The notes below the pieces were generated by a model that saw nothing but the letters and a program-made list of their open reading frames with translations, had not been told where the DNA came from and did no database searches. A stretch of DNA of 64,000 nucleotides, from NCBI GenBank assembly GCA_900696495.1, contig CAADGI010000014.1:248001-312000 (forward strand), read 5' to 3'. This stretch comes from an uncultured Alphaproteobacteria bacterium. Lineage in GTDB: Bacteria; Pseudomonadota; Alphaproteobacteria; Micavibrionales; Micavibrionaceae. Positions 1-64,000 of the stretch are shown one piece after another; within the stretch, counting starts at the first letter, position 1, and every line of letters starts with the position of its first letter. The position numbers and the translations under genes are program-made.

Positions 1-3000
1 ATGCCCTTCGATATATAGGTCTGGCCGTTATCCGTGCGGATTTGCACCACGGGCTTGCCGGCTTTCATATCGATGGCGATCGCTTGCGCCGCGTTTTCGT
101 CATTCGTATCCCAGTAAACGACGGTCGATTTTGACGGCGTGCCGCCGCTGTGGGATTGCGAATAGACGGGCTGGCCGTCCGCAAACCGCGGCAGATAGTT
201 CCGTTGTTCGGGCGTGCGTTCGCCGCTGCCGGCCTGCACGACACCGGTCGCGGGCTCCAGCTTCGGCGCGGGATCCATGCCCGTGTCCAGCCACTTGCGG
301 AACAGCATGAAAGTGAGAACGAGGGAGCCCAGCTTCAGGATCGAGCCGACGATCGGAATCTGGCCGACCCACATTTTATCCCAGAACGGGCTGATGAGTG
401 TCGATGCGGCGATAACCGCGCCGATGCCGGCGCCGACGTCGCGGATCATCGTGCGGCCGCCGCCGCCCGGTTTGTTGCGGATGTGGGAATAGGCGTTGCC
501 AAGCCAGTTGAAGCCGCTCGACACGGCGGAGCCGAACGCGTCGCCTAGTGAATTGACGCCGGACCCGCTTTCATCGGTGCTTGTATAGCCTTTATAAGAA
601 TTCCACCAGTCGCCGACATGATCGCCCAGGCTTTTTTCACTGCCGTCCGGGGTTCTGGCCGGTTCGCTGGCTTTGGGTTTGATTCTGTCCGCGCCGGGTT
701 TTTTTCCGTCGTCTTTGTGACCGTCCTTGCCTGCGTCTTTTTGCTTCGCCAGTAATTCTTTGCGCGCTTTTTCCTGCTTCGCGGCTTCTTCTTTTTCTTT
801 TTTCAGCTTTTCCGCTTCTTCCGCTTTGCGTATGTCATCCAGCCGCTTCTGTTCCGCTTCCGGGTTCTCCGGAGGAATATCGGTTCTCCGCACATGCGAC
901 AGGGCGGGGTTATCGGCTTTCGCGGCGCCCGCCAGCGTTTTCAGCATCTCGAGGCCGCGCTTGTCGGTTTCCTGCAGGTCCGGGCGCAGGAAAGCGATAT
1001 CGCTGGCGAAAGCATCGTGTTCCGCCTGAAGCTGGGCAGGAAGCGTTTTTTTATTCGCATCCCAGCCTTTTTGAACTTCAACATTCAGCGCGCGAACCCG
1101 GTCATGCCAGATTCTGACTTTGTCGCCGTACTCATGCTGTCTCCGGTTTTCCTCTTCCTGGAAAGTCGGGACGCGGGTCGGCCAGCCATGCGTCATGTTA
1201 TTTCGAAGCTGGAAATCCAGCGTCTCCGTGGCTTGTTTCAGAATATCATTGGCGTAATTGCCGAGCCCGAGATTCTTGACCTGGGCTTCAAGCGCGATGC
1301 GCTGCTTCTCCAGGTTTTTAACTGTTTCCTGCCTGCTTTCCGTCCATTTGCCGTCGTCTGCGATCGAATTCGTCAGGCTGGCAACCGTGCGGCCGAATAT
1401 GCGCAGATCTTCTCTGGCTATTGCTCGGGCTTCTTCCGTCTCTTTTTCTATTTTAGCTTGCTCCGCTAATTTCGGATCAGCTGAGCCGTCTTTTTTAACT
1501 TCTTTTTCGCGCACTATTACCGGCTTCGGAGTCGTTATCTTTGAATCATCTGAATCCCGCGCGGATTTCAAGTTTTTACCTTTGTCCTTATCCTTGTCGT
1601 CGTCCGCCTTTGTTCCAAATACACTGAATGTCGGAATATAGCTGAGAGGATTTCCTATATCGCCAAGTACGGTCTCCTGTGCGTCCTTGACGCCTTCCTT
1701 GAATCCTTGGGCCGCGCCGGTCACGCCGCCCGCGTTCAAGAATTTCTTGGTGTTCCACCAGGTTTCACCCCAGCCCTTCGCAGCGCCCCAGACAGTTTTG
1801 CCTGGGATCAGGCCGAACTGCAGGAGTTGGTAAGCTGTATAATCTTTCCTCTTCTCCCAGGAAATGTCATTGCCGTTCGAGAAATCATATATGAGGCCCG
1901 CGGCGCCCAGAGTGCCGTAAGTGATCAGGCCCGGCGCGGAAGCAATGCCGCCAGTCATCATCCGGACCGGCGATTTGATCCAGAACGGGGAGCGATTGTA
2001 GAGGCCGCCGTTTTCCGGCTTATTTTCTTTCCACCAGAGATTATAAACGGGAGTTATATAATCAGGACGGCTTGGGTCGGGGATGGTTTGGCCTCCCAGC
2101 CAGAAAGCGCGCGCGCGTGCGAGATTGTTGTTCATGGGAATAACAAAGTCCATGCTGAAGCGGGTGGGAGAAATGTAATTATTTGTAGCCCTGTATCGCT
2201 GCGCAATTCGGAAATAGGCCGAATAGGTCTGGAATAATTGCTCCATCCGTCTTTGACCCGTTGGCGCAGGCGAGTGACCCTGGTTGGCGTCGATCATCAC
2301 CTGGTCCAGGAGCTTTCTGAAATTCTGCCAGTCCTTGTCGGTTTTTGATGCAAGAGTGCCTGGAAGATTTTGAAGCGCGGATTTATAAGAATTATCCAGC
2401 TCCTGCCTGATGACTGTCGAGGGAATGATTTCCGGGATGCCGCCGTCCAGTGCAAAGCGTGCGCCTCTATTTTCACCCTGGCTATAACCCAGATAACGCA
2501 GGGCATAAAGCAGTTCATGCTCTTGCCCCATCATATAAGCTTCCCAGATTTTACCGGCCATGTTGGCACCCAATGTACGGGCGTCATACTTTTGACCTTT
2601 CAGCGGCACATAGAAATTTTCCAGCTCAAGCCATGTACGTTCCATGTTGTGCGGTTTGCCCGGGGCGGGGTTTGGCATTGTAATCGGGATAATTCTGTTC
2701 GCAGGGTTAAGATAAGTTTCAGGCATGAAATAGCCTTCCTGCAAACTCCTCTCCAGCCTGCGCTGTGTTTCGAAAAAGGCTTTGCCTTTAAGAGAGCCTT
2801 CCTTGCTAAGAGGACGATGGCTTGAAAGTTTGCCCGTCAATCTCATTTGAGATTCTTCGTAAAGTAGGGTCGCGGAATCCTTGAATGGGTTCGATGCGGC
2901 CCTCAATCTTTTGGCAAGATCTTGTTGGGTTTGCAAAAGTAATGTTTCTGCATCTTTCTTGCTAAGGGTGGCTGCTTGTTGCTGCGCATCATCGATTAAT

Positions 3001-4427
3001 TTTTTAAGATGGGTCAGATTTTTATCAAGAGCAGGTTTTTTAGAAGCAATATCTGCTACCGCCTTCGCGACGTCGTTTCCGACTGTATCTATATATTGGT
3101 TGAGGGCGTCAATCTGGCGCTGGATTATGGAGCGCACATTGGGAGTCAATGCGCGGGCTTCTGCTGTGAGCTGCGAATGAGCGGCATTGAATTTTGCAGC
3201 GGCATTGGGAAGGCTGGATGTCAGATCGGAAGCTGTCTTCTGAATCCGCGCTTGCGCGTCGCTTAAAGTTATTTTTCCCATTTCAAGATCGGCCGCGATA
3301 TCTTTCAGCTTTGTGCCGATGCCCAGGACACTGCCCAGTCCTTTGCCGTGCGCGTCAGAGGCCATGATATTGTCATCTATTGCCTTGATCACGGGCCTGA
3401 TATAACGGGCGCTCTTAATGGAGAACATGGGGGTATTGTTGAATATCCCTTGGAGCTGCGTGAAAGGATATTTTCCAGGAAGCGCATCCACAAACCTGTA
3501 AACAAAATTAGGTTCATACGGAGGAATGATCCTGCCGCCCACCGGCGCTACTGTCGGCGTTCCCGGCGTTATGTTGCCCGTCCATTTGCCTTTCAGCCAC
3601 GAGCCCGTGTCTCTCAAAACTTTACCGGTGGCGCCGAGGCCGGCGCCGAATCCAAAGCCGTATAGGGACTTTTCGCCGATCTGCGATGTATCCAGATCAT
3701 GCTGGTATTGATAGGCCTTGCCATCGACCTTGAATTTCTGCATCTGGACTTTTTGCTCGACATAATTCTGTGTGCCGCTGGCGACCGCGCCTTCGACGCC
3801 GGCAGCCGCGAGGCTTTTCATGCTCATGGTTTTGACGGACTGAACGAGCAGGGTTTTGAGCGTGGCCTGCATGGCGGCTCTGGCGGCCTGTACGGCGACC
3901 GTGCCCGCGCCGCCGGTGAAAGCGCCGATTCCGACGCCGATCAAATTCGTGGCGTCGGTCATGCCCTGACCGAGGCCGTACAACGTGCCCATGCTGAGGA
4001 AGGAACCTTCCGTATGCTCGAAAGCCTGCATCATGTAGAGGAACGCGGCGCGCTGTTCGTTCGTGGTTGATTTTTTCTGGAGCTGGTAGAGTGTCGCGGT
4101 GGAGCTGTCGCCGCTGCCGATCAGGTCAGCCGCAGATGCCGTAGTGTTGTTGAACCAGCGCATGGTGGTGATGCCGAATTCGCCGAGCTGGGCCTGCGCG
4201 GCTTTGGATTTGGGATCGATATTTTCGCGCTCGCAATGTTCCAGCCATGTCTCGCCGTTCTTCATCTTGTAGACGAGCGCCGCGGCATCGAGGAAGGACT
4301 TGTTATTTCTCAGGGAATCGACAGGCTGCTTGGGCTTTTCAAAAATCGTGTGGTCATAGCCAAGCTTGGCCTCTTTCCAGAATTTGGCCGGAGTCGTACC
4401 TTCTATATCAACCTTGGCATCTAACAT
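1..4427 (-). CDS. Giant protein of unknown function, C-terminus beyond window
   Basis: One reading frame stays open from an ATG at 4427 to the left edge, giving 1475 residues without a stop; I read it by reverse-complementing the window. The start has an AGAGG ribosome site about 9 bases upstream. No signal peptide is visible. In order: a soluble N-terminus; a Gly/Ala-rich hydrophobic stretch near residues 156-200; a long coiled-coil-like, Gln/Lys/Ala-rich part near 390-510; a charged Lys/Glu-rich coiled coil near 1185-1240; and a hydrophobic pair of segments near 1326-1382 that look membrane-spanning. I recognise no family. It follows a small membrane protein on the same strand, and a CtrA box lies upstream of both. 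Size, glycine-rich hydrophobic region and coiled coils recall secreted or contact-dependent proteins, but that is only a guess. Confidence 0.85.
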   Translation of the reverse strand, partial: MLDAKVDIEGTTPAKFWKEAKLGYDHTIFEKPKQPVDSLRNNKSFLDAAALVYKMKNGETWLEHCERENIDPKSKAAQAQLGEFGITTMRWFNNTTASAADLIGSGDSSTATLYQLQKKSTTNEQRAAFLYMMQAFEHTEGSFLSMGTLYGLGQGMTDATNLIGVGIGAFTGGAGTVAVQAARAAMQATLKTLLVQSVKTMSMKSLAAAGVEGAVASGTQNYVEQKVQMQKFKVDGKAYQYQHDLDTSQIGEKSLYGFGFGAGLGATGKVLRDTGSWLKGKWTGNITPGTPTVAPVGGRIIPPYEPNFVYRFVDALPGKYPFTQLQGIFNNTPMFSIKSARYIRPVIKAIDDNIMASDAHGKGLGSVLGIGTKLKDIAADLEMGKITLSDAQARIQKTASDLTSSLPNAAAKFNAAHSQLTAEARALTPNVRSIIQRQIDALNQYIDTVGNDVAKAVADIASKKPALDKNLTHLKKLIDDAQQQAATLSKKDAETLLLQTQQDLAKRLRAASNPFKDSATLLYEESQMRLTGKLSSHRPLSKEGSLKGKAFFETQRRLERSLQEGYFMPETYLNPANRIIPITMPNPAPGKPHNMERTWLELENFYVPLKGQKYDARTLGANMAGKIWEAYMMGQEHELLYALRYLGYSQGENRGARFALDGGIPEIIPSTVIRQELDNSYKSALQNLPGTLASKTDKDWQNFRKLLDQVMIDANQGHSPAPTGQRRMEQLFQTYSAYFRIAQRYRATNNYISPTRFSMDFVIPMNNNLARARAFWLGGQTIPDPSRPDYITPVYNLWWKENKPENGGLYNRSPFWIKSPVRMMTGGIASAPGLITYGTLGAAGLIYDFSNGNDISWEKRKDYTAYQLLQFGLIPGKTVWGAAKGWGETWWNTKKFLNAGGVTGAAQGFKEGVKDAQETVLGDIGNPLSYIPTFSVFGTKADDDKDKDKGKNLKSARDSDDSKITTPKPVIVREKEVKKDGSADPKLAEQAKIEKETEEARAIAREDLRIFGRTVASLTNSIADDGKWTESRQETVKNLEKQRIALEAQVKNLGLGNYANDILKQATETLDFQLRNNMTHGWPTRVPTFQEEENRRQHEYGDKVRIWHDRVRALNVEVQKGWDANKKTLPAQLQAEHDAFASDIAFLRPDLQETDKRGLEMLKTLAGAAKADNPALSHVRRTDIPPENPEAEQKRLDDIRKAEEAEKLKKEKEEAAKQEKARKELLAKQKDAGKDGHKDDGKKPGADRIKPKASEPARTPDGSEKSLGDHVGDWWNSYKGYTSTDESGSGVNSLGDAFGSAVSSGFNWLGNAYSHIRNKPGGGGRTMIRDVGAGIGAVIAASTLISPFWDKMWVGQIPIVGSILKLGSLVLTFMLFRKWLDTGMDPAPKLEPATGVVQAGSGERTPEQRNYLPRFADGQPVYSQSHSGGTPSKSTVVYWDTNDENAAQAIAIDMKAGKPVVQIRTDNGQTYISKG

Positions 4428-4528
4428 TACACTTGCCTCTAATACACAAACCGCTTTTTATTCTTTGACCTTTTTATCGGGTCCCTTGCCGGGCTCTTGT
4501 TGTCGGTCTTTTTAGTTTTTTAAATTTT

Positions 4529-4990
4529 TTAATTCTTTTCCAGCGCCGGCTCCGCGAAAATATTTGTCTTTGCTGCCGGTGCCGCCGGTTCCGGGTTGAC
4601 CGCTGCGCCGTTATAGCTTGCCTTCAAAAGACTGTGCTGCACGTAATAAACCGCGCATGCCGCCGCAACGCCCATCGCTAACCTGATATAAGTATTCTCG
4701 CCGGGACCGAAGAAATAGGTGAGCGCCAGTGCAACCGTGCTCGGGCCGAAATCCGTGCCCATTTTCTTCGCGAGGTTCATCCATGAATCGGCATTATCCA
4801 GATCGATGCCCGGATTATTATCGGTGTCATCGCCGGGTTTTCCATTAAGCGCTTTTTCTGCCGCGCCTTTTGCCAGGTTAAAAGCGCCTTTGGCGACAGT
4901 TCCGGCTCCGCCGTCTGTCGCATTGTTAAGGGCGCTCCAGCCCGTCCAGGCGCCGGTGCCCATTAAAGCCGCTTTAATTAACCACCACAT
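4529..4990 (-). CDS. Small membrane protein of unknown function, upstream of the giant gene
   Basis: About 153 residues from the ATG at 4990, which has AAGG ten bases upstream; a GTG at 5002 in the same frame is less likely because the ribosome site abuts it. The protein begins with a short hydrophobic segment (MWWLIKAALMGTG), has an Asp/Asn-rich middle and two hydrophobic segments near residues 90-130, then a Pro/Ala-rich tail. No family is recognised. The 102-base gap to the giant gene on the same strand suggests one transcript. Its leader (AAAGGTGTGTT before the start) recurs before the gene at 52884-54014, which suggests joint control. Confidence 0.7.
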   Translation of the reverse strand: MWWLIKAALMGTGAWTGWSALNNATDGGAGTVAKGAFNLAKGAAEKALNGKPGDDTDNNPGIDLDNADSWMNLAKKMGTDFGPSTVALALTYFFGPGENTYIRLAMGVAAACAVYYVQHSLLKASYNGAAVNPEPAAPAAKTNIFAEPALEKN

Positions 4991-5022
4991 GTTCAAACAC
5001 ACCTTTCAAAATGCAGACGCGA

Positions 5023-5039
5023 AAGGCTCCGCGAGCCTT
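5023..5039. promoter_or_regulatory. Leader hairpin upstream of the small membrane protein
   Basis: A perfect 7-base inverted repeat AAGGCTC/GAGCCTT with a 3-base loop lies about 33 bases upstream of the ATG at 4990, inside the presumed mRNA leader. It has no T-run after it, so it is more likely a leader structure than a terminator. Confidence 0.35.
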
Positions 5040-5213
5040 ACTTGCCTGCCGAAGGATATGTGCTTGAAACCTTTTTATGTTCGGGAGAAAAACCGATGGT
5101 TTTCAATCTGCATACCCTCTTATTAAACCGCTGATAGTCTTGTAATCTTTTTATACGTTAATCACATGATACCTATTTTTGGGAAAACCTGCAAATTTTT
5201 CTTCAGCCAAAAG

Positions 5214-5228
5214 TTAATGAAACGTTAA
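5214..5228. promoter_or_regulatory. Perfect CtrA binding box, TTAA-N7-TTAA
   Basis: The bases TTAATGAAACGTTAA match the alphaproteobacterial CtrA full site exactly. It lies in the 289-base gap between the end of purH and the small membrane protein gene, about 220 bases upstream of the latter. ctrA itself is in this window. The site most likely controls the 4990-1 operon. The remainder of the gap is AT-rich with no gene. Confidence 0.5.
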
Positions 5229-5230
5229 TG

Positions 5231-5253
5231 AAACCCTTACGCAACAAGGGTTT
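5231..5253 (-). terminator. Hairpin after purH
   Basis: AAACCCTT and AAGGGTTT form an 8-base stem with a 7-base loop, 27 bases downstream of the purH stop. No clear T-run follows on the minus strand, so termination is plausible rather than certain. Confidence 0.45.
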
Positions 5254-5279
5254 CCGCGAAGTGCCCGATTCAATTGAGG

Positions 5280-6884
5280 CTAGTGGCGGAAATGGCGGAC
5301 GCCGGTGAAAACCATGGCGAGGCCGCGCTCGTCCGCGGCGGCAATGACTTCATGGTCACGGATCGAACCGCCCGGCTGGATGACGGCGGTGACGCCGGCC
5401 TCGGCGGCGGAGATCAATCCGTCCGCGAACGGGAAGAACGCGTCCGACGCCACGACCGAACCTTTTGCCAGCGATTCTTTCAGGCCCGCGCCTTTTGCCG
5501 CTTCGCCCGCTTTCCACGCCGCGATGCGCGATGAATCGACCCGGCTCATCTGCCCGGCGCCGATTCCGACAGTTGCGCCGCCCCGGGCATAAACGATCGC
5601 GTTCGATTTCACATGCTTGGCGACGGTGAAGGCGAACAGCATGTCGTTCAGTTCCTGCTCGCTCGGCGCGCGCTTGGTGACGACTTTCAAATCCTTCTTG
5701 GTGATATGCGCGCCGTCGGCATCCTGCAGCAGGAAACCGCCCGCGATGCGCGTGATGATGCGGGGCAGGGCCTCGCGCTTCGGCATTTCACCTGCGGCCA
5801 GCACGCGGATCTTGTCTTTCTTCTTGAGCACTTCAAGCGCGTCTTTATCAACCGAGGGCGCAATGATAACCTCGACGAAAATCTTGGTAATTTCCTCGGC
5901 CGTGGCTTTGTCGAGCGGGCGGTTCAGCGCGATGATGCCGCCGAACGCGCTGACAGGATCGCAGAGCAGGGCCGATTTATAGGCGCTGAGCATATCCTTG
6001 CCGCTTGCCACGCCGCACGGGTTCGCGTGCTTGATGATCGCGACAGCCGGGTTTTCAAATTCCGAAACCAGTTCGAACGCCGCGTTGGTATCGTTCAGGT
6101 TATTATAAGAGAGTTCTTTGCCTTGCAGGAACGTCGCCAGCGCCGCGCCGGGGCGCTGGCCGCCATCCAGATATAATGCCGCCGTCTGGTGCGGGTTCTC
6201 GCCGTAGCGCAGAACCTGCTTGAGCGTTCCCGCGACGCTGAAATTCTTCGGGTATTTGCCGCTTTGCGAGGCAAACCAGTTCGAAATCGCTGAATCATAC
6301 GCCGCCGTGTGGGCATAGGCATTCGCCGCGAGCTGCTTGCGTAAGGAATACGACACGCCCCCATCATTCGCTTTCATGTCCTCCAGCACGCGCGCGTAAT
6401 CATCCGCGCCGGTGACGATCGCGACGAAATCATGGTTCTTCGCCGCCGCGCGCACCATCGCCGGGCCGCCGATATCGATATTCTCGATGCAATCCTCGAA
6501 GCTCGCGCCGCTCTGCACCGTTTTCACGAACGGGTAGAGGTTGATGACCACCATGTCGATGTCTTCGATGCCCTGCTTTTTCATCGCCTCGACATGGCTG
6601 GCCTCGTCGCGGCGGGCGAGAATGCCGCCATGGATTTTCGGGTGCAGCGTTTTCACGCGCCCGTCCATGATCTCGGGGAAGCCCGTATGATCGGAAACCT
6701 CGGTGACTTTAATTCCCGCCTTGGCGAGCAGGGAAGCCGTGCCGCCGGTAGAAAGGATGTCGACGCCCTGATTGCTGAGCGCCCGCGCAAAATCCTCGAT
6801 CCCGCTCTTGTCAGAGACGGAAATCAGGGCTCTTTTGATTTTTACGGCGTGGGAATCGGGCATGGCTTTCGCGGCTCTTTGCAT
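5280..6884 (-). CDS. purH: Bifunctional AICAR formyltransferase / IMP cyclohydrolase PurH
   Basis: 534 residues, the full family length. The protein carries out the last two steps of purine synthesis, formylating AICAR with 10-formyl-tetrahydrofolate and closing the ring to IMP. The N-terminal cyclohydrolase domain is clear ([28 protein letters not shown]). The C-terminal transformylase domain shows [28 protein letters not shown] and the ending [13 protein letters not shown] second ATG eight codons in (MPDSHAVK) is an alternative start; neither has a strong ribosome site. It stands alone, between the CtrA-box region and the cheY/chpT pair. Confidence 0.97.
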
Positions 6885-6968
6885 GGGCTTTCAGGGCTAA
6901 AGGTTGTGAGGATTTTGTAAGGCCAAACCGCGCTTTTGGCAAGCGCCCGCCAGAACTTAATTGCGCAC

Positions 6969-7370
6969 TTATTCTTTCGGGATCAACCCGGCCAAGGTAA
7001 ACTTCGCCTTGATGACTTCGCTGTCGAACGGTTTGACGATATATTCGCTGGCGCCGGCCTTCATCGCTTTCTGGATGTTCTTCGGCTTGCTTTCAATCGT
7101 GCAGAAAACGACCTTGGGATGCTTGCCGTTTTTCATCTCGCGGAGTTTTGTCAGGAATTCCATTCCATCCATCACCGGCATTCTCCAGTCCAGCAGGATC
7201 GCGTCCGGCATCGATTGCCTGCAGGCGTCATAAGCCTTTTGCCCGTCTTCCGCCTCGCTGCATTCAAAACCGAGCTCTTCCGCGATACGGCGCGCGACCT
7301 TCCGCACCACGCGGCTGTCGTCTACCACCAGACATGTTTTCGAAACATTCCCCACGCGAAGATTGTACAC
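6969..7370 (-). CDS. Single-domain CheY-like response regulator
   Basis: 133 residues consisting of one receiver domain and no output domain. The acidic pocket (LVVDDS), phospho-acceptor aspartate (LLDWRMPVMDG), Thr (FCTIES) and Lys (IVKPFD) are all present, so it should be phosphorylated. It lies 16 bases after chpT on the same strand, which makes ChpT its likely phosphodonor. In Caulobacter, ChpT passes phosphate to CtrA and to the single-domain regulator CpdR; this protein resembles CheY more than CpdR. The GTG at 7370 has no good ribosome site, and a second GTG six codons in is possible. Confidence 0.9.
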   Translation of the reverse strand: MYNLRVGNVSKTCLVVDDSRVVRKVARRIAEELGFECSEAEDGQKAYDACRQSMPDAILLDWRMPVMDGMEFLTKLREMKNGKHPKVVFCTIESKPKNIQKAMKAGASEYIVKPFDSEVIKAKFTLAGLIPKE

Positions 7371-7386
7371 GATTTAAAGGAAGGAA

Positions 7387-8022
7387 TTAAGCCTTGATGG
7401 TGATGCTGACAAAACCCTGGCCGCTATCCTTGGCGGTGACGGTGAATCCATGACGTTCCGCCAATAGACCGGTCATCATGGCATGGACGTATTTAGGGTC
7501 GAGATGCTGGGCATCCAGCTTGAGGGCGAGGGCCTCTTCGGTCTGGCCGCGTAAGCTCGCGTTCTCGCCCTTGGCGACGATCGCGGTTTCGGAATTGGCG
7601 CCGACGACGGAAATCGTCCCGCCTTTCGGCAGGCATTCGATGCCGAGCAAAATCCCGCAGATCAGCATCTTGCAGAAACCTTTCGGAGGCGCAGCGCCGC
7701 CGATGCCCGCATTCGGGTTCCATTCCTGCTTGATCTTCTTGTCCTGGCTGATGAGGAATTCGATAGCCTTGTGGACATCTTCCGGCTTGATGTTGGAATC
7801 CGCGCCACCGATGCCGTAGGCCATGCGGAACGCCTGCAGTTTCGCCGAGGCCTGCTGCGCGCTGAACGCAATCAGCGCCGTGGCTTCCGGCCCCGCATCC
7901 GCGCCCATATCCTCGATCAACTCGACGCCGTTATTCACCGCGCCGATCGGGCTGATGAGATCGTGGCAGATTTTCGAGGCCAGGACTTCGAGCATCGCTG
8001 CGTCGACGGATTTTGTGCTCAT
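7387..8022 (-). CDS. chpT: ChpT-type histidine phosphotransferase
   Basis: 211 residues from the ATG at 8022, chosen because AAAGGAAAATTCT stands directly before it; the frame extends 12 codons further up without a better start. The N-terminal helix carries the family signature KICHDLISPIGAVNNG with the phosphorylated His. A GHKL-like C-terminal domain follows but lacks a readable ATP-binding motif, as in ChpT. In Caulobacter this protein relays phosphate from CckA to CtrA and CpdR. Its partner ctrA is at 40152-40865, and a CheY-like regulator follows directly. Confidence 0.85.
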   Translation of the reverse strand: MSTKSVDAAMLEVLASKICHDLISPIGAVNNGVELIEDMGADAGPEATALIAFSAQQASAKLQAFRMAYGIGGADSNIKPEDVHKAIEFLISQDKKIKQEWNPNAGIGGAAPPKGFCKMLICGILLGIECLPKGGTISVVGANSETAIVAKGENASLRGQTEEALALKLDAQHLDPKYVHAMMTGLLAERHGFTVTAKDSGQGFVSITIKA

Positions 8023-8040
8023 AGAATTTTCCTTTCTGAC

Positions 8041-8155
8041 TGACCACGAATGGAACACGAATTATGCGGATTTTAAACGCGAAGGTACGAAGTTACGAAG
8101 AAATAAATATAAAAACTAAAAACTTCATTCCTTCGTTACTTCGCGTGAAATATTT
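8041..8155. repeat. Long imperfect inverted repeat, ACGAAG family
   Basis: The gap upstream of chpT holds CACGAA/ACGAAG motifs on the left arm and CTTCG/TTCGCG motifs on the right arm around an AT-rich centre. Related elements occur at 26104, 32694, 37260 and 45980. Confidence 0.6.
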
Positions 8156-8163
8156 TTTATGTA

Positions 8164-9570
8164 TTATTGTTCAAATTCGAGATCGTAACCAAGTTTTCTG
8201 AGTTCTTCCACCGCCATGGCCTTGAGGGAGGCAAGCGCTTGTGGACTGTTGCCCTCGGCGCGCACCGAAAGGCAGCTTTGCGTGTTGGACGGGCGCACCA
8301 GCCACCAGCCATCCGCGTTTTTAACGCGTATCCCGTCAATGTCGCTGAGCTCGACATTTTTGTCATTTTTCATCGCCGCGATGATTTGCGGGACGATTTT
8401 AAATTTTTCCTCTTCCGGCACATCGACGCGGATTTCAGGCGTGCTGTGGGTTTTGGGCAGATGCTTCGTCAGGCTGGAAAGCCCGCCTTTCGCGCGCGCG
8501 ACGATATTGATCAGCCGCACCGCGCAGTAAAGGGCGTCATCGAAACCGTAATATTTATCGGCGAAGAAAATATGGCCCGAAAGCTCGCCCGCGAGCGGGG
8601 CCCTGATTTCCGCCATCTTGGCCTTCACCAGTGAATGGCCAGTCTTCCACATGACCGGCGTGCCCCCTAAACGTTTAATCTCGTCGAACATGACCTGGCT
8701 GCATTTGACGTCGCCGATGATCGGCGCGCCCGGCCGCTCGGCGATAATCTCGGCGGCATAGAGGGCAAGCAGGGTATCGCAGCGTAAAATGTCGCCATTT
8801 TCGTCAATGACGCCAATTCTATCACCATCACCGTCAAAAGCGATGCCCAGATCGCATCTGTTTTCCCGGACCGCTTTTTGAAGGTCGACCATGTTCTTGT
8901 CCACGGTCGGGTCGGGGTGATGGTTCGGGAAGGTGCCGTCAACTGTTTCATGTAGAAGCGTATGTTTTCCGGGTATTTTAGCTACAATGTCGCCAATAAC
9001 CTCACCCATGGCGCCATTGCCGCAGTCCCAAGCTATGGCTAAAGGCTTGGTGCCCGGATCGTTGCCGGTATAGTCATCCATAACCCGCTTGATGTAATCC
9101 TCGTGGATAGAGACGGAATTAATAAATCCCGGTTTTTCCGGTTCATAAAAGTCTCCTTTAGCAGCAATGTCGCCAATAGCCTGAATCATGCCGCCATAAA
9201 CCGGCTCTTTTTGCAGCGTCATCTTGAAGCCGTTGAAATTCGCCGGGTTATGCGAACCGGTGACCATCATACCGGCATCGGTTTTGAGGAATTTGACGGC
9301 GAACCAGAGCATGGGGGTGGGCCCCAGGCCTATCGCCGTAACGTCCATGCCGGTGGCGGTCAGGCCATCGATAAGCTTTTCTGCGAACCCTGGTGAGCTC
9401 AGGCGGCCGTCATAACCAACAGAAACGCTCTTGCCGCCCTTGCGGTGCACGAACGTGCCGAACGCCCGGCCCAGCGCATAGGCGTCTTCGGCCGATAAAG
9501 TCTTGTCGACTTCGCCGCGGATATCGTATTCGCGGAGGATGCTGGGATGGAACGTGTGAGCGGGAGCTGG
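8164..9570 (-). CDS. manB: Phosphomannomutase/phosphoglucomutase
   Basis: 468 residues from the ATG at 9570 (MPAPAHTFHPS); an ATG at 9603 would overlap galU by 20 bases. The enzyme interconverts hexose 1- and 6-phosphates for nucleotide-sugar synthesis. The catalytic phosphoserine loop (MMVTGSHNP), the metal loop (FDGDGDR), the sugar loop (GELSGH) and the phosphate-binding loop (VRPSNTQ) are present in the usual order. It follows galU on the same strand, fitting a joint role in making UDP-glucose or mannose precursors for surface polysaccharide. Whether glucose or mannose is preferred cannot be told from sequence; AlgC-type enzymes use both. Confidence 0.92.
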   Translation of the reverse strand, partial: PAPAHTFHPSILREYDIRGEVDKTLSAEDAYALGRAFGTFVHRKGGKSVSVGYDGRLSSPGFAEKLIDGLTATGMDVTAIGLGPTPMLWFAVKFLKTDAGMMVTGSHNPANFNGFKMTLQKEPVYGGMIQAIGDIAAKGDFYEPEKPGFINSVSIHEDYIKRVMDDYTGNDPGTKPLAIAWDCGNGAMGEVIGDIVAKIPGKHTLLHETVDGTFPNHHPDPTVDKNMVDLQKAVRENRCDLGIAFDGDGDRIGVIDENGDILRCDTLLALYAAEIIAERPGAPIIGDVKCSQVMFDEIKRLGGTPVMWKTGHSLVKAKMAEIRAPLAGELSGHIFFADKYYGFDDALYCAVRLINIVARAKGGLSSLTKHLPKTHSTPEIRVDVPEEEKFKIVPQIIAAMKNDKNVELSDIDGIRVKNADGWWLVRPSNTQSCLSVRAEGNSPQALASLKAMAVEELRKLGYDLEFEQ

Positions 9571-9583
9571 CATCGGTGCCGGG

Positions 9584-10468
9584 TTACTTTTTCTCTGAAG
9601 CATAAGCCTGAACTATTTTCCTAACCTGCGCGCCTATGCCTTTGTCATTGATCATATAAGCGATATTGGCCTCGATGAACCCGAGACGTGAGCCGCAATC
9701 ATAATGCTGCCCCTCGAACCGCAAGCCGTGGAAAGGTTGCTTGCCGATCAGTTTCGCCATCGCATCCGTGAGCTGGATCTCGCCGCCGGCGCCGGTTTCA
9801 AAAGCGGAGAGATGATCGAACACGTCCGGCTGCAGGATATAGCGCCCGATGATCGAAAGCGTCGAAGGCGCTTTCTCGGGCGCCGGTTTTTCAACAAGGC
9901 CCTTCACTTTCACGTTCTTTCCGTCGTCGGAGGCAATATCGAGTATCCCGTACTTGGATGTGTCCGCTTTAGGAACGTCCCGGACCGCCACAATGTTCCC
10001 GCCATGCTGCTCATAAGCTTCAACCATCTGTTTCAAACAGCCTTTATCGTGACGCACGATGTCGTCGGGCAGGAGAACTGCAAACGGCTCGTCGCCCACC
10101 AGTTTCTTGGCGCACCAGACGGCATGGCCCAGCCCCAGCGGCCTCGGCTGGCGGGTCAGGAACAGCTTTCCCGCGGGCATCTCGGAATCACGGACTTTTT
10201 CCAGCATGTCCTGCTTGCCGCGGCTCATGAGAACCTGTTCCAGCTCCGGCTGGAAGTCAAAGTGCTCCTCGAGCATTTCCTTATAACGGCCTGTGACAAA
10301 AATGAATTCCTCGATTCCTGCTTCGCGGGCTTCCTCGAACACATGCTGGATCAGGGGCCGGTCATTGATCGGCAGCATTTCTTTCGGCATGACTTTTGTC
10401 GCCGGGAGAAAGCGTGTGCCGAGCCCGGCTACAGGGAAGACTGCTTTTTTAACAGGTTTATAAGCCAT
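9584..10468 (-). CDS. galU: UTP-glucose-1-phosphate uridylyltransferase GalU
   Basis: 294 residues from the ATG at 10468 (MAYKPVKKAVFPVAG), the usual family start; an ATG six codons upstream is also open. The enzyme makes UDP-glucose from UTP and glucose 1-phosphate. The nucleotide-binding loop GLGTRFLPATKVMPKEML is intact, and later family motifs (PRPLGLGHAVWCAK, FAVLLPDDI) are clear. It is transcribed directly ahead of the phosphohexomutase that supplies its substrate. Confidence 0.95.
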   Translation of the reverse strand: MAYKPVKKAVFPVAGLGTRFLPATKVMPKEMLPINDRPLIQHVFEEAREAGIEEFIFVTGRYKEMLEEHFDFQPELEQVLMSRGKQDMLEKVRDSEMPAGKLFLTRQPRPLGLGHAVWCAKKLVGDEPFAVLLPDDIVRHDKGCLKQMVEAYEQHGGNIVAVRDVPKADTSKYGILDIASDDGKNVKVKGLVEKPAPEKAPSTLSIIGRYILQPDVFDHLSAFETGAGGEIQLTDAMAKLIGKQPFHGLRFEGQHYDCGSRLGFIEANIAYMINDKGIGAQVRKIVQAYASEKK

Positions 10469-10514
10469 CGCCCGTATGTCTCGCATTTTTAAGGATTTTT
10501 GGCAAGTAGAGGCC

Positions 10515-10943
10515 CTATTTCAGCAGGGTGTCGCGGGCCTGGTTCAGCTTGGCGGCCATCCAGTCGGACCCTTCACTGTCCGGGTGGACCTTCATCATGA
10601 GCTTCTTGTAGGAATCGGTGATCTGGTCCTTCGTCGCGCCGGGCTCCAGCCCCAAAACTTCAAGCGCCTCTTTTTCGGTCATGATCCCGTCAGGCGAGGG
10701 CGATTGGTCGCCAACCTGTTTGCCGCGCCGGTAGGCGATATAAAAGGGCAGGATGGCACCCGCGAGAGCGAGCGCCGCCGGGAACCGGCCGGTCAGGGCG
10801 AGGACCAGGATCGCGATGCCGATAATGACGGCGAAAACCGAAAGCCCCAGCGCCTTGATCTGTTTCACGTCTGCGGTCAGGAAAAAACGGTACAGGCCGT
10901 AAATGCCGATAATCAGGCCGATGGCGAGAATGAGATAGGGCAT
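10515..10943 (-). CDS. Membrane-anchored J-domain protein
   Basis: 142 residues from the ATG at 10943, preceded by AAGGAAAGCC. Two hydrophobic segments near residues 1-20 and 30-65 anchor it. A C-terminal J-domain (residues 88-142) carries the HPD motif (KVHPDSEGSDW) that stimulates Hsp70 ATPase. The short membrane-plus-J layout resembles Tim14/Pam18-like proteins of alphaproteobacteria rather than full DnaJ. It lies upstream of galU on the same strand. The open frame further upstream runs through a palindromic repeat and is not coding. Confidence 0.85.
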   Translation of the reverse strand: MPYLILAIGLIIGIYGLYRFFLTADVKQIKALGLSVFAVIIGIAILVLALTGRFPAALALAGAILPFYIAYRRGKQVGDQSPSPDGIMTEKEALEVLGLEPGATKDQITDSYKKLMMKVHPDSEGSDWMAAKLNQARDTLLK

Positions 10944-10985
10944 GGCTTTCCTTTCTTTCCAACAATAGCAACACCATTGCCGATT

Positions 10986-11050
10986 GTCATGCCCGCGCAG
11001 GCGGGCATCCGGCAAAGAAAGACCGGACCCCCGCCTTCGCGGGGGTGACA
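10986..11050. repeat. Palindromic element, family A (GTCATGCCCGC type)
   Basis: Two hairpins: GCCCGCGCAGGCGGGC, then CCCCCGCCTTCGCGGGGG, enclosed by GTCAT and GTGACA. It lies in the divergent gap between the J-domain gene and the aminopeptidase. Confidence 0.85.
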
Positions 11051-11080
11051 AGAAAGCAGGGTTACGGTTAAGCTTATTCA

Positions 11081-12835
11081 ATGAAAAATGCCGTTCAAAA
11101 ACTGGTTGATCTGCGCGCCGTTCTTAAAAAACGCGGCCTCGCCGGGTTTATCGTTCCCCGCATCAGCGAATACCAGGGCGAATTCGTCGCCGCCTATGCC
11201 GAGCGCCTCGCATGGCTGACGGGCTTCACTGGTTCCGCGGGCGCGGCGCTGGTGCTGCAAGGCAAGGCCGCGATCATCACCGACGGGCGCTACACCATCC
11301 AGCTCGCGCAGCAGGCCGACAAAAGCCTCTATGAATTCCTGAACAACCCGCAGACCACGTCGGCGAAATGGCTGGCGGAAAATGCGAAAGAGGGCGATGT
11401 CATAGGCTATGATCCATGGCTGATGACCGCGAAGCAGGTTGCCGACTACGCGAAAATCCTCGGCGAGAAGGGCATAAAATTCGAACCCGTCAGCGACAAC
11501 CCGGTCGATGATGTGTGGAAAGACAAGCCCGCTTTTCCCAAAGAAAAAGCCGAAATCTTTCCGGCAGAGTTTGCAGGCGTGGATTCCGCCGCCAAAAGAA
11601 AATCGATCTGCAAAATTCTCAAGGAAAAAAATCTGGATGCCTGCATCATCACCTTGCCGGATTCCCTGATGTGGCTTTTGAATGTACGCGGCAACGACGT
11701 CGAACATACCCCGGTTGTTTTGTCCTTCGGCATTTTACACGCAGACGGGAAGACAGAATGGTTCGTTCACCCGGAGAAAATAACGCCGGAAGTCAAAAAG
11801 CATCTTGGCGCGGATGTTGAAATCGTTGCGCCGGATAAACTTGAGGCGCGATTGAAAGCGCTGGGCCGCGCGGGGCTGGATTTCAGCCGCTCTCCCGTCT
11901 GGTTCAAACAAATCCTTGGCGAGAAGGCCGTAGATTTCAAGGATCCCTGCATCGATCCGAAAGCGATTAAAAATCCCGCCGAGCAGAAAGCCCTGCGCGC
12001 CGCCCACGAGCGCGACGGCGCGGCGCTGGTGAATTTCCTGTGCTGGCTGGATAACAGCAAATCGCCGCTCACCGAGCTCGATGTCGTCGCAAAGCTGGAG
12101 GAATTCAGGAAAAAAGAAAATTCCTATCGCGGTCCGAGTTTTTCAACCATTTCCGGTTGGGCGGCGAACGGCGCGATCGTCCACTATCGCGCCGATGAAA
12201 AAACCAACGCAAAAATCGCGCCGCCCGGCCTGCTGCTGCTCGACAGCGGCGGGCAGTATGTGGACGGCACGACGGATATCACGCGCACCATCGCCATCGG
12301 CAAACCGACCGAAGAAATGCGGGAACATTTCACGCTGGTCCTGAAAGGCCATATCACCGTCGCATCGGCAAAATTTCCCGAGGGCACGAACGGCATAACG
12401 ATCGACGCGCTGGCGCGCGCGCCGCTGCAGGGCGCCGGCCTCGATTACTCGCACGGCACCGGCCACGGCGTCGGCTGTTATCTTTCAGTGCACGAGGAAT
12501 CGGCAAGCCTCTCGATGCGCGGCACCGAACCCCTGAAAGCAGGCATGTTTCTCTCGAACGAACCCGGCTATTACAGGGAAGGCGCTTACGGCATCCGAAC
12601 GGAAAGTTTGGTGTTAGTCGTCGAGGCGGGCAGGGATAAAGAGGGCAAAAAACTTCTCGGCTTTGAAACCTTCAGCCTCGTGCCCATCGACCGCGCGCTG
12701 ATCAAAAAAGAAATGCTGAGCGAGGCCGAGTTGAACTGGCTGAACGCTTACCACGCGCAGGTTCTGAAAATCATCGGCCCGCGTCTCGATAAACCGGTCA
12801 GGGCGTGGCTGGAGCTTCAGGCTGCGCTTCTTTAG
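11081..12835 (+). CDS. pepP: Xaa-Pro aminopeptidase, M24 family
   Basis: 584 residues, the long three-domain form (two creatinase-like N-terminal domains, then a metallopeptidase domain). It removes an N-terminal residue preceding proline. The metal ligands are visible in LLLDSGGQY and TTDITRT (Asp), HGTGHGVG (His), NEPGYY (Glu) and GIRTESL (Glu). No signal peptide, so cytoplasmic. The 3' end overlaps the convergent gene by 38 bases. No strong ribosome site precedes the ATG. Confidence 0.93.
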   Translation: MKNAVQKLVDLRAVLKKRGLAGFIVPRISEYQGEFVAAYAERLAWLTGFTGSAGAALVLQGKAAIITDGRYTIQLAQQADKSLYEFLNNPQTTSAKWLAENAKEGDVIGYDPWLMTAKQVADYAKILGEKGIKFEPVSDNPVDDVWKDKPAFPKEKAEIFPAEFAGVDSAAKRKSICKILKEKNLDACIITLPDSLMWLLNVRGNDVEHTPVVLSFGILHADGKTEWFVHPEKITPEVKKHLGADVEIVAPDKLEARLKALGRAGLDFSRSPVWFKQILGEKAVDFKDPCIDPKAIKNPAEQKALRAAHERDGAALVNFLCWLDNSKSPLTELDVVAKLEEFRKKENSYRGPSFSTISGWAANGAIVHYRADEKTNAKIAPPGLLLLDSGGQYVDGTTDITRTIAIGKPTEEMREHFTLVLKGHITVASAKFPEGTNGITIDALARAPLQGAGLDYSHGTGHGVGCYLSVHEESASLSMRGTEPLKAGMFLSNEPGYYREGAYGIRTESLVLVVEAGRDKEGKKLLGFETFSLVPIDRALIKKEMLSEAELNWLNAYHAQVLKIIGPRLDKPVRAWLELQAALL

Positions 12836-14108
12836 GCGCCGGCGACAGATTGATCGCCGGTTTCGGGTCCGACTCCTTTTGACCGGGTCTCAGCTTCGAA
12901 GGAACGGCCGGCTGGTCTTCGGGGCGCGTCGTGTCGATCGGCGCGGGAACGTCCGCGGTCGGCGTTGCAGGCTGCACCGCTTCATGCATCTTGTCGGGCT
13001 GGAAATTCACGAAGCTCATCAGATTGGAGACAAGGCTCGAGGTGAAAAGCGCGTTCGATGTCATCGTTTCCATGACGATCATGTTCTTCCCCAGGTGATA
13101 GGACCGCAGGCGCACGTTTGAAATATAGGGAAGGTTTTTCGGCGGCTTGATCGGGTACGTCGTCTCCATGAACGGGTATTTAAGCATCCCTTCTTCTTTC
13201 GGGTCGCCGATGCCTTTCGCGAAACGGATTCCCTTGGTGGCGGAGCGGTATTTGTTGATATGACGCTTGGTCAAAATTTCCTGTATGGCGGGAAAATCCA
13301 GGTCGGTATTGAACTTGTATCCGTAAACATTGAAATACACGTTTTCATTACGGACGGGATCGTGGAAAACCGCCGCGACGATTTCATTTTTGTCGTCCCA
13401 CGAGGCCTTGGGCGGGTCCGTGAAATAAGGCGGCGCTTTCTCGCCCGGGTACAGCATGGTGAACATCCCGGTCGGCGATTCCATCGTCAGCCATTTCTCG
13501 CGCACCCTGCCTTTGACGACTGAAACGCCCGGATCGAAGATCAGCGTATCCATGAAATCACGCGTCGCGAAGGAATTCATCAAATCGTCGGAGCCGATGA
13601 TGATCTGCTGCAGGCGCGTGTCGTCGCCGTAAAGGATGCGCGCGCGGATCGTCTGCTGGCCGAATTCCTTGTCTTTATAGCTGATCATGATGTCGCCGCC
13701 CCAGTGGCCGTTATAGCCCTCGGTGTCTTGGTGTTTCACCACGCCTTCGAACTGCGAATAATAATTGATGTAGTTCTGGAACTCCTCGTTCAGCAACTGG
13801 CCGACATTGTCGGCCGTCAGCGGCGGGCCGAAGGTCTGGTCGAATTTGACGATGTAGCTTTTCATCGTGTTCTGGTAGGGACGCTGGTCGATCAGCACCG
13901 ACGTTTCCTCGCTGTGCACGGCAAGACCGTCATCGACCAGAAACTGGGTCGAGGAGCTTTTAAGCCCTTCCGGCATGCGGACCTGGTAAACGCCCGACGG
14001 CGAGGTAAAGGTCATCCAGTCTTCGGCCTCGGCGAAGCTTAAGGGGACTGCTACCGCGAAAGACAATGTAAACAGGCCGAGCAGGGAGCGTTTTATGCCG
14101 TGGGTCAT
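12798..14108 (-). CDS. Exported protein of unknown function with internal duplication
   Basis: 436 residues from the ATG at 14108, chosen for AGAGGTAACG before it. A signal peptide is clear (KRSLLGLFTLSFAVAVPLSF, cleavage probably after AEA). Two related modules follow: one begins WMTFTSPSGVYQVRMP near residue 30, the other WLTMESPTGMFTMLYP near residue 208. The last 60 residues are rich in Pro, Ala and Lys and look disordered. I do not recognise the family. It is convergent with the aminopeptidase gene and follows rpsU on the same strand, separated by a terminator. Confidence 0.8.
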   Translation of the reverse strand: MTHGIKRSLLGLFTLSFAVAVPLSFAEAEDWMTFTSPSGVYQVRMPEGLKSSSTQFLVDDGLAVHSEETSVLIDQRPYQNTMKSYIVKFDQTFGPPLTADNVGQLLNEEFQNYINYYSQFEGVVKHQDTEGYNGHWGGDIMISYKDKEFGQQTIRARILYGDDTRLQQIIIGSDDLMNSFATRDFMDTLIFDPGVSVVKGRVREKWLTMESPTGMFTMLYPGEKAPPYFTDPPKASWDDKNEIVAAVFHDPVRNENVYFNVYGYKFNTDLDFPAIQEILTKRHINKYRSATKGIRFAKGIGDPKEEGMLKYPFMETTYPIKPPKNLPYISNVRLRSYHLGKNMIVMETMTSNALFTSSLVSNLMSFVNFQPDKMHEAVQPATPTADVPAPIDTTRPEDQPAVPSKLRPGQKESDPKPAINLSPAPKEAQPEAPATP

Positions 14109-14164
14109 CGTTACCTCTATGAAAAGCACCGTCCTTCCAGCTTAGCAGAATTCCGGGCATGAAA

Positions 14165-14194
14165 AAAACCGCCAGTAATTATACGGGCGGTTTT
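14165..14194 (-). terminator. Intrinsic terminator of rpsU
   Basis: AAAACCGCC and GGCGGTTTT form a 9-base stem with a 12-base loop, and a run of seven T follows on the minus strand. It lies 40 bases after rpsU. Confidence 0.75.
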
Positions 14195-14233
14195 CTTAAT
14201 ACTTGCGGAGTTTATTGGCTCCCAAATTGGCTC

Positions 14234-14440
14234 CTAGAAGCCGTCGCGCTCTTTCTTCTTGCGTTCAAGCTTGCGCCAGCGACGGACCGCTTCGGACTTC
14301 TCGCGGGCCTTGCGCTCGGAAGGTTTTTCATAACTTTTACGAAGCTTCATTTCGCGGAAAAGGCCTTCGCGCTGCATCTTTTTCTTAAGGGCGCGCAGGG
14401 CCTGATCGACGTTGTTATCTCTTACGTTTACTGTGACCAC
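14234..14440 (-). CDS. rpsU: Small ribosomal subunit protein bS21
   Basis: 68 residues with the family sequence throughout: [20 protein letters not shown] at the start, then a very basic helical tail ([15 protein letters not shown]). It binds 16S rRNA in the 30S platform and helps initiation. Translation starts at GTG 14440, with AAGGAG about 11 bases upstream. A strong terminator follows at 14165. Confidence 0.97.
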
Positions 14441-14560
14441 GGGGGATCAACTCCTTTCAGGGTTTAAAAACCCGACATTCCTAGCCTTCCGGGCAGGGGA
14501 AGGCAAGGAAAAACTGAAAAAACGGCCTGAATTGTGCTTTTTCCGGCGTCTTAAGGCGCT

Positions 14561-14589
14561 AACGGTCCTGAAAGCCGGCTAGGACCGTT
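14561..14589 (-). terminator. Hairpin after the 92-residue gene
   Basis: AACGGTCCT and AGGACCGTT make a perfect 9-base stem with an 11-base loop just after the stop at 14595. No T-run follows, so its action as a terminator is uncertain. Confidence 0.45.
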
Positions 14590-14594
14590 AAGCA

Positions 14595-14873
14595 TCAATC
14601 CATGCCGGAAGGGGATGGTGATTTCAATTCGCTTATCGCCATTTTTACCGTGGCCCTTTTTTTCACCTCGGAGTCAGTAGTGCATAAAAGGACAAAGTTA
14701 GCTCTTGCGTGGTAGAGGGCAGGCCCGCTTTTGTTTATTAAAAAATTAGCCGCTTCCCAGAGATCGGGACGCTCGCGATGCTGATAGATGAAATCGTAGA
14801 AATTGTCCGAGCTTTCAAAACCGGGGTACTCGCACGTTTCTTTTTTTAGTTCTTCTTTTCTTTGCTTACTCAT
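14595..14873 (-). CDS. Small protein of unknown function (92 residues)
   Basis: The ATG has a perfect AAGGAGTTGTT leader, which supports it as a real gene. The protein is soluble, charged and probably helical, with a Lys/Glu-rich start. Residues 38-85 (LWEAANFLINKSG onward) align loosely with residues 33-80 of the 137-residue protein just upstream (FWPMAEARIKKAS onward), so the two may be diverged copies. Function is unknown. Confidence 0.65.
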   Translation of the reverse strand: MSKQRKEELKKETCEYPGFESSDNFYDFIYQHRERPDLWEAANFLINKSGPALYHARANFVLLCTTDSEVKKRATVKMAISELKSPSPSGMD

Positions 14874-14897
14874 AACAACTCCTTACGCAGTGATTTT

Positions 14898-15311
14898 TTA
14901 GAAAATATCGCATTCATACGTTATGACAGGACCCGTGGCGCGTCTGGAGGTTCTGCCGCCGCGTCTGAAAAATTGCTGCAAGGCGGGCTGCACGGCTCTC
15001 ACAAGTTGGTCTCCGTTGGGACATGCCTTCAATTCCTGAACGATAGCTTTGGCAGCTTCATCCACGGTGTCAGAAGTAACTTCTGTACTCTTAAAAACAA
15101 GCTCGGCCGCTTTTATTTGCAGTTCAAGATCGTGGCTCTGCTCGACGATAGCCATGGCCATGCCGGTGCGATACTGCACGCTTGCCTTTTTAATCCGCGC
15201 TTCGGCCATTGGCCAGAAACCGGGATCGGTGGCATCGGTAAGGGTATTGGCGCACACGGTTTGATAAAATTCGATCGGATCGACGGCGCCTTCATATTGT
15301 TTTCTACGCAT
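14898..15311 (-). CDS. Protein of unknown function (137 residues)
   Basis: A soluble, probably helical protein with a basic Arg/Gly-rich region near residues 118-128 (FFRRGGRTSRR). Its start lies right against the terminator of yejF and has GAGG a few bases upstream. It lies 24 bases ahead of the 92-residue gene on the same strand and shares a loosely similar stretch with it. I recognise no family. Confidence 0.65.
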   Translation of the reverse strand: MRRKQYEGAVDPIEFYQTVCANTLTDATDPGFWPMAEARIKKASVQYRTGMAMAIVEQSHDLELQIKAAELVFKSTEVTSDTVDEAAKAIVQELKACPNGDQLVRAVQPALQQFFRRGGRTSRRATGPVITYECDIF

Positions 15312-15340
15312 AAAAGCCTCTTTTTTATTAGAGGCCTTTT
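15312..15340 (-). terminator. Terminator of yejF
   Basis: GGCCTC and GAGGC pair around an A-rich loop, followed by TTTTAT on the minus strand, between the end of yejF and the 137-residue gene. Confidence 0.6.
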
Positions 15341-15376
15341 ATAAGGCGCCGGTCTGTAATATGTCAATAAAAGAAA

Positions 15377-16993
15377 TCAGGCCGCTTTTACAGCCTTTAA
15401 ATTAAGCGCAGCCTCGAGCAGGGCGCGGGTATAGGGCTCTTTCGGGGCGGCGAAAATCTCCGCCGCCGGGCCGGATTCAACGACCATGCCGTTCTTCATA
15501 ACGATCAGGTCATGCGCCATCGCGCGGACGACGCGGAGGTCATGGCTGATGAACATATAGGCGAGGTTATGCTTCTCCTGCAGTTCGCGCAGCAGATCGA
15601 CGATCTGCGCCTGCACGGAAACATCGAGCGCGGAAGTCGGCTCGTCGAGCACGACGAATTTGGGCTGCAGCACCATCGCGCGCGCGATCGCCACGCGTTG
15701 CCGCTGGCCGCCGGAAAATTCATGCGGGTAGCGGTGGCGCGTCGCCGGGTCCATATGCACGGATTCCAGCGCGCCGATCACGAGTTGCTCGCGTTCGCTG
15801 GCCGAAAGTTTTTTGCGGTGGACGAGCAGGCCCTCACCGATGATCTGGCCGATCGACATGCGCGGGGAAAGCGACCCGAACGGATCCTGGAACACGATCT
15901 GCATGTCCTCGCGCAGCGGCTTCATCTGCCCGCGGCCGTATTTTGAAATATCCCGCCCGTCGAAAATGATTTCGCCCTGCGCGTTCAGGAGGCGCAGCAA
16001 TCCCAATCCCAATGTCGTTTTGCCCGAGCCGGACTCGCCGACCACGCCGACCGTCTGCCCTTGCCGCACCGTGATCGAAATATCATCGACCGCCTTGACC
16101 CATTCCTGCGTCTGGCCGAAGAAATCTTTCTTCAGCGGGAAATGGATTTTGACATGACTGCCTTTTAAAACCACCGGCGCGCCGAGATTGGTCTTTATCG
16201 CTTCGCCGCGCGGCTGCGCCGAGAGCAACATCTTCGTATAAGGGTGCTCCGGATTCGCAAACAGCGGTTTCGCCGCTTTCTGCTCGACGATTTTTCCCTT
16301 CTGCATGACGCAGACATAATCGGCCATTTTCTCGACAATCGATAAATCATGCGTGATTAGCAGCAGCGCCATGTTAAGGCGCTTCTTGAGATCGTTCAGC
16401 AATTCAAGAATCTGCGCCTGCACCGTGACATCGAGTGCCGTTGTCGGCTCGTCAGCGATCAGCAGTTCCGGATTGTTCGCCAGCGCCATCGCGATCATTA
16501 CGCGCTGCCTCTGTCCGCCGGAGAGTTCATGCGGATAGGCATCGAGCCGGTTTTTCAAACCTGATAAACCGACGAGATCGAGAAGCTCGAGAATTCTTTT
16601 CTTCGCATCCTTGCGCTTCATGTTCTGGTGCAGGAACAGAACTTCGCCGATCTGTTTTTCAATCGTGTGCAGCGGGTTGAGCGCGCTCTGCGGCTCCTGG
16701 AAAATCATGCCGATCTGCTCGCCGCGGATGTTGCGCATGAAGGAATTCTCCTTGCCGATCAGTTCCTCGCCGTTGAATTTGATCGAGCCCGCCGGGTGCG
16801 ACGCGCGCGGGTAGGGCAGGAGCTGCATGACCGAGAGCGCCGTCACCGATTTCCCTGAGCCGGACTCGCCCACCAGCGCCACGGTCTGGCCTTTTTCGAT
16901 GTTGAACGAGACATTATCGACCGCCCGGAAGACCCCTTCGGACGTACTGAAATCGACGCAAAGCCCCGAAATGTTCAGAAGATGCTGATTCAT
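15377..16993 (-). CDS. yejF: Peptide ABC transporter ATPase with two ATP-binding domains, YejF type
   Basis: 538 residues holding two complete ATPase domains. Each has a Walker A motif (GESGSGKS near residue 41, GESGSGKT near 313), a signature (LSGGQRQR, FSGGQRQR) and a Walker B (LLIADEPTTALD, FVVLDEPTSALD). This fused layout is that of YejF, which powers uptake of oligopeptides and microcin C with the YejB/YejE permeases and YejA binding protein. Those partners are at 29263-35513, so the operon is split. Downstream is a terminator; upstream is a divergent unknown gene pair. Confidence 0.92.
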   Translation of the reverse strand: MNQHLLNISGLCVDFSTSEGVFRAVDNVSFNIEKGQTVALVGESGSGKSVTALSVMQLLPYPRASHPAGSIKFNGEELIGKENSFMRNIRGEQIGMIFQEPQSALNPLHTIEKQIGEVLFLHQNMKRKDAKKRILELLDLVGLSGLKNRLDAYPHELSGGQRQRVMIAMALANNPELLIADEPTTALDVTVQAQILELLNDLKKRLNMALLLITHDLSIVEKMADYVCVMQKGKIVEQKAAKPLFANPEHPYTKMLLSAQPRGEAIKTNLGAPVVLKGSHVKIHFPLKKDFFGQTQEWVKAVDDISITVRQGQTVGVVGESGSGKTTLGLGLLRLLNAQGEIIFDGRDISKYGRGQMKPLREDMQIVFQDPFGSLSPRMSIGQIIGEGLLVHRKKLSASEREQLVIGALESVHMDPATRHRYPHEFSGGQRQRVAIARAMVLQPKFVVLDEPTSALDVSVQAQIVDLLRELQEKHNLAYMFISHDLRVVRAMAHDLIVMKNGMVVESGPAAEIFAAPKEPYTRALLEAALNLKAVKAA

Positions 16994-17072
16994 AAGGGGA
17001 TTTTAATGTATATTTTTCAGGACTCCTACAGACATTTGTTGCATATTCCATCGGGATGGGTATATTGTCATA

Positions 17073-17666
17073 ATGAAAAATCTGGGTAAATTCACTTTTG
17101 GTGTAAAGCGTCTTTTCGGTTTCGCGTCAAAGCAGGAAATTTCTGCGCAGGATGCTGCGGATCTTCAGGAGCTATCCGAAAATTTTTTGAAAGCCTTGTC
17201 CAGAAAGGGTTATAGGGGGCCCTCAGCCACGATTGAAAACATCAACGAGATTTATATTCACCCGGTTCATCCTAAAGTTTTGACAATAGAAACCAATCTT
17301 CGCAATCCGGGCGGAATTTGGATTCCAGTCACCATCGATTTCATGGAAAGCGCATGGGGCAGTACGAGACTCAAACGCGCGGTCGAGTTACTGGGTTTTA
17401 ATCTTGTTTCCACCGTAAAAAGCCCGATTCTTGTCGGTCTGAATCCAAGGAATTTTTCCGTTACCAAAACCGGGCGACAGTCAGGGCCGAAACAGGATAT
17501 TTACGCAGCTTCCTGGCACCCCGACTTTTCTATGGAAGTGGTGATGGTCGACGCTCCTCATAAATGGTGTGCGAAAGAAGCTTTGAAAGTTGGCCGTGAT
17601 GCGCCTGCGGCAAGTGAAGCGGTCATCGAGGCGCCGCAGTCAGCCAGGATGGAGTTGACGCAATGA
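17073..17666 (+). CDS. Protein of unknown function, first of a paralogous pair
   Basis: 197 residues, soluble, no signal peptide or membrane segment. The motif LVGLNPRNFSV near residue 120, followed by a Tyr-containing strand, recurs in the next gene as [11 protein letters not shown]. Its last codons overlap the start of that gene by four bases (ATGA), so the two are translationally coupled. I recognise no family. The likely role is as a pair of related subunits, which is inference. Confidence 0.7.
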   Translation: MKNLGKFTFGVKRLFGFASKQEISAQDAADLQELSENFLKALSRKGYRGPSATIENINEIYIHPVHPKVLTIETNLRNPGGIWIPVTIDFMESAWGSTRLKRAVELLGFNLVSTVKSPILVGLNPRNFSVTKTGRQSGPKQDIYAASWHPDFSMEVVMVDAPHKWCAKEALKVGRDAPAASEAVIEAPQSARMELTQ

Positions 17667-18346
17667 TCGCGCTGAAAAAAATTTTCAACTATCCGTTCAC
17701 TGTAACTACGGATGAAGCCAACGCTGCGGTTAAAGTCGACCGCGATGCCATTATGAATTGGCTCGACCAACATAAAATCGACATTAACAATGTTATAAAA
17801 TTATATATCGCCGAGAAAAAACTCGAAAGACTGCGCGCCGCTGAAGCGCCGATGGCTGTTCCGCCGCGGATCGTGATCCGTATGGATGCGCAAAATTCCT
17901 ATAAAGAAAAAGAAATCGATTTTTTCGGCGGATGGTTCAACACATTGCAGGCCGCGTTTGAGGATATAACAGAGATTGATGTGGGTTTTGCCAGCGGTTT
18001 GGAAAAAAGGCTGAAGCACACAATCGAGGCGATGAGTTTCGTGGAGCTGGAACTGGCAAATGGTCAACATGTCGGTTTCAATCCCCGTAAATTCACTGTT
18101 TTGGAAAGGGAAGCCGGGTCCATCAACAGGTATATTTACAGCCATGTCGCGGATGAAAAAGGATTCACAACTGCCGTGAAGGGCTATTACAAGGATATTC
18201 AAAAGAGTTTCGACGATTATAAAATGTTGATGGCTTCAGCGGAAGCTTACAGAGAGAAAGTGCGGCAGGAACGCTGGGGCGGCAAGCTGACGCCGCATGT
18301 TAATCCGTATCTCAAAGCTTCAAAAACTGATAGACAGCCGCAGTAA
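17663..18346 (+). CDS. Protein of unknown function, second of a paralogous pair
   Basis: 227 residues, coupled to the gene before it and with GGAG eight bases before its ATG. It shares the GFNPRKFTV block and the following IYSHV strand with that gene. The first 60 residues are helical and charged, the last 45 are Tyr/Lys/Arg-rich. The 3' end overlaps that of argH by 35 bases on the opposite strand. Function unknown. Confidence 0.7.
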
Positions 18347-19634
18347 TCCGCTTCTCCACGCCTTGTAAATCTTTCAGGCTGAGTTCATCGAGCTTAACTT
18401 TTTTCGTCTCGGCGAGTTTCACGATCTTCCCCGTGACGTGGTGGGCGTCCCGGAACGGCAGGCCCAATTCCATCACCAGCCAGTCCGCCAGCCGCGTCGC
18501 GGTGATGTAACCCTTCTCGGCGGATTGCAGCATCGCCTTGGTATTGAACGTGGCGGTCGACAGCATGCCGTTCGTCGCCTCGATGCAGAGCACGATTGAA
18601 TCGTAGGAATCGAACACCGGCGGCTTGTCCTCCTGCATGTCCTTGTTATAGGCGAGGGGCAGGCCCTTCATGATCGTCATCAGCGCCAGCAGATTGCCGT
18701 TCAGCCGTCCGGTCTTCGCGCGCACGAGCTCCGCGGCGTCGGGGTTTTTCTTCTGCGGCATGATGGACGAGCCCGTGCTCCACTTGTCGCTGAGCGTAAT
18801 GAAACCGAATTGCGGCGTCGCCCAGAGGATGATTTCCTCGGCCAGCCGTGAAAGATGCAATCCCGTCTGCGCGGCGGCGAATAAAAATTCGTTGGCGAAA
18901 TCCCGCGCCGAGACGGCGTCCATCGTGTTCGGCATCGGCCGCGCAAAGCCAAGCTTCTTCGCGGTGAAATTCCGGTCGATCTTGTACGGCGTGCCCGCCA
19001 GCGCGCCCGAACCCAGCGGCATTTCGTTGAGCCGCTTCGCGCAATCCGCGAACCGCGTCTTGTCCCGGCTGAGCATTTGATAATAGGCATCGAGATGCAT
19101 GCCGAGCGTCACCGGCTGCGCCGCCTGTAAATGCGTGAATCCGGGCATCACGGCCTTGCCGTGCTTGGTGGAAAGTTTTTTGAGCGTGGCCTGCAGCGCC
19201 CCGATTTTCCCAATCAGGTCTTCGCACGCATCCCGCGTCCAGAGCCTGAAATCCGTTGCGACTTGGTCGTTCCGCGAACGCGCGGTATGAAGGCGCCCGG
19301 CCGCGTCGCCGATCAACTCGCGCAGCCGCGCCTCGACATTCATATGGATGTCTTCGTATTCCTCGCGGAAGGGAAATTTGCCGCTCTCGATTTCCTTTTC
19401 GATTTTGTTCAGGCCGGAAATAATCTTGTCCGCGTCGGCCTTGGGGATGATGCCCTGGCGGCCCAGCATTTCGGCATGGGCTTTCGATCCGGCAATATCC
19501 TGCTTCCATAAACGGCGGTCGACGCCGATGGAGACATTGATCTGCTGCATGATGTCGTCGGGCCGGTCTTCGAACCGCCCGCCCCACATCTGGTTGGATT
19601 TGCCGCTGTTTTTGTTGGGCTTTTTCTTGCTCAT
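18312..19634 (-). CDS. argH: Argininosuccinate lyase
   Basis: 440 residues, slightly shorter than typical (about 460). The enzyme splits argininosuccinate to arginine and fumarate, the last step of arginine synthesis. The superfamily signature [11 protein letters not shown] is intact, and the substrate-binding stretches [13 protein letters not shown] and [12 protein letters not shown] are clear. It is the most downstream gene of the arginine cluster, separated from argG by a small gene, a GIY-YIG gene and repeats. Its end overlaps a convergent gene. Confidence 0.96.
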
Positions 19635-19666
19635 GGGGACTTACACTACACGTCTCCGCTAATTTT

Positions 19667-19731
19667 GTCATGCCCGCCTTGGGCGGGCATCCGGTCTTTT
19701 TTGCCGGGCCCCCGCCTTCGCGGGGGTGACA
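19667..19731. repeat. Palindromic element, family A
   Basis: Hairpins GCCCGCCTTGGGCGGGC and CCCCCGCCTTCGCGGGGG enclosed by GTCAT and GTGACA, just upstream of argH. Confidence 0.85.
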
Positions 19732-19765
19732 AGCCGAGGTGCGGGGGATGAAGTCCGGGGAATTC

Positions 19766-19903
19766 TTACCAGTTCGTTTGGTCGTTTTGAGAGGAGGCGG
19801 CTTTCCCGGCCTCGCTGCGCGGGCCGGTGGAGCGGAGCCACGGCTTCTGGGAGCGGATTAGCTCCCGTTGTTTTTGCCGTTCTTCTTCGGTCCATTTCCT
19901 CAT
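19766..19903 (-). CDS. Small protein with the PWLRSTGPRSEAGK motif
   Basis: 45 residues, beginning MRKWTEEERQKQ and ending in Trp. The core KPWLRSTGPRSEAGKA resembles short proteins and domains of many bacteria that carry a PWxxSTGPxTxxGK motif; their function is unknown to me. No ribosome site is obvious. An AGGAA/TTCCT inverted repeat overlaps its upstream side at 19916-19929. It lies between two family A palindromes, so it may be part of the repeat-rich insertion between argH and argG. Confidence 0.5.
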   Translation of the reverse strand: MRKWTEEERQKQRELIRSQKPWLRSTGPRSEAGKAASSQNDQTNW

Positions 19904-19956
19904 AGGGAAGTATAGGAACAAATTCCTAGTATGTCAAGACTTATATCCAGAACTGT

Positions 19957-20017
19957 CATGCCCGCGCAGGCGGGCATCCGGACCTTTTGCCGGACCACCG
20001 CCTTCGCGGGGGTGACA
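19957..20017. repeat. Palindromic element, family A, downstream of the GIY-YIG gene
   Basis: Hairpins GCCCGCGCAGGCGGGC and CACCGCCTTCGCGGGGGTG. It lies 27 bases after the GIY-YIG stop codon and with the half element at 20344 brackets that gene. Confidence 0.85.
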
Positions 20018-20043
20018 AGGAAGGCGCGGGGGATGACATGTGG

Positions 20044-20337
20044 TTATTTGCAGATTTCCTCGTACAAATCTTTCCAGTCCGGGTTCATTTCTTCAATGAC
20101 ACGCATTTTCCACGTCCTGTTCCATTTCTTCAGGCGCTTTTCACGCAGAATGGCGTTCTCCGGGTCATTGAAAATCTCGTAATAAACGAGATTTTTGACG
20201 TCATATTTTTTGGTGAAGCCATCCGCAACGGAATTTTTATGTTCCCAGATGCGCTTTTGCAGGTCGGAAGTCATTCCGACATAGAAGGTGCTGTTACGGG
20301 CTTTGGCTAAAATGTAAACGTAACATTGCTTTTCCAT
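20044..20337 (-). CDS. Small GIY-YIG nuclease-domain protein
   Basis: 97 residues, the size of a lone GIY-YIG domain (UPF0213/YhbQ-like). The signature tyrosines (YVYIL and FYVG), the Arg (DLQKRIWEH) and the acidic residue (NPDWKDLYEE region) are in place. Lone GIY-YIG proteins cut DNA, but the role of this subfamily is unsettled. The ATG at 20337 is preferred; the frame extends upstream only through a palindrome. A second copy at 35494-35787 differs at about 16 of 97 positions and is broken. Both copies are bracketed by palindromic repeats, suggesting the gene moves with or acts on them. Confidence 0.85.
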   Translation of the reverse strand: MEKQCYVYILAKARNSTFYVGMTSDLQKRIWEHKNSVADGFTKKYDVKNLVYYEIFNDPENAILREKRLKKWNRTWKMRVIEEMNPDWKDLYEEICK

Positions 20338-20343
20338 TTTTTG

Positions 20344-20371
20344 GCCGGATGCCCGCCTGCGCGGGCATGAC
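20344..20371. repeat. Half palindromic element, family A
   Basis: One arm pair only, ATGCCCGCCTGCGCGGGCAT, directly before the GIY-YIG start and directly after the argG stop. Confidence 0.75.
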
Positions 20372-20372
20372 A

Positions 20373-21623
<1,251 letters not shown>

Positions 21624-21643
21624 TTTAGTTTCCTCTCAGTTTT

Positions 21644-21708
21644 GTCATGCCCGCCTTGGGCGGGCATCCGGTCTTTTTTGCCGGGCCCCCGCCTTCGCGG
21701 GGGTGACA
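21644..21708. repeat. Palindromic element, family A
   Basis: Fills the gap between argF and argG; nearly identical to the copies at 19667 and 33579. Confidence 0.85.
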
Positions 21709-21718
21709 GTTAAATGGT

Positions 21719-22612
21719 TTAAACCTTCACGCCCGAATTCTCAAGGCACCAGGCCAGCACGGCTTTCTGCGCGTGCAGGCGGTTTTCGGCTTCGTCATAA
21801 ATGACGGATGCGGGCGTGGCAAGCACCTCGTCGGTGACCTCTTCATTGTGGTGGATCGGCATGCAATGCATGAAAATCGCGTTCGGCTTGGCCTGTTTCA
21901 TCAGCGCTTCGTTGACCTGCCACGGGAAGAATTTATCGATCGCCTTGCCCTCCTGGCCCATAGAAACCCAGGTGTCGGTGACGATGACGTCGGCGACGGT
22001 CGCGGCCTCTTTCGCGTCCTTTATATAGGTGACGTTCTTGAGCGCGGTTTTGGGCTTCAGGTCTTCAGGGCAGGAGACGGCGAGCTGGAAATCCCAGATC
22101 GGCGCGGCCTGCGCGAAGGTGCGCGCGACATTATTATAGTCGCCGAACCACGCGATTTTTTTACCAGCGACGGAGCCGAGCTTTTCCTCGATGGTCATCA
22201 GGTCGGCCATGATCTGGCACGGGTGCGAATGGTCGGTCAGGCCGTTGATGATCGGCACGCTGGCGTGCCTGGCGATTTCGAGCAGCCTTTCATGGCTGGA
22301 GATGCGGAACATCGCGGCGTCGACAAAACGCGAGAGCACTTTTGATGTGTCCTCGATGCTTTCGGCGCCGGTGATCTGCATTTCCTCGGCATTCATGACG
22401 AGCGTATGCCCGCCGAGCTGCTTCATCGCCACTTCAAAGCTCATGCGCGTGCGGGTCGAGCGTTTATCGAACACCATGGCGAGGCTGAGCCCCGCGAAAA
22501 TCTGCGGCGGCGAGAATTTCTGTTTCTTCATCGCGTGCGCGTTTTTGAGTATCCCTTTCAGCGTCTCGCCGGGGATGTCGTTAAGGTCGATGAAGTGCCT
22601 GGGTGTGCCCAT
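21719..22612 (-). CDS. argF: Ornithine carbamoyltransferase
   Basis: 297 residues from the ATG at 22612 (MGTPRHFIDL); an ATG at 22660 would add 16 atypical residues. It makes citrulline from ornithine and carbamoyl phosphate. The carbamoyl-phosphate loop FDKRSTRTRMSFEVA and the ornithine loop DTWVSMGQE are normal. The last active-site motif reads HCMPIHHNEEV where the usual form is HCLPAHRGEEV, so one conserved Arg is His. It lies between argG and the guanidine-modifying family gene. Confidence 0.93.
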   Translation of the reverse strand: MGTPRHFIDLNDIPGETLKGILKNAHAMKKQKFSPPQIFAGLSLAMVFDKRSTRTRMSFEVAMKQLGGHTLVMNAEEMQITGAESIEDTSKVLSRFVDAAMFRISSHERLLEIARHASVPIINGLTDHSHPCQIMADLMTIEEKLGSVAGKKIAWFGDYNNVARTFAQAAPIWDFQLAVSCPEDLKPKTALKNVTYIKDAKEAATVADVIVTDTWVSMGQEGKAIDKFFPWQVNEALMKQAKPNAIFMHCMPIHHNEEVTDEVLATPASVIYDEAENRLHAQKAVLAWCLENSGVKV

Positions 22613-22693
22613 AAAAACCGCCGCAAAAAGCCTGCTGTAAAAATGCAGTTTTGCTTCCATTCCTCTGGATTGTCAAACAGTTAATTCATAAGT

Positions 22694-23779
22694 TCAGGCG
22701 GCGGGGGAGAGGCTGAATTCCGTCCTGATTTCCTTCAGGTAATCGGGGTTGCCGAGCAGCCCGCCGGGCACCCGCACCTGGTTGACGCGGTTCACCATGC
22801 AGTGAGGCCCGCCGCCCGCGCGGAGAATCTCGCTGAGGTCGACGGTATGGACGTTATAATCGCGCTCCCTGAGGTTCTCGGCAAGGCTGCGGCTGCTCTC
22901 GGGCAGGACGATGGTGTTTTCATCGACGATGATCAGGTTGCACGCGAAACCGTTTTCCGCTTCGTCCCGGCTCACCAGGATCAGGTCCGATTCCCAGTTC
23001 AGCCCGTAGCGGGTGAAAGCGTTATAGACGAGCGTTTTGCAGGAATCCTGGGTGATGCCATCGGGACAGAAAACCACTTCGCCGCGCGGCAGGAACGAGC
23101 AGGATGTGTCGAGGTGGTAAAATGGCTTGACCACTTCCACGCCCGCCGCGCCGGGATTTTCGGCGCCGGGAACATTCATGCCCATATACGTGGCAAGCTC
23201 GGCGAGGGCCCCCGGTTCCGAGCGGCCCTCGTTGGGCTCGAACGTTCCATTCTTCGGTTTGTAGCCGCCCCAGATGATGTCGCGCGCCATGTCGTAGAGA
23301 TGGTCGCCGCCTTCGAAATAACGATGCGCCTGCCTCTGCGATATGACGATTTCGTCGCAGATATTGGTGAAGGCGGCTGTCAGCGCTCTTTGCTGTTCGG
23401 GAACTTCCGGCTGGCGCTTGCCGTGATAAAACCGGCTCCAGAGCGTTTTGAGATGAAATTGCCCGTCATCCTCGCGCGAGAGCATGGAGAAGGAAGGGTC
23501 GGCGGTGTAAATCTGGTCGATGAGGCCTTCCGTTCCATCCGACCGGATGACATGCGCACCCAGGGAAACCAGGCAGTCGTGTAAATCCTGGGCCTGCTTG
23601 AGGGCGAGGGCCCGGTCGTAAGGCTTGTCGTTACGCCCGGAGGCAACCATGTCGTTTTCGACATAGTTGTAAACTTTCTGATGAACTTCTTCCCTGGGAT
23701 CAAAATATTCCGCGCCCGCCATGCAGAAAACGGGAGTCAGCACAGGATGAAACGGCCTTGGGACGCTGTCGTTACTCAA
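22694..23779 (-). CDS. Amidinotransferase/arginine deiminase superfamily protein (dimethylargininase-like)
   Basis: 361 residues. Signature elements of the guanidino-group-modifying superfamily are present: FEGGDHLY, the His of PFYHLDTSCSFLP and the C-terminal nucleophile Cys in GGGPHCMVNRV. Members hydrolyse arginine or methylarginines or transfer the amidino group. The nearest guess is dimethylarginine dimethylaminohydrolase, but the substrate cannot be fixed by reading. Its position between argF and argD is notable: a hydrolase forming citrulline or ornithine from arginine would act on the pathway's own product. Confidence 0.75.
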   Translation of the reverse strand: MSNDSVPRPFHPVLTPVFCMAGAEYFDPREEVHQKVYNYVENDMVASGRNDKPYDRALALKQAQDLHDCLVSLGAHVIRSDGTEGLIDQIYTADPSFSMLSREDDGQFHLKTLWSRFYHGKRQPEVPEQQRALTAAFTNICDEIVISQRQAHRYFEGGDHLYDMARDIIWGGYKPKNGTFEPNEGRSEPGALAELATYMGMNVPGAENPGAAGVEVVKPFYHLDTSCSFLPRGEVVFCPDGITQDSCKTLVYNAFTRYGLNWESDLILVSRDEAENGFACNLIIVDENTIVLPESSRSLAENLRERDYNVHTVDLSEILRAGGGPHCMVNRVNQVRVPGGLLGNPDYLKEIRTEFSLSPAA

Positions 23780-23845
23780 TTGATATCACCTTAAAATACC
23801 CAACGGCAATATACATAATACTTACAGTGAAAAGCTACAATAAAA

Positions 23846-25048
23846 TTATTCAGCTTCTTTCAATGTCTTGGCCAAGATGTCGATGGCGTCCTGCGCCTGC
23901 TTTTCCGTGACGATCAAGGGCGGCGTGATGCGCAGCGTGGCGTCGCCCGCCTGCGTGGTGAGGAGGCCGTTATCCTGCGCGCCGCGGATGAGTTTCTTGA
24001 TGTCGATGGTCGTGTCGACGCCGAGCAGGAGACCCGCGCCGCGCACATCGGTGATTTTATTGGAATCGCGCTGGAGTTTTTTGAGGCCCTCCATGAAAAA
24101 CTGGCCGGTCTTGCGCACGGATTCAAAAAACCCGGGCTTGAGCATTTCCTTCACCACTGTCGCGGCGACGGCGGTGGCGAGCGGGTTGCCGCCGTAAGTC
24201 GTTCCATGCGTGCCGACCACGATGGCCGAGCCGAATTTCTTCTTCGCCATCATGCAGCCGACAGGAAAGCCCGAGCCGAGGCCCTTGGCATAGGTGCCGA
24301 CATCGGGTTCGACGCCGAAATATTCATAGGCGAACAGGTGGCCGATACGGCCCATGCCCGCCTGCACTTCGTCGAAAATAAGTGCGACGTTGTTTTCGTC
24401 GCACAGCGCGCGCAGGCCCTGTAAAAATTCCTTTTCCGCGACCTTGATGCCGCCTTCGCCCTGCACGGGCTCGACGATGATCGCGCAGGTTTTGTCGGAA
24501 ACGAGCGCCTTGACCGATTCAAGATTGTTGAACTCGGCGAAATGAACGCCGGGCAGGTAGGGCGCGAAGAAGGGCTGGCTGTGGCGCTTTTCCATGACGC
24601 TGGCGGAGCCATAGGTGCGGCCATGGAAGCTTTTGCGGAACGAGATGATCTCGTTGCATTCTTTCGATTTGTTGTCGTAGGCCCATTTGCGCACGAGTTT
24701 CAGGGCGGCCTCGACGGCCTCGGTGCCGCTGTTGCACCAGAAGATTTCATCGAAACAGCTGTTCTCGATCAGCAGGCGCGAGGCTTCGAGCTTCGGCAGC
24801 GTCGCGTAGGAGGCCTGGCAGGTCATCATCTTCGCGGCCTGCTCGTTGATCGTTTTCAGAACGGCCTTCGGCGCGTGACCGAGCGAGGCGACCGCGATGC
24901 CCGCCGCGAAATCGATATATTTCTTGCCGTCCGTATCCCACGCGTAAATGCCATCGCCATGGCTCATAACCACCGGCTGCGCGGTGTAGGTGCTGATGAG
25001 AAGCTTTTCGCTTTCGGCGATGATGTCTTTGGCGTTTTGCTTAGTCAT
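23846..25048 (-). CDS. argD: Acetylornithine/succinyldiaminopimelate aminotransferase
   Basis: 400 residues, the usual length for this class III PLP aminotransferase. It transfers an amino group from glutamate to N-acetylglutamate semialdehyde. The PLP lysine lies in TYAKGLGSGFPVG, preceded by the Asp of LIFDEVQAGMGR. The start has GAGGA a few bases upstream. A closely related ornithine or GABA aminotransferase would look similar, but the arginine context decides it. Confidence 0.93.
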   Translation of the reverse strand: MTKQNAKDIIAESEKLLISTYTAQPVVMSHGDGIYAWDTDGKKYIDFAAGIAVASLGHAPKAVLKTINEQAAKMMTCQASYATLPKLEASRLLIENSCFDEIFWCNSGTEAVEAALKLVRKWAYDNKSKECNEIISFRKSFHGRTYGSASVMEKRHSQPFFAPYLPGVHFAEFNNLESVKALVSDKTCAIIVEPVQGEGGIKVAEKEFLQGLRALCDENNVALIFDEVQAGMGRIGHLFAYEYFGVEPDVGTYAKGLGSGFPVGCMMAKKKFGSAIVVGTHGTTYGGNPLATAVAATVVKEMLKPGFFESVRKTGQFFMEGLKKLQRDSNKITDVRGAGLLLGVDTTIDIKKLIRGAQDNGLLTTQAGDATLRITPPLIVTEKQAQDAIDILAKTLKEAE

Positions 25049-25076
25049 TTTTAAATCCTCAATTTTCTTTTTTTTA

Positions 25077-25172
25077 CCCTCCCCCTGAGGGGGAGGGAAG
25101 GGTGGGGGTGTTCGGTGTTTAAATTATGCACCGTAAACCCTCCCCCCCAACCCCCTCCCTCAGGGAGGGGGG
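25077..25172. repeat. Palindromic element, CCCTCCC family
   Basis: CCCTCCCCCTGAGGGGGAGGG on the left and CCCCCTCCCTCAGGGAGGGG on the right, with a short AT-rich centre, filling the argB-argD gap. Related elements lie inside the fliK-like gene and inside flbD. Confidence 0.75.
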
Positions 25173-25176
25173 ATTT

Positions 25177-26088
25177 TTAAGCCCTTTTCCCCTGACGTTC
25201 GATTACCTTCTGCGCCTCGACCTCGTTGGCGTAGGCGGCGCGTTCGGATTCATGGAACAGCATCGTGCCGGGGCCGACCGATTCATAAATTTCCTTCTTC
25301 AGCGCGTCGGGACGCAGGCCATTGATCAGGTGGATGCGCCGCACGCCGCCCTCGAGCGCCGCGAGGCAGTTTTCGAGCTTCACCTTCATGCCGCCGGTGG
25401 CGATCCCGTTTTTAATCAGGCCGGGGATTTCCTGCGCGGTGATGATATCGGCGGCCTTGCCGTCGATCTGCACGCCGTCGACATCCGACAGGAACATTAA
25501 TTTATGCGCCTTCGTGCCGGTGGCAAGCTGCGTGGCGATGGTGTCGGCATTGATGTTCAGAACCTGGCCTTCCGGCGTCATGCCGACGCAGGAACAGGCG
25601 ACGAAATTGGCGTTGCGGAACAGGCGGGCGACGGGGCGGCTCTCGGTGCTTTTGACGTCGCCGACGAAACCGTAATCGACCGGCTTTTTCGGGCGCAGCT
25701 CGAGGCGCATCCAGTCATGGGGGATGGCGTTGAGGGCGATGCCCTCGACGTTATGTTTTGCCATGCTGCTCGCGATATTGAGCGAGAGCGTGCCGCCGAC
25801 GACCTCTTGAATGACTTCGAGCGTGGCGGCGTCGGTGACGCGGCGGCCCTCGACTTTTTTGACCTCGATGCCGCGCTGCTGGAGTTTTTCATCCACGAGC
25901 CGGCCATGGCCGTAGATCAGCAGGATTTTAATCCCGTGCAGCGTCAGGTCGCGGATGTTCGAGATCAGGTTGTCGAGAATGCCGCGGTCTTCGACGATCT
26001 TGCCGCCGACCTTCACGACGAAAAGATTGTCCTTGAACTTGCTCTCGTAGAACGCGTCGATGAAAAAATTCGGTTTTTTGCGTGCCAT
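25177..26088 (-). CDS. argB: Acetylglutamate kinase (divergent)
   Basis: 303 residues from the ATG at 26088 (MARKKPNFF). It phosphorylates N-acetylglutamate. The amino-acid kinase fold is readable: FVVKVGGKIVED, the substrate motif LNINADTIATQLA, FLSDVDGV and ATGGMKVKLE. One glycine-rich loop is unusual, LLIYGHGRLVDE, where most family members have HGGGP. There is no C-terminal acetyltransferase domain, so it is not a fused synthase-kinase. It is followed by argD and preceded by argC. Confidence 0.88.
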   Translation of the reverse strand: MARKKPNFFIDAFYESKFKDNLFVVKVGGKIVEDRGILDNLISNIRDLTLHGIKILLIYGHGRLVDEKLQQRGIEVKKVEGRRVTDAATLEVIQEVVGGTLSLNIASSMAKHNVEGIALNAIPHDWMRLELRPKKPVDYGFVGDVKSTESRPVARLFRNANFVACSCVGMTPEGQVLNINADTIATQLATGTKAHKLMFLSDVDGVQIDGKAADIITAQEIPGLIKNGIATGGMKVKLENCLAALEGGVRRIHLINGLRPDALKKEIYESVGPGTMLFHESERAAYANEVEAQKVIERQGKRA

Positions 26089-26103
26089 ATTTAATTTCCT
26101 TTT

Positions 26104-26172
26104 AACCACGAAGCTCACGAAGAACACGAAAAAAACATTTAATATCTTCGTGAACTTCGTGTCCTTCGTGGT
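26104..26172. repeat. Long inverted repeat, ACGAAG family
   Basis: AACCACGAAG near the left end pairs with CTTCGTGGTT on the right; it fills the gap between argC and argB. Confidence 0.75.
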
Positions 26173-26179
26173 TCTAACT

Positions 26180-27238
26180 TTAAGGGTACAAAGGCCCTAA
26201 GTTTATTAATCCTTCGGTTTCTTTTAATCCAAACATCAAATTCATATTCTGCACGGCGCTGCCGCCCGCGCCCTTGACGATATTATCAAGCGCGCCCTGT
26301 ACAAGAATTTTGCCGTCGCTTCCATATTGAAAATTCAAATCCACAAAATTTGAACCAACAATGTTAGCTAGGGCAATTTCATTCTGCAGACGTACAAAGG
26401 GTGCATTACCGTAGGTTTTTTCAACCAAAGCCATAAGGCTGTCATCCCGGCGAAAGCCGGGATCCGGTTGCCGTTTACCCGACCCCGGCTTCCGCCGGGG
26501 TGACAAGGGGGATTTCAGTGTGATGAACCCTTGCGCAAAAATGCCGCGCGTGAACGGGCCGCTGGTCGGGATGAAATTAAGTTGCTTCTCCGTGATGCCC
26601 GCCGCGCGGATGATTTCCGGGATATGGCGGTGCTTGTTGATGTTGTAGCTTTTCATGTTGTGGTTGCGCACGGGGTGGTGCGTGCCGTCGGACGGCGATT
26701 TCCCCGCGCCGCTCGATCCCGTCACCGCGAAAATATCGGCCTGTTTGATGTTGTCTTTAAACGGATAGAGCAAAAGTTGGCCGAGGAACGCGAAGCAGCC
26801 GGGGTTCGCGACCGTCGAGGCTTTCTTGATCGAGGCGGTGTAGCCGACTTCCGGCGCGCCGTAGACGACTTTTTTCAGCAGCGCGGGATATTTGTGCGCC
26901 TCGTAATATTTTTTGTAGGTGGCGGCGTCATCGAGACGGAAGTCAGCCGAAAGATCGATCAGCTTCGTCTTGCCATGCAGCGCGGCGACGACATCCTGCG
27001 CGGTCCTGTGCGGCAGGCAGAGGAAAACCACGTCGCTGTCCTTCGCGACCTTGTCCTGCGCGGTGTTGGTGACTTTTAAGCCCAGATGCGCGAGGTGCGG
27101 ATAGATATTCCCGATCGGCTCGTTCATATGCTGACGCGACGTGAGATATTTGATTTCGACGTGTCTGTGCGCGAGCAGGAGCCGGAGCAGTTCCAGCCCC
27201 GTATAGCCCGTGATGCCGATGATCGATGCCTTGATCAT
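26180..27238 (-). CDS. argC: N-acetyl-gamma-glutamyl-phosphate reductase with an in-frame repeat insertion
   Basis: 352 residues. It reduces N-acetylglutamyl phosphate with NADPH. The N-terminal Rossmann motif (IIGITGYTGLELLRLL), the catalytic Cys (ANPGCFAF) and the His-rich active-site region (HHPVRNHN, HRHIPEI) are intact. Near residues 245-266 a palindromic element (26441-26504) is read through in frame, giving SPRRKPGSGKRQPDPGFRR, which has no counterpart in the family. The rest of the C-terminal domain continues normally afterwards (SDGKILVQGALDNIVKGAGG). The ATG has GGAG before it. Confidence 0.93.
   Translation of the reverse strand: MIKASIIGITGYTGLELLRLLLAHRHVEIKYLTSRQHMNEPIGNIYPHLAHLGLKVTNTAQDKVAKDSDVVFLCLPHRTAQDVVAALHGKTKLIDLSADFRLDDAATYKKYYEAHKYPALLKKVVYGAPEVGYTASIKKASTVANPGCFAFLGQLLLYPFKDNIKQADIFAVTGSSGAGKSPSDGTHHPVRNHNMKSYNINKHRHIPEIIRAAGITEKQLNFIPTSGPFTRGIFAQGFITLKSPLSPRRKPGSGKRQPDPGFRRDDSLMALVEKTYGNAPFVRLQNEIALANIVGSNFVDLNFQYGSDGKILVQGALDNIVKGAGGSAVQNMNLMFGLKETEGLINLGPLYP
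26441..26504. repeat. Palindromic element inside argC
   Basis: GTCATCCCGGCGAAAGCCGGGAT and CCCCGGCTTCCGCCGGGGTGACA hairpins lie within the argC reading frame and are translated without a stop. Confidence 0.85.
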
Positions 27239-27253
27239 GGCATTTCTCCATCT

Positions 27254-27364
27254 GTCATCCCCGCGAAGGCGGGGATCCGGTCTTGTTTATTGTAGGCCGC
27301 TTCGCGGCAATTATGTACCGGATCCCCGTTCACGCTCGGCTGCGCCTCGCTGCCGGGGATGACA
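27254..27364. repeat. Palindromic element, family B (GTCATCCCCGC type)
   Basis: Outer arms GTCATCCCCGCGAAGGCGGGGAT and CTGCCGGGGATGACA with an inner GCCGCTTCGCGGC hairpin; between the P-loop gene and argC. Confidence 0.8.
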
Positions 27365-27389
27365 ATACAGGATATATGCGCGCTCTGAA

Positions 27390-28424
27390 TCATACCGCCC
27401 ACCGTGCGATGACGAGGTCCAGCCAGTCGTTGCGCGGGCTGAACGCATTGTAGGTCATAAGGCCCGTGGCGTTCTTGATGATTTCCTTGCCGACTTCGTT
27501 GTCGGTGACAGGCCCGGAGATGATGTCGAGCGGCAGGCCGATCTTCGCGCAATCTTCCGCGAGCTTGATCGCGCCCACGGGATCGCGCGCGCAGCCAAGG
27601 TGAAGGCGAACGTTTTTCTGGATCTGCGGGTCTTTCAAAATCGGCAGCACGCCGTAGCGGCCCAATATGCCGTCGCCGAATTCGACGATGATCGCGTCGG
27701 GCTGCGAGGCGGTGAAATAATTGAGCGCGCCCTTGGCGACTTTCACCATCATGTCGTCGGATACGTTGGCGGTGGAGGGGATGCCGCAATCGACGAAGGA
27801 AACGGATTCGTAAACGCCGTAATCCTCCATTTTATAGAGGTCGCGCATCGCGCCGACGCCCGTAACCTTCGCGCCCGCCAGCCGCATGCCGATGCGGTGC
27901 AGGGTTTTGATGACTTCGGACGCGACGGTGGTCTTGCCGGAATCCATCGACGAACCCGTGGTGATAATTAAAGGAATATCGTTCTGCAGGTCGTTCGCGG
28001 GCTCGAATTTTTTCGCGTGGCCGATATTGAGGAGCTTTCCCTCGCGGGCGATGCCGCCGAGAACGCGGATGCGCAAAGGCTCGCCCACCTCCTGCACGTT
28101 GGCGGAGGTGCACACGCCCGCGATGCCGCCGAAATTCAGCAGGTGAATGACGTCGTCGGCCTTCAGTGACTTCGGCAGGTGACCCGCGAAACCTTTCAGC
28201 GCCGCGCGCTCGCCCAGCGCCACCGCGATGATGTCGTCTTTTTTCAGCTTCGACATCCGGCCCGTCGGCAGCTCAAGTTCGTTATAGATCGACTTGTCCT
28301 GCAGCACCTGCGCGGCCAGGACCGTGCCCATTTCGGTGCTGACCCGGCGGGTGACGTCTTCGTGATAGCCAAGATTGAGGTTCTTGGTCACCGAGCTGAT
28401 TTTATCGAGTTCTACTTTTTTCAT
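27390..28424 (-). CDS. P-loop NTPase-like protein of unknown function in the arginine cluster
   Basis: 344 residues. A Walker A motif stands in the middle (TTGSSMDSGKTTVASE, near residue 160) after an N-terminal beta-rich half; later come SFVDCGIPSTAN and VEFGDGILGRYG. The two-part layout recalls DUF1611-type proteins, some of which acetylate D-glutamate (DgcN), but I cannot confirm membership. It is the first gene of the arginine cluster, upstream of argC on the same strand. No N-acetylglutamate synthase gene (argA or argJ) is seen nearby, so a role in that step is conceivable but unproved. Confidence 0.7.
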   Translation of the reverse strand: MKKVELDKISSVTKNLNLGYHEDVTRRVSTEMGTVLAAQVLQDKSIYNELELPTGRMSKLKKDDIIAVALGERAALKGFAGHLPKSLKADDVIHLLNFGGIAGVCTSANVQEVGEPLRIRVLGGIAREGKLLNIGHAKKFEPANDLQNDIPLIITTGSSMDSGKTTVASEVIKTLHRIGMRLAGAKVTGVGAMRDLYKMEDYGVYESVSFVDCGIPSTANVSDDMMVKVAKGALNYFTASQPDAIIVEFGDGILGRYGVLPILKDPQIQKNVRLHLGCARDPVGAIKLAEDCAKIGLPLDIISGPVTDNEVGKEIIKNATGLMTYNAFSPRNDWLDLVIARWAV

Positions 28425-28431
28425 TTCTTTA

Positions 28432-28496
28432 CTGTCTTTCCCGCGTAAGCGGGAATCTTTCTGTTATTTCAGATCCCCGCTTTCGCGGGGAAGACA
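28432..28496. repeat. Palindromic element, family A variant
   Basis: TTTCCCGCGTAAGCGGGAA and CCCCGCTTTCGCGGGG hairpins directly upstream of the P-loop gene. Confidence 0.75.
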
Positions 28497-28717
28497 CCTT
28501 TATTAACGTTTGAAACATGCATTCCTTTTCAACGGCTTGCAAGACCAATTAGAGCCCCGAAGACTTTCAAAACGAACTATTTTTTCTGGATAAAAAATGA
28601 CAGGGGAAAACGTCCGCTTTGAAGTCTAGCGGGTACGTCGGCGGCTCGTGGTTGCGGTGCCTTTATTTGTCATAGGGGCCATAAAGCGGCAAAGGCCCGG
28701 TTTTGTCAAACTTTTTG
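28497..28717. other. Intergenic stretch without recognised features
   Basis: About 220 bases between the palindrome and the yqgE-like stop codon. I find no open frame with a good start, no tRNA and no clear hairpin with a T-run. It probably holds the promoter of the arginine cluster on the minus strand. Confidence 0.4.
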
Positions 28718-29266
28718 TCAGTTCATCCGGTTCATGAGCTTCGCCCGGCGCTCCCGGCGCCCGGTTCCGAAGACGATATCCGGCGTGGCCGGAAGGCACA
28801 GCCAGCGCCCGGCCTCGATTTCCGCCTGCATCGCCTTGCTGTCGAAAATCCGGTAGCCCATGACCACCAGGAACTCGGCGGCTTTCCTGAGCCGGATGGC
28901 GGAGGGGCGGTTGTCCGGCGTGGTCAGGACCGGCGTCTGGCCCGGCTTGAGGACATAGGTGTAGGGCATCATGGCGAACGAGGCGTTCAGGGGCAGGGAG
29001 TCGGCGGTCGCGGCTTCGGCCTCGTGCAGGATGATCAGGGAATCGTCCGGTCGCTCCGGCCCGCCGAGCAGGACTGCTTTCTCAGTCTCGGGCTTCATAT
29101 CCTCGAAATTCAGGGTGCCTTCAAAACTTTTATAGCCGATGTCCGGGTGCTCACTTGTGATGTCGAAAGCAACGACGCCCTCATCATCCTTGTAGAACAC
29201 GAACCACACGCCGGGTTCATGCTCGTTGTCATGCGAGGCGAGGAGGGAGCCGATCCCGAGCGTCAC
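28718..29266 (-). CDS. YqgE/AlgH (UPF0301) family protein, divergent
   Basis: 182 residues from the GTG at 29266, which overlaps the yejE stop by four bases (GTGA); the frame runs further up only as an antiphase of yejE. The family pattern is seen in VLLGGPERPDDSLIILH and in the C-terminal block FLVVMGYRIFDSKAM, EIEAGRWLCLPATPDIVFG. The function of the family is unknown. The coupling to yejE is unusual and may simply reflect compaction. Confidence 0.75.
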   Translation of the reverse strand: MTLGIGSLLASHDNEHEPGVWFVFYKDDEGVVAFDITSEHPDIGYKSFEGTLNFEDMKPETEKAVLLGGPERPDDSLIILHEAEAATADSLPLNASFAMMPYTYVLKPGQTPVLTTPDNRPSAIRLRKAAEFLVVMGYRIFDSKAMQAEIEAGRWLCLPATPDIVFGTGRRERRAKLMNRMN

Positions 29267-30288
29267 AGGCTCGTCTTCCGCGGATCGAACGCGTCGCGCA
29301 CGGCCTCGCCGATAAAGGTGAGGAGGGTGAGCATCATGGCCAGCGAGACGAACGCGGCGATGCCGAGCCACGGCGCCTGCAGATTGTTTTTGCCCTGCGC
29401 CAGCAATTCACCGAGCGACGGCGAGCCGGGCGGCAATCCCAATCCCAGGAAATCCAGCGAAGTCAGCGCGGTGATCGACCCGGTGAGGATGAACGGCATG
29501 AAGGTCAGCGTCGCCACCATCGCGTTGGGCAGCACATGCCGCCACATGATGACCGGGTTTGAGACGCCGAGCGCGTTCGCGGCGCGGACATAGTCGAAAT
29601 TCCGCGTGCGCAGGAATTCCGCCCGCACGACATCGACGAGGCTGACCCATGAGAACAGCAGCAGGATCAGCAGCAGCGTCCAGAAGCCCGGCACGAACAT
29701 CGCCGAGAAAATGATGAGGATATAGAGCGAGGGCATGGAGGCCCAGACCTCGATCACGCGCTGCATCGACATGTCGAGCTTGCCGCCGTAATAACCCTGC
29801 ACCGCGCCCGCCGCGACGCCGATGATGGAGCTGATGAGCGTCAGCGTCAGCCCGAACAGCACGGAAATCCGGAAACCGTAAATCACCCGCGCGGCGACGT
29901 CGCGCCCCTGGTCGTCGGTGCCGAAGATATTGTCGCGCGTCGGCGGCGAGGGCGCGGGCTGGGTCAGGTTGTAATTGATCGTGTCGAAGGAATAGCGGAT
30001 CGGCGGCCAGATCATCCAGCCCTTGGCGTTTATAAGGTCGGACACGAAGGCGTCGCGGTAATCGGCCTCGGTTTCGAACTCGCCGCCGAAAACGGTTTCC
30101 GGGTAGGCCTTGAAGACCGGGAAATAAAGCCCGCCGTCATAGCTGACGAGCAGGGGTTTATCGTTGGCGATGAAATCGGCCCCCAGCGCGATAATGAACA
30201 GCACCATGAAGATTTTAAGGCTCCAGGAACCCCGGCGGTTGGCGCGGAACTGGGCGATGCGGCGGCGTGTGAGGGGTGACACGGACAT
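29263..30288 (-). CDS. yejE: Peptide ABC transporter permease, YejE type
   Basis: 341 residues from the ATG at 30288 (MSVSPLTRRRIAQF), the usual YejE start; two upstream ATGs are possible. An N-terminal membrane helix (KIFMVLFIIALGADF) precedes a periplasmic part with the YejE hallmark NIFGTDDQGRDVAARVIYG. The permease domain with its EAA loop (RAANALGVSNPVIMWRHVLP) follows. It pairs with YejB and is powered by YejF. Confidence 0.93.
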   Translation of the reverse strand: MSVSPLTRRRIAQFRANRRGSWSLKIFMVLFIIALGADFIANDKPLLVSYDGGLYFPVFKAYPETVFGGEFETEADYRDAFVSDLINAKGWMIWPPIRYSFDTINYNLTQPAPSPPTRDNIFGTDDQGRDVAARVIYGFRISVLFGLTLTLISSIIGVAAGAVQGYYGGKLDMSMQRVIEVWASMPSLYILIIFSAMFVPGFWTLLLILLLFSWVSLVDVVRAEFLRTRNFDYVRAANALGVSNPVIMWRHVLPNAMVATLTFMPFILTGSITALTSLDFLGLGLPPGSPSLGELLAQGKNNLQAPWLGIAAFVSLAMMLTLLTFIGEAVRDAFDPRKTSL

Positions 30289-30386
30289 GGCCGTTATGCT
30301 AGGCATCAGGGCAATTCTTGACAAGGGCGGCAACATTTGTCATAATTTTAACCCTTGATTAAGCCAAGAGTTCCGGAGAAGAAAAA

Positions 30387-30728
30387 ATGTCTGAGAAACC
30401 TATCGTGATTATGCCCTGCACCTATCATAATTTTAAGGCGATTTCCGAGATTTTCCTGCGCAGGATCGAGAGCAAGGGACTCATGGAGACTTTGAACCAT
30501 GCCGATGAGATCACAGTTATCACTGTCGGCCCTGACCGGGTGATGACGGATGAGTGCCGCGAGGTACAGAAGCAGAACCGTCAGAATCTTTTCAACGGGT
30601 TGAAGGAAGCGGGCATGCTGCCGGAGCATTTCATGAATAGCCTTGCCTGGCGATTTAAAATCCCGGTGGCGAATGCGAAGGAAGAGTCCGCAACTGCGCC
30701 TGCGCACGTGTTCGCGCCCGTGATTTAA
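30387..30728 (+). CDS. Small protein of unknown function between yejB and yejE
   Basis: 113 residues with GGAGAAGAAAAA directly before the ATG, which supports it. It begins MSEKPIVIMPCTYHNFKAI and has an alpha/beta pattern with a Pro/Ala-rich end. No membrane segment. It is on the opposite strand to the yej genes and separates yejB from yejE. I recognise no family. Confidence 0.65.
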   Translation: MSEKPIVIMPCTYHNFKAISEIFLRRIESKGLMETLNHADEITVITVGPDRVMTDECREVQKQNRQNLFNGLKEAGMLPEHFMNSLAWRFKIPVANAKEESATAPAHVFAPVI

Positions 30729-30734
30729 AAAACA

Positions 30735-30830
30735 TTCACCACAGAGTTCACAGAGAATAAATAGGGTAAACAGAGATTTTTTATATTTCTCCGTGAACTC
30801 TTTTAAAACTCTGTGTCCTCTGTGGTGAAA
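30735..30830. repeat. Long inverted repeat, CACAGAG family
   Basis: TTCACCACAGAGTTCACAGAG on the left and CTCTGTGTCCTCTGTGGTGAA on the right with an AT-rich centre. It could also end transcription of the 113-residue gene. Confidence 0.7.
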
Positions 30831-30872
30831 ATTTTAAAGAAGAAATTTGAACTACGCTCCTCGCAATGACGG

Positions 30873-31973
30873 CTATACCGCCCTTGCCTCGAAATCGATG
30901 CGCGGGTCGACGAGGACATAAACCACGTCGCGGACGATGGTCATCAGCAATCCGATCAAGGCGAATATATAGAGCGTGCCGAGAACGACCGGGTAATCAC
31001 GGTTCATGATGCTTTCATAGCCGAGCAGGCCAAGCCCATCCAGCGAGAAGATCACCTCGATCAACAACGCGCCCGTGAAGAAAATATGGATGAAGGCGGC
31101 GGGAAAGCCCGCGATCACGATCAGCATCGCGTTGCGGAAGACATGGCCGTAAAGCACCTGCTTCTCCGACAGGCCCTTGGCGCGCGCGGTCAGGACGTAT
31201 TGCTTGTTGATTTCATCGAGGAATGAATTTTTCGTGAGCAGTGTCAGGCTCGCGAAGCCGTGAATGACCAGCGCCAGGATCGGCAGCGTCATGTGCCAGG
31301 CGTAATCGAGGGCCAGTTGTATGAAATTCATCTCGCGCCAGTTTTCCGAGACGAGGCCGCGCAAGGGAAATAAATCCCAGTAACGCCCGCCCGCGAACAG
31401 CACGATCAGCAAGATCGCGAACATGAAGGCGGGGATGGCGTAGCCGAAAAAGATAAAGGCCGAGGTCCAGAAATCGAACGCGGTGCCGTCTTTCACGGCT
31501 TTTTTAATGCCGAGCGGAATCGAGACGAGGTAGATAATGAGCGTCGACCACAGGCCGAGCGAAATCGACACCGGCATTTTTTCGAGCACGAGATCGACGA
31601 CGTCGATATCGCGGTAATAGCTCTGGCCGAGATCGAAGCGCGCGTAATTCTTGAGCATGATCCAGAAGCGCTCGGGCGCTGGCTTGTCGAATCCGTAAAG
31701 CGCCTCCAGCTCCTTGATGAATTCGGGGTCCAGCCCCTGTGCGCCGCGGTATTTGGATGATTGCCCGACCGCGCTTTGCATTGAACTCGCGCCCACGTCG
31801 CTGCCGCCGCCGGTGAAGCGGGACGTCGCGTCGCCGCCATGGCCCTGCAGCTGCGCGATCATGCGCTCGACCGGCCCGCCCGGCACGAACTGGATGATGA
31901 TGAAGCTCACGAGAACGATGCCGAACAATGTCGGCAGCATCAGGAGCAGGCGGCGGAAGATATAAGAGGCCAT
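30873..31973 (-). CDS. yejB: Peptide ABC transporter permease, YejB type
   Basis: 366 residues. The N-terminal membrane helix ([20 protein letters not shown]) and FVPGGPVE motif are typical of this permease family. A YejB-type long periplasmic loop rich in Gly and Ser follows (residues 45-80). The EAA loop reads [20 protein letters not shown]. It works with YejE, YejF and YejA in oligopeptide uptake. Confidence 0.94.
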
Positions 31974-31983
31974 GCCTCATATT

Positions 31984-32062
31984 GTCATTGCGAGCGCAGC
32001 GAAGCAATCCGGAACTGTTGAAAAATGGATTGCCTCGTCGGCTTGGCCTCCTGGCAATGACA
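31984..32062. repeat. Palindromic element, family C (CATTGCGAGCG type)
   Basis: GTCATTGCGAGCGCAGCGAAG at one end and GGCAATGACA at the other, with GCAATCC and GGATTGC inside. Upstream of yejB. Confidence 0.8.
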
Positions 32063-32677
32063 TCAGGGTTTAATATTCCATCCTTTTATGACCCAGCCGT
32101 TTTTATATTCAAAAATCGCCAGCGCCCCGGTCGCGAGCTTCAGGGGATGCTTTTTCGCGAATCCTTCGAAATCACCCGTGAGATGCGGCGCGAACCGCGC
32201 GATGCCGTTCGAGGTGACGACCAGCACGGTTTCGTTATCATCGTGGGCGCGGATTTGTTCGCCGAAATCGAGCCAGTTTTTTATGATCGCGCCCGCGTCG
32301 GCTTTCCAGCCATCGGGAACGATCGCGTTTTTGTCCCAGTTTTCGATCGCCGCTGCGCCGATGCGAGCTATGGCTTCTTCCTCGGTCTTGTTTTCGTCGG
32401 GACCGTAATCGATCTCGTTGAAAATATCGAGGGTGAAGACGGGATTTGAAATGCCGGATTCCTTTACCGCGATTTTTGCCGTTTCCTGCGCGCGTTGCAG
32501 GGCCGAGGAATAAACGACGTCGGGGATAAGGCGTTGCTCTTTCAGGTAGCGGCCCAGGACGCGGGCCTGTTCGCGGCCTTTTTCCACTAAAGGAATGTCT
32601 GTGCGCGCGCCGACCCGGCGGGGCGTTTCGCCTGCTTCGAATGTGTTTCCGTGTCTTGCAATAATAAGTGTCGTCAT
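32063..32677 (-). CDS. Histidine-phosphatase-fold protein with an altered active site
   Basis: 204 residues of the phosphoglycerate mutase-like superfamily. The nucleophile motif IIARHGNTFE is at the start and SSALQRAQETA follows as usual. The second catalytic His, normally in a V(S/T)HGG motif, is missing: the protein reads VVTSNGIARF. It may thus bind or act on a substrate differently. It lies between yejB and kdsB on the same strand; a role in sugar-phosphate or signalling chemistry is open. Confidence 0.8.
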   Translation of the reverse strand: MTTLIIARHGNTFEAGETPRRVGARTDIPLVEKGREQARVLGRYLKEQRLIPDVVYSSALQRAQETAKIAVKESGISNPVFTLDIFNEIDYGPDENKTEEEAIARIGAAAIENWDKNAIVPDGWKADAGAIIKNWLDFGEQIRAHDDNETVLVVTSNGIARFAPHLTGDFEGFAKKHPLKLATGALAIFEYKNGWVIKGWNIKP

Positions 32678-32693
32678 GTTTAAAAAAAATTTT

Positions 32694-32780
32694 TAACACG
32701 AAGTCCACAAAGTTTCACGAAGATCACGAAACTTATTAAATTTTTTGTGTACTTTATGTTTCTTTGCGACCTTCGTGTTA
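32694..32780. repeat. Long inverted repeat, ACGAAG family
   Basis: TTTAACACGAAG on the left pairs with CTTCGTGTTAAA on the right; it fills the gap between kdsB and the phosphatase-fold gene. Confidence 0.75.
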
Positions 32781-33548
32781 AATTTTGTTTTCTGTTCTTT
32801 TTATATCTTCAGGCGAGTCGATGCCGGAATGAACCGGCTCCTTTGCGAAGATCGTGTGAATGGTGACGCCGTTTTCGAGCAGGCGGAGCTGCTCCAGCCC
32901 TTCGAGCGCCTCGTTCCGCGTCTGCGGCCAGGAGCAGAATTTTTCTAGGATATCATATCTGAAACCGTAAAGGCCGATATGCTGGTAGACTGGCGACTCC
33001 GCGCTAAGCCCGCGCGCCTTTTTCTCGTCGCGGACGATAGGAAGGATCGATTTCGAGAACCACAGCGCGCGGTTGTCGTCAGACAGAACGGCGGTGGTGC
33101 CGCTGAGCGGCGTGGTTTTTTTGGACTCGCGGAGTTTGTCCAGTTCGGGCCACGTCAAATGACGCACGGGCGTGACGACTTCGATCTTTTTATTGCTCTC
33201 AAGCGCGGCGATCATGTCGGCGATGATTTGTGGCGGCGTGAACGGCGCATCGCCCTGAAGATTGATCACGAAATCATATTTCGTTTTTTTCTTCTTTATC
33301 GCTTCCAGCACGCGGTCGGAGCCTGTCTTGCAATGCCCGGACGTTAAAACACATTCCACGCCGATTTCAGCGCAGTGATCGGCGATGCGCTGGTCTTCGG
33401 TGGCGACGAACACATCGGCGTTTTTGCCGGCCTTCTTCGCGACATCGACGACCAGCGACAGCATCGTCCGCCCGTTGATTGTCGCCAGCGGCTTCCCGGG
33501 GAAGCGCGTCGAGCCGTAACGGGCAGGGATGACTATGGCTGTCTTCAT
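32778..33548 (-). CDS. kdsB: 3-deoxy-manno-octulosonate cytidylyltransferase
   Basis: 256 residues. It activates KDO to CMP-KDO for lipopolysaccharide core synthesis. The family start VIPARYGSTRFPGKPL, the active-site motif INLQGDAPF and the C-terminal GIDSPEDI are clear. The stop codon lies inside the repeat downstream. No other lipopolysaccharide gene is adjacent. Confidence 0.95.
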   Translation of the reverse strand: MKTAIVIPARYGSTRFPGKPLATINGRTMLSLVVDVAKKAGKNADVFVATEDQRIADHCAEIGVECVLTSGHCKTGSDRVLEAIKKKKTKYDFVINLQGDAPFTPPQIIADMIAALESNKKIEVVTPVRHLTWPELDKLRESKKTTPLSGTTAVLSDDNRALWFSKSILPIVRDEKKARGLSAESPVYQHIGLYGFRYDILEKFCSWPQTRNEALEGLEQLRLLENGVTIHTIFAKEPVHSGIDSPEDIKRTENKI

Positions 33549-33578
33549 AAGATAGTGATAGCAGAGCTATAAAACATT

Positions 33579-33646
33579 GTCATGCCCGCCTTGGGCGGGC
33601 ATCCGGTCTTTTTTTTGCCGGACCCCCCGCCTGCGCGGGGGTGACA
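33579..33646. repeat. Palindromic element, family A
   Basis: GCCCGCCTTGGGCGGGC and CCCCCGCCTGCGCGGGGG hairpins between yejA and kdsB. Confidence 0.85.
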
Positions 33647-33668
33647 GGAAGAGCCGGGTGACAAATAA

Positions 33669-35513
33669 TTACTGTGCCGGTTTCGCCCACCATGTATCCG
33701 TAACGCCCGGCGTCAGGTCGGAGAGTTTCGCCGGCTTCTCAAGCTTGTTCCACCACACCAGCCGCCAGTGGTCGATATGCCAGTGCGGGATGAGATAGAA
33801 ATTCCACTGCAGCACGCGGTCGAGCGCGTGTGTGTAGGCGACGAGATCCTCGCGCGATTTCGCCTTGATCAAATCCTCGACGATTTCATCGACCACCGGG
33901 TCTTTCACGCCCATGTAATTGCGCGAGCCGGGCATGTCGGCCTTGGCCGTCGACCAGAAATCGCGCTGCTCGTTGCCGGGTGAATCCGACTGGCCGATGC
34001 TCATCACCGTCATGTCGTAATCGAATTCGTTCATGCGGTTCTGGTACTGCGCCGGGTCGACCGTGCGGAAGCTCGCCTTGATGCCGAGCTTTTTCAGGTT
34101 GTTGATGAAAGGCAGCGTCCAGCGCTCGAATTGAGGGTTTGAATCGATGATTTCAAACGCGAGCTTCACGCCGTTCTTGGCGCGCACGCCGTCCGGTCCC
34201 ATGGCCCAGCCCGCCGCGTCGAGGATTTCCTTGGCCTTGGCGAGGCCCGCGCGGTTGTTGCCCGAGCCATCCGATTTCGGCGGGTTGTATTCGGCTGTAA
34301 AAACTTCGTCCGGGATTTTGCCGCGGTATTTTTCAAGGATTTCCAGCTCGCGGCCCTGCGGCAAACCTGTTGACGCCAGTTCCGAGTTCGAGAAATAGCT
34401 GCGCGAGCGTTTGTAGGAGCCGAATGCGAATTGCTTGTTCGACCATTCAAAGTCGAATGCGTAGGCCAAAGCCTCGCGCACTTTCTTGTCGGCGAAAACC
34501 GGGCGGCGGGTGTTGTAGATGAAACCCTGCATGCCCGCCGGGCGCTTGTGCGCGATTTCGGCCTTGATGATACGGCCGTCTTTCACCTGCGGCACGTTAT
34601 AGCTTTCGGCCCAGAGCTTCGCGGTGTTTTCATCGCGGAAATCATATTCGCCGGCGAGGAACGCTTCGAGCGCCACGTCGCTGTCGCGGTAGTAATCATA
34701 CGTGATGCGATCGTAATTGAATTTGCCCTTGTTGAGCGGCAGGTCTTTGCCCCAGTAATCGGGCACGCGCACATATTCGATCGAGCGCCCGGGGGCGATT
34801 TTGCCGAATTTATACGGGCCGGAGCCAAGCGGGGGAACGAGCGAGCTCGCGCCGATATCACGGCCCTCCGCCGTCCAGTAATGTTTCGGCAGGATGGAAA
34901 TCTGGCTGAGGATCAGCGGCAGCTCGGCGTTGTCGCCATGCTTGAATTTGAAGGTGACGCGGGTGGGGCTTTCGGCCACGACGTTTTCCACATCGCCGTA
35001 ATAGGCCTTGAAGAAGGGCGAGCCTTTTTCCATGAAGCTGTTGAAGCTCCAGACCACGTCGTCGGCAGTGACCGGCGTGCCGTCATGCCATTTCGCGTCC
35101 TTGCGCAAATTGAAGGTGATGGATTTGTTGTCCTTCGGCAGTTCGACCGTTTCGCAGAGCAGGCAGTACATCGAAAAGGGTTCATCCGTCGATTGATCCA
35201 TCAGCGAGTCGTAGGTCAGGCTCTGGCCGAGGAAGAGAAGCCCCGCGGCGGGCGTGCCCTTGATGATGAACGGGTTGAGCGAGTCGAACGGGCCGATCGC
35301 GTGCAGGCGCAACGTGCCGCCCTTCGGCGCGTCGGGGTTGGTGTAATCCATGTGCGTGAATGCGGGGCCGTATTTCGGCGTGCCGTGCATGGTGAGGGCG
35401 TGCACGGGCGTGACGGGCTCCTGCGCGAGGGCGGGAGCGGTGAAAAAAGATAACAACAAAACTGTCATGCCCGCGAAGGCGGGTATCCGGCTCTTATTTA
35501 CAAATTTCATCAT
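33669..35513 (-). CDS. yejA: Peptide ABC transporter substrate-binding protein, YejA type
   Basis: 614 residues, family 5 solute-binding protein of the oligopeptide class. A signal peptide ends TAPALAQE. Family motifs include AKWHDGTPVTADDVVWSFN and the C-terminal NFYLIPHWHIDHWRLVWW. It delivers peptides to YejBE. The start is odd: ATGATGAAATTTGT at 35513 lies in the 3' end of the broken GIY-YIG copy, and residues 9-17 (RIPAFAGMT) come from half a palindromic element. GGAAAG stands about 8 bases before the ATG pair. Without these bases the first ATG would give a signal peptide lacking positive charges. Confidence 0.93.
   Translation of the reverse strand: MMKFVNKSRIPAFAGMTVLLLSFFTAPALAQEPVTPVHALTMHGTPKYGPAFTHMDYTNPDAPKGGTLRLHAIGPFDSLNPFIIKGTPAAGLLFLGQSLTYDSLMDQSTDEPFSMYCLLCETVELPKDNKSITFNLRKDAKWHDGTPVTADDVVWSFNSFMEKGSPFFKAYYGDVENVVAESPTRVTFKFKHGDNAELPLILSQISILPKHYWTAEGRDIGASSLVPPLGSGPYKFGKIAPGRSIEYVRVPDYWGKDLPLNKGKFNYDRITYDYYRDSDVALEAFLAGEYDFRDENTAKLWAESYNVPQVKDGRIIKAEIAHKRPAGMQGFIYNTRRPVFADKKVREALAYAFDFEWSNKQFAFGSYKRSRSYFSNSELASTGLPQGRELEILEKYRGKIPDEVFTAEYNPPKSDGSGNNRAGLAKAKEILDAAGWAMGPDGVRAKNGVKLAFEIIDSNPQFERWTLPFINNLKKLGIKASFRTVDPAQYQNRMNEFDYDMTVMSIGQSDSPGNEQRDFWSTAKADMPGSRNYMGVKDPVVDEIVEDLIKAKSREDLVAYTHALDRVLQWNFYLIPHWHIDHWRLVWWNKLEKPAKLSDLTPGVTDTWWAKPAQ
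35464..35490. repeat. Half palindromic element forming part of the yejA signal peptide
   Basis: GTCATGCCCGCGAAGGCGGGTATCCGG, one family A arm pair, is translated in yejA and directly follows the GIY-YIG stop on that gene's strand. Confidence 0.8.
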
Positions 35514-35787
35514 ATAAATCTTTCCAATCCGGGTTCTTTTCTTCTACGAGACGCATCTTCCAAGTCCTGTTCCACTTTTTCAAGCGTTTTTCACGTATTA
35601 TTGCATTTTCTGGATCATCAAATGCTTCATAATAAACAAGATTTTTTACTTCGTATTTCTTGGTAAAACTGTCAGCAACGTCATTTTTATGTTCCCAGAC
35701 ACGCTTCGGAAGATCGGATGTTGTTCCGACGTAGAATGTGCTGTTGCGGGCTTTAGCCAGAATGTAAACTTAATATTGTTTGCTCAT
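35494..35787 (-). pseudogene. Second GIY-YIG copy with an early stop codon
   Basis: From the ATG at 35787 the frame reads MSKQY, then TAA at 35770-35772, then continues open for 91 codons to the stop at 35494. It matches the intact copy at 20044-20337 with about 16 differences in 97 positions; the stop replaces a TAC tyrosine codon. No in-frame ATG follows early enough to restore the domain. The catalytic-region residues are otherwise kept, so the break looks recent, or translation is rescued in some way. Its 3' end doubles as the start of yejA, and palindromes flank both sides. Confidence 0.85.
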
Positions 35788-35797
35788 TTGCCTCTCT

Positions 35798-35923
35798 GTC
35801 ATCCCCGCCCCCGCCTTCGCGGGGATAAACTGCGGCGGGGATCTGGCATTTTGTGTCGCTTCGCGACAAATATTTTCCGGGTCCCCGTTCACGCTCGCGT
35901 TCCGCTCGCTGCCGGGGATGACA
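35798..35923. repeat. Palindromic element, family B, upstream of the broken GIY-YIG copy
   Basis: GTCATCCCCGC at the left and GCCGGGGATGACA at the right with an inner GTCGCTTCGCGAC hairpin. It separates the pseudogene from the TipF-like gene. Confidence 0.8.
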
Positions 35924-35936
35924 CCCTTGGAATTTT

Positions 35937-37214
35937 CTACGCAGCACGGCGCTTGCGGTAGGCGGCCTCGAGATCGGGGCGGCCGAACAAATGCCCCTGG
36001 CCGTACGAGATATCGAAATCCAGCAACTCAACAAGATCGTTCTCGGCTTCGACTTTTTCAACGATCAGGCTGATGCCGTTGCCTTCCAGCGCGCGCTTGC
36101 GGCGCATAAGCTCGGCGCGGCCCTTGTCGCTGCGGGTGTAGGGCAGCAGCGTGCGCGCGGAAATCTTGACAAAGCGGATGTGGTATTTCTGCAGGTCGGC
36201 GATTTCAAAGTCGGGAACCTCGACATGATCGAGCGAAACCGAGCAGCCGAGCTTGCCGAGGCCGCGCAATATTTCACGCGAGGCGGCATCCAGCATTTTG
36301 AACTGCGGCACGGCGATTTCCAGCACCAGGCGCGGCGCGAGATGGCGGTTCTGCGCGAGAAAACCCAGCAGCGTTTTGAGAAATAAAGTGTTCCGCAGCG
36401 TGCCCTGCGAGATATTCATGAACAGCGGCGCGGCGCGCTCGACATGCGCCGAGGATCGAATTGTTTTCAGACATTCCGCGAGCAGCAAATTATCGATCTC
36501 ATTCGCGAGCTTGTTTTCCTGCGCGAGGCGCATGTAACGCCGCGCGGGCAGATACATGCCGGGCCGGGCGCGGACGCGGGCGAAGACTTCATAGAAACGA
36601 ACCCGGCGCTGCGGCAGGCGCACGATGGGTTGGACGAATACATCGACGGCGCGGGAGCGCACCGCGTGGCCGACCAGTTCGCGCACCACCATGTCGCTGA
36701 GATCGTCATATTCGGCATCGTTGGCGATGCGCGGCTGCGGCTCGGGCGTGGGTGTTTTCTGGCCGGGGCGCACCGCGCGCGGCGTTGCGGGCTCGGCAGC
36801 GCTAGGGCGGCGGCGCAGCGCGCCGGGCAGCGCTTCATCGATAAGTGCTTTGGGCGGTGCGGGACGGGGAGCGGGCTTTGCAGCCTCCGCCTGGTCGGTC
36901 TGTTTGTTCAGGCGGCGGTTCACATCGGCGATTTCCTGCCGGATGTTCAGGATATCCTGCCTTGTGCTGGTGACTTTCTGTGACAGCGAGGAGAGATTGT
37001 CCGACAGGCCCTTCATGCGGAAAGACAGCCCATTCTCCCAGAATTTGCGGCGGCGGACATCGTTGGTCACATAGGCGACCGTGACGAAAAATCCGGCGGC
37101 GACGAGCGCAAGTTCCAATGAAACGAAAGCGAGCGAGGCAACCACAACCGCCGCGCCGAGAGCGGCGAGGGCGTTCAGGATATTATTCTGCTTCTGCGGT
37201 TTTTTAGGCGCCAT
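35937..37214 (-). CDS. tipF: TipF-like membrane protein with degenerate EAL domain
   Basis: 425 residues. Two hydrophobic segments near residues 14-48, a coiled coil (SLSQKVTSTRQDILNIRQEI region, 72-105), a Pro-rich linker and a C-terminal EAL-type domain (185-420). This is the layout of TipF, which in Caulobacter binds cyclic di-GMP and helps place the flagellum. The catalytic motifs are lost: EVFAR for EAL, SLDHVEV for DDFG, so hydrolysis of cyclic di-GMP is unlikely while binding remains possible. The nearby ctrA and flagellar genes support a flagellar role. Confidence 0.75.
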   Translation of the reverse strand: MAPKKPQKQNNILNALAALGAAVVVASLAFVSLELALVAAGFFVTVAYVTNDVRRRKFWENGLSFRMKGLSDNLSSLSQKVTSTRQDILNIRQEIADVNRRLNKQTDQAEAAKPAPRPAPPKALIDEALPGALRRRPSAAEPATPRAVRPGQKTPTPEPQPRIANDAEYDDLSDMVVRELVGHAVRSRAVDVFVQPIVRLPQRRVRFYEVFARVRARPGMYLPARRYMRLAQENKLANEIDNLLLAECLKTIRSSAHVERAAPLFMNISQGTLRNTLFLKTLLGFLAQNRHLAPRLVLEIAVPQFKMLDAASREILRGLGKLGCSVSLDHVEVPDFEIADLQKYHIRFVKISARTLLPYTRSDKGRAELMRRKRALEGNGISLIVEKVEAENDLVELLDFDISYGQGHLFGRPDLEAAYRKRRAA

Positions 37215-37259
37215 CGGCTTTTTTAAATCCCGTTATAAATTCAAATGAAAGTAAAAATA

Positions 37260-37327
37260 TTAACGCGAAGATCCGAAGAAGCGAAGTTAAGACTTTACTC
37301 TTCGTGACTCCGGGTCTTCGCGTTAAA
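37260..37327. repeat. Long inverted repeat, ACGCGAAG family
   Basis: TTAACGCGAAGATCCGAAG on the left pairs with GGGTCTTCGCGTTAA on the right, between pyrD and the TipF-like gene. Confidence 0.75.
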
Positions 37328-37335
37328 AAACTTTT

Positions 37336-38412
37336 TTACTTTTTTCCAGCACAACCTACAGCCTCGGAAATACTCTTAAATCCATCTTTCTTCAGCAGCG
37401 CCAGCAATTCCTGATTTATGGAATTTGCCACGGCTGGGCCTTTGAATACAAGCGACGTATAGAGCTGCACCAGCGACGCGCCCGCCCGGATTTTCTCGTA
37501 AGCATCTGATCCGCTTGAGATTCCGCCGACGCCGATGATCGGCAGTTTCCCTTCCGTCAGGCGGTAAAAGCTGCGGATGATTTCGGTGGATTTGGCGGTA
37601 AGGGGCCGGCCGCTGAGGCCGCCCTTCTCGGCGGCGAAATCGCCGGGCAGGGAGTCGGGGCGGTCGAGCGTCGTGTTGGAGAGAATAAGTCCGTCGATCC
37701 CGGCCTCAAGAACCGTGCGCGCGATTTCTTCCTGCTGGTCTTCGGACAGATCGGGCGCGAGTTTAACGAGCAGCGGCGGCGGGTGATCGCCGCAGGATTT
37801 TTTCCGCTCGGCCAGCACGGCGGCGAGGAGTTCAAGCAGCGGCCCGCGTTCCTGCAAATTGCGCAGGCCCGGCGTGTTGGGCGATGAAATATTGATCGTG
37901 ATGTAATCCGCCATAGGGCCGAGCATATTGATCAGCGCGGTGTAATCCTTCGCGGGCTCGGTCTGATTTTTATTCATGCCGATATTGATGCCGAGCACGC
38001 CGGGCGGGCGGTGCCTGCTGTCGAGAAATTTTTCGAGATTGGATTTGAAGACGTTCATGCCTTCGCTGGGGAAACCCAGACGATTGATGACGGATTCCGT
38101 TTTGGGATCGCGGAACACGCGTGGCGCGGGATTGCCGGGCTGCGGTTTCGGCGTCACGGTTCCCGCCTCGACGAAACCGAAACCCATTCTGAACGCCGGG
38201 CTGATGACTTCGGCATTTTTGTCGAAACCCGCCGAGAGTCCGACCGGGTTCGGGAATTTGAGGCCCCAGAGTTTGACCTCCAGCGCCGGGTCGTCGACCG
38301 AGCCGCACGGGGGGAGCAAACCGGATTTTAATGCCTTTAATGTGAGTTGATGCGCCGTCTCGGGATCGGCCTTGAAGATAAGCGGGCGGAAAAGATCATA
38401 AAAACCGGGCAT
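37336..38412 (-). CDS. pyrD: Dihydroorotate dehydrogenase, class 2
   Basis: 358 residues, the length of the quinone-linked membrane-associated form. It oxidises dihydroorotate to orotate in pyrimidine synthesis. Typical stretches are GFGFVEAGTVTPKPQPGNP, the catalytic Ser region ITINISSPNTPGLR, and the FMN-binding GVGGISSGSDAYEKIRAGA. The first 20 residues form the short membrane-associated helix. Confidence 0.96.
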   Translation of the reverse strand: MPGFYDLFRPLIFKADPETAHQLTLKALKSGLLPPCGSVDDPALEVKLWGLKFPNPVGLSAGFDKNAEVISPAFRMGFGFVEAGTVTPKPQPGNPAPRVFRDPKTESVINRLGFPSEGMNVFKSNLEKFLDSRHRPPGVLGINIGMNKNQTEPAKDYTALINMLGPMADYITINISSPNTPGLRNLQERGPLLELLAAVLAERKKSCGDHPPPLLVKLAPDLSEDQQEEIARTVLEAGIDGLILSNTTLDRPDSLPGDFAAEKGGLSGRPLTAKSTEIIRSFYRLTEGKLPIIGVGGISSGSDAYEKIRAGASLVQLYTSLVFKGPAVANSINQELLALLKKDGFKSISEAVGCAGKK

Positions 38413-38417
38413 GATTT

Positions 38418-38497
38418 AAGTAATAAGTGTTAAGTGTTAAGTTGTAAGTAAAAAAAACACCATCAAGCTCTTATAACTTAATCACTTATCACTTATT
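38418..38497. repeat. Inverted repeat, AATAAGTG family
   Basis: AGTAATAAGTGTTAAGTG on the left and CACTTATCACTTATT on the right with an AT-rich centre, between pyrD and pgsA; it runs into the pgsA stop. Confidence 0.65.
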
Positions 38498-39044
38498 GCT
38501 TGATATGGTCCAGCCCGGCCTTCATATATCCCCACCCGGTGATCAAGGTGATCACCATTGCGATAACAAGCATGGCGCGGCCCGGCCATTCATCGCCCGG
38601 AATATAGGGCCCGATCATGAGCAGGCCTGTGGCGATCATCTGGGTGCTGGTTTTCCATTTTGCCAGTTTTGTGACGGGGAGTTGAATGTTGTGAGGCCCG
38701 AGATATTCCCGTAAGCCCGAAACCATGAATTCGCGCGCCAGGATCAGAACCGCTGCCAAGGCCCATACGCCGAAAATGCGATCGGTGACGGCCATGACAA
38801 TGAACAGGGCCGCGATGAAAATTTTGTCAGAAATCGGATCAAGAAACGTGCCGAAAGCGCTGGTCGTGTTCATTTTTCTCGCAATCCAGCCATCGAGATA
38901 ATCGGTGATGCAGGCCAGCACGTAAAGCGCGAACGCCCACCAGATCCCCGTTGCGCCCCAGTCCGGTTCGCCGATCAGCAAAACCAGGATGACCGGCAAA
39001 ACCGCCAGCCGCGAGATGGTCAACAGGTTGGGAAGGTTGAGCAT
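38493..39044 (-). CDS. pgsA: CDP-diacylglycerol-glycerol-3-phosphate 3-phosphatidyltransferase
   Basis: 183 residues with four hydrophobic segments. It commits CDP-diacylglycerol to phosphatidylglycerol. The CDP-alcohol transferase motif is complete: DYLDGWIARKM, then GTFLDPISDK, giving the spacing DG-x2-AR-x8-G-x3-D-x3-D. It starts 3 bases after the stop of the upstream membrane protein, so the two form an operon. Confidence 0.94.
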   Translation of the reverse strand: MLNLPNLLTISRLAVLPVILVLLIGEPDWGATGIWWAFALYVLACITDYLDGWIARKMNTTSAFGTFLDPISDKIFIAALFIVMAVTDRIFGVWALAAVLILAREFMVSGLREYLGPHNIQLPVTKLAKWKTSTQMIATGLLMIGPYIPGDEWPGRAMLVIAMVITLITGWGYMKAGLDHIKQ

Positions 39045-39047
39045 GCC

Positions 39048-40046
39048 TTATTCTTTCTCCGGCGCGTTGAACGAGGCGATCAGTGAATGGTGGTCCGACC
39101 CCATCGCCGGGCCTCGTCTGATATCCGTGAGCATCAGTCTATCGTTATAGAGCACATGATCAATCGGGATTTTCAGGAACGGGAATAAAAAATGCGCCGC
39201 CCAGGTGGTTTCGGGCAGCAGGCGGTAATTCTGGTAATGCAGGCCGGATGTTTTCAGGAAATCGCCGAAATAGGGGGAATAGGGCGTGATGTTCCAGTCG
39301 CCCGAGGCGATGACGAATTCCGATTGTTCATTTTTGACGGCGTTGGCAAGGCCTGCCAGCGTGCCGTTGCGGTGGTCGCTGTAGGTTTTGCCTATCGGCA
39401 CCTGCGTGTGGAAGCTGTAAATGACAATGGGCGGCATGCCGGGTTTTTTGATTTCGATGCGGCTGGCCGCCGCCGTGAACCAGCTGACGTCCGATCTGTC
39501 GGAGAGCGGGATTTTGGCGACTTCGAACGGATAGCGGCTGAGAACCGACACATCGTTGAAGCGGTCTTTTTTATCCGCCGGATGCTGGTTTGGAAAAAAA
39601 TCCCTGAACTGTTCCAGCTCTTCAATCGTGCGCACGCCGCTCTCCTGCACGATCAGAACGTCGATGTTGGCGGCGTTCTCTTCGAACCACCTCCGCATCT
39701 GCGGGAAATGATCGTTGCGGAATAATTTATTGTATTGCATCACCGTGAAATTGGTTTCCGCGGCGGGCCGCGTGAACAGGAGCGGGTCCTGCATCAGCCA
39801 CCGTGTTTCCACGATGCTGAAAACCATGACAAACGCGCACAGCCCCGCCAGCCAGTATTGATGCATCAGGAGTAGTAAAGCCGCGAGAATAAACCCGCCC
39901 ACCGCATATTGAATCGTGAAATGGCTGAAAAGCTCGAACGCCCAGTGAAAACGGGCGAGCAGCGAGAATGAAAACGAAATCAGCAGGAACCAGGCAACGT
40001 TGCTGGCCCACGAGATGACTTGAGGAGGGAGATGCGAGAGGTCCAT
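39048..40046 (-). CDS. Membrane protein with endonuclease/exonuclease/phosphatase domain
   Basis: 332 residues. Two to three hydrophobic segments in the first 85 residues are followed by an EEP-fold domain that would face the periplasm or membrane surface. Active-site pieces are ASGDWNITPYS and the final GSDHHSLIASF; YNKLF and VQESG mark earlier strands. Such proteins are annotated YafD-like; the substrate (nucleic acid, sugar phosphate or lipid phosphate) is unknown. It is the gene before pgsA. Confidence 0.82.
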   Translation of the reverse strand: MDLSHLPPQVISWASNVAWFLLISFSFSLLARFHWAFELFSHFTIQYAVGGFILAALLLLMHQYWLAGLCAFVMVFSIVETRWLMQDPLLFTRPAAETNFTVMQYNKLFRNDHFPQMRRWFEENAANIDVLIVQESGVRTIEELEQFRDFFPNQHPADKKDRFNDVSVLSRYPFEVAKIPLSDRSDVSWFTAAASRIEIKKPGMPPIVIYSFHTQVPIGKTYSDHRNGTLAGLANAVKNEQSEFVIASGDWNITPYSPYFGDFLKTSGLHYQNYRLLPETTWAAHFLFPFLKIPIDHVLYNDRLMLTDIRRGPAMGSDHHSLIASFNAPEKE

Positions 40047-40067
40047 GAGGCAATATTATCAGGTTTC

Positions 40068-40145
40068 GTCATTGCGAGGAGGCCTTAAGCCGACGAAGCA
40101 ATCCATCTTTAAAAACTGGATTGCTTCGCTTCGCTCGCAATGACA
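40068..40145. repeat. Palindromic element, family C
   Basis: GTCATTGCGAGGAGG at one end, GCTTCGCTCGCAATGACA at the other, between the EEP-fold gene and ctrA. Confidence 0.8.
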
Positions 40146-40151
40146 GGAAGG

Positions 40152-40865
40152 CTACGCGTTAGCGGCTTTTTTCTTCTTTTCTTTTTCCGCTTCCGGGTCG
40201 CGCAGGACATAGCCGCGGCCCCAGACGGTTTCGATATAATTGTCGCCGCCTGCCGCATCTGCCAGTTTCTTGCGGAGCTTGCAGATGAATACGTCGATGA
40301 TCTTGACCTCGGGTTCGTCCATGCCGCCATAGAGGTGGTTCAGGAACATTTCCTTGGTCAGCGTCGAGCCTTTGCGCAGGGAAAGCAGTTCGATGATGCC
40401 GTATTCCTTGCCCGTCAGGTGCAGGGGTTTGCTGTCGACTTCCACCGTGCGGGTGTCGAGGTTCACGAGCACCTTGCCGGTCTGGATGACCGACTGCGAA
40501 TGGCCCTGCGAACGGCGGACAATCGCCTGGATGCGGGCGATCAGTTCACGTTTATCAAACGGCTTGGTCAGGTAATCGTCGGCGCCGTAGCCGAGACCCT
40601 TGATCTTGTTGTCGAGCTCGGTGAGGCCCGAGAGGATGAGGATGGGGGTTTCGACCTTGGAGTCTCGCAGCGCCTTGAGGACGTCATAGCCGTCCATGTC
40701 GGGGAGCATGAGGTCGAGAATGATGATGTCGTAGTCGTAAATTTTTCCGATTTCGAGACCGTCTTCGCCGAGATCGGCGAGATCAACGATATAGCCTTCG
40801 GATTTCAGCATCAGCTCGATGCTTTTAGCGGTTGAAGTATCGTCTTCTACTAAAAGTACGCGCAT
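40152..40865 (-). CDS. ctrA: Cell-cycle response regulator CtrA
   Basis: 237 residues, receiver plus winged-helix DNA-binding domain of the OmpR class. The phosphorylated Asp is in [15 protein letters not shown]. The C-terminal part contains the near-invariant CtrA blocks [18 protein letters not shown] and [19 protein letters not shown]. CtrA controls flagellar, division and replication genes by binding TTAA-N7-TTAA sites. The C-terminus here is Lys-rich and ends AANA, whereas Caulobacter CtrA ends in two alanines used for ClpXP degradation. Confidence 0.97.
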
Positions 40866-40900
40866 GATATATCCCCTAATATGAAAATATTCTTTTGATT

Positions 40901-40969
40901 ATTTAATATTCATTAATATTAATTTTAACAAATTTAAGAAAAGTTAACAAATTCTTTTAATTTTTTTGC
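40901..40969. promoter_or_regulatory. TTAA-rich region upstream of ctrA
   Basis: Seven TTAA tetramers occur in about 65 bases upstream of ctrA. None of the pairs has exactly the N7 spacing, but two have N6. The cluster could be a weak autoregulatory CtrA region or simply AT-rich promoter DNA. Confidence 0.35.
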
Positions 40970-40980
40970 GCAAACGCAGC

Positions 40981-41008
40981 AAAAACGGGCCTTTTCAGGC
41001 CCGTTTTT
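40981..41008 (-). terminator. Intrinsic terminator of the peptidoglycan-binding gene
   Basis: AAAAACGGGCC and GGCCCGTTTTT form an 11-base stem with T-runs on both strands, 38 bases after the stop of the upstream minus-strand gene. Confidence 0.8.
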
Positions 41009-41045
41009 ATTAGATTATTGCGTAAAGGGTAGTTAGGAAGGCTTA

Positions 41046-41621
41046 TTAGTAACCGCCGCCCGTGCTACCCGATGCGCTGCCGCTCGAGTTCGTGCTCGAT
41101 GAACCCGAAGCGCCGAGCTCAACGCCGAGCTGGTCCAGCGTGTTGGTGTTCAGCTGGCCTGTGGCGCCCAGCTGGTTCTGTTGCTGGAACTGCATCAGCG
41201 CGCTCGCCGTGCGGGGACCCCAGACACCGTCAGCCTGGCCGTTGTAAAAACCTTCCTGGCGCAGAGCCTGCTGGATCTGGATCACGTCGTTACGGGCGAG
41301 ATTCTCGCCGGTGATGACCTGGCCGCTGGCGTCGGCGGATGTATTCGACGACGTGCTGGATGATGTATCAGCGGATGTGTCGGCTGAAGTATCCGAAGAC
41401 ATGCTGCTCGACATGCCCGATGAACCGGTGCCGGTCGAGCCGACATCTTCAGATTCGTTCGATGTGTTGACCGAGTTGCTGGTGTCAACGTTCGCACCAA
41501 CTCCCGCAACGCCGGCGTCAATGCCGACACCCGTGCTGGCGCCTGTATTCAGTGAGGTTTCCGCAAAAGCAGGAACCGATATCGCTGTCGTAAGCAGCGT
41601 CAGGGCTAAGAGCCGTTTCAT
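41046..41621 (-). CDS. Exported peptidoglycan-binding domain protein
   Basis: 191 residues with AAGGAG before the ATG. A signal peptide (KRLLALTLLTTAISVPAFA) is followed by a Ser/Thr-rich low-complexity stretch (residues 50-100) and one peptidoglycan_binding_1 domain (ALRQEGFYNGQADGVWGPRT, residues 115-165). A Ser/Gly-rich tail ends in Tyr. It is probably periplasmic and cell-wall bound. It is divergent from fliI. Confidence 0.85.
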   Translation of the reverse strand: MKRLLALTLLTTAISVPAFAETSLNTGASTGVGIDAGVAGVGANVDTSNSVNTSNESEDVGSTGTGSSGMSSSMSSDTSADTSADTSSSTSSNTSADASGQVITGENLARNDVIQIQQALRQEGFYNGQADGVWGPRTASALMQFQQQNQLGATGQLNTNTLDQLGVELGASGSSSTNSSGSASGSTGGGY

Positions 41622-41721
41622 AATAGTCTCCTTTTCTTATCGTTTACTGAGGTAAGACCATGACAACGCCCGGCATTAGAAAAAGTTCATGAAAAAGGCC
41701 GAAATTTTGCTAAATTAAGCT

Positions 41722-43056
41722 ATGGACCGTCTTGCAGAGCAGGCCATGGCCTCGGTTTCCGTGCTTCAGCGCGAGGAAGTCTATGGGCGTGTGACTAAAA
41801 TCCTGGGATTGCTGGTGGAGATTGCAGGCTTCGGCGCGGGGCTTTCGATCGGCTCGATGGTGCGATTGCGTCCCCACGGACGGCCCGATGTGCCGTGTGA
41901 GGTTGTGGGCTTCCGCGAGGGACACGCGCTGCTGATGCCGTTCGGCACGCTGGAGGGGGTGGGTCTGGGATGCCGCGCCGTCATCCAGGAGCAGGCGCCT
42001 GTCATCCTGCCGCATGATAAATGGCTGGGCCGCGTCATCAACGGCATGGCGCAGCCGATCGATGGGCTGGGTCCGCTGCCGCAGGGCGGACACCCGATCC
42101 CGCTCAAGAACAAACCGCCCGCGCCGCATTCACGGCAAAGACTGGGCAAACAGCTCGATCTCGGCGTGCGCGCGATGAATACGTTCATATCCATGGCGCG
42201 CGGGCAGAGGATGGGTATTTTCTCCGGCTCCGGCGTGGGTAAATCGGTTCTGCTTTCCATGATGGCGCGTTACACGAGTGCGGATGTTTCGGTCATCGGG
42301 CTGGTCGGCGAGCGCGGCCGCGAGGTGCAGGAATTCCTGGAAGACGATCTCGGGCCCGAGGGCCTCGCGCGTTCCGTTGTGATTGTCGCGACGGGTGATG
42401 AACCGGCCTTGATGCGCAGGCAAGCGGCCTACACCACGCTGGCGATTGCCGAATATATGCGTGACCAGGGGCGGCAGGTTCTGTGCCTGATCGATTCCGT
42501 CACGCGCTTTGCGATGGCGCAGCGCGAGATTGGATTATCCGCCGGCGAGCCGCCGACATCGAAAGGTTATCCGCCGACCACGTTTGGCGAATTGTCGCGG
42601 TTGCTGGAGCGCGCCGGGCCGGGCGCGCCGGGGCAGGGATCGATCACGGGATTATTTTCCGTCCTCGTCGAGGGCGATGACCATAACGAGCCGATCTCGG
42701 ACGCCGTGCGCGGGATCGTTGATGGTCACGTGGTGATGGAACGCGAAATCGCCGACCGCGGACGCTACCCGGCGATCAATGTGCTGAAATCGATTTCCCG
42801 CGCCATGCCCGGCGTGCTGACGCCCGAGCAGAACGCCATCATCCGCCGCGCCAAGCAGGTGATCACCGTGTATGAGGATATGGCGGAGCTTATTCGCCTC
42901 GGCGCCTATCGCAAGGGCAGCGACAAGGCGGTGGACGAGTCGCTCATTCTTTATCCGCAGCTTGAGGAATTTCTGCGGCAGGATAAGGACGATTCAACAT
43001 CGGTTGAGGAATCATTTGAACGATTGGCCCAAATTCTGGGGATGCCCTATGGATAA
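41722..43056 (+). CDS. fliI: Flagellum-specific ATP synthase FliI
   Basis: 444 residues. It is the hexameric ATPase of the flagellar export apparatus, unfolding and feeding substrates with FliH and FliJ. Walker A reads [14 protein letters not shown], Walker B is in [18 protein letters not shown], and the specific stretch [13 protein letters not shown] distinguishes it from ATP synthase beta. fliJ follows on the same strand. Confidence 0.96.
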
Positions 43057-43063
43057 CTATCCT

Positions 43064-43132
43064 GTCATGCCCGCGCAGGCGGGCATCCGGCCTTTTTCTT
43101 TTTGCCAGACCCCCGCCTTCGCGGGGGTGACA
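43064..43132. repeat. Palindromic element, family A, between fliI and fliJ
   Basis: GCCCGCGCAGGCGGGC and CCCCCGCCTTCGCGGGGG hairpins fill most of the gap within this two-gene operon, so they are part of its transcript. Confidence 0.85.
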
Positions 43133-43142
43133 AGAGGGGCTT

Positions 43143-43568
43143 ATGGCTGACCTCAACCCGCTCATCCGCGTTCGCAAGCACACCGTCGAACAGAAGCAGA
43201 AATTTTTGGCCGAACTTTACCGGCAGGCGGACGAACTGCAAAATCACAAGGCCGCGCTGCAGCGCCAGATGAAAGAAGAGCGCGACGCGCTCGAAAAAAT
43301 GAACAGCATCGACATGATCACGGCTTTTTCCGCTTATGTCGAGGCGGTGAAGGAACGCATTTCCGACATCGACGAGGCGATGGAGAAACTGGAGACGCGC
43401 ATCGAGATCGCGCGCGAGGATATGCGCGAGGCTTTCGCCGAATTCAAGAAAATCGAGATCACGCAGGAGCGCCGCGAAGCCGAGGAATACCGCGCCATCG
43501 AAAAAAAACAGGCGGAATTGCTGGACGAGGCCGCCATCGAGGGTTATCGCCGTCGCGTGACGGAATAA
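43143..43568 (+). CDS. fliJ: Flagellar export chaperone FliJ
   Basis: 141 residues, almost entirely coiled coil rich in Glu, Lys and Arg, which is how FliJ looks. It sits in the FliI ring and helps couple export to the gate protein FlhA. The assignment rests on length, composition and its place just after fliI; sequence alone is weak in this family. The stop codon lies in the terminator stem. Confidence 0.85.
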   Translation: MADLNPLIRVRKHTVEQKQKFLAELYRQADELQNHKAALQRQMKEERDALEKMNSIDMITAFSAYVEAVKERISDIDEAMEKLETRIEIAREDMREAFAEFKKIEITQERREAEEYRAIEKKQAELLDEAAIEGYRRRVTE

Positions 43569-43600
43569 ACCCCCGAATTTGACACCCGGGTTTATTTTAT
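43564..43600 (+). terminator. Terminator of fliI-fliJ
   Basis: AATAAACCC and GGGTTTATT form a 9-base stem that includes the fliJ stop codon, followed by TTATG. Confidence 0.55.
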
Positions 43601-43627
43601 GTAAAAACTCCTTCTCGGGAGTAAACC

Positions 43628-44044
43628 ATGACTGTGTTGTATAAATACCTGGAAACGGCGGTGAGCGCTGTTGAACGGCATCCTTTAATCAGACAGAATT
43701 TTTCAGATCTGGGCGTTGTGCACAGGGTTGTTCCGCCCATGCAGCGCAAAGAGGTTTTCGAGCGCCTTGGCAGAGTTTTAAAAAGCGATCCTGAAAATCC
43801 GCTTATATATTTGAACCTGGCTTTCTTTGCGGCTGCGGCTAATCGTTACGACATAGCGGAAGTGTTTTCTTTTGCAGCCTGCAACTTTAAAAAGGGCAAG
43901 TCGGGGCTTAAGCCTGAGGACCGCATCATAGCTGAGAATGTTTATAACTCCTCAAAAGCGAAAACCCATCGCTCAGACGAGGTTCATAACCCGCTCGTTG
44001 CGGCTGCGAAGGAATGCGGCGTCATCAAACCTTCAACGCCGTGA
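43628..44044 (+). CDS. Protein of unknown function (138 residues), possibly TPR-like
   Basis: GGGAGTAAACC precedes the ATG. The protein is helical; YLNLAFFAAAANRYDIAEV in the middle has the look of a tetratricopeptide-type helix pair. No signal peptide. It ends one base before the stop of the convergent fliK-like gene. Its place beside fliJ suggests, but does not prove, a flagellar link. Confidence 0.65.
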   Translation: MTVLYKYLETAVSAVERHPLIRQNFSDLGVVHRVVPPMQRKEVFERLGRVLKSDPENPLIYLNLAFFAAAANRYDIAEVFSFAACNFKKGKSGLKPEDRIIAENVYNSSKAKTHRSDEVHNPLVAAAKECGVIKPSTP

Positions 44045-45970
44045 TCAGGTCGAAATCCCGAGTGTGCTTTTATTTTCGGGCGTGATCGTCACCCATTGCT
44101 CGGGTTTATTCTGGAACGATAGATCGCCGGTGATGCTGGTTTCGCCGAGCGCGCCGGAATAGATGCGCCGCATGTCCTGCTGCATCGGCAGGCTGAAGGG
44201 AGTCAGCGTGCGGACAATGAGATCAAGTCGTTTCGCGCGGAACAAGCCGTCGAGCTGAACTTTACCCAACGCATCGAGATTAAGATCGAAAATAAACCGC
44301 GTCTGTTTGCCCTGATTGTCTTTCTGCTGGCTTTCGGAATCGTTTTTGTAATAAAGCGCGATTTTGTGCATCTGGTTTTCAAACATCATCGGCATCGACA
44401 TCGCGCGCCACTCGCCGGAAACCGTGTCGGACGCGAGGCGGTTCAGCGCCGAGCTTTCCTGCCCGAGCCTATTCAACAGGCCGGATTTGCCGCCGCGCCG
44501 CAGCGCATCGACCGCGTTATTGCCGAGCCATTGTGAAAGATCGCCCGCCCGCACGGCCGCGAGGAAAAACAGCGCCGCGGGTCCGAGCTGCACCGGGTTG
44601 CCGGGCGAGGGCGTCATATTCGACATCGCCTGCGCGGCGCGCGGCATGATATGCGCCAGCGTCTGGTAAATCTCGTCCATCATCGGCCACGGTTCGGGCG
44701 CGAGGAAATAAGACGGCATCGGCGCGAATGTGACCTGCGCCGTGACCGGGGTCGCGCTCTGCAGAGGTTGCTGCGGAAGCAACGTGATTTCCGTGCCGGG
44801 CAGCACCGTGTTCGCCGGGACATGCATGATGAAAAACATTTCGGTGTTGGTTGCCGGGTTGAAAACCGAAATCACCGGGAGTTTCTGCGGCGTCAGGCCG
44901 GTGACGATGGCGGGCATTTCCCCGGCCTTGTGATTTTGCAGGATCAAAGGCTTCTCGAGGATTTGTTTCAGCGCCTCGGTCGTGACGGCGGGAGTGGGCC
45001 TTGTTTCGGGCGCCAGGATGGCGGGCATGGGCGTGGCATCGAGCGCGGCGATCTGCGCGCGGAACGGCGCGGTGGGAATTTGCAGTGCGAGTGTGGTCTC
45101 AGGTGAAAACGTAATAGGTGCTTGTGCCGCAGGAAACGCTGGCGCAGATGGCAGCGTGGAATCCACGAAAAGCGCGCTCACACTTATTCCCTCCCGGAGG
45201 GAGGGGGTAGGGGGAGGGGTTAGGATGGCAAATTGTTGGGTACCGTAACCCCCCGCCCCACCCTCCCCCTGCAGGGGGAGGGAAATCAAAAGAACCTCCC
45301 CCTTCGGGGGAGGGGAATTCAGCGCGTCCGTAACTTTTATGCTTGTAATTTGTGCTGGCGGAACCTGTCCGGTGATTTTCGCGAGTTCGTTGGTAATAAA
45401 TTCCTGCACATCCTGCGCGGTGATTTCCGTTTTCGCGGCGACGATCTCGGGAATGATCGCGGCGAGCGTTTCGGCGGGCAAAGGCACATAGTGCGCCGCC
45501 TCGGCGGGCGTGAGCGGTTGCAGCCGCACGACCTGGCCTTCCGACAGCGGCGCGGCGGGCGGCGGGCTGTCCGCCCTTTGCACGGGCTGTGCAGGTTGCG
45601 GGCGAACCTCGACGTCGACGGGCGTTTGCGACGTGCGCGGCGGCGCCGGCTGGGATGACGCTTCCGTGGTTACGCGGGCATTCTGCGGCGGGCGTCCCGG
45701 CGGAATTTCGATTTCGACTTTATCGCCCGCACGGACATTCAGCGGGCGCGGATCGGCCTTCACCGTGACGTCGCCCTGTTCGGTGCGGATGTCTAGCCGC
45801 CCGTCGCCGTGGTCGCGGATGACGCGGCCCTTGATCTCGATGGTTTTTTTGACGTCGGAGAGTTCAGCGGGGAGTTTTTCCAGCAGCACGTTCGGATTGC
45901 CCGGCGGTTTCGCGGGTGGGGTTTGGCCGGGAATCTGTTGCGGCGGAATTTTCGTCGGGCCGGAGGTCAT
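44045..45970 (-). CDS. fliK: FliK-like flagellar hook-length control protein with repeat insertion
   Basis: 641 residues, very Pro/Ala/Thr-rich for two thirds of its length with a compact C-terminal domain (from about residue 470). FLDLNL-type strands (FIFDLNLDALGKVQLDGLF) resemble the C-terminal domain of FliK, which switches export from hook to filament. Residues about 218-260 come from a CCCTCCC-family palindromic element read in frame (LPLQGEGGAGG, PPTPSLREG). It follows flhG on the same strand. The name rests on composition and context and is moderate. Confidence 0.65.
   Translation of the reverse strand: MTSGPTKIPPQQIPGQTPPAKPPGNPNVLLEKLPAELSDVKKTIEIKGRVIRDHGDGRLDIRTEQGDVTVKADPRPLNVRAGDKVEIEIPPGRPPQNARVTTEASSQPAPPRTSQTPVDVEVRPQPAQPVQRADSPPPAAPLSEGQVVRLQPLTPAEAAHYVPLPAETLAAIIPEIVAAKTEITAQDVQEFITNELAKITGQVPPAQITSIKVTDALNSPPPKGEVLLISLPLQGEGGAGGYGTQQFAILTPPPTPSLREGISVSALFVDSTLPSAPAFPAAQAPITFSPETTLALQIPTAPFRAQIAALDATPMPAILAPETRPTPAVTTEALKQILEKPLILQNHKAGEMPAIVTGLTPQKLPVISVFNPATNTEMFFIMHVPANTVLPGTEITLLPQQPLQSATPVTAQVTFAPMPSYFLAPEPWPMMDEIYQTLAHIMPRAAQAMSNMTPSPGNPVQLGPAALFFLAAVRAGDLSQWLGNNAVDALRRGGKSGLLNRLGQESSALNRLASDTVSGEWRAMSMPMMFENQMHKIALYYKNDSESQQKDNQGKQTRFIFDLNLDALGKVQLDGLFRAKRLDLIVRTLTPFSLPMQQDMRRIYSGALGETSITGDLSFQNKPEQWVTITPENKSTLGIST
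45189..45316. repeat. Palindromic element inside the fliK-like gene, CCCTCCC family
   Basis: CCCTCCCGGAGGGAGGGGG, CCCTCCCCCTGCAGGGGGAGGG and CCTCCCCCTTCGGGGGAGG hairpins in succession, all translated. Confidence 0.8.
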
Positions 45971-45979
45971 AAGAGTAAT

Positions 45980-46082
45980 TAACCACGAATGGACACGAAT
46001 TTAAAAATATTTTTTACGCGAAGACCCGAAGTCACGAAGAAGAATAAAATAAAAACTTCGTTTCTTCGTAACGTCGCGTTTA
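45980..46082. repeat. Long inverted repeat, ACGAAG family
   Basis: ACCACGAATGG and ACGCGAAGACCCGAAG on the left, CTTCGTTTCTTCGTAACGT on the right; between flhG and the fliK-like gene. Confidence 0.65.
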
Positions 46083-46111
46083 TTTATTTTATTAGTGTTT
46101 GTTTGTGATTT

Positions 46112-46939
46112 TTAGGCCGTGGCCCTGCGGCTGTCTTCCAGCGTTTTCCAGAGCGCGCGGGCGACGCGTTCGACATCCTCGGCAGCGTCGGAATTCGGCG
46201 AGCGGATCAGGATCGGCGTCTGGCTGCGGATGGAATCTTTCACCTTGCTGTCGGCGCGGATGATGCCGGCCATCGGCGGGGTGAGACGGAGGAAATTCTC
46301 GCAGGCCTTGAGCAGGGTTTTGTAGGTTTTCTCGCCCTCCGACGCGCTGGGCGCCATGTTGACGACGATGGAAACATTTTTCGACATGCCCGCCGCGTTG
46401 CCGAGCTTGATGAAGGCGTAGGCGTCGGTGAGCGAGGTGGGTTCGTCGGTGGTGATCAACACTGTGCGCGTCGCCGAAGCGGAAAGCATTCTTACAGTCC
46501 GGTCGACGCCCGCGCCGAGGTCGGCGATCACAACGTCATATTGCTCCGAAACATCGATGAGCTGGTCGCGCAAAATAGTCAGGCGCTGCGAGGGCAGGGC
46601 GGAGAGCGAAGCCTGTCCCGAGCGGCCCGCGATGATATCGAAGCCCCCTTCTTCAAAAGGTTGGATGACTTTGTCGATCGAGAGGCGGCCACGAATAACA
46701 TCGTTCAGGTCGCGCTTGGGCATCAGGCCCAATTGAACGTCCACGTTCGCGAGGCCCAGATCGCCGTCGAACAGCAGCACTTTGCGCCCGGCCTTGGCCA
46801 TGGCGTGGGCGAGGGTGATGGAAAACCAGGTCTTGCCGACGCCGCCTTTGCCGCTGGCGACCGCGAGGATATTGCGCCCCCGCCTGAAGGACGGGCCGCC
46901 GGTCTGCGGGTCGAGCATTTCCTGTGTCTCGGTGGTCAT
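46112..46939 (-). CDS. flhG: MinD-like ATPase FlhG (FleN)
   Basis: 275 residues. The deviant Walker A is ASGKGGVGKTWFS, followed by LLFDGDLGLANVDVQLG. FlhG limits flagellar number and acts with the GTPase FlhF at the pole. The start overlaps the flhF stop by four bases, so the two are coupled. The usual N-terminal DQAxxLR motif that activates FlhF is not evident. Confidence 0.92.
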   Translation of the reverse strand: MTTETQEMLDPQTGGPSFRRGRNILAVASGKGGVGKTWFSITLAHAMAKAGRKVLLFDGDLGLANVDVQLGLMPKRDLNDVIRGRLSIDKVIQPFEEGGFDIIAGRSGQASLSALPSQRLTILRDQLIDVSEQYDVVIADLGAGVDRTVRMLSASATRTVLITTDEPTSLTDAYAFIKLGNAAGMSKNVSIVVNMAPSASEGEKTYKTLLKACENFLRLTPPMAGIIRADSKVKDSIRSQTPILIRSPNSDAAEDVERVARALWKTLEDSRRATA

Positions 46940-47970
46940 TGCCTGCTTCCTGCTTTCTTATACTCTTTTTTTCCTTGCGTGTATGCCCCCGGCATCAAAA
47001 GCGCCGACAGGGAACGCGGGTCCAAACCGAACAGGCCGTCCGCCACCTTCGGCGTGTTGCTGGCGTCTGCAAAAGTCATGCCGCCATGGTGCGCGGCCGA
47101 TAAAATACCGCCCAGACGCCGCGCGATATCGACCCGCGTGGCGATCAGGCTGTGCACCCCGATGGCCGCGAAAACCCGCGCCATTTCACCGGATTCGTCA
47201 GCGTCAGTCCCGGCGGGCAGGACGAAATAAGGGTCGATTTCGGCGGCGCCGATGAACCGCGCGGCGTTTTTGACGTCGTTCTGGTCGAAGGGGTTGACGC
47301 CCGGTGTATCGATGAAAACCTGGTCGTAGCCCTGCAGGCCGCGCAGCATCTCGGCAAGCTCCTGCGCGTTCGCGGCTTTTTTGAGATCGATGCGCAGAAG
47401 TTTGGTGAAGGCGGCGAGCTGCTCGACTCCCCCGGCGCGGACCGTATCCGCTGAAATCACCCCGACCCGCAGGCCCCCCATCACGCCGCGCGCGGCGGCC
47501 TTGGCGACAGCGAGAGTTTTGCCTGAACCCGGCGGCCCGACCATCATGATCGGTTTTTTATGCGCCTTCTGCGGCAGCGGCTGGAAATTATAAAGATGCT
47601 CGATCGCGGCAATCAGCGCGATGGAGGGCTGCTCGAGGCCCACCACGGTGGCGCAGGAGAGAATCTGGTCCATGACGTCTTCGGGCACGGAATGGCGGAG
47701 CAGCACTTCCGTCAGCTCCTCGGCGATGAGCGATTGCTCCTCTTCCTCGTCATATTGCAGCCAGTCGTCGCCCTCGGCGGGGGTGGACGACTTGCCGATC
47801 TCGAAGGCGGGCGCGCCGTAGGAGGGCGGGTCGATGGCGGCGGTCACATGCACGGCCTTGCCGCCCTTTTCCTCGCGGGTGGCAACTATGATCGCATCTT
47901 CACCGAGCGTATCGCGGATCATCTGCATCGCCTCTGTCATTGTCCTGGCATAAAAGGATTTCAGCCGCAT
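46936..47970 (-). CDS. flhF: Flagellar SRP-type GTPase FlhF, divergent
   Basis: 344 residues. The N-terminal region (MRLKSFYARTMTEAMQMIR) is characteristic of FlhF. The GTPase domain has MVGPPGSGKTLAVAKAA for G1 and SADTVRAGGVEQLAAF for the SRP-specific insertion. The G3 motif reads DTPGVN rather than DTAGR, so this copy is divergent. FlhF marks the pole at which the flagellum is built. It is followed by flhG; flhA, its usual upstream neighbour, is 2.5 kb away behind four unknown genes. Confidence 0.88.
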   Translation of the reverse strand: MRLKSFYARTMTEAMQMIRDTLGEDAIIVATREEKGGKAVHVTAAIDPPSYGAPAFEIGKSSTPAEGDDWLQYDEEEEQSLIAEELTEVLLRHSVPEDVMDQILSCATVVGLEQPSIALIAAIEHLYNFQPLPQKAHKKPIMMVGPPGSGKTLAVAKAAARGVMGGLRVGVISADTVRAGGVEQLAAFTKLLRIDLKKAANAQELAEMLRGLQGYDQVFIDTPGVNPFDQNDVKNAARFIGAAEIDPYFVLPAGTDADESGEMARVFAAIGVHSLIATRVDIARRLGGILSAAHHGGMTFADASNTPKVADGLFGLDPRSLSALLMPGAYTQGKKEYKKAGSRQ

Positions 47971-48080
47971 GGGAGAAACTTGCTTACTCGAATCAGCCTA
48001 AATTATAAATTTTCCGGAAAAAGGTTTCCAGAGCAATTTTATTATATTTTACAGGAAAGTGGGGGTGGAAAAGGCGGGTT

Positions 48081-48710
48081 TCAACCCAAATCTCGTGAGG
48101 GAAGTGTTTCCCGTCTCAATGGCGCGTTTTTCAGCACTTCAAGAGCGCTTTCAAAACGATGCCTTTTGGCTTCAATTTCATCGCGGGTCTTGCCGTATGT
48201 TTTATACCAGGACCGCCTTTCATTATTGAACGCGATGGAACTGGCATTGAAAAGAGGGGCATAGGCATTAATGATATAATTGTCCGGGTTGCTTCCTTTA
48301 ATCGGCTGGATTTTGGCAAGAATGATGCCATTCGGAATGCCGTCTTCGGTATTTGGACGGCTCCAGTTAGGCCATGATGCCGAAACCGTGGGCCATTTAC
48401 CCGCCCGCCATTCATCGGCGGCAAATCCTGAAAGGAAAACCTTGCCGCTTACCGGAGCAATAACGGGCACATTGCCGCACAGCGCGATTTGCGTTCCCGC
48501 CCAAACAAGTTCATTACGAACGCCGTAATTCAGTTCCGATGTTCTCCGGCAAGCAAAATTGAAAGCCGATGTAATCGCCGGGGGCGGTACAGGAATGACA
48601 ATCAGGTAATTTTCGAGAGGCGTATCGGGATGTGGAGGTATCTGACTTTCAGGTTTCAGAACCGGATAAGTTTCAGCAGGTTTAACAAACCAATTTGAAA
48701 AAATGCTCAT
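48081..48710 (-). CDS. Unknown protein of the flhA-flhF island, lipoyl-like fold hint
   Basis: 209 residues from the ATG at 48710, with GGAG nearby. The middle reads LVWAGTQIALCGN then VPVIAPVSGKVFL, a pattern typical of the biotinyl/lipoyl barrel fold, but without the modified Lys context. No signal peptide or membrane segment. It is the last of four AT-richer genes and has the same layout as the two larger ones upstream. Function unknown. Confidence 0.65.
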   Translation of the reverse strand: MSIFSNWFVKPAETYPVLKPESQIPPHPDTPLENYLIVIPVPPPAITSAFNFACRRTSELNYGVRNELVWAGTQIALCGNVPVIAPVSGKVFLSGFAADEWRAGKWPTVSASWPNWSRPNTEDGIPNGIILAKIQPIKGSNPDNYIINAYAPLFNASSIAFNNERRSWYKTYGKTRDEIEAKRHRFESALEVLKNAPLRRETLPSRDLG

Positions 48711-48742
48711 CACTCAATCTCCACGCAGTTAATTTGTCTAAT

Positions 48743-49327
48743 TTATCGATTCAAAACGGGAATGACCGTGACATACCCCATTTTATCAATCTCATCGTTG
48801 ATAATGTAGTTTACGTTATCTTCTGAACGTAATGCTTGACCATCCTCATCATAACGAAGAGCCATAAAGACATCCTGACATAAACGTCCGTAAGGAAGGG
48901 GAACTGGTATAAAACGTAAAGATTTTTCGGCCTGTTCGACTGGCATGTGTCTGTATTTTTCTGCTTCAGTCAGCGGCAGTAACGGTTGGTAAGCAAAGAG
49001 ATATTTTGATGTCTCGCTATTTAGAGTTTCAGTAATGATTCCATTATTCGGCATTAAAATCTCGCCGGGTTTTGAGCCGCCAAACCATGCGCGTGATTTA
49101 AGATTAAATTGTCCAATAAGGGAACGTCCCTGAACATGGTCTCCCGGGCTGGCCTTCCATTCCAGAAAAAGTTTTTTCTTGTAATGAACTCCGTGTAAGG
49201 CTTTATAAAACACCTGGCTAAGCTGTGGCACAGCGATGACAAAAGGAATGGGCGCATAACGCGTGCGGTCTTTAAATTCAGGATTCGTGTTAATACCGTC
49301 AGGTTCGCTCTTGTTCCAAAATCCCAT
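48743..49327 (-). CDS. Unknown protein of the flhA-flhF island
   Basis: 194 residues from the ATG at 49327 (MGFWNKSEPD) with GTGGAGAAAAAT before it. Residues 8-75 match the 204-residue protein at 49705: both have GINTNP, a Pro-rich strand, then FLEWKASPGDHV with GRSLIGQFNLK. The GDHV-x-G-x-IG pattern suits a lipoyl-like barrel. A C-terminal strand YVTVIPVLNR is also shared. Function unknown. Confidence 0.7.
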   Translation of the reverse strand: MGFWNKSEPDGINTNPEFKDRTRYAPIPFVIAVPQLSQVFYKALHGVHYKKKLFLEWKASPGDHVQGRSLIGQFNLKSRAWFGGSKPGEILMPNNGIITETLNSETSKYLFAYQPLLPLTEAEKYRHMPVEQAEKSLRFIPVPLPYGRLCQDVFMALRYDEDGQALRSEDNVNYIINDEIDKMGYVTVIPVLNR

Positions 49328-49348
49328 ATTTTTCTCCACTAATTAAAT

Positions 49349-49684
49349 TTAATCGAAACGCCAATGTAATTCTGCGCTTGCGTTATCAATTTCCTGCGCG
49401 AAAGATTCAACTTCTTTATCTATGTGGTAAGTCCCTCTCCTGTCTCCCGTGACAACCGTGCATATACCGCCTCCATTATCGTGGACTTCTTCTAACTTTG
49501 TTGTCGTCTTGCCCGTAATGGGAAATTGGGAAACGTAATTGAATTCTCTCTGGGAACGTTTAACCCGTTGCCAAAGGCTGCGTGTTAAAACGCGATAGGA
49601 GATGATCGCGTCGGCCGCGACTTCACATTCGTAGCTATGGTCCTTCGTATTGAATTCCGGACTTGCAGGAAATTTGCGGCCCAT
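49349..49684 (-). CDS. Unknown small protein of the flhA-flhF island
   Basis: 111 residues with GGAGTAGATAGA directly before the ATG. It seems beta-rich, starting MGRKFPASPEFNTKDHSYE, with a GGGICTVVTGDRRGTYHI stretch. It does not resemble the other three island genes. No membrane segment, no known family. Confidence 0.65.
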   Translation of the reverse strand: MGRKFPASPEFNTKDHSYECEVAADAIISYRVLTRSLWQRVKRSQREFNYVSQFPITGKTTTKLEEVHDNGGGICTVVTGDRRGTYHIDKEVESFAQEIDNASAELHWRFD

Positions 49685-49704
49685 TCTATCTACTCCAGCA
49701 TTGT

Positions 49705-50319
49705 TTAAGGTTCGACAGGTATGAGCGTCGGCAGCATATGGCTGTACTGCTTTTCAATGTAGTTTTTGACAGGAACTGTGTTTGGGCCAACCATCCAGCT
49801 TTCAAAGCTGCGCCTGTTTTCGCCACCCTTGAGAATGCGGATAGCCTCCGCAACATCCCGGTAAATGTTTTCAGGATGGGATTTTTCCTTGAGCGCCTCT
49901 TGTTTTTTATCATCGCTTAATGATAACGAGAGCGGGCCGTGTTTCTGGGAATAAGTAACGGGTAACAGGCGCTGATAAGAGAACAGCATTTCCGAACTCA
50001 GGATGTCATGGGTCTCTCTGATGATGCATGGAAAAGGTAAGTGAATTGCAGGTTGAAGAGACTGAAGCAGGTTACCTTTAAGATGAAAACGGCCAATGGG
50101 CGTGCCGGGATCGACATGATCGCCGCGCTCGACAAGCCACTCAAAAAATTCTCTTTTGGGCGCACAGTTTTTCTGGAGGTAATCAAGCAGCTCCGGTGTC
50201 AGGTTGGGCTGGGCTGTAATGTAGGGCACCGCTTCATATTTTGCCGGGTTGCGAAGGTTCGGGTTGGTGTTGATGCCGAATGTGTCTGTAAGGCTCTTTT
50301 TCTTAGGGGTTAGGCTCAT
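49705..50319 (-). CDS. Unknown protein of the flhA-flhF island, paralogue of 48743-49327
   Basis: 204 residues from the ATG at 50319 (MSLTPKKKSL), with CGGAGATAAAA before it. The blocks GINTNPNLRNPAKYE, EWLVERGDHVDPGTPIGRF and SYQRLLPVTYSQKHGPL correspond to blocks of the 194-residue protein downstream. The GDHV-dPGTPIG block looks like the edge of a lipoyl or biotinyl barrel. It is the first gene of the island after flhA. Function unknown. Confidence 0.7.
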   Translation of the reverse strand: MSLTPKKKSLTDTFGINTNPNLRNPAKYEAVPYITAQPNLTPELLDYLQKNCAPKREFFEWLVERGDHVDPGTPIGRFHLKGNLLQSLQPAIHLPFPCIIRETHDILSSEMLFSYQRLLPVTYSQKHGPLSLSLSDDKKQEALKEKSHPENIYRDVAEAIRILKGGENRRSFESWMVGPNTVPVKNYIEKQYSHMLPTLIPVEP

Positions 50320-50404
50320 TTTTATCTCCGTGGTGAAACGCCTGTTCATCCACTCGTAGCGCAGCGGGTATAACTATGTCAATTATTTTATGGCAAAGAG
50401 TGGG

Positions 50405-50440
50405 TGGAAACCCGCTAATTCATTAAACTTCTGCGGGTAT
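50405..50440 (-). terminator. Possible terminator after flhA
   Basis: ACCCGC and GCGGGT pair around a 17-base AT-rich loop just after the flhA stop, followed by TTTCC on the minus strand. It would separate flhA from the island. Confidence 0.35.
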
Positions 50441-50441
50441 T

Positions 50442-52586
50442 TTAAATCTGCCCGAGTGTCCTGATCCGCGCCTTCGGGTGGATTTCATTCTGCGACATCA
50501 CCACGGTTTGCGGCCGGAACCGCTCGATCACGCTGCGCACATAGGGGCGGATGCCAGGCGAGGTGAGGAGCACGGGAATTTCGCCCTCCATCGAAAACCG
50601 CTCATACGCATTGCGGATGGTGCCGATGAATTCCTGCAGGCGCGAGGGCGGCATGGCGAGTTGCTTGTCCTCGCCCGCGCCGACGAGGGACTCCACAAAA
50701 GCCTGCTCCCATTCCGGCGACATGGTGACGAGCGGCACGACGCCGTTATTGTTCGTCGCTGAATCGCAGAGCTGCCGCGCAAGGCGCGAGCGCACATGCT
50801 CGGTGATATGCGCGGTGTTCTTGGTGTAGGCGGCGGCCTCGGCGATGCCTTCGAGAATGGCGGGCATGTCGCGCACCGAAACGCGTTCGGAGAGAAGACG
50901 TTGTAAAACTCTTTGCAGCCCGCCGATTGAAACCTGCGTTGGCACGACGTCGGCCACGAGCTTCTGGTATTCCTGGCCGAGTTCGTTGAGCAGCTTCTGC
51001 GTCTCGGCGTAGTTCAGCAGGTCGGGCATGTTGTCCTTGATGATTTCCGTCAGGTGCGTGGTGATGACGGTGGGCGCGTCCACGACTGTATATCCCTTGA
51101 ACTGCGCTTCCTCGCGGTAACGTTCATCGATCCACATCGCGGGCAGGCCAAATGTCGGCTCGGTCGTGCTTTCGCCGGGCAGGGAAATGGGCGAGCCGGT
51201 CGGGTCCATGCACATCAGCATGCCGGGCCGCACTTCGCCGCGCCCGGATTCAATTTCTTTAATACGCACGGTGTAGGTGGAGGCGGGAAGTTGAAGGTTA
51301 TCTTGAATCCGCACGGCGGGAAGGACGTAACCCATATCTTCCGCGAGCTGTCTGCGCAGGCCCTTGATCTGGTCGGTGAGCTTGTTGCCGCCTTCGCCCT
51401 GCACGAGCGGAAGGAGGCCGTAGCCAAGCTCAAGCCGGATCGTATCCATGGCGAGCGCCTTCGAGATCGGCTCCTCCGCCGGTTTGACGCCAACGGGTTT
51501 CGCGGTTTTCGCCTCGATGGCTTTTTGCTCGGCGATTGCCTGGCGCTGGAACGACATGTAGGCAAGGCCGCCGATGACCGCGGCGAGCGTGAGGAACGGC
51601 GCGGCGGGAATGACGGGCACAAGGCCGAGCGCGACCAGCAACCCCGACGTCATGGCCAGCGCGCGCGGATAGCGGCTGAACTGGTCGAACAGCGCCTGGT
51701 CGGCGGAGCCTTCGACTCCCGCCTTGGAAACGAGGAGACCCGCGGAAACCGAAACGATCAGCGCCGGGATCTGCGTGACAAGACCGTCGCCGATGGTGAG
51801 GAGCGTGTAGTTCTTCGCCGCGTCGGCGAGGCTCATGTCACGCGAAACGACGCCGATGATGATGCCGCCGATAACGTTGACGAAGACGATGAGAAGGCCC
51901 GCGATCGCATCGCCGCGCACGAATTTCGCCGCGCCGTCCATCGCGCCGTAGAACGTGCTTTCCTGCTCGAGCTTCTTGCGGCGGAGCTTGGCTTCGTCCT
52001 CGGTGATCAGGCCGGCGGAAAGGTCGGCGTCGATCGCCATCTGCTTGCCGGGCATGGCGTCCAGGGTGAAGCGCGCCGCGACTTCGGCGATGCGGCCCGA
52101 GCCTTTCGTAATAACCACGAAGTTGACGATGACGAGAATGGCGAAAACGATGGTGCCGATCACATATTCGCCGCCGACGATGAACGTGCCGAACGCTTCG
52201 ATGACGTGACCGGCGGCGTCCGGCCCTTCATGCCCGTTCTCGAGGATAAGCCGGACCGACGCGACGTTCAGCGCGAGGCGTAATGATGTCGCGACCAGCA
52301 ACACGGTCGGAAAGGTGGAGAAGTCGAGCGGGTGCTGGATGAACAGCACCGTCATTAAAATCATGACCGAGAGCGCGACTGAAATCGACAGGCCGAAATC
52401 CAGCAGGAAGGTCGGCACCGGGATCAGCATGAACAGGATGATCATGACGATCGCGAGCGCGAAGATCACGTCGCCGCGGAAATAAGGGGCAATCGACGCC
52501 ATCGTTCCGCCAGCCGCAGGCGCGCCGCCGGGCGCGGCAGCGAAATTGGTGGTGGCAGGCAGTCTTGAACCGGGCGCGTCGGCCAT
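50442..52586 (-). CDS. flhA: Flagellar export gate protein FlhA
   Basis: 714 residues. The N-terminal half has about eight membrane segments; the conserved FHIPEP-type block is seen in LDAMPGKQMAIDADLSAGLI and FVRGDAIAGLLIVFVN. The C-terminal cytoplasmic half (from about residue 370) docks export substrates and chaperones. The first 25 residues are Ala/Pro-rich. It is the main gate of the flagellar type III secretion system, working with FliI, FliH and FliJ, all coded in this window. Confidence 0.97.
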   Translation of the reverse strand: MADAPGSRLPATTNFAAAPGGAPAAGGTMASIAPYFRGDVIFALAIVMIILFMLIPVPTFLLDFGLSISVALSVMILMTVLFIQHPLDFSTFPTVLLVATSLRLALNVASVRLILENGHEGPDAAGHVIEAFGTFIVGGEYVIGTIVFAILVIVNFVVITKGSGRIAEVAARFTLDAMPGKQMAIDADLSAGLITEDEAKLRRKKLEQESTFYGAMDGAAKFVRGDAIAGLLIVFVNVIGGIIIGVVSRDMSLADAAKNYTLLTIGDGLVTQIPALIVSVSAGLLVSKAGVEGSADQALFDQFSRYPRALAMTSGLLVALGLVPVIPAAPFLTLAAVIGGLAYMSFQRQAIAEQKAIEAKTAKPVGVKPAEEPISKALAMDTIRLELGYGLLPLVQGEGGNKLTDQIKGLRRQLAEDMGYVLPAVRIQDNLQLPASTYTVRIKEIESGRGEVRPGMLMCMDPTGSPISLPGESTTEPTFGLPAMWIDERYREEAQFKGYTVVDAPTVITTHLTEIIKDNMPDLLNYAETQKLLNELGQEYQKLVADVVPTQVSIGGLQRVLQRLLSERVSVRDMPAILEGIAEAAAYTKNTAHITEHVRSRLARQLCDSATNNNGVVPLVTMSPEWEQAFVESLVGAGEDKQLAMPPSRLQEFIGTIRNAYERFSMEGEIPVLLTSPGIRPYVRSVIERFRPQTVVMSQNEIHPKARIRTLGQI

Positions 52587-52700
52587 GGAAATCAGGTCGT
52601 CGGAATCAATAGGAACAGTCGAAAATACCAGCGCTTATTGTATCCGGCCCGGCCCGGACATGCAAACGCGGCAAATATGGGGTATTGTATCGTTTAAACT

Positions 52701-52836
52701 GTCACCCCCGTCCCCGCCTGCGCGGGGATAAACTGCGGCGGGGGTCCGGCACTAACAACAAGGCGCGCGGCAAGGGCCGCGCACATTATGGATCCCCGCC
52801 GTTCAAGCGCGGCTGACGCCGCGCCGCGGGGATGAC
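52701..52836. repeat. Long palindromic element, family B variant
   Basis: GTCACCCCCGTCCCCGCC and CGCGGGGATAAAC at one end, GCGCCGCGGGGATGACG at the other, with an internal GCGCGCGG/CCGCGC hairpin. It lies upstream of flhA. Confidence 0.75.
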
Positions 52837-52883
52837 GGGAGGAAGGGGATATTTCAAACGGATGCAATACCAAATATAGCTGT

Positions 52884-54014
52884 TTAAGGTGTTTTGGCCG
52901 GTTTTGGCGGGTCTGCGGCAGGCGTGGGCGCAGGGGGCGGCGACGTCATGAGCTTGAGAAGATCGGCGCCGTAGGCCGAAGCCGAGGCCAGTCCCGCCGA
53001 GAGCGAGCCGTCAAGGTCCGATATCCCGTATTTTTTCATGGTTTCGTCCGCCGTTTTTTTCATGTCCTCGGTGACTTTCGCCGGGTCGACAGTCCATTTT
53101 TTCGACGCGATCATGTCGCGGCCGAGCGCGGCGTAGGAGGCGACGAACTGGCCGTAATTCATTGTGTCCGACTGGAAGTAATGTTCAATATTCTCGACGC
53201 CTTGGGATTTAAAAATATCTTTCAGCGTGGAAATCAAAACCGGCTCGACGGGTTGATCTGAGGGCGCAAGCTTGAAAAGGCCGAGCAGCGTCTGCGCGTT
53301 GGTGCCGAAGCCGATCAGATCGGAAAATTTGGGTGTGCCCTGGGCGGCTTGCTCGAAAGCTTTTACCCCCGGAATGAATTTCAGATAGCTCCGCAGGAAG
53401 GAAATGAAGCCGACGCTGATGGCTTCGGCCAGTTCCGGATTATCGCCGAGACCAAGCAATTTCAGGATTTTCTTCGAGTAATCGAAAACGCTTTCGGGAA
53501 TTTCGGTGATATTGTCGCCCGTCATACATGTAAGGTAAGCGGCGGGGCTTTTTGAAATCTTTGGCCTGCCAAATTTCTGGATCAAGGACTGGCCCTGCGT
53601 GGCGAGGGGAATGGCGGCCGTGCCCGCCCAGTCCTTGACGCCGTCGGGCAGGAAATTGAACATCGCCGTGGCGACCCAGCCCATATCGTCTTCTTCTTTA
53701 TTATCCTTTTTATCTTCTTTCTTTTCGCCGGCACCGGACGTGGAAGCAGGCGGCGGCGTTGTCGCCGCGGGAGGAGGCGTCTGCGCGGTTGCCGGAGGCG
53801 GTGTTTGTGCCGTGGATGGCGATGTTTGTTCCGCGGGAGGTGCGGACGCTTCGCCTTTTGCATACGCGGTGAAGCGGTCGAGGGTCGCTTGTAAAAGAGC
53901 GCCGCCTTGCGCTGTTAAACGTTGTTGATTTTTGGGATCCTGAACGGCATCCCAGAGATTGCCGAGGGACTCCTGAACGCCGGAATTGGTTGCCGAACCT
54001 TTATCGTCGGTCAT
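52884..54014 (-). CDS. Protein of unknown function with Pro-rich linker (376 residues)
   Basis: A short helical N-terminus is followed by a Pro/Thr/Ala-rich repeat stretch (residues 57-90, TPPPATAQTPPPA), a Lys/Asp/Glu-rich charged stretch (95-110) and a mostly helical domain to residue 355, then a Pro-rich tail. No signal peptide. I recognise no family. Its leader carries AAAGGTGTGTT before the ATG, the same as in front of the 4529-4990 gene, and the protein shares that gene's style of hydrophobic core plus Pro/Ala tail. It lies between flbD and flhA. Confidence 0.75.
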   Translation of the reverse strand: MTDDKGSATNSGVQESLGNLWDAVQDPKNQQRLTAQGGALLQATLDRFTAYAKGEASAPPAEQTSPSTAQTPPPATAQTPPPAATTPPPASTSGAGEKKEDKKDNKEEDDMGWVATAMFNFLPDGVKDWAGTAAIPLATQGQSLIQKFGRPKISKSPAAYLTCMTGDNITEIPESVFDYSKKILKLLGLGDNPELAEAISVGFISFLRSYLKFIPGVKAFEQAAQGTPKFSDLIGFGTNAQTLLGLFKLAPSDQPVEPVLISTLKDIFKSQGVENIEHYFQSDTMNYGQFVASYAALGRDMIASKKWTVDPAKVTEDMKKTADETMKKYGISDLDGSLSAGLASASAYGADLLKLMTSPPPAPTPAADPPKPAKTP

Positions 54015-54141
54015 ATGAACACACCTTTATTATATTGCCGCGTAGTTTTTAGTTTTTTGTATTTTTTATAGTTGCCTTAAGTGTACCGGAGAATCGTCAC
54101 CGGTGCATTAAAATCATAGAAATTTGTTTAATTTCAATAGG

Positions 54142-55530
54142 TTATTCGCCGGTGGCCGAGGCGGGGATTTTGACCCCTTCGTCTTTGTACTGGTTCAGCT
54201 TGTTCCGGAGAGTCCGGATCGAGATGCCGAGAATATTGGCGGCATGGGTGCGGTTGCCGAGGCAATGCTCGAGCGTGTTGATGATCAGGTCGCGTTCGAC
54301 GGCGGCGACGGAGCGGCCGATTAAAGACTCAACAGCGCCGGGATGATTAATAACCTGGGCAGTTTGTCCCTCACCCTCCCGCTTCGCGGGCCCCTCCCTC
54401 TCCCTTAAGGGAGGGGGTGCCGAGCGGAGCGAGGGACTGTCGATATGAACGGCATCGGCCTCGATCTCGTCTTCCGTCGAAACCAGGATCGCGCGGTGCA
54501 TGGTGTTTTCCAGCTCGCGGATATTGCCGCGCCAGCCATAAGATTTCATTTTCTGCGAAGCCGCCGCCGAGATTTTCTTGCGGCCCACGCCGTTCGCGTC
54601 GGCATATTTGTCGGCGAAGAACTGCGCCAGCGTCGGCAGATCGGTTGGCCGCTCGTGCAAGGAGGGCAGGCGCAGATTTACGACATTGAGACGAAAATAA
54701 AGGTCTTCGCGGAAACCGCCGGATTTAACAAAGGCTTCCAGGTCGCGGTTCGACGTCGCGATGATGCGCACATCGACCTTCACCGCGTCGTTCGAGCCGA
54801 CACGCGTGATTTCCTTTTCCTGCAGCACGCGCAGGAATTTCGCCTGCAGCTGCGGCGCCATCTCGGAGACTTCATCGAGCAGCAGCGTGCCGCCGCTGGC
54901 TTCCTCGAACTTGCCGATGCGCCGCGCCGTGGCGCCGGTGAACGCGCCTTTTTCATGGCCGAACAGTTCGGATTCCAGAAGATTTTCAGGAATCGCCGCG
55001 CAATTCACCGCGATGAACGGGCCGTTGCCGCGTTTCGATTTGCGGTGAATGTACTGCGACATCACTTCCTTACCGGTGCCGGATTCGCCGGTGATCAGGA
55101 CCGTCGCCTCGCTCGGCGCGATTTTGTCGGCGAGCTTCACGACATCCTTCATCGCGGCGTCGCCCGCGATCATGGTGTTGTTGTCCTCGGTGACGGCGGC
55201 AAGCAGCGCGCCGATCAGTTCGGAATCAGGGGGCAGGGGAACATATTCTTTCGCGCCCTGCTGGATAGCCTTCACGGCGGCGCGGGCGTCGTTGTTGATG
55301 CCGCAAGCGATGACGGGAATGTGGATGCGCTCGGTCTTCAGGCGCTCGACGAACTCGCCGATCTTCTGCTTGACGTCGATCATGACGAGATCGGCGCCCT
55401 TGCCGTTCAGCAGCGCGCCGATGGCCTGCTCGGTGTCCTCGCAATGCACGACCTTGGCGCCCTTGTGAAGGGCGATCTTGCCTGCCTGCGATATATAGCC
55501 TTCGAGCTGGCCGATGATCATCAAACGCAT
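54142..55530 (-). CDS. flbD: Sigma-54-dependent flagellar regulator FlbD
   Basis: 462 residues from the ATG at 55530 (MRLMIIGQLEGYI), the usual FlbD start; the frame runs 17 codons further up. The receiver domain lacks the acidic pair of normal regulators, as in Caulobacter FlbD. The AAA+ domain has Walker A (TGESGTGKEVMS), the sigma-54 contact loop GAFTGA and Walker B (GTLLLDE). A Fis-type helix-turn-helix ends the protein (NRTHAANILGISIRTLRNKL). Residues about 365-389, between AAA+ and Fis domains, come from a palindromic element (PPPLREREGPAKREGEG). Confidence 0.93.
   Translation of the reverse strand: MRLMIIGQLEGYISQAGKIALHKGAKVVHCEDTEQAIGALLNGKGADLVMIDVKQKIGEFVERLKTERIHIPVIACGINNDARAAVKAIQQGAKEYVPLPPDSELIGALLAAVTEDNNTMIAGDAAMKDVVKLADKIAPSEATVLITGESGTGKEVMSQYIHRKSKRGNGPFIAVNCAAIPENLLESELFGHEKGAFTGATARRIGKFEEASGGTLLLDEVSEMAPQLQAKFLRVLQEKEITRVGSNDAVKVDVRIIATSNRDLEAFVKSGGFREDLYFRLNVVNLRLPSLHERPTDLPTLAQFFADKYADANGVGRKKISAAASQKMKSYGWRGNIRELENTMHRAILVSTEDEIEADAVHIDSPSLRSAPPPLREREGPAKREGEGQTAQVINHPGAVESLIGRSVAAVERDLIINTLEHCLGNRTHAANILGISIRTLRNKLNQYKDEGVKIPASATGE
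54366..54438. repeat. Palindromic element inside flbD, CCCTCCC family
   Basis: CCCGCTTCGCGGG and CTCCCTCTCCCTTAAGGGAG hairpins in the linker-coding part of flbD, in frame. Confidence 0.8.
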
Positions 55531-55586
55531 GCTACTGATATACCAGCGTTTAAAGCGCAGTGAAATGGGTAATTGCTGCAATATAG

Positions 55587-55616
55587 AAAAAGCCCGCCCC
55601 TCGGGGCAGGCTTTTT
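55587..55616 (-). terminator. Intrinsic terminator
   Basis: AAAAAGCC and GGCTTTTT enclose an inner GCCCC/GGGGC stem; it follows the 129-residue exported protein and precedes flbD. Confidence 0.8.
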
Positions 55617-55647
55617 AAGTGTAAAGTCAACCAGAGGTAAAAGCCTG

Positions 55648-56037
55648 TTAGTCAACTCTTACGATTTCAGCGGGTTCTTCGATACGGTTCAGTTGCCCGT
55701 CTTCAACGACCACGTTGAAGTTTTCGCGGGTCATGTAGGAACCGTTCGGCGCGTAGAAGCGATCGCCGTTGGCGGCAACTTTATAAACCGTCTTGCCTTC
55801 GATGATCAGCTTCTCGCCTTCAAACGTGGTGAAGGTAACGACGCGGTTTGCAGGATTCGTGCGGAAATCTTGTTCCGACTGCACTTCGATGCGGTATTCG
55901 CCATCGTTATGCATAGGGGCAGACTGATCGACCTTCTTATACGTATAGGAATGGTCGTCTTTACGGTCGCCTTTTGCTTCCGCGATAACCGGGAATACAA
56001 GCGCTGCAGCCCCGGCGATGAGTGCTAACTTTTTCAT
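55648..56037 (-). CDS. Small exported protein of unknown function
   Basis: 129 residues with AGGAGACTTAACC before the ATG. A signal peptide (KKLALIAGAAALVFPVIAEA) is followed by a charged, beta-rich mature part of about 107 residues with many Asn, Glu and Tyr. No cysteine, so not a lipoprotein. A strong terminator follows and the gene stands alone between flbD and fliN. Function unknown. Confidence 0.8.
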   Translation of the reverse strand: MKKLALIAGAAALVFPVIAEAKGDRKDDHSYTYKKVDQSAPMHNDGEYRIEVQSEQDFRTNPANRVVTFTTFEGEKLIIEGKTVYKVAANGDRFYAPNGSYMTRENFNVVVEDGQLNRIEEPAEIVRVD

Positions 56038-56161
56038 GGTTAAGTCTCCTTTTTAATTCCCGTTACCGGGTGGTTTTGTATTACGTGATACCAATATTTA
56101 CGCAAGGAAAAAGTTCCCAAAGCGGGTTTTCCAATAAAATCAGGCTCTGTAGATAAGTTTG

Positions 56162-56515
56162 TTAAGTCCGGTCGGATTTGACGATTTCGGTCATCGTCAC
56201 GCCGAGCTTGTCCTCGACGACCACGACCTCGCCGCGCGCGACGAGCCGGTTGTTGACATAAATATCGATGGCCTCGCCGACCTTGCGGTCCAGTTCGACC
56301 ACGGCGCCCCGGCCGAGTTTGAGGAGCTGGCTGACCTGCATGGTGGATTTGCCGAGAACGGCGGAAATCTGGACGGGGATGTCATAAATCGCGTTGACAT
56401 CGCTGGCCATCGGCTCGCCGATCTCGAACTCGTTAACATCGGTCTTCAGGCGCGCATCGTTGTCGATTTCGCCGAGATTCATGCCTTTTTTGGCCTTGTC
56501 ATCTTCTGTGCTCAT
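56162..56515 (-). CDS. fliN: Flagellar motor switch protein FliN
   Basis: 117 residues. A charged N-terminal 45 residues leads to one SpoA domain (VSQLLKLGRGAVVELDRKVG, ending LGVTMTEIV). FliN forms the lower C-ring with FliM and FliG. Its start overlaps the fliH stop by four bases, so the genes are translationally coupled. No fliM is present in this window. Confidence 0.93.
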   Translation of the reverse strand: MSTEDDKAKKGMNLGEIDNDARLKTDVNEFEIGEPMASDVNAIYDIPVQISAVLGKSTMQVSQLLKLGRGAVVELDRKVGEAIDIYVNNRLVARGEVVVVEDKLGVTMTEIVKSDRT

Positions 56516-57189
56516 GCGCCTTCTCCGGCCGGGGAGGACCCGGTTTCATCCTTATCATGGCCTTTTGAGCCTTTTTTCGCAAGCACCTGCTCTATAGATG
56601 TCCTGATTTCATCCGCAAGCATCTGCGGGTTGCGAAGCGCGCCGCCCTCGCTCCAAGCCAGGCGGCAAGCGCCCGGCGCCAGGGTTTCGTCGCCTTTGAC
56701 CGTGAATTTGATCTCGAAGCCGGCCTCTTTCAAGGAAGTCAGGTGAGTCTCGATCGCGCCGACCACGTCGGGCGTGACCATGACATTGACCTGATTCTGG
56801 CCTTCCTGCTGCTTGATGATCTCGGAAATCGATTGCTTCAGTTCCTCGAAGCCGGTGAGCTTGCTGTAGACAGGGAAGAGGCGGTCGAAAACGGCGAGGC
56901 ACAGCGCCAGCGTTTCCTGCTCGAATAATTTTTCACGCTCGGCCTCGGCCGCGGTGAGCGTGACGAGTTGCTTGCGGATCTGCTCGAGAACTTGTGCGGT
57001 AAGTTTAAGTTGCGAAGATTCCGCTTCCTTCAGGCCCTGCTGGCGGCCTTCGGCGGATGATTTCTGTTTGGCTTCGGCGAGTTCCTGCTCGCTGAAGGTG
57101 GGCGGCGGCGGTTCATCGGTATGACCGTCATCGAAAATATTTTCGTTGAAGAAATATTTCTGGCCTGAATGGACGGCTTTGCCTGTCAT
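56512..57189 (-). CDS. fliH: Flagellar assembly protein FliH
   Basis: 225 residues. A Glu/Gln-rich helix in residues 35-95 precedes a C-terminal domain typical of FliH, the regulator of the FliI ATPase that also anchors it to FliN at the C-ring. The assignment rests on place between fliG and fliN, length and composition, since FliH is poorly conserved. It overlaps fliN by four bases. Confidence 0.85.
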   Translation of the reverse strand: MTGKAVHSGQKYFFNENIFDDGHTDEPPPPTFSEQELAEAKQKSSAEGRQQGLKEAESSQLKLTAQVLEQIRKQLVTLTAAEAEREKLFEQETLALCLAVFDRLFPVYSKLTGFEELKQSISEIIKQQEGQNQVNVMVTPDVVGAIETHLTSLKEAGFEIKFTVKGDETLAPGACRLAWSEGGALRNPQMLADEIRTSIEQVLAKKGSKGHDKDETGSSPAGEGA

Positions 57190-57211
57190 CTACTCTTTAC
57201 CAATAAACTGA

Positions 57212-58237
57212 TTAATAGATCATCTGGTCTTCTTCGGTGCCGCTGGCGATGACGATTTCGCCGCGGGCTTCAAGGTCTTTCGCGACGTTGACGATGTATT
57301 GCTGCGCTTCTTCTACATCTTTCAGACGGACAGGGCCCATGGCGCCCATGTCTTCCTTGAGGATCTTGGCGGCGCGCTCCGACATGTTGGTGAAGAACAG
57401 CTCGCGCAACGTTTCGGCGGCGCCCTTGAGCGCGATCGGCAGCTTGTCCTTGTCGACGGCGCGGATAAGCGTCTGGATCGCGGTCTGGTCGAGCTTGCCG
57501 AGGTCTTCGAAGGTGAACATGAGCGAACGGATGCGTTCTGCGGCATCCGGCGAATTCTTCTCGAGCTGCTCCATGAAGCGGCCCTCGACGTTGCGGTCCA
57601 TGTTGTTGAAGATTTCCGCGATCATCTCGTAACTGTCGCGGCGCTGGGTCTTCGCCAGGTTGGTCATGAATTCGGTGCGGAGTGTCTTTTCGACTTCTTC
57701 CAGGATTTCTTTCTGCACGGCTTCCATGCGGAGCATGCGGTGGATGACCTCGAGCGCGAAATTTTCCGGCAGCATCGCCAGGACGCGCGCGGCGTGGTCG
57801 CTGGAGACTTTAGAGAGAACGACGGCGACCGTCTGCGGGTATTCTTTCTGCAGGAACGTGGAGAGGATTTCTTCGTTCACGTTGCCGAGCTTTTCCCACA
57901 TGTTACGGCCGGCCGGGCCGCGGATTTCTTCCATAATGTTGTCGATGCGGTCTTTCGAGATGCCGGCCTTGTTGAGGAGGCGCTCCGTCGAGTCCTGCGT
58001 GCCGATCAGCGCGTTGGTCGAAGACATCTGCTCGGCGAAATCGACGAACAGGCGCTCGACGACGGAAGGGGAGACCTTGCCGAGCGTCGCCATGATCTGC
58101 GAGATTTCCATGATCTCGTCGTCATCCATATGCTCGAAAATCTTGGCGGTCTGTTCCTCGCCGAGCGACAGCATCAGGATGGCCGCTTTTTCAGGGCCGG
58201 TGAGGGTGCGGTAATCTTCGCGGACGCGTAATGCCAT
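57212..58237 (-). CDS. fliG: Flagellar motor switch protein FliG
   Basis: 341 residues, the normal length. The N-terminal domain contacts FliF; the middle and C-terminal domains contact FliM and the stator. Typical stretches are [26 protein letters not shown]-type helices and [19 protein letters not shown]. It starts 6 bases after the fliF stop, so fliF-fliG-fliH-fliN form one operon. Confidence 0.97.
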
Positions 58238-58243
58238 GGTTCG

Positions 58244-59947
58244 TTATGCTCCCGGTTCCTGTGTCATCCAGCTGCGCAGAACCGAAACGGTTTCATTCGG
58301 ATAATTCTGCACGATTTCCTCGACCTTCTTGACGGAAGACGCTTTCACCTTGCCTTCGACGCCCTGCATGTTGATCAGGCTTTCCTCGGCGTCTTTCCCG
58401 CCCTGCGCCGCCATGAATTCATTATCGGAAGGGCCGGCGAGCGCGGGGTTCGCCGGACGCACGCCCAGCAGGTCGGCCTCGAGGTTGGTGTCGATTTCTG
58501 GCGCTTCGGAGATCAGCAGACGGTTGACCATCGGCTGCAGCACCAGCATGACCACAAGGATGATCATGATGGCGACGGTGACGATCTCGGCAACATCAAG
58601 GAGCTTGTTTTTATCAAAGCCGAACAGCATGCGGTCATCGACGAAATCCCCCTGGTCGGTATCAACGCTCGCGAACTGCATATTGACGACCTCGATCGTG
58701 TCGCCGCGCTCTTCGTTGAAACCGACCGCGCTTTTGACGAGGGCGGTAATCTGCGCGATTTCCTGTTCGCTGCGCGGCTCGTAAACCATTTCAGGCTTGG
58801 CGTCCTTGTCTTCTTCCTTGGCCTCTTCGCCTTCGGCGGCAGCGGCTTTTTCAGCGGGCTTGTAACGGCCGTCAACCAGCACGGCGACGGACAGTTTCTT
58901 GATCTCGCCGACTTCGCGCACGGTACTGCGCACGGTCTTGCCGATTTCGTAGTTGGTGACTTCCTCGGTGCGGTTGCTTTCATTCATGGGCGCGCCGCCG
59001 AGCAGGTCGCTGCTGGCGCCGGGGAGGTTATTCTCGACGCTCACATCCGCGCCGCCTTCACCCTGTTCGGTGCTGCTTTCGGTCGTTGTCTGTGCCGAAC
59101 GCACGACCTGTTGTTCGGGGTCGAACAGTTCCTCGTTGGTGCTGATGCGGTCGAAATTGATTTCCGCCGTGACGGTGGCGCGGACATTGCCGTAGCCGAC
59201 GATGCGGCTGACCTGGTCCTCGACCTTGGAGGTCATGTTGGTTTCGTAGTTGCGGCGCATTTCCTCGGTCTTCATCGTCATCAGGTTGACTTCCTCTTCG
59301 CCGCCGCGCGCGAGGAGGGTGCCCTTGTTGTCGATGATGGAAACGTTGGACGCTTTCAGGCCGGGAACGGCCGAGGCGATGAGAGACTGGATGGCGGCGA
59401 TCTGCGAGCTTTCAATGCCGCCGGTACCGCGGAGGCCAAGGAACACGCTGGCGCTGGACGGGCGGGCTTCGCGGCTGAAGAGTTCGCGTTGCGGCAAGAC
59501 GATGTGAACGCGGGCATTGTGCACGCCCTGCAGCGAGCTGATGGTGCGGGCAAGCTCGCCTTCGAGCGCGCGCACCTGGTTGATGTTCTGGACGAAATTG
59601 GTGGTTCCGAAACCGGAATCCTTGTCGAAAATTTCATAGCCCATCGAGCCGCCGTTCGGCAGGCCGGCCTCGGCCAGCAGCAAACGCGCGCGGCCGACTT
59701 CTTTTTCAGGAACCATGATGCGCGTGCCGTCGGCGGATACGTCGAAGGGAATCGAGCCGGACTGGAGCTTGCCGGCCATGGCGCTGGAATCGGCGGTCGA
59801 AAGATCGGAATAAAGCACCTTCATGTCGGGGGTCGAAACCCGCAGCGACACGAACACGAAAAATAACAGGAGGCCGACCAGGATCGCCCCCATAACGCCA
59901 AGACGCGAGGGCCCCAGCTGTCTCATTGTGTCTACAAAATTGCTCAA
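58244..59947 (-). CDS. fliF: Flagellar MS-ring protein FliF
   Basis: 567 residues. Two membrane segments, near residues 17-38 (MGAILVGLLLFFVFVSL) and near 450-475 (VAIMIILVVMLVLQPM), enclose a large periplasmic part with the YscJ-like stretch SLQGVHNARVHIVLPQRELF. The C-terminal cytoplasmic tail binds FliG. It is the first gene of the fliFGHN operon; a sigma-54-like site lies about 90 bases upstream. Confidence 0.96.
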   Translation of the reverse strand: MSNFVDTMRQLGPSRLGVMGAILVGLLLFFVFVSLRVSTPDMKVLYSDLSTADSSAMAGKLQSGSIPFDVSADGTRIMVPEKEVGRARLLLAEAGLPNGGSMGYEIFDKDSGFGTTNFVQNINQVRALEGELARTISSLQGVHNARVHIVLPQRELFSREARPSSASVFLGLRGTGGIESSQIAAIQSLIASAVPGLKASNVSIIDNKGTLLARGGEEEVNLMTMKTEEMRRNYETNMTSKVEDQVSRIVGYGNVRATVTAEINFDRISTNEELFDPEQQVVRSAQTTTESSTEQGEGGADVSVENNLPGASSDLLGGAPMNESNRTEEVTNYEIGKTVRSTVREVGEIKKLSVAVLVDGRYKPAEKAAAAEGEEAKEEDKDAKPEMVYEPRSEQEIAQITALVKSAVGFNEERGDTIEVVNMQFASVDTDQGDFVDDRMLFGFDKNKLLDVAEIVTVAIMIILVVMLVLQPMVNRLLISEAPEIDTNLEADLLGVRPANPALAGPSDNEFMAAQGGKDAEESLINMQGVEGKVKASSVKKVEEIVQNYPNETVSVLRSWMTQEPGA

Positions 59948-60036
59948 CCGATCCTGCCTTTTGTTTCAGCTTTTCCTGATATGACGGACTCCCGGGAGCG
60001 GGAGCCCAAAAAATACCAGTTTTATTGGTTATTTAT

Positions 60037-60051
60037 GCGAGTTTTATGCCA
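60037..60051 (-). promoter_or_regulatory. Sigma-54-like promoter upstream of fliF
   Basis: On the minus strand the bases read TGGCATAAAACTCGC, matching TGGCAC-N5-TTGC at 8 of 10 fixed positions with right spacing, about 90 bases before the fliF ATG. FlbD, a sigma-54 activator, is coded nearby. Confidence 0.4.
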
Positions 60052-60396
60052 GTTACGCGTGCGAGAATTAAGGACGGGCAAGGGTGAAAGTTCCCAACCC
60101 AAGATCATTATAATATGTTTTTTAACCATTTTCCATGTCCGCTGTGGATAAGGCCGGAATTGCGCATCTATTTATATAACCAGGCTTTTTCATGAAATAA
60201 AGAAAGTATTGAGTACAAATGTATTTATAAAATGAATATTTACTGTATTTATAGGAATAAAATGCTTAGTTTACTTGGTTTTATATTAGTAAAAAGTAAA
60301 TATACTTGAAGTAAAAGACGATTTTCACGAAACCCGCAGAACTCCCGCGAGTCGCGGGGTGTAAAGGATGTTTTAAGCCTTTATTTATTGAATTTC

Positions 60397-60425
60397 TTGA
60401 CATTTGTGCCGTTCCGCGGTAACAT
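60397..60425 (+). promoter_or_regulatory. Sigma-70-type promoter of the flaG-like gene
   Basis: TTGACA, 17 bases, then TAACAT. The -35 box is perfect, the -10 matches 4 of 6. The flaG-like start is about 90 bases downstream. Confidence 0.5.
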
Positions 60426-60439
60426 GATAATAGGGTAGT

Positions 60440-60517
60440 ATGTCTGGATTTTGCGTAGCGTTTTCTCAAGTATTCAAACCTCCGCAGAAATTCCAGATAA
60501 GGTTAGGGATTATATGA
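60440..60517 (+). CDS. Possible 25-codon upstream ORF coupled to the flaG-like gene
   Basis: ATG at 60440 with AGGG before it, reading MSGFCVAFSQVFKPP and ending at a TGA that overlaps the flaG-like ATG (ATGA). It may be a leader peptide, or chance; the expected transcription start lies only about 8 bases upstream. Confidence 0.25.
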   Translation: MSGFCVAFSQVFKPPQKFQIRLGII

Positions 60518-60987
60518 TTGAAGCTGTGAACGCAGTCGTTGCCAATGCTTCGCTCCTCCGCGGTTCCGCGGAGCAGGCGAGCGTTGCGCGTTCTCTCACA
60601 GCCAATCCTGAAAGAGTGCAGGAAGTTGCGCGCGCGCCCTATGTCAGCCCGTTCATTTACATGGATGTGAACTACGACAAGGCCGTTCTCCAGATCCGCG
60701 ACCGTGACACGGGCGATGTGACGAAACAGTTTCCCTCGGAACAGACGATGCAGGTTCGTGCCGCGATCGCTGCTAGACAGGCCACCCAGGCTTCCCGCGC
60801 GGAAGTGCCTGATGTTCCGGATGCGCCGACGCCGAGCCAGCAGGCCGCGGCACCGCAAGTTGACACACCCGCGCCGCAGGTAAACGCAGAGGCGCAAGTC
60901 GCCGCGAGCGCACTGGCCAGCACGGCGCAGGCCGCCGCCGCCGTCAGCGCGCCGCCCACCAGCGGCAATGTGGTTGTCACGGCTTAA
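60514..60987 (+). CDS. FlaG-like protein
   Basis: 157 residues from the ATG at 60514, chosen for TAGGGATTAT before it; the frame also runs up to a TTG at 60451. The block FIYMDVNYDKAVLQIRDR, then TGDVTKQFPSEQ near residue 70, matches the FlaG-type pattern (VxxDxxxxxxxIRDxxTGEVxxQxP). The C-terminal 70 residues are Ala/Pro/Gln-rich and look disordered. FlaG proteins affect filament length, though their action is not clear. A strong terminator follows. Confidence 0.7.
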   Translation: MIEAVNAVVANASLLRGSAEQASVARSLTANPERVQEVARAPYVSPFIYMDVNYDKAVLQIRDRDTGDVTKQFPSEQTMQVRAAIAARQATQASRAEVPDVPDAPTPSQQAAAPQVDTPAPQVNAEAQVAASALASTAQAAAAVSAPPTSGNVVVTA

Positions 60988-61008
60988 TAAGGTTTGAAGC
61001 CAAAATTT

Positions 61009-61035
61009 AAGGACGCTTTTCAGCGTCCTTTTTTA
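61009..61035 (+). terminator. Terminator of the flaG-like gene
   Basis: AAGGACGCT and AGCGTCCTT form a 9-base stem with a 4-base loop, followed by TTTTTTATTTT. Confidence 0.85.
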
Positions 61036-61043
61036 TTTTCCAC

Positions 61044-61119
61044 GTCATTGCGAGGAGGCAAAACCGACGAAGCAATCCAGAAATGGATCGCCACGCCAAC
61101 TGTGTTGGCTCGCGATGAC
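61044..61119. repeat. Palindromic element, family C
   Basis: GTCATTGCGAGGAGGC at one end, GGCTCGCGATGACG at the other, with GAAGCAATCC and GGATCGCCACG inside; between two convergent flagellar genes. Confidence 0.75.
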
Positions 61120-61124
61120 GCGGA

Positions 61125-61553
61125 TTATTTCTTCGGCTGTTCTTCCGCTGCCGGCGGCTTGGTCATCAGCCCGGCGGCGATTTCACGGTTGATGTTGATC
61201 AGCACGTCGAGCTTTTCCTTTTTCGGGTCCGACATGATGTCGATCTCGCGCTTGAAGATGAAATTGGCGAGGTTGACAATGTTGCTCCGCAGATCTTTCG
61301 GGCGGTTGCCTTCCGCGTTTTCAACGGCCGTGTCGTAGAACATCAGCCAGATATTGCGGTTATATTTCAGCGTCGCCTCGATGACTTCAAGGTTGGAATT
61401 GTCCCAGTCATTCTGCAAATCCTTGAACATCTGCGCGGCCTTGAGCAGGACGCGCGCCTCGGTCTCGCGCTGGTCGGGCGTGTGCTGCTGCGCGTGCGTG
61501 CCGTAGGCGCTGGCGGCGGCGGCGTACGGGTTGCTAGGCTTTTTTGAGGACAT
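61125..61553 (-). CDS. flaF: Flagellar biosynthesis regulator FlaF
   Basis: 142 residues. The FlaF pattern is clear: NPYAAAASAYG, RETEARVLLKAAQM, then ALxxNRxIW-type ATLKYNRNIWLMFY and LRSNIVNLANFIFKRE. FlaF is needed for flagellin translation or export and opposes FlbT in Caulobacter. Its start overlaps the flbT end by 20 bases. Confidence 0.93.
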   Translation of the reverse strand: MSSKKPSNPYAAAASAYGTHAQQHTPDQRETEARVLLKAAQMFKDLQNDWDNSNLEVIEATLKYNRNIWLMFYDTAVENAEGNRPKDLRSNIVNLANFIFKREIDIMSDPKKEKLDVLININREIAAGLMTKPPAAEEQPKK

Positions 61554-61929
61554 TTTCCACCAGCTCGCGTTCGTGTTCGATCAGTTCCTTCGCCACCTTC
61601 AGCGCCTTGTAATAGGTGCCGCTCATGATGTGGTCGTTGATCTGCATGAAGAAGAAGGCGGCGGAAGGCGAGGCGTGCTGAACCTCCTCGACCATGGCGA
61701 AATATTTTTTGTGATAATCGCCGGGCGTGCGCGAAAGATACATGCACTGGATCAGGAAATAGATCCGCTTGCACGGCGTGTCGGCCTGCTCCTCCTGCAT
61801 GACGTCTTTTTCGCGGATGATCGGCGCGTCGCCGGCGATATGCAGGCGGGCGCGCTGGCTGTCATTGGTGATGACGGCCTCGCCGATCAGTATTTTTTCT
61901 CCGGGTTTTAAATCGATGATCAGGCCCAT
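61534..61929 (-). CDS. flbT: Flagellin mRNA regulator FlbT
   Basis: 131 residues with the FlbT pattern: LKPGEKILIGEAVITND, then a D-rich PIIREKDVMQEEQADTPCKRIYF and LIQCMYL. In Caulobacter it binds the flagellin mRNA leader and lowers its translation until the hook is built. It forms an operon with flaF, downstream of the flagellin gene. Confidence 0.94.
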   Translation of the reverse strand: MGLIIDLKPGEKILIGEAVITNDSQRARLHIAGDAPIIREKDVMQEEQADTPCKRIYFLIQCMYLSRTPGDYHKKYFAMVEEVQHASPSAAFFFMQINDHIMSGTYYKALKVAKELIEHERELVENVLKKA

Positions 61930-62072
61930 CGGAATTCTTCCTTTCGCCCCCTTGGTTATAGCTTGGGGCTCGCAGCTTCTGCCACTCCTTATAGTATACC
62001 GCGAAAAGACCTAAAAAAAGGTGAAAGTAATGCTGATTTTATTGTCATTCCCGGGCGGATAACTTTTGTTCC

Positions 62073-62149
62073 GTCATTGCGAGCGAAGCGAAGCAATCCA
62101 GACTTCTAAATGGATTGCCGCGTCGGCCTTGCGGCCTCCTCGCGATGAC
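62073..62149. repeat. Palindromic element, family C
   Basis: GTCATTGCGAGCGAAGCGAAG at one end and CCTCCTCGCGATGAC at the other; between flagellin and flbT. Confidence 0.8.
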
Positions 62150-62160
62150 GATGCAAACGA

Positions 62161-62189
62161 AAAGGCCGGGAATTTCTTTCCCGGCCTTT
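62161..62189 (-). terminator. Terminator of the flagellin gene
   Basis: AAAGGCCGGGAA and TTCCCGGCCTTT form a 12-base stem; TTTTCGTTT follows on the minus strand. Confidence 0.85.
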
Positions 62190-62215
62190 GGTACCTAACT
62201 TTTTTTCTTTTGTTA

Positions 62216-63895
62216 TTAGAAGAGTCTGAGAACCGACTGTTGCGACTGCGCAGCCAGCGACAGGGCGGTGACGCCCAACTGCTGCCTGGTTTGCAGAGCC
62301 AGAAGGTTTGCGCCTTCTTCGTTCTGGTCGGCATTGACGAGGTCGCCCGCACCGGCTTTCAACGTCGCGATCGTGCTCTCCGTGAAGTCACGGCGAGTCT
62401 GGATGATCGACAGGCTGTTGGCTATGGTCGAACCGAAGTTACGAACCATATCCGTTGCTGTTAAGAGCTGATCAATTGACGTCTGAACACTACCCGCGTT
62501 TGTAAATGTCGCGGCAGTAATGCCCAAGCCGGCGGCAGTCAGATCCTGGCCAACTGTTTCCAGTGAGTTGCTGCGATCTTCGTTGAAGAAAGTCGTCAGC
62601 GTGTCGCCGCCGAGCAGGTTGACGCCGCGGAAGTTCGCGTCTTCAACCAGGGCGTCGATCTGATCGCGGATGGTGTTGAAGTCATCCTGGTAACGAGCCA
62701 AATCAGCGGCAGAGCCGGAGAAATTGAAACGTTCGCTCATATCGTCTGTGGCCAACGGCATGTTAGTGTCCGTCGGATATTCTGTTGCTGCAACAGATTG
62801 TGACGAACCGCTCCATCCGAAGTCAGCTTTGGTGTTGACTGCGTTCGAGTCCATTTCCAGCATGACGTAGCCAACAGAATCTGCATATTCCATTTCGATT
62901 CTGCCGGTAGTTGTGTTGAATCTGGCTACGACTTCGCCGCCGGTAACTGTGTTGTTGATGTTATCAACGATCTCCTGAATCGTTGTTCCGTCAACAATAG
63001 CTCCGGTGTCGTAAGTAATGCCGTCAATCGTCAGAATTAAGTTAGCGGAGTCCGTACCGGCACCGTCCAGGAAGCCGGCGCCTGAAGCTGTAGCGCTTGC
63101 CTCATAGAGACCGTTAACGGTAGCGGCAGCACTTGCTACAGAGTAGATAGTGCGACCGGCAATTGCTGTGCCACCCTGACGTTGGGCAGCAACGTTTTCT
63201 TCAGTGCCGATAAAGTGATCAAGACCAAGGAAAGCATAACCATCAGCGCCTAGCGAAGTTGTACCGTCCGAAATACGGATCGATGCGCCTTCTTCAAGGG
63301 ATGTGATGGTAAGTCTGCCGTTGTTGTCGACCGTTGCTCTAACATAAGGGTTGATGCTCGTGTTGGAGTTGATTTGGCTGGCAATGCTATAAACGGTGTC
63401 GGTAGCAACAAGGCTAATTTCCGTTGCACCGCCGCCCATCGTAACAATGGCACCGTTTGCGCGTACCACGCTGACAACAATATCGTCGCCAGCGGCAATC
63501 GTACCGCCGGAGTCAGCTGTAATGCTGTCAACATTACTCAAATCAACCGTACTCTTGATCTGGGCAAAGCCCGAAGCAGACAATGCAACCCCTTTGGCTT
63601 CGTCAGCCAGGGCGCTTGCCTGTTCCAAAAGGCTGGTCAAAGCCGTAACGCCCTTATCAGCTTCTTCGATCGTGCGGATCGAGAGGTTGATGCCATCGAG
63701 CAGGCGAGCGAGGTCGCCGGCGCGGTTGGTCAGGGATTGCGAGGTGAAGAACTGCTGGGGACCGTCAAGAGCGGAGTTGACCTTAAGACCGGTGGCCAGG
63801 CGAAGCTGGACCGTGTCGATCAATCTCTGAGTGCCTTGAAGGGAGAGAAGGTTATTCCGCAACGCTGCGGATAGTACGACGTCTGAAGAAGCCAT
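62216..63895 (-). CDS. Flagellin
   Basis: 559 residues with AGGAAAGGAAC before the ATG. The conserved N-terminal D0/D1 region (LRNNLLSLQGTQRLIDTVQLR, LATGLKVNSALDGP) and C-terminal region (RRDFTESTIATLKAGAGD, LLALQTRQQLGVTALSLA, ending SVLRLF) frame a long Ser/Thr/Gly/Asp-rich variable centre of about 300 residues. The ends are less canonical than those of E. coli FliC; the N-terminus lacks the NTN motif. FlbT and FlaF, which act on flagellin, are downstream. Only one flagellin gene is in this window. Confidence 0.92.
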   Translation of the reverse strand: MASSDVVLSAALRNNLLSLQGTQRLIDTVQLRLATGLKVNSALDGPQQFFTSQSLTNRAGDLARLLDGINLSIRTIEEADKGVTALTSLLEQASALADEAKGVALSASGFAQIKSTVDLSNVDSITADSGGTIAAGDDIVVSVVRANGAIVTMGGGATEISLVATDTVYSIASQINSNTSINPYVRATVDNNGRLTITSLEEGASIRISDGTTSLGADGYAFLGLDHFIGTEENVAAQRQGGTAIAGRTIYSVASAAATVNGLYEASATASGAGFLDGAGTDSANLILTIDGITYDTGAIVDGTTIQEIVDNINNTVTGGEVVARFNTTTGRIEMEYADSVGYVMLEMDSNAVNTKADFGWSGSSQSVAATEYPTDTNMPLATDDMSERFNFSGSAADLARYQDDFNTIRDQIDALVEDANFRGVNLLGGDTLTTFFNEDRSNSLETVGQDLTAAGLGITAATFTNAGSVQTSIDQLLTATDMVRNFGSTIANSLSIIQTRRDFTESTIATLKAGAGDLVNADQNEEGANLLALQTRQQLGVTALSLAAQSQQSVLRLF

Positions 63896-64000
63896 AGTTT
63901 AGTTCCTTTCCTAGGTTAACTTATGCGTCCTGCATAGGCCGAATACTTCGACCGTATTTTATTAGAATATACCATAAAAATGAAGGGAGCGTTAACGCCC

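Follow-up and report, generated by a model that had tools for sequence, protein, structure and literature searches.

A hypervariable giant-protein cassette of Micavibrionaceae, probably under cell-cycle control, and its possible role beside a Dot/Icm-type secretion system

Introduction

In the Legionella Dot/Icm (type IVB) secretion system, the known adaptors, which are small and acidic, bind their effectors at the coupling complex (PMC12981334; PMC7251119). Transmembrane domains occur in roughly one third of type IV effectors (PMC12981334), and membrane-inserting effectors are known for Legionella (PMC12981334; PMC7251119). In the predator Micavibrio aeruginosavorus, very large RTX/hemolysin-related proteins were proposed to act on prey, and the genome paper of strain ARL-13 described type I and type II systems and found no evidence of type III or type IV (PMC3189940). 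We found no description of a Micavibrio Dot/Icm-type system in the literature searched, the coverage of which is incomplete.

Here we analysed a 64,000-nucleotide stretch of DNA (the window) from an uncultured member of the Micavibrionaceae. It carries most of a gene for a giant protein, whose cassette also encodes a small membrane protein and two further small proteins, C1 and C2. In many genomes, genes of the C2 family travel with a cluster that is, by profile matches and gene order, a Dot/Icm (type IVB) secretion system. As in Dot/Icm and IncI conjugation systems, DotI, DotG, DotF, a DotE/TraQ-type protein, DotN and a DotO-like ATPase are found in one cluster; it differs in occurring in relatives of a bacterial predator, not in an intracellular pathogen, and in many genomes it comes with C2-family genes and variable partner proteins. 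C1 and C2 resemble IcmS, IcmW and LvgA in being small, cytoplasmic and genetically tied to a type IVB system, and C2 is acidic as well. However, C1 and C2 are predicted to be beta-rich, match none of the solved chains in sequence, profile or fold, and are encoded by a gene pair adjoining a presumed single client. The C2 family gave no relevant sequence or fold match in the PDB, and none of the comparisons made (sequence, profile or fold) showed C1 and C2 to be homologous to the Legionella adaptors.

The giant is comparable to transmembrane type IV effectors in its large size, its weakly hydrophobic segments and its lack of an evident export signal. In contrast to them, it is a candidate substrate with no homology found to a known effector, and the prey would be a bacterium instead of a eukaryotic cell. 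With the RTX/hemolysin-related giants it shares its very large size and a proposed action on prey, but it matches no RTX repeat family (the Ca-binding nonapeptide repeats of PF00353 were absent from its first 1,475 aa), so type I export is not indicated.

Results

The giant protein and its hydrophobic segments

The window is part of G000:C14, where G000 denotes its own genome. The genes and conserved blocks of the cassette are as follows.

1..4427, minus strand: giant protein gene, codons 1-1,475 of 1,550 (open frame and homologues in relatives)
123..575, minus strand: block C of the giant, aa 1285-1435, conserved, holding both C-terminal hydrophobic segments (profile search and hydrophobicity)
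2475..2762, minus strand: block M of the giant, aa 556-651, conserved (iterated profile search)
3630..4358, minus strand: block N of the giant, aa 24-266, conserved, Gly/Ala-rich, helical (iterated profile search; AF2 confident about aa 11-140 only)
4529..5002, minus strand: gene for the small membrane protein (157 aa), at the head of the operon (open frame, hydrophobicity and G001 homologue)
G000:C14:247775-248000, outside the window: remainder of the giant gene (genome sequence)
G000:C14:247273-247713, outside the window, downstream of the giant: C1, 146 aa
G000:C14:246796-247173, outside the window, between C1 and lepA: C2, 125 aa

The earlier note, made from the window's letters, had described an open frame of at least 1475 codons, of no known family, behind a small membrane protein, and had proposed following it to its stop. 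The frame proved real, with homologous frames in relatives. It begins with an ATG at 4427 on the minus strand and runs for 1,475 codons to the window edge; in the genome sequence the stop lies 226 bases past the window, giving a full product of 1,550 aa. The small membrane protein is likewise present, with a hydrophobic C-terminal segment, and its G001 homologue is 77% identical.

The giant had zero matches in Pfam and none credible in PHROGs or NCBIfam, and no match to a housekeeping family appeared. The sole NCBIfam match was to IS607 (E 9e-4), far below the cut-off and in a low-information helical stretch; this and the other isolated weak matches of giants, C1 and C2 in Pfam, PHROGs, NCBIfam and the PDB were taken as chance. 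Neither the giant nor the 157-aa protein was named by any library searched.

The glycine-rich hydrophobic region (aa 161-179) and the C-terminal membrane segments (aa 1327-1345 and 1357-1375; window 303-449) that had been noticed in the letters are both there, but their hydrophobicity is merely moderate (Kyte-Doolittle 1.4-1.95). We infer that the giant inserts into membranes through these weakly hydrophobic helical segments. An AF2 model of its first 680 aa reached a pLDDT of 50 and was usable at aa 11-140 only; as for the coiled coils read from the letters, it placed long helices at aa 388-531 with low confidence. A fold search of this model in BFVD came back empty, which is a weak test because the model is poor.

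A four-gene cassette that is conserved in order and hypervariable in sequence

The two genes that had been read as an operon do stand together, but the unit is a cassette of four, comprising the small membrane protein, the giant, C1 and C2, which recurs across Micavibrionaceae (the window's family, f1). Relatives were retrieved via C2 and comprised Micavibrio sp. and Alphaproteobacteria MAGs. In most of those examined, the gene order was purH, small membrane protein, giant, C1, C2, lepA. The cassette is nearly restricted to the order, is hypervariable and occurs in relatives of the predator Micavibrio. C2 matches were found in 93 of the order's 142 genomes, a count that includes some paralogues outside the cassette, and C1 accompanied C2 in 32/32 loci, all of them fetched through C2.

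C1 and C2 are paralogues, and one profile unites both with genes elsewhere. C2 was always acidic (pI 4.4-5.5 in 32/32). Its AF2 model (pLDDT 82) had no match in the PDB or BFVD, and no DNA-binding domain was recognisable in the C1 and C2 of the cassette.

Several lineages depart from the common arrangement. The G008 cassette adjoins flhA-flhF-fleN rather than purH and lepA; family f7 has only C2, or C2-x-C2, between purH and lepA; and some lineages encode an additional protein of 490-880 aa upstream. The giants of some relatives are divided into two or three frames, as in G120 and G012, where no ambiguous bases were in view. We did not treat the frameshift of the G002 giant as a real split, because ambiguous bases adjoin it.

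Across genera, the giant retains the conserved blocks N, M and C and is hypervariable outside these three, with unalignable stretches in between. Between G000 and G001 the giant is 55% identical, against 94% for purH, 96% for lepA and 94-96% for C1, with a giant dN of 0.40 versus a dS of 1.23.

Most cassette loci lie in a housekeeping or chemotaxis neighbourhood, and the genes on the purH side in the window are these.

5280..6884, minus strand: purH, the usual upstream neighbour of the cassette (profile match and synteny)
6969..7370, minus strand: CheY-like response regulator (profile match)
7387..8058, minus strand: ChpT-like histidine phosphotransferase (PF10090)

In the window's genus the CheY-like and ChpT-like genes precede purH (5280-8058); many relatives have cheA-cheW-cheB-cheR there, a set absent here.

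A CtrA-type box upstream of the cassette

The elements that bear on regulation are the following.

5214..5228, minus strand: perfect CtrA-type box TTAACGTTTCATTAA, upstream of the operon, conserved in 14/23 loci
5166..5194, minus strand: sigma70-like promoter, TTGCAG (5189-5194), 17-base spacer, TATCAT (5166-5171), consensus match only
4963..4977: second perfect TTAA-N7-TTAA, within the small membrane protein gene, of doubtful significance
40152..40865, minus strand: CtrA-like response regulator with receiver and winged-helix domains, presumed regulator of the operon

The earlier note had found no perfect TTAA-N7-TTAA in the window besides the box at 5214; the count is in fact four (4963, 5214, 26091 and 30348), where 0.37 were expected. 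The one at 26091-26105 is close to the start of a gene that by eye resembles acetylglutamate kinase (25177-26127), and that at 30348-30362 directly upstream of an ABC permease-like gene. Genome-wide, the perfect pattern occurs 43 times against 42 for a reversed control, so a lone perfect box proves little, and we rejected perfection by itself as a sign of significance.

Comparison among relatives was more telling. Upstream of the cassette we counted 15 perfect sites in 14 of 23 loci, whereas shuffling predicted 0.66, the loci being mutually related and hence not independent. The spacer bases differ among loci, and the box is also found in the relocated G008 copy and in f7. Since it is conserved upstream of the cassette, we regard the box at 5214-5228 as the meaningful one. 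Together with the CtrA-like regulator encoded in the window, whose product we take to be the CtrA orthologue by its likeness to the Caulobacter sequence, this comparison strongly suggests that the operon is under CtrA control, as had been proposed, and it is probably cell-cycle-controlled. Sigma70-like elements similar to the one at 5166-5194 follow the box in G001, G002, G120 and G012. Between purH and the box, at 5230-5254, there is an inverted repeat, AAACCCTT...AAGGGTTT, which may terminate purH transcription.

Perfect boxes were also seen upstream of the DotE-DotN-DotO operon in 5/14 loci (0.75 expected), a modest excess, and upstream of C2 paralogues in 3/17 (0.48 expected). The other C2-family gene of the window's genome has one starting 56 bases upstream.

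The C2 family is linked to a Dot/Icm-type cluster

The cluster runs DotI, a 383-aa protein at the expected DotH position, DotG, DotF, the DotE/TraQ-type protein, DotN and DotO, in the order of the Legionella icm genes. DotI/IcmL was matched at 3.7e-60, above the cut-off (L151:6212-6928, 202.7 bits versus 175), and at 205 bits in G001 and G002. The matches to DotG (3e-46), DotF (2e-9) and the DotE/TraQ-type protein (2e-7) all fell below the curated cut-offs. DotN passed its cut-off in 15/38 genomes and reached E<=0.001 in 35/38. What we call DotO is an IcmB-like protein of ~1,000 aa, assigned by size, position and a weak VirB4/TraG resemblance, with no match among solved chains; it was found in 97 of the 99 family genomes, ARL-13 included.

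C2 paralogues in G026, G024 and G025 come right after the ~1,000-aa protein that follows DotN/IcmJ. Of 20 fetched loci, 8 had a C2-family gene closely downstream of DotO, and in 16 genomes such a gene lay downstream within about 3.4 kb, though some of these linkages may represent one ancestral arrangement instead of independent events. Among about 286-289 genomes of the class outside the family, C2 was detected in 5 and DotO in 8, with 4 having the two together (P=1.3e-6). The fifth C2 of this set, in G232, is fused to an XRE helix-turn-helix and lies 3.3 kb from a type IV coupling protein (L185:9617-10165 and L185:13525-14475; PF02534, 7e-10).

Elsewhere, C2-family genes adjoin other large variable proteins. 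One such partner, that of an unlinked C2 paralogue in G111, shows homology to the N-terminus of the cassette giant of the same genome (2.7e-18), indicating that a unit of C2 plus a large partner is repeated.

Other arrangements were seen as well. G078 has two C2-family genes downstream of DotO with two small genes between (L168:15164-17313). Four loci in distant families (L186, L187, L188 and L189) encode C2-like proteins of ~95-115 aa without a large variable partner; the gene stands behind ybaB-recR in L186 and L189, and a protein of 135-142 aa of uncharacterised function adjoins it in L188 and L189. In the window's genome, a 373-aa RTX nonapeptide-repeat protein (L081:7210-8331; G000:C5) is encoded divergently from the second C2-family gene.

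The G000 assembly yielded no DotO, no DotN and no full-length DotI, its DotI-like matches being weak only. It also lacks mltA and dnaQ, both located near the cluster in G002. As dnaQ is normally essential and mltA is gone too, the absence of Dot/Icm from G000 is probably an assembly or binning gap, and we disfavour true loss. DotO, mltA and dnaQ are likewise all missing from G091, and this joint absence suggests a common assembly or binning gap.

Relatives of the cassette in M. aeruginosavorus ARL-13

In G079, which we took as M. aeruginosavorus ARL-13, we examined two loci, L222 (G079:C1:2412000-2431900) and L221 (G079:C1:686000-705900). The genome has a DotE/DotN/DotO cluster with an adjoining C2-family gene and a 374-aa partner, and a short cassette between lepA and cheR consisting of C2, a membrane-type protein and C1. 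At L221 the frame opposite the partner is probably a wrong-strand call; a close relative, G024, has a 438-aa partner there.

Discussion

We tentatively propose, at somewhat below an even chance, that the cassette serves a Dot/Icm-type (type IVB) system as an accessory module under CtrA control, in which the giant is a membrane-inserting protein with C1 and C2 as its chaperones or adaptors, exported in prey attack. CtrA would switch the module on, presumably in motile attack-phase cells. The giant would be a rapidly diversifying, membrane-inserting protein, and C1 and C2 its dedicated chaperone/adaptors, which would maintain its solubility and pass it on to the system's coupling end for delivery into prey or at prey contact. 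Predation by the window's organism is assumed from kinship, and we infer the binding, export, destination, timing and predation role of the module from the genomic comparisons above. Such an adaptor and export model would explain the operon structure, the repeated units of C2 plus a large partner, the linkage and the divergence. Because the family of the helper proteins accompanies an injection machine of the Dot/Icm type, the gene set may be part of prey attack. Against the model, the cassette does not adjoin the secretion cluster. Many genomes have DotO without detectable C2 (most genus-g35 genomes, and G186, G230, G358 and G427), and C2 is therefore at most accessory to the system.

The giant could instead be a structure resident in the predator's envelope or at its cell pole, serving attachment or as a scaffold, expressed under CtrA with the motility genes and assembled by C1 and C2, with an indirect link to Dot/Icm. 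The CtrA box, the chemotaxis neighbourhood (flhA-flhF-fleN in G008) and the hydrophobic segments and helical architecture of the giant would suit this, but we consider it unlikely, as the C2 family is tied to DotO by position and co-occurrence and the giant diverges much faster than its neighbours, as would be expected of an interaction interface more than of a resident scaffold. It also seems improbable that C2 is no chaperone but a regulatory or sensor domain controlling type IV secretion genes, with the giant as a separate regulated product. The distant G232 homologue, with its XRE-type fusion near a coupling protein, points that way, as do the C2-like genes of four distant genomes, which lack a large variable partner and in two cases stand behind ybaB-recR; yet no DNA-binding domain is recognisable in the cassette C1 and C2, and a partner role accords better with both the tandem paralogues 3' of the giant in one operon and the large partners that adjoin unlinked C2 genes.

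Very improbable, in our judgement, is an origin of the giant as a domesticated phage internal or ejection protein, or as a large polyvalent protein from a mobile element. By eye, block N does look like the Gly/Ala-rich stretches of phage internal proteins, and the weak, non-significant BFVD matches included tape-measure, internal virion and polyvalent proteins. However, the giant had no match in phage records and no consistent PHROG family, C2 had no relative in IMG/VR and cassette C2 none in plasmids, and the synteny between purH and lepA looks vertical; neither a profile nor a fold match of the giant to phage ejection or large polyvalent proteins was found, the fold comparison being weak for such a poor model. 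That the frame is spurious or the box due to chance can practically be dismissed: although TTAA-N7-TTAA is no commoner in the genome than its reversed control, homologous frames stand in the same place in many genera, with the dN well below the dS between G000 and G001, and the box is kept while its spacer bases change, a conservation that refutes this explanation.

The export model has a wider form, namely that Micavibrio-like bacteria inject other bacteria through a Dot/Icm-type system, with previously undescribed C1/C2 adaptors and hypervariable, membrane-inserting giant substrates switched on by CtrA in the attack phase; this we hold with more reserve than the reading of the cassette itself. 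A Dot/Icm-type machine in ARL-13 runs against the statement of its genome paper that there is no type IV system. In this cultured strain, the findings offer a specific, testable candidate for an injection machine, its adaptors, its substrates and a cell-cycle switch. If true, they would extend Dot/Icm attacks from eukaryotic cells to bacteria and add a new family of adaptors.

Follow-up and report, generated by a model that had tools for sequence, protein, structure and literature searches.

In the family Micavibrionaceae, the boundary between flhA and flhF appears to serve as a docking site at which accessory genes are tolerated, and in the genome analysed here it is occupied by four small genes, orfA to orfD. 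Our overall reading, held with moderate confidence, is that such a site carries barrel-like and PH-like adaptor proteins in the genus concerned and that their alleles are exchanged by way of conserved flanks. The analysis started from a stretch of 64,000 nucleotides (the window) in a genome of 2,043,818 bases in 25 contigs, the family of which we take to be that of Micavibrio aeruginosavorus.

The genes lie on the minus strand in the order flhA, orfA, orfB, orfC, orfD, flhF, flhG. The left neighbour, flhA (50442..52586), was identified by an FHIPEP match (E 5e-262), and the right neighbour, flhF (46936..47970), encodes an SRP54-type GTPase; flhG (46112..46939), named from sequence and position, overlaps flhF by 4 nt. 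The first gene, orfA (49705..50319, 204 aa), has an open reading frame that opens at 50349, with GGAG preceding the ATG at 50319; it is followed by orfB (49349..49684, 111 aa), orfC (48743..49327, 194 aa, open reading frame opening at 49339), and orfD (48081..48710, 209 aa, with a GTG at 48713 adjacent to the chosen start). GGAG stands 6-8 nt ahead of a plausible ATG in each of them (read by eye), and they are spaced by about 20-32 nt. A preliminary description made from the sequence alone, in which four genes with strong ribosome sites split flhA from flhF and form an AT-richer island, is thus confirmed on both points. The computed G+C is 43-49% against 57%, namely 49.0, 47.1, 42.8, and 48.5% for orfA, orfB, orfC, and orfD, whereas 48 background ORFs taken from the window average 57.2% (sd 3.8). 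GC3 is low as well, below all 48 background ORFs for orfB, orfC, and orfD and below all but 5 of them for orfA. Elsewhere in the window, two successive plus-strand ORFs (17073-18346) have GC3 values close to 0.5, which places them with the lowest background ORFs, and are possibly another accessory pair.

The spacing of flhA and flhF was surveyed in 95 relatives, with flhA present in 86 genomes and flhF in 85. Pairs on the same contig and strand within 10 kb were counted as linked, giving 58 linked and 23 unlinked pairs. The gap exceeded 400 bp in both linked genomes of the window's own genus (2/2) and in 31 of the 36 linked genomes from other genera of the family, the cargo within the family measuring 0.5-3.5 kb, but in only 3 of 20 linked genomes from other families of the order. 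Junctions shorter than 300 bp were found in the remaining 5/36 of the family. Among 80 named flhA loci from a public genome collection, flhF lay downstream in 48; four of these belonged to the family (L005, L006, L007, and L057) and were set aside, and the other 44, all outside the family, had gaps of at most 373 bp. The premise that flhA, flhF, and flhG are normally adjacent is therefore largely borne out for flhA-flhF outside the family (0/44 named loci above 373 bp), and the short junctions, which occur within the family and prevail beyond it, support the view of the interval as accessory. Three of the family loci extend far enough to include both flhF and flhG, which are 3, -3, and 10 nt apart there, so that, as far as tested, only the flhA/flhF boundary is loosened; a looser gene order across the whole family is conceivable, the control being flhF-flhG alone in three loci and the window.

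For the contents of the gap, 60 stretches were compared, with flhA and flhF both visible in 43 and one of the two in the rest. The contents were mostly unrelated from genus to genus. DUF3137 proteins were found in 9/36 linked family genomes (G011, G023, G024, G026, G028, G047, G051, G053, and G055), and DUF3137 genes also stood beside flhA or flhF in G025, G037, and G054, where the pair is unlinked. Within one genus of the M. aeruginosavorus type, G024 had two DUF3137 genes at the gap and G053 one (L104, L105). Relatives of orfB occupied the gap in three of the 36 (G013, G049, and G048, from two other genera), with three tandem copies in G048. Colicin-D/immunity pairs were present in two (G028 and G059). 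In these two loci (L116 and L117), the Colicin_D-type toxin genes and Colicin_immun genes lie on the strand opposite flhA, and some of the Colicin_D proteins carry PG_binding_1 and Phage_Mu_F domains; partial tandem duplication was also seen. The gap of G002 contains an opposite-strand ORF of 178 aa (L088, 1054-1590) between the A-type and D-type genes, which had no match under E 0.1 among the other gap proteins.

The claim that orfA to orfD are unknown genes was upheld by searches of family libraries. No credible match was obtained in Pfam (single line, orfA, E 0.19) or PHROG (single line, orfB, E 0.054), nothing matched in NCBIfam, the PDB sequence search gave no match, and PADLOC gave a single weak line, in which orfB matched a type I specificity model (E 0.0029, 14.7 bits). 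Searches of viral contigs with three alignments, of plasmids with orfA, and of phages with the L163 protein found none. The four small proteins are undescribed in the libraries searched. These results bear on the possibility that orfA to orfD are polymorphic immunity, toxin, or defence proteins, variable through competition or phages, with the site serving as a small arsenal locus. The colicin-D-type toxin and immunity genes in the same gap of G028 and G059 speak for it, as do the strong sequence turnover and the small tandem paralogues. We nevertheless regard it as unlikely. Pfam shows no toxin or immunity match for orfA to orfD, PADLOC gives one weak line (orfB), and the queries run against viral contigs, phages, and plasmids found nothing. 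Strand and context differ as well, in that orfA to orfD share the strand of the flagellar genes and follow a conserved leader, and the colicin-type genes run the other way.

Two of the proteins had been called clear paralogues, and for orfA and orfC this was verified (phmmer 3e-19, 31-32% amino acid identity). When orfA and orfC were combined with their G001 and G002 counterparts in a profile, it matched 3/104 family genomes and a distant one in G039 (E 1e-6); a wider profile matched one of 385 genomes in a sample of the class, the genome of the window itself, G001 and G002 not being listed in that sample. An A-type gene follows flhA in all three species of the genus (G000, G001, and G002). 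The counterpart of orfD in G001 is a fused protein of 322 aa at the same place, the C-terminal part of which is similar to orfD (2e-7), and in G002 a D-type gene is apparently present, as fragments at contig ends, the 3' fragment being recognised by eye. A weaker orfD match was found in G109 (3e-4), and one in G023 (E 0.039), to a frame that looked YbgF-like by eye, was put down to chance. Compared with orfA to orfD, the proteins of G001, G109, and G039 are extended, an N-terminal domain of ~105 residues preceding an orfD-like or orfA/C-like part. Their N-terminal domains are alike pairwise (9e-8, 3e-4, and 0.002), and in the G039 protein an orfA-like part follows this domain (1e-5). When the orfD-type and orfA/C-type profiles were compared directly (hhalign), the score was not significant and the motif was left unaligned. 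The fused relatives are the best argument that orfD and orfA/orfC may be versions of one domain. The earlier proposal that a third protein shares a pattern with the paralogues is accordingly supported for orfD by the architecture of the fused relatives, with a low-confidence model, and not by the profile comparison. Two further observations concern the N-terminal domain. In G109 (L179, C6:12000-22000), the gene for the fused N-domain and orfD-like protein lies 2.6 kb upstream of flhA and is flanked by an NtrC-type regulator gene on one side and by NfeD/SPFH-like genes on the other (names given by eye). In G039 (C26; L181/L169), there is a second N-domain protein, of 245 aa, with a PH-like N-domain and a hydrophobic segment and without the barrel part.

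The distribution of these relatives also bears on a second alternative, in which orfA to orfD bind FlhF, FlhG, or the export gate and tune the placement or assembly of a single polar flagellum. Their position after flhA in three of three sisters and before flhF in two or three would suit this, as would the fused G109 relative upstream of flhA beside the NtrC-type regulator, and the predicted PH-like and barrel domains would be suited to protein binding. Yet relatives of orfA/orfC occur in so few family genomes (the 3/104, one distant match aside) despite the same flagellar genes, unrelated genes fill the site in other genera, and no flagellar gene was seen near the G039 relative. We judge this alternative improbable as well.

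Structure prediction was applied to orfA (model pLDDT 70.7, pTM 0.70; alignment of 4 rows). Its first structural match was the barrel of the aspartoacylase-like 3lwu (E 0.011, prob 0.99). Among the next rows, interspersed with unrelated ones of low probability, were DUF2118 at prob 0.60 and pyruvate carboxylase at 0.44; no match had an E value below 0.001. VIA-align placed the model on 3lwu at Z 5.0 (4.6 A, 83 residues), and after it came H-proteins at Z 4.5 and lower, lipoyl and biotinyl domains, and NqrA/Rnf barrels. Nearly all of the best 50 VIA rows were H-protein, lipoyl, biotinyl, NqrA/Rnf, or aspartoacylase-type barrels. A Z value this low may be a chance outcome, and it is the consistency of the match list that weakly but coherently points to a barrel in orfA. 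The barrel reading extends to orfC through its paralogy with orfA. The best viral structural match of orfA (BFVD) was a lipoyl-type protein (E 0.024); a phage origin of orfA to orfD was considered and dropped, as no viral sequence matched the queries tried. GD-V and P-x-x-G-I patterns are present in the A/C-type sequences, as in biotinyl/lipoyl-type domains. However, no lysine column in the hairpin between the half-motifs is common to A, C, G001, G002, and L150, which makes a carrier role unlikely for orfA and orfC, and the carrier reading was dropped. The resemblance to biotinyl/lipoyl barrels noted at the outset is backed for orfA by its model matches; orfA and orfC would carry a degenerate barrel-sandwich domain of the biotinyl/lipoyl type without a conserved carrier lysine.

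The model of the fused orfD relative from G001 was poor (pLDDT 53.2), and Foldseek listed talin and PH chains among propellers for it at E near 1. For residues 1-105, all of the best 50 VIA rows were PH, PTB, FERM-F3, or Pru domains, at Z up to 7.4; the list spans these residues, with the C-terminal orfD-like part outside the matches. Both Z values, 5.0 and 7.4, lie within the range of chance arrangements. The profile of orfB matched that of the N-domain with an hhalign score of 23.6, which was reached by 0/150 column shuffles, and a wider orfB alignment (A2), aligned over 30 columns, was reached by 1/150. A presumably unrelated pair (A11/A8) likewise gave 0/150, so the link between orfB and the N-domain is suggestive, and orfB may be a stand-alone PH-like domain. 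The Pfam PH profile matched neither orfB nor the fused relatives. The orfD protein probably has a domain related to the barrel of orfA and orfC, and its longer relatives would place a PH-like domain in front.

Sister species diverge strongly within the interval. FlhA is 97-99% identical among sisters (445 codons compared) and the start of FlhF 94% identical between them; the orfA proteins are 33-43% identical and orfD 25%. Synonymous divergence is raised too. Between G001 and G002, dS is 1.37 in the orfA-type gene against 0.43 in flhA, and between G000 and G001 the synonymous sites of orfA are saturated (pS 0.78, a value inflated by codon alignment error at 33-43% amino acid identity) against a dS of 0.65 in flhA. 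The dN/dS of the A-type gene is 0.32 (G001/G002, the sole computable pair), which suggests a maintained protein. Nucleotide identity between G000 and G001 is 84-88% in flhA, about 75% in the orfA leader, near 50%, with a spread of about 40-68%, in the interior, and 97-98% around the start of flhF. Given that inflation, fast evolution in place is a less likely alternative to allele exchange for orfA to orfD. Selection acting on the protein would not be expected by itself to increase synonymous divergence. An exchange of older alleles therefore fits better, and we infer that divergent alleles are swapped at this site, a tolerated one flanked by two transcription units. Recombination within the conserved flanks would replace the alleles of one species with divergent ones from another.

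The flanks contain a repeated element. One copy, promoter-like, lies upstream of orfA (50384..50410, minus strand), and a second lies about 75 nt upstream of flhF (48045..48071, minus strand) and is identical to the first at 22/27 positions; they sit about 65-75 nt upstream of the two genes. The core of the orfA-side element, CTTTGCCATAAAATAATTGACATAGTTAT, runs past 50384..50410 and shows no difference among the three sisters over about 30 nt; the flhF-side copy is also conserved in sister species. The shared core has three occurrences in the genome, the third being upstream of a pal-like gene (by eye) in the same sense, versus one for the reversed control. The near-repeat first reported at both edges is thus real and longer than described (27 nt); the 11-mer by itself is at chance level (3 matches vs 1.9 expected), and the position of its first copy is corrected from 48063 to 48061. 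A sigma-70 scan gave no excess (4 sites vs 3.6 in shuffles), and terminator-like sites numbered 9 against 9.2. We infer that the repeat is a putative promoter-type element of both units rather than an insertion footprint. Since flhF keeps its own conserved leader, DNA arriving past the flhA stop need not silence flhF.

Signs of mobility were looked for in the same region. There was no integrase or transposase Pfam match among orfA to orfD, the adjoining flhF and flhA, and two genes tested beyond them, no tRNA gene in the 64-kb window, and, in place of exact direct repeats at the interval ends, the imperfect 27-nt pair. A one-time horizontally acquired island, inserted by a mobile element that left the edge repeat behind, would suit the low G+C and GC3 and the 27-nt flanking repeat but is very improbable, given the lack of an integrase-like match in the interval and of a tRNA in the window, a repeat that is imperfect and conserved in both copies among sisters though the interior is not, a further core copy upstream of the pal-like gene, and cargo turnover that spans the whole family. 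The acquired cassette suggested in the preliminary description is hence retained as an accessory interval at a cargo site and not as one recent acquisition of one cassette; the single-cassette form is contradicted by the A-type gene in all three species of the genus, by the D-type gene in G001 and apparently G002, and by a family-wide site with unrelated contents elsewhere.

In the docking-site reading, the site of the window's own genus would be filled by small soluble proteins, orfA to orfD, on the flagellar strand and behind a conserved promoter-like element. Their most likely role would be that of protein-protein adaptors, neither enzymes nor carriers, expressed with the flagellar (attack-phase) genes, and this role is favoured over factors specific to FlhF/FlhG and over conflict genes. 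A wider proposal, in which a promoter-equipped exchange locus between conserved leaders swaps whole alleles of a rapidly changing family of PH-like/barrel adaptors, or of toxin/immunity or DUF3137 genes, between lineages and expresses them with the attack-phase flagellar programme, is speculative and on balance doubtful.

Core flagellar gene clusters are usually thought stable. No description of a cargo site between flhA and flhF was found in the literature searched, which covered few subscription journals. In M. aeruginosavorus, the highly expressed attack-phase genes are mostly hypothetical (PMC3189940). The genes at the cargo site are possibly attack-phase genes. In a lineage to which an obligate bacterial predator belongs, a family-wide cargo site within a flagellar cluster offers a defined spot at which to seek lineage-specific genes. 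For structural studies, the site also provides a small protein family that is as yet undescribed.

Several known systems resemble parts of this locus. The biotinyl/lipoyl barrel-sandwich domains (GcvH, BCCP, and lipoyl domains) are like orfA in predicted strand order and in its best matches; orfA differs in having no Pfam, NCBIfam, or PDB sequence match and in its extra C-terminal helices. PH domains occur in bacteria, and the N-domain of the fused relative models with the strand order of the PH-like superfold (PH, PTB, and FERM-F3), a fold not seen in orfA, orfC, or orfD and linked to orfB by a weak profile match. DUF3137 (PF11335) proteins, which are some 300 aa long and by eye have hydrophobic segments close to the N-terminus, share the flhA-flhF gap with orfA to orfD in other genera; sequence comparison of the DUF3137 gap proteins with orfA to orfD showed no similarity, orfA to orfD did not match PF11335, and the sole PF11335 match of the genome (C14:235015-235443) lies outside the window. 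Nor did orfA to orfD match Colicin_D or Colicin_immun in Pfam. Hotspots of accessory genes between conserved genes are a general phenomenon, and the flhA-flhF site is like them in its conserved flanks, changing cargo, and low G+C. It differs from general hotspots in that no tRNA or integrase was seen, in lying inside a flagellar cluster, and in belonging mainly to one family.
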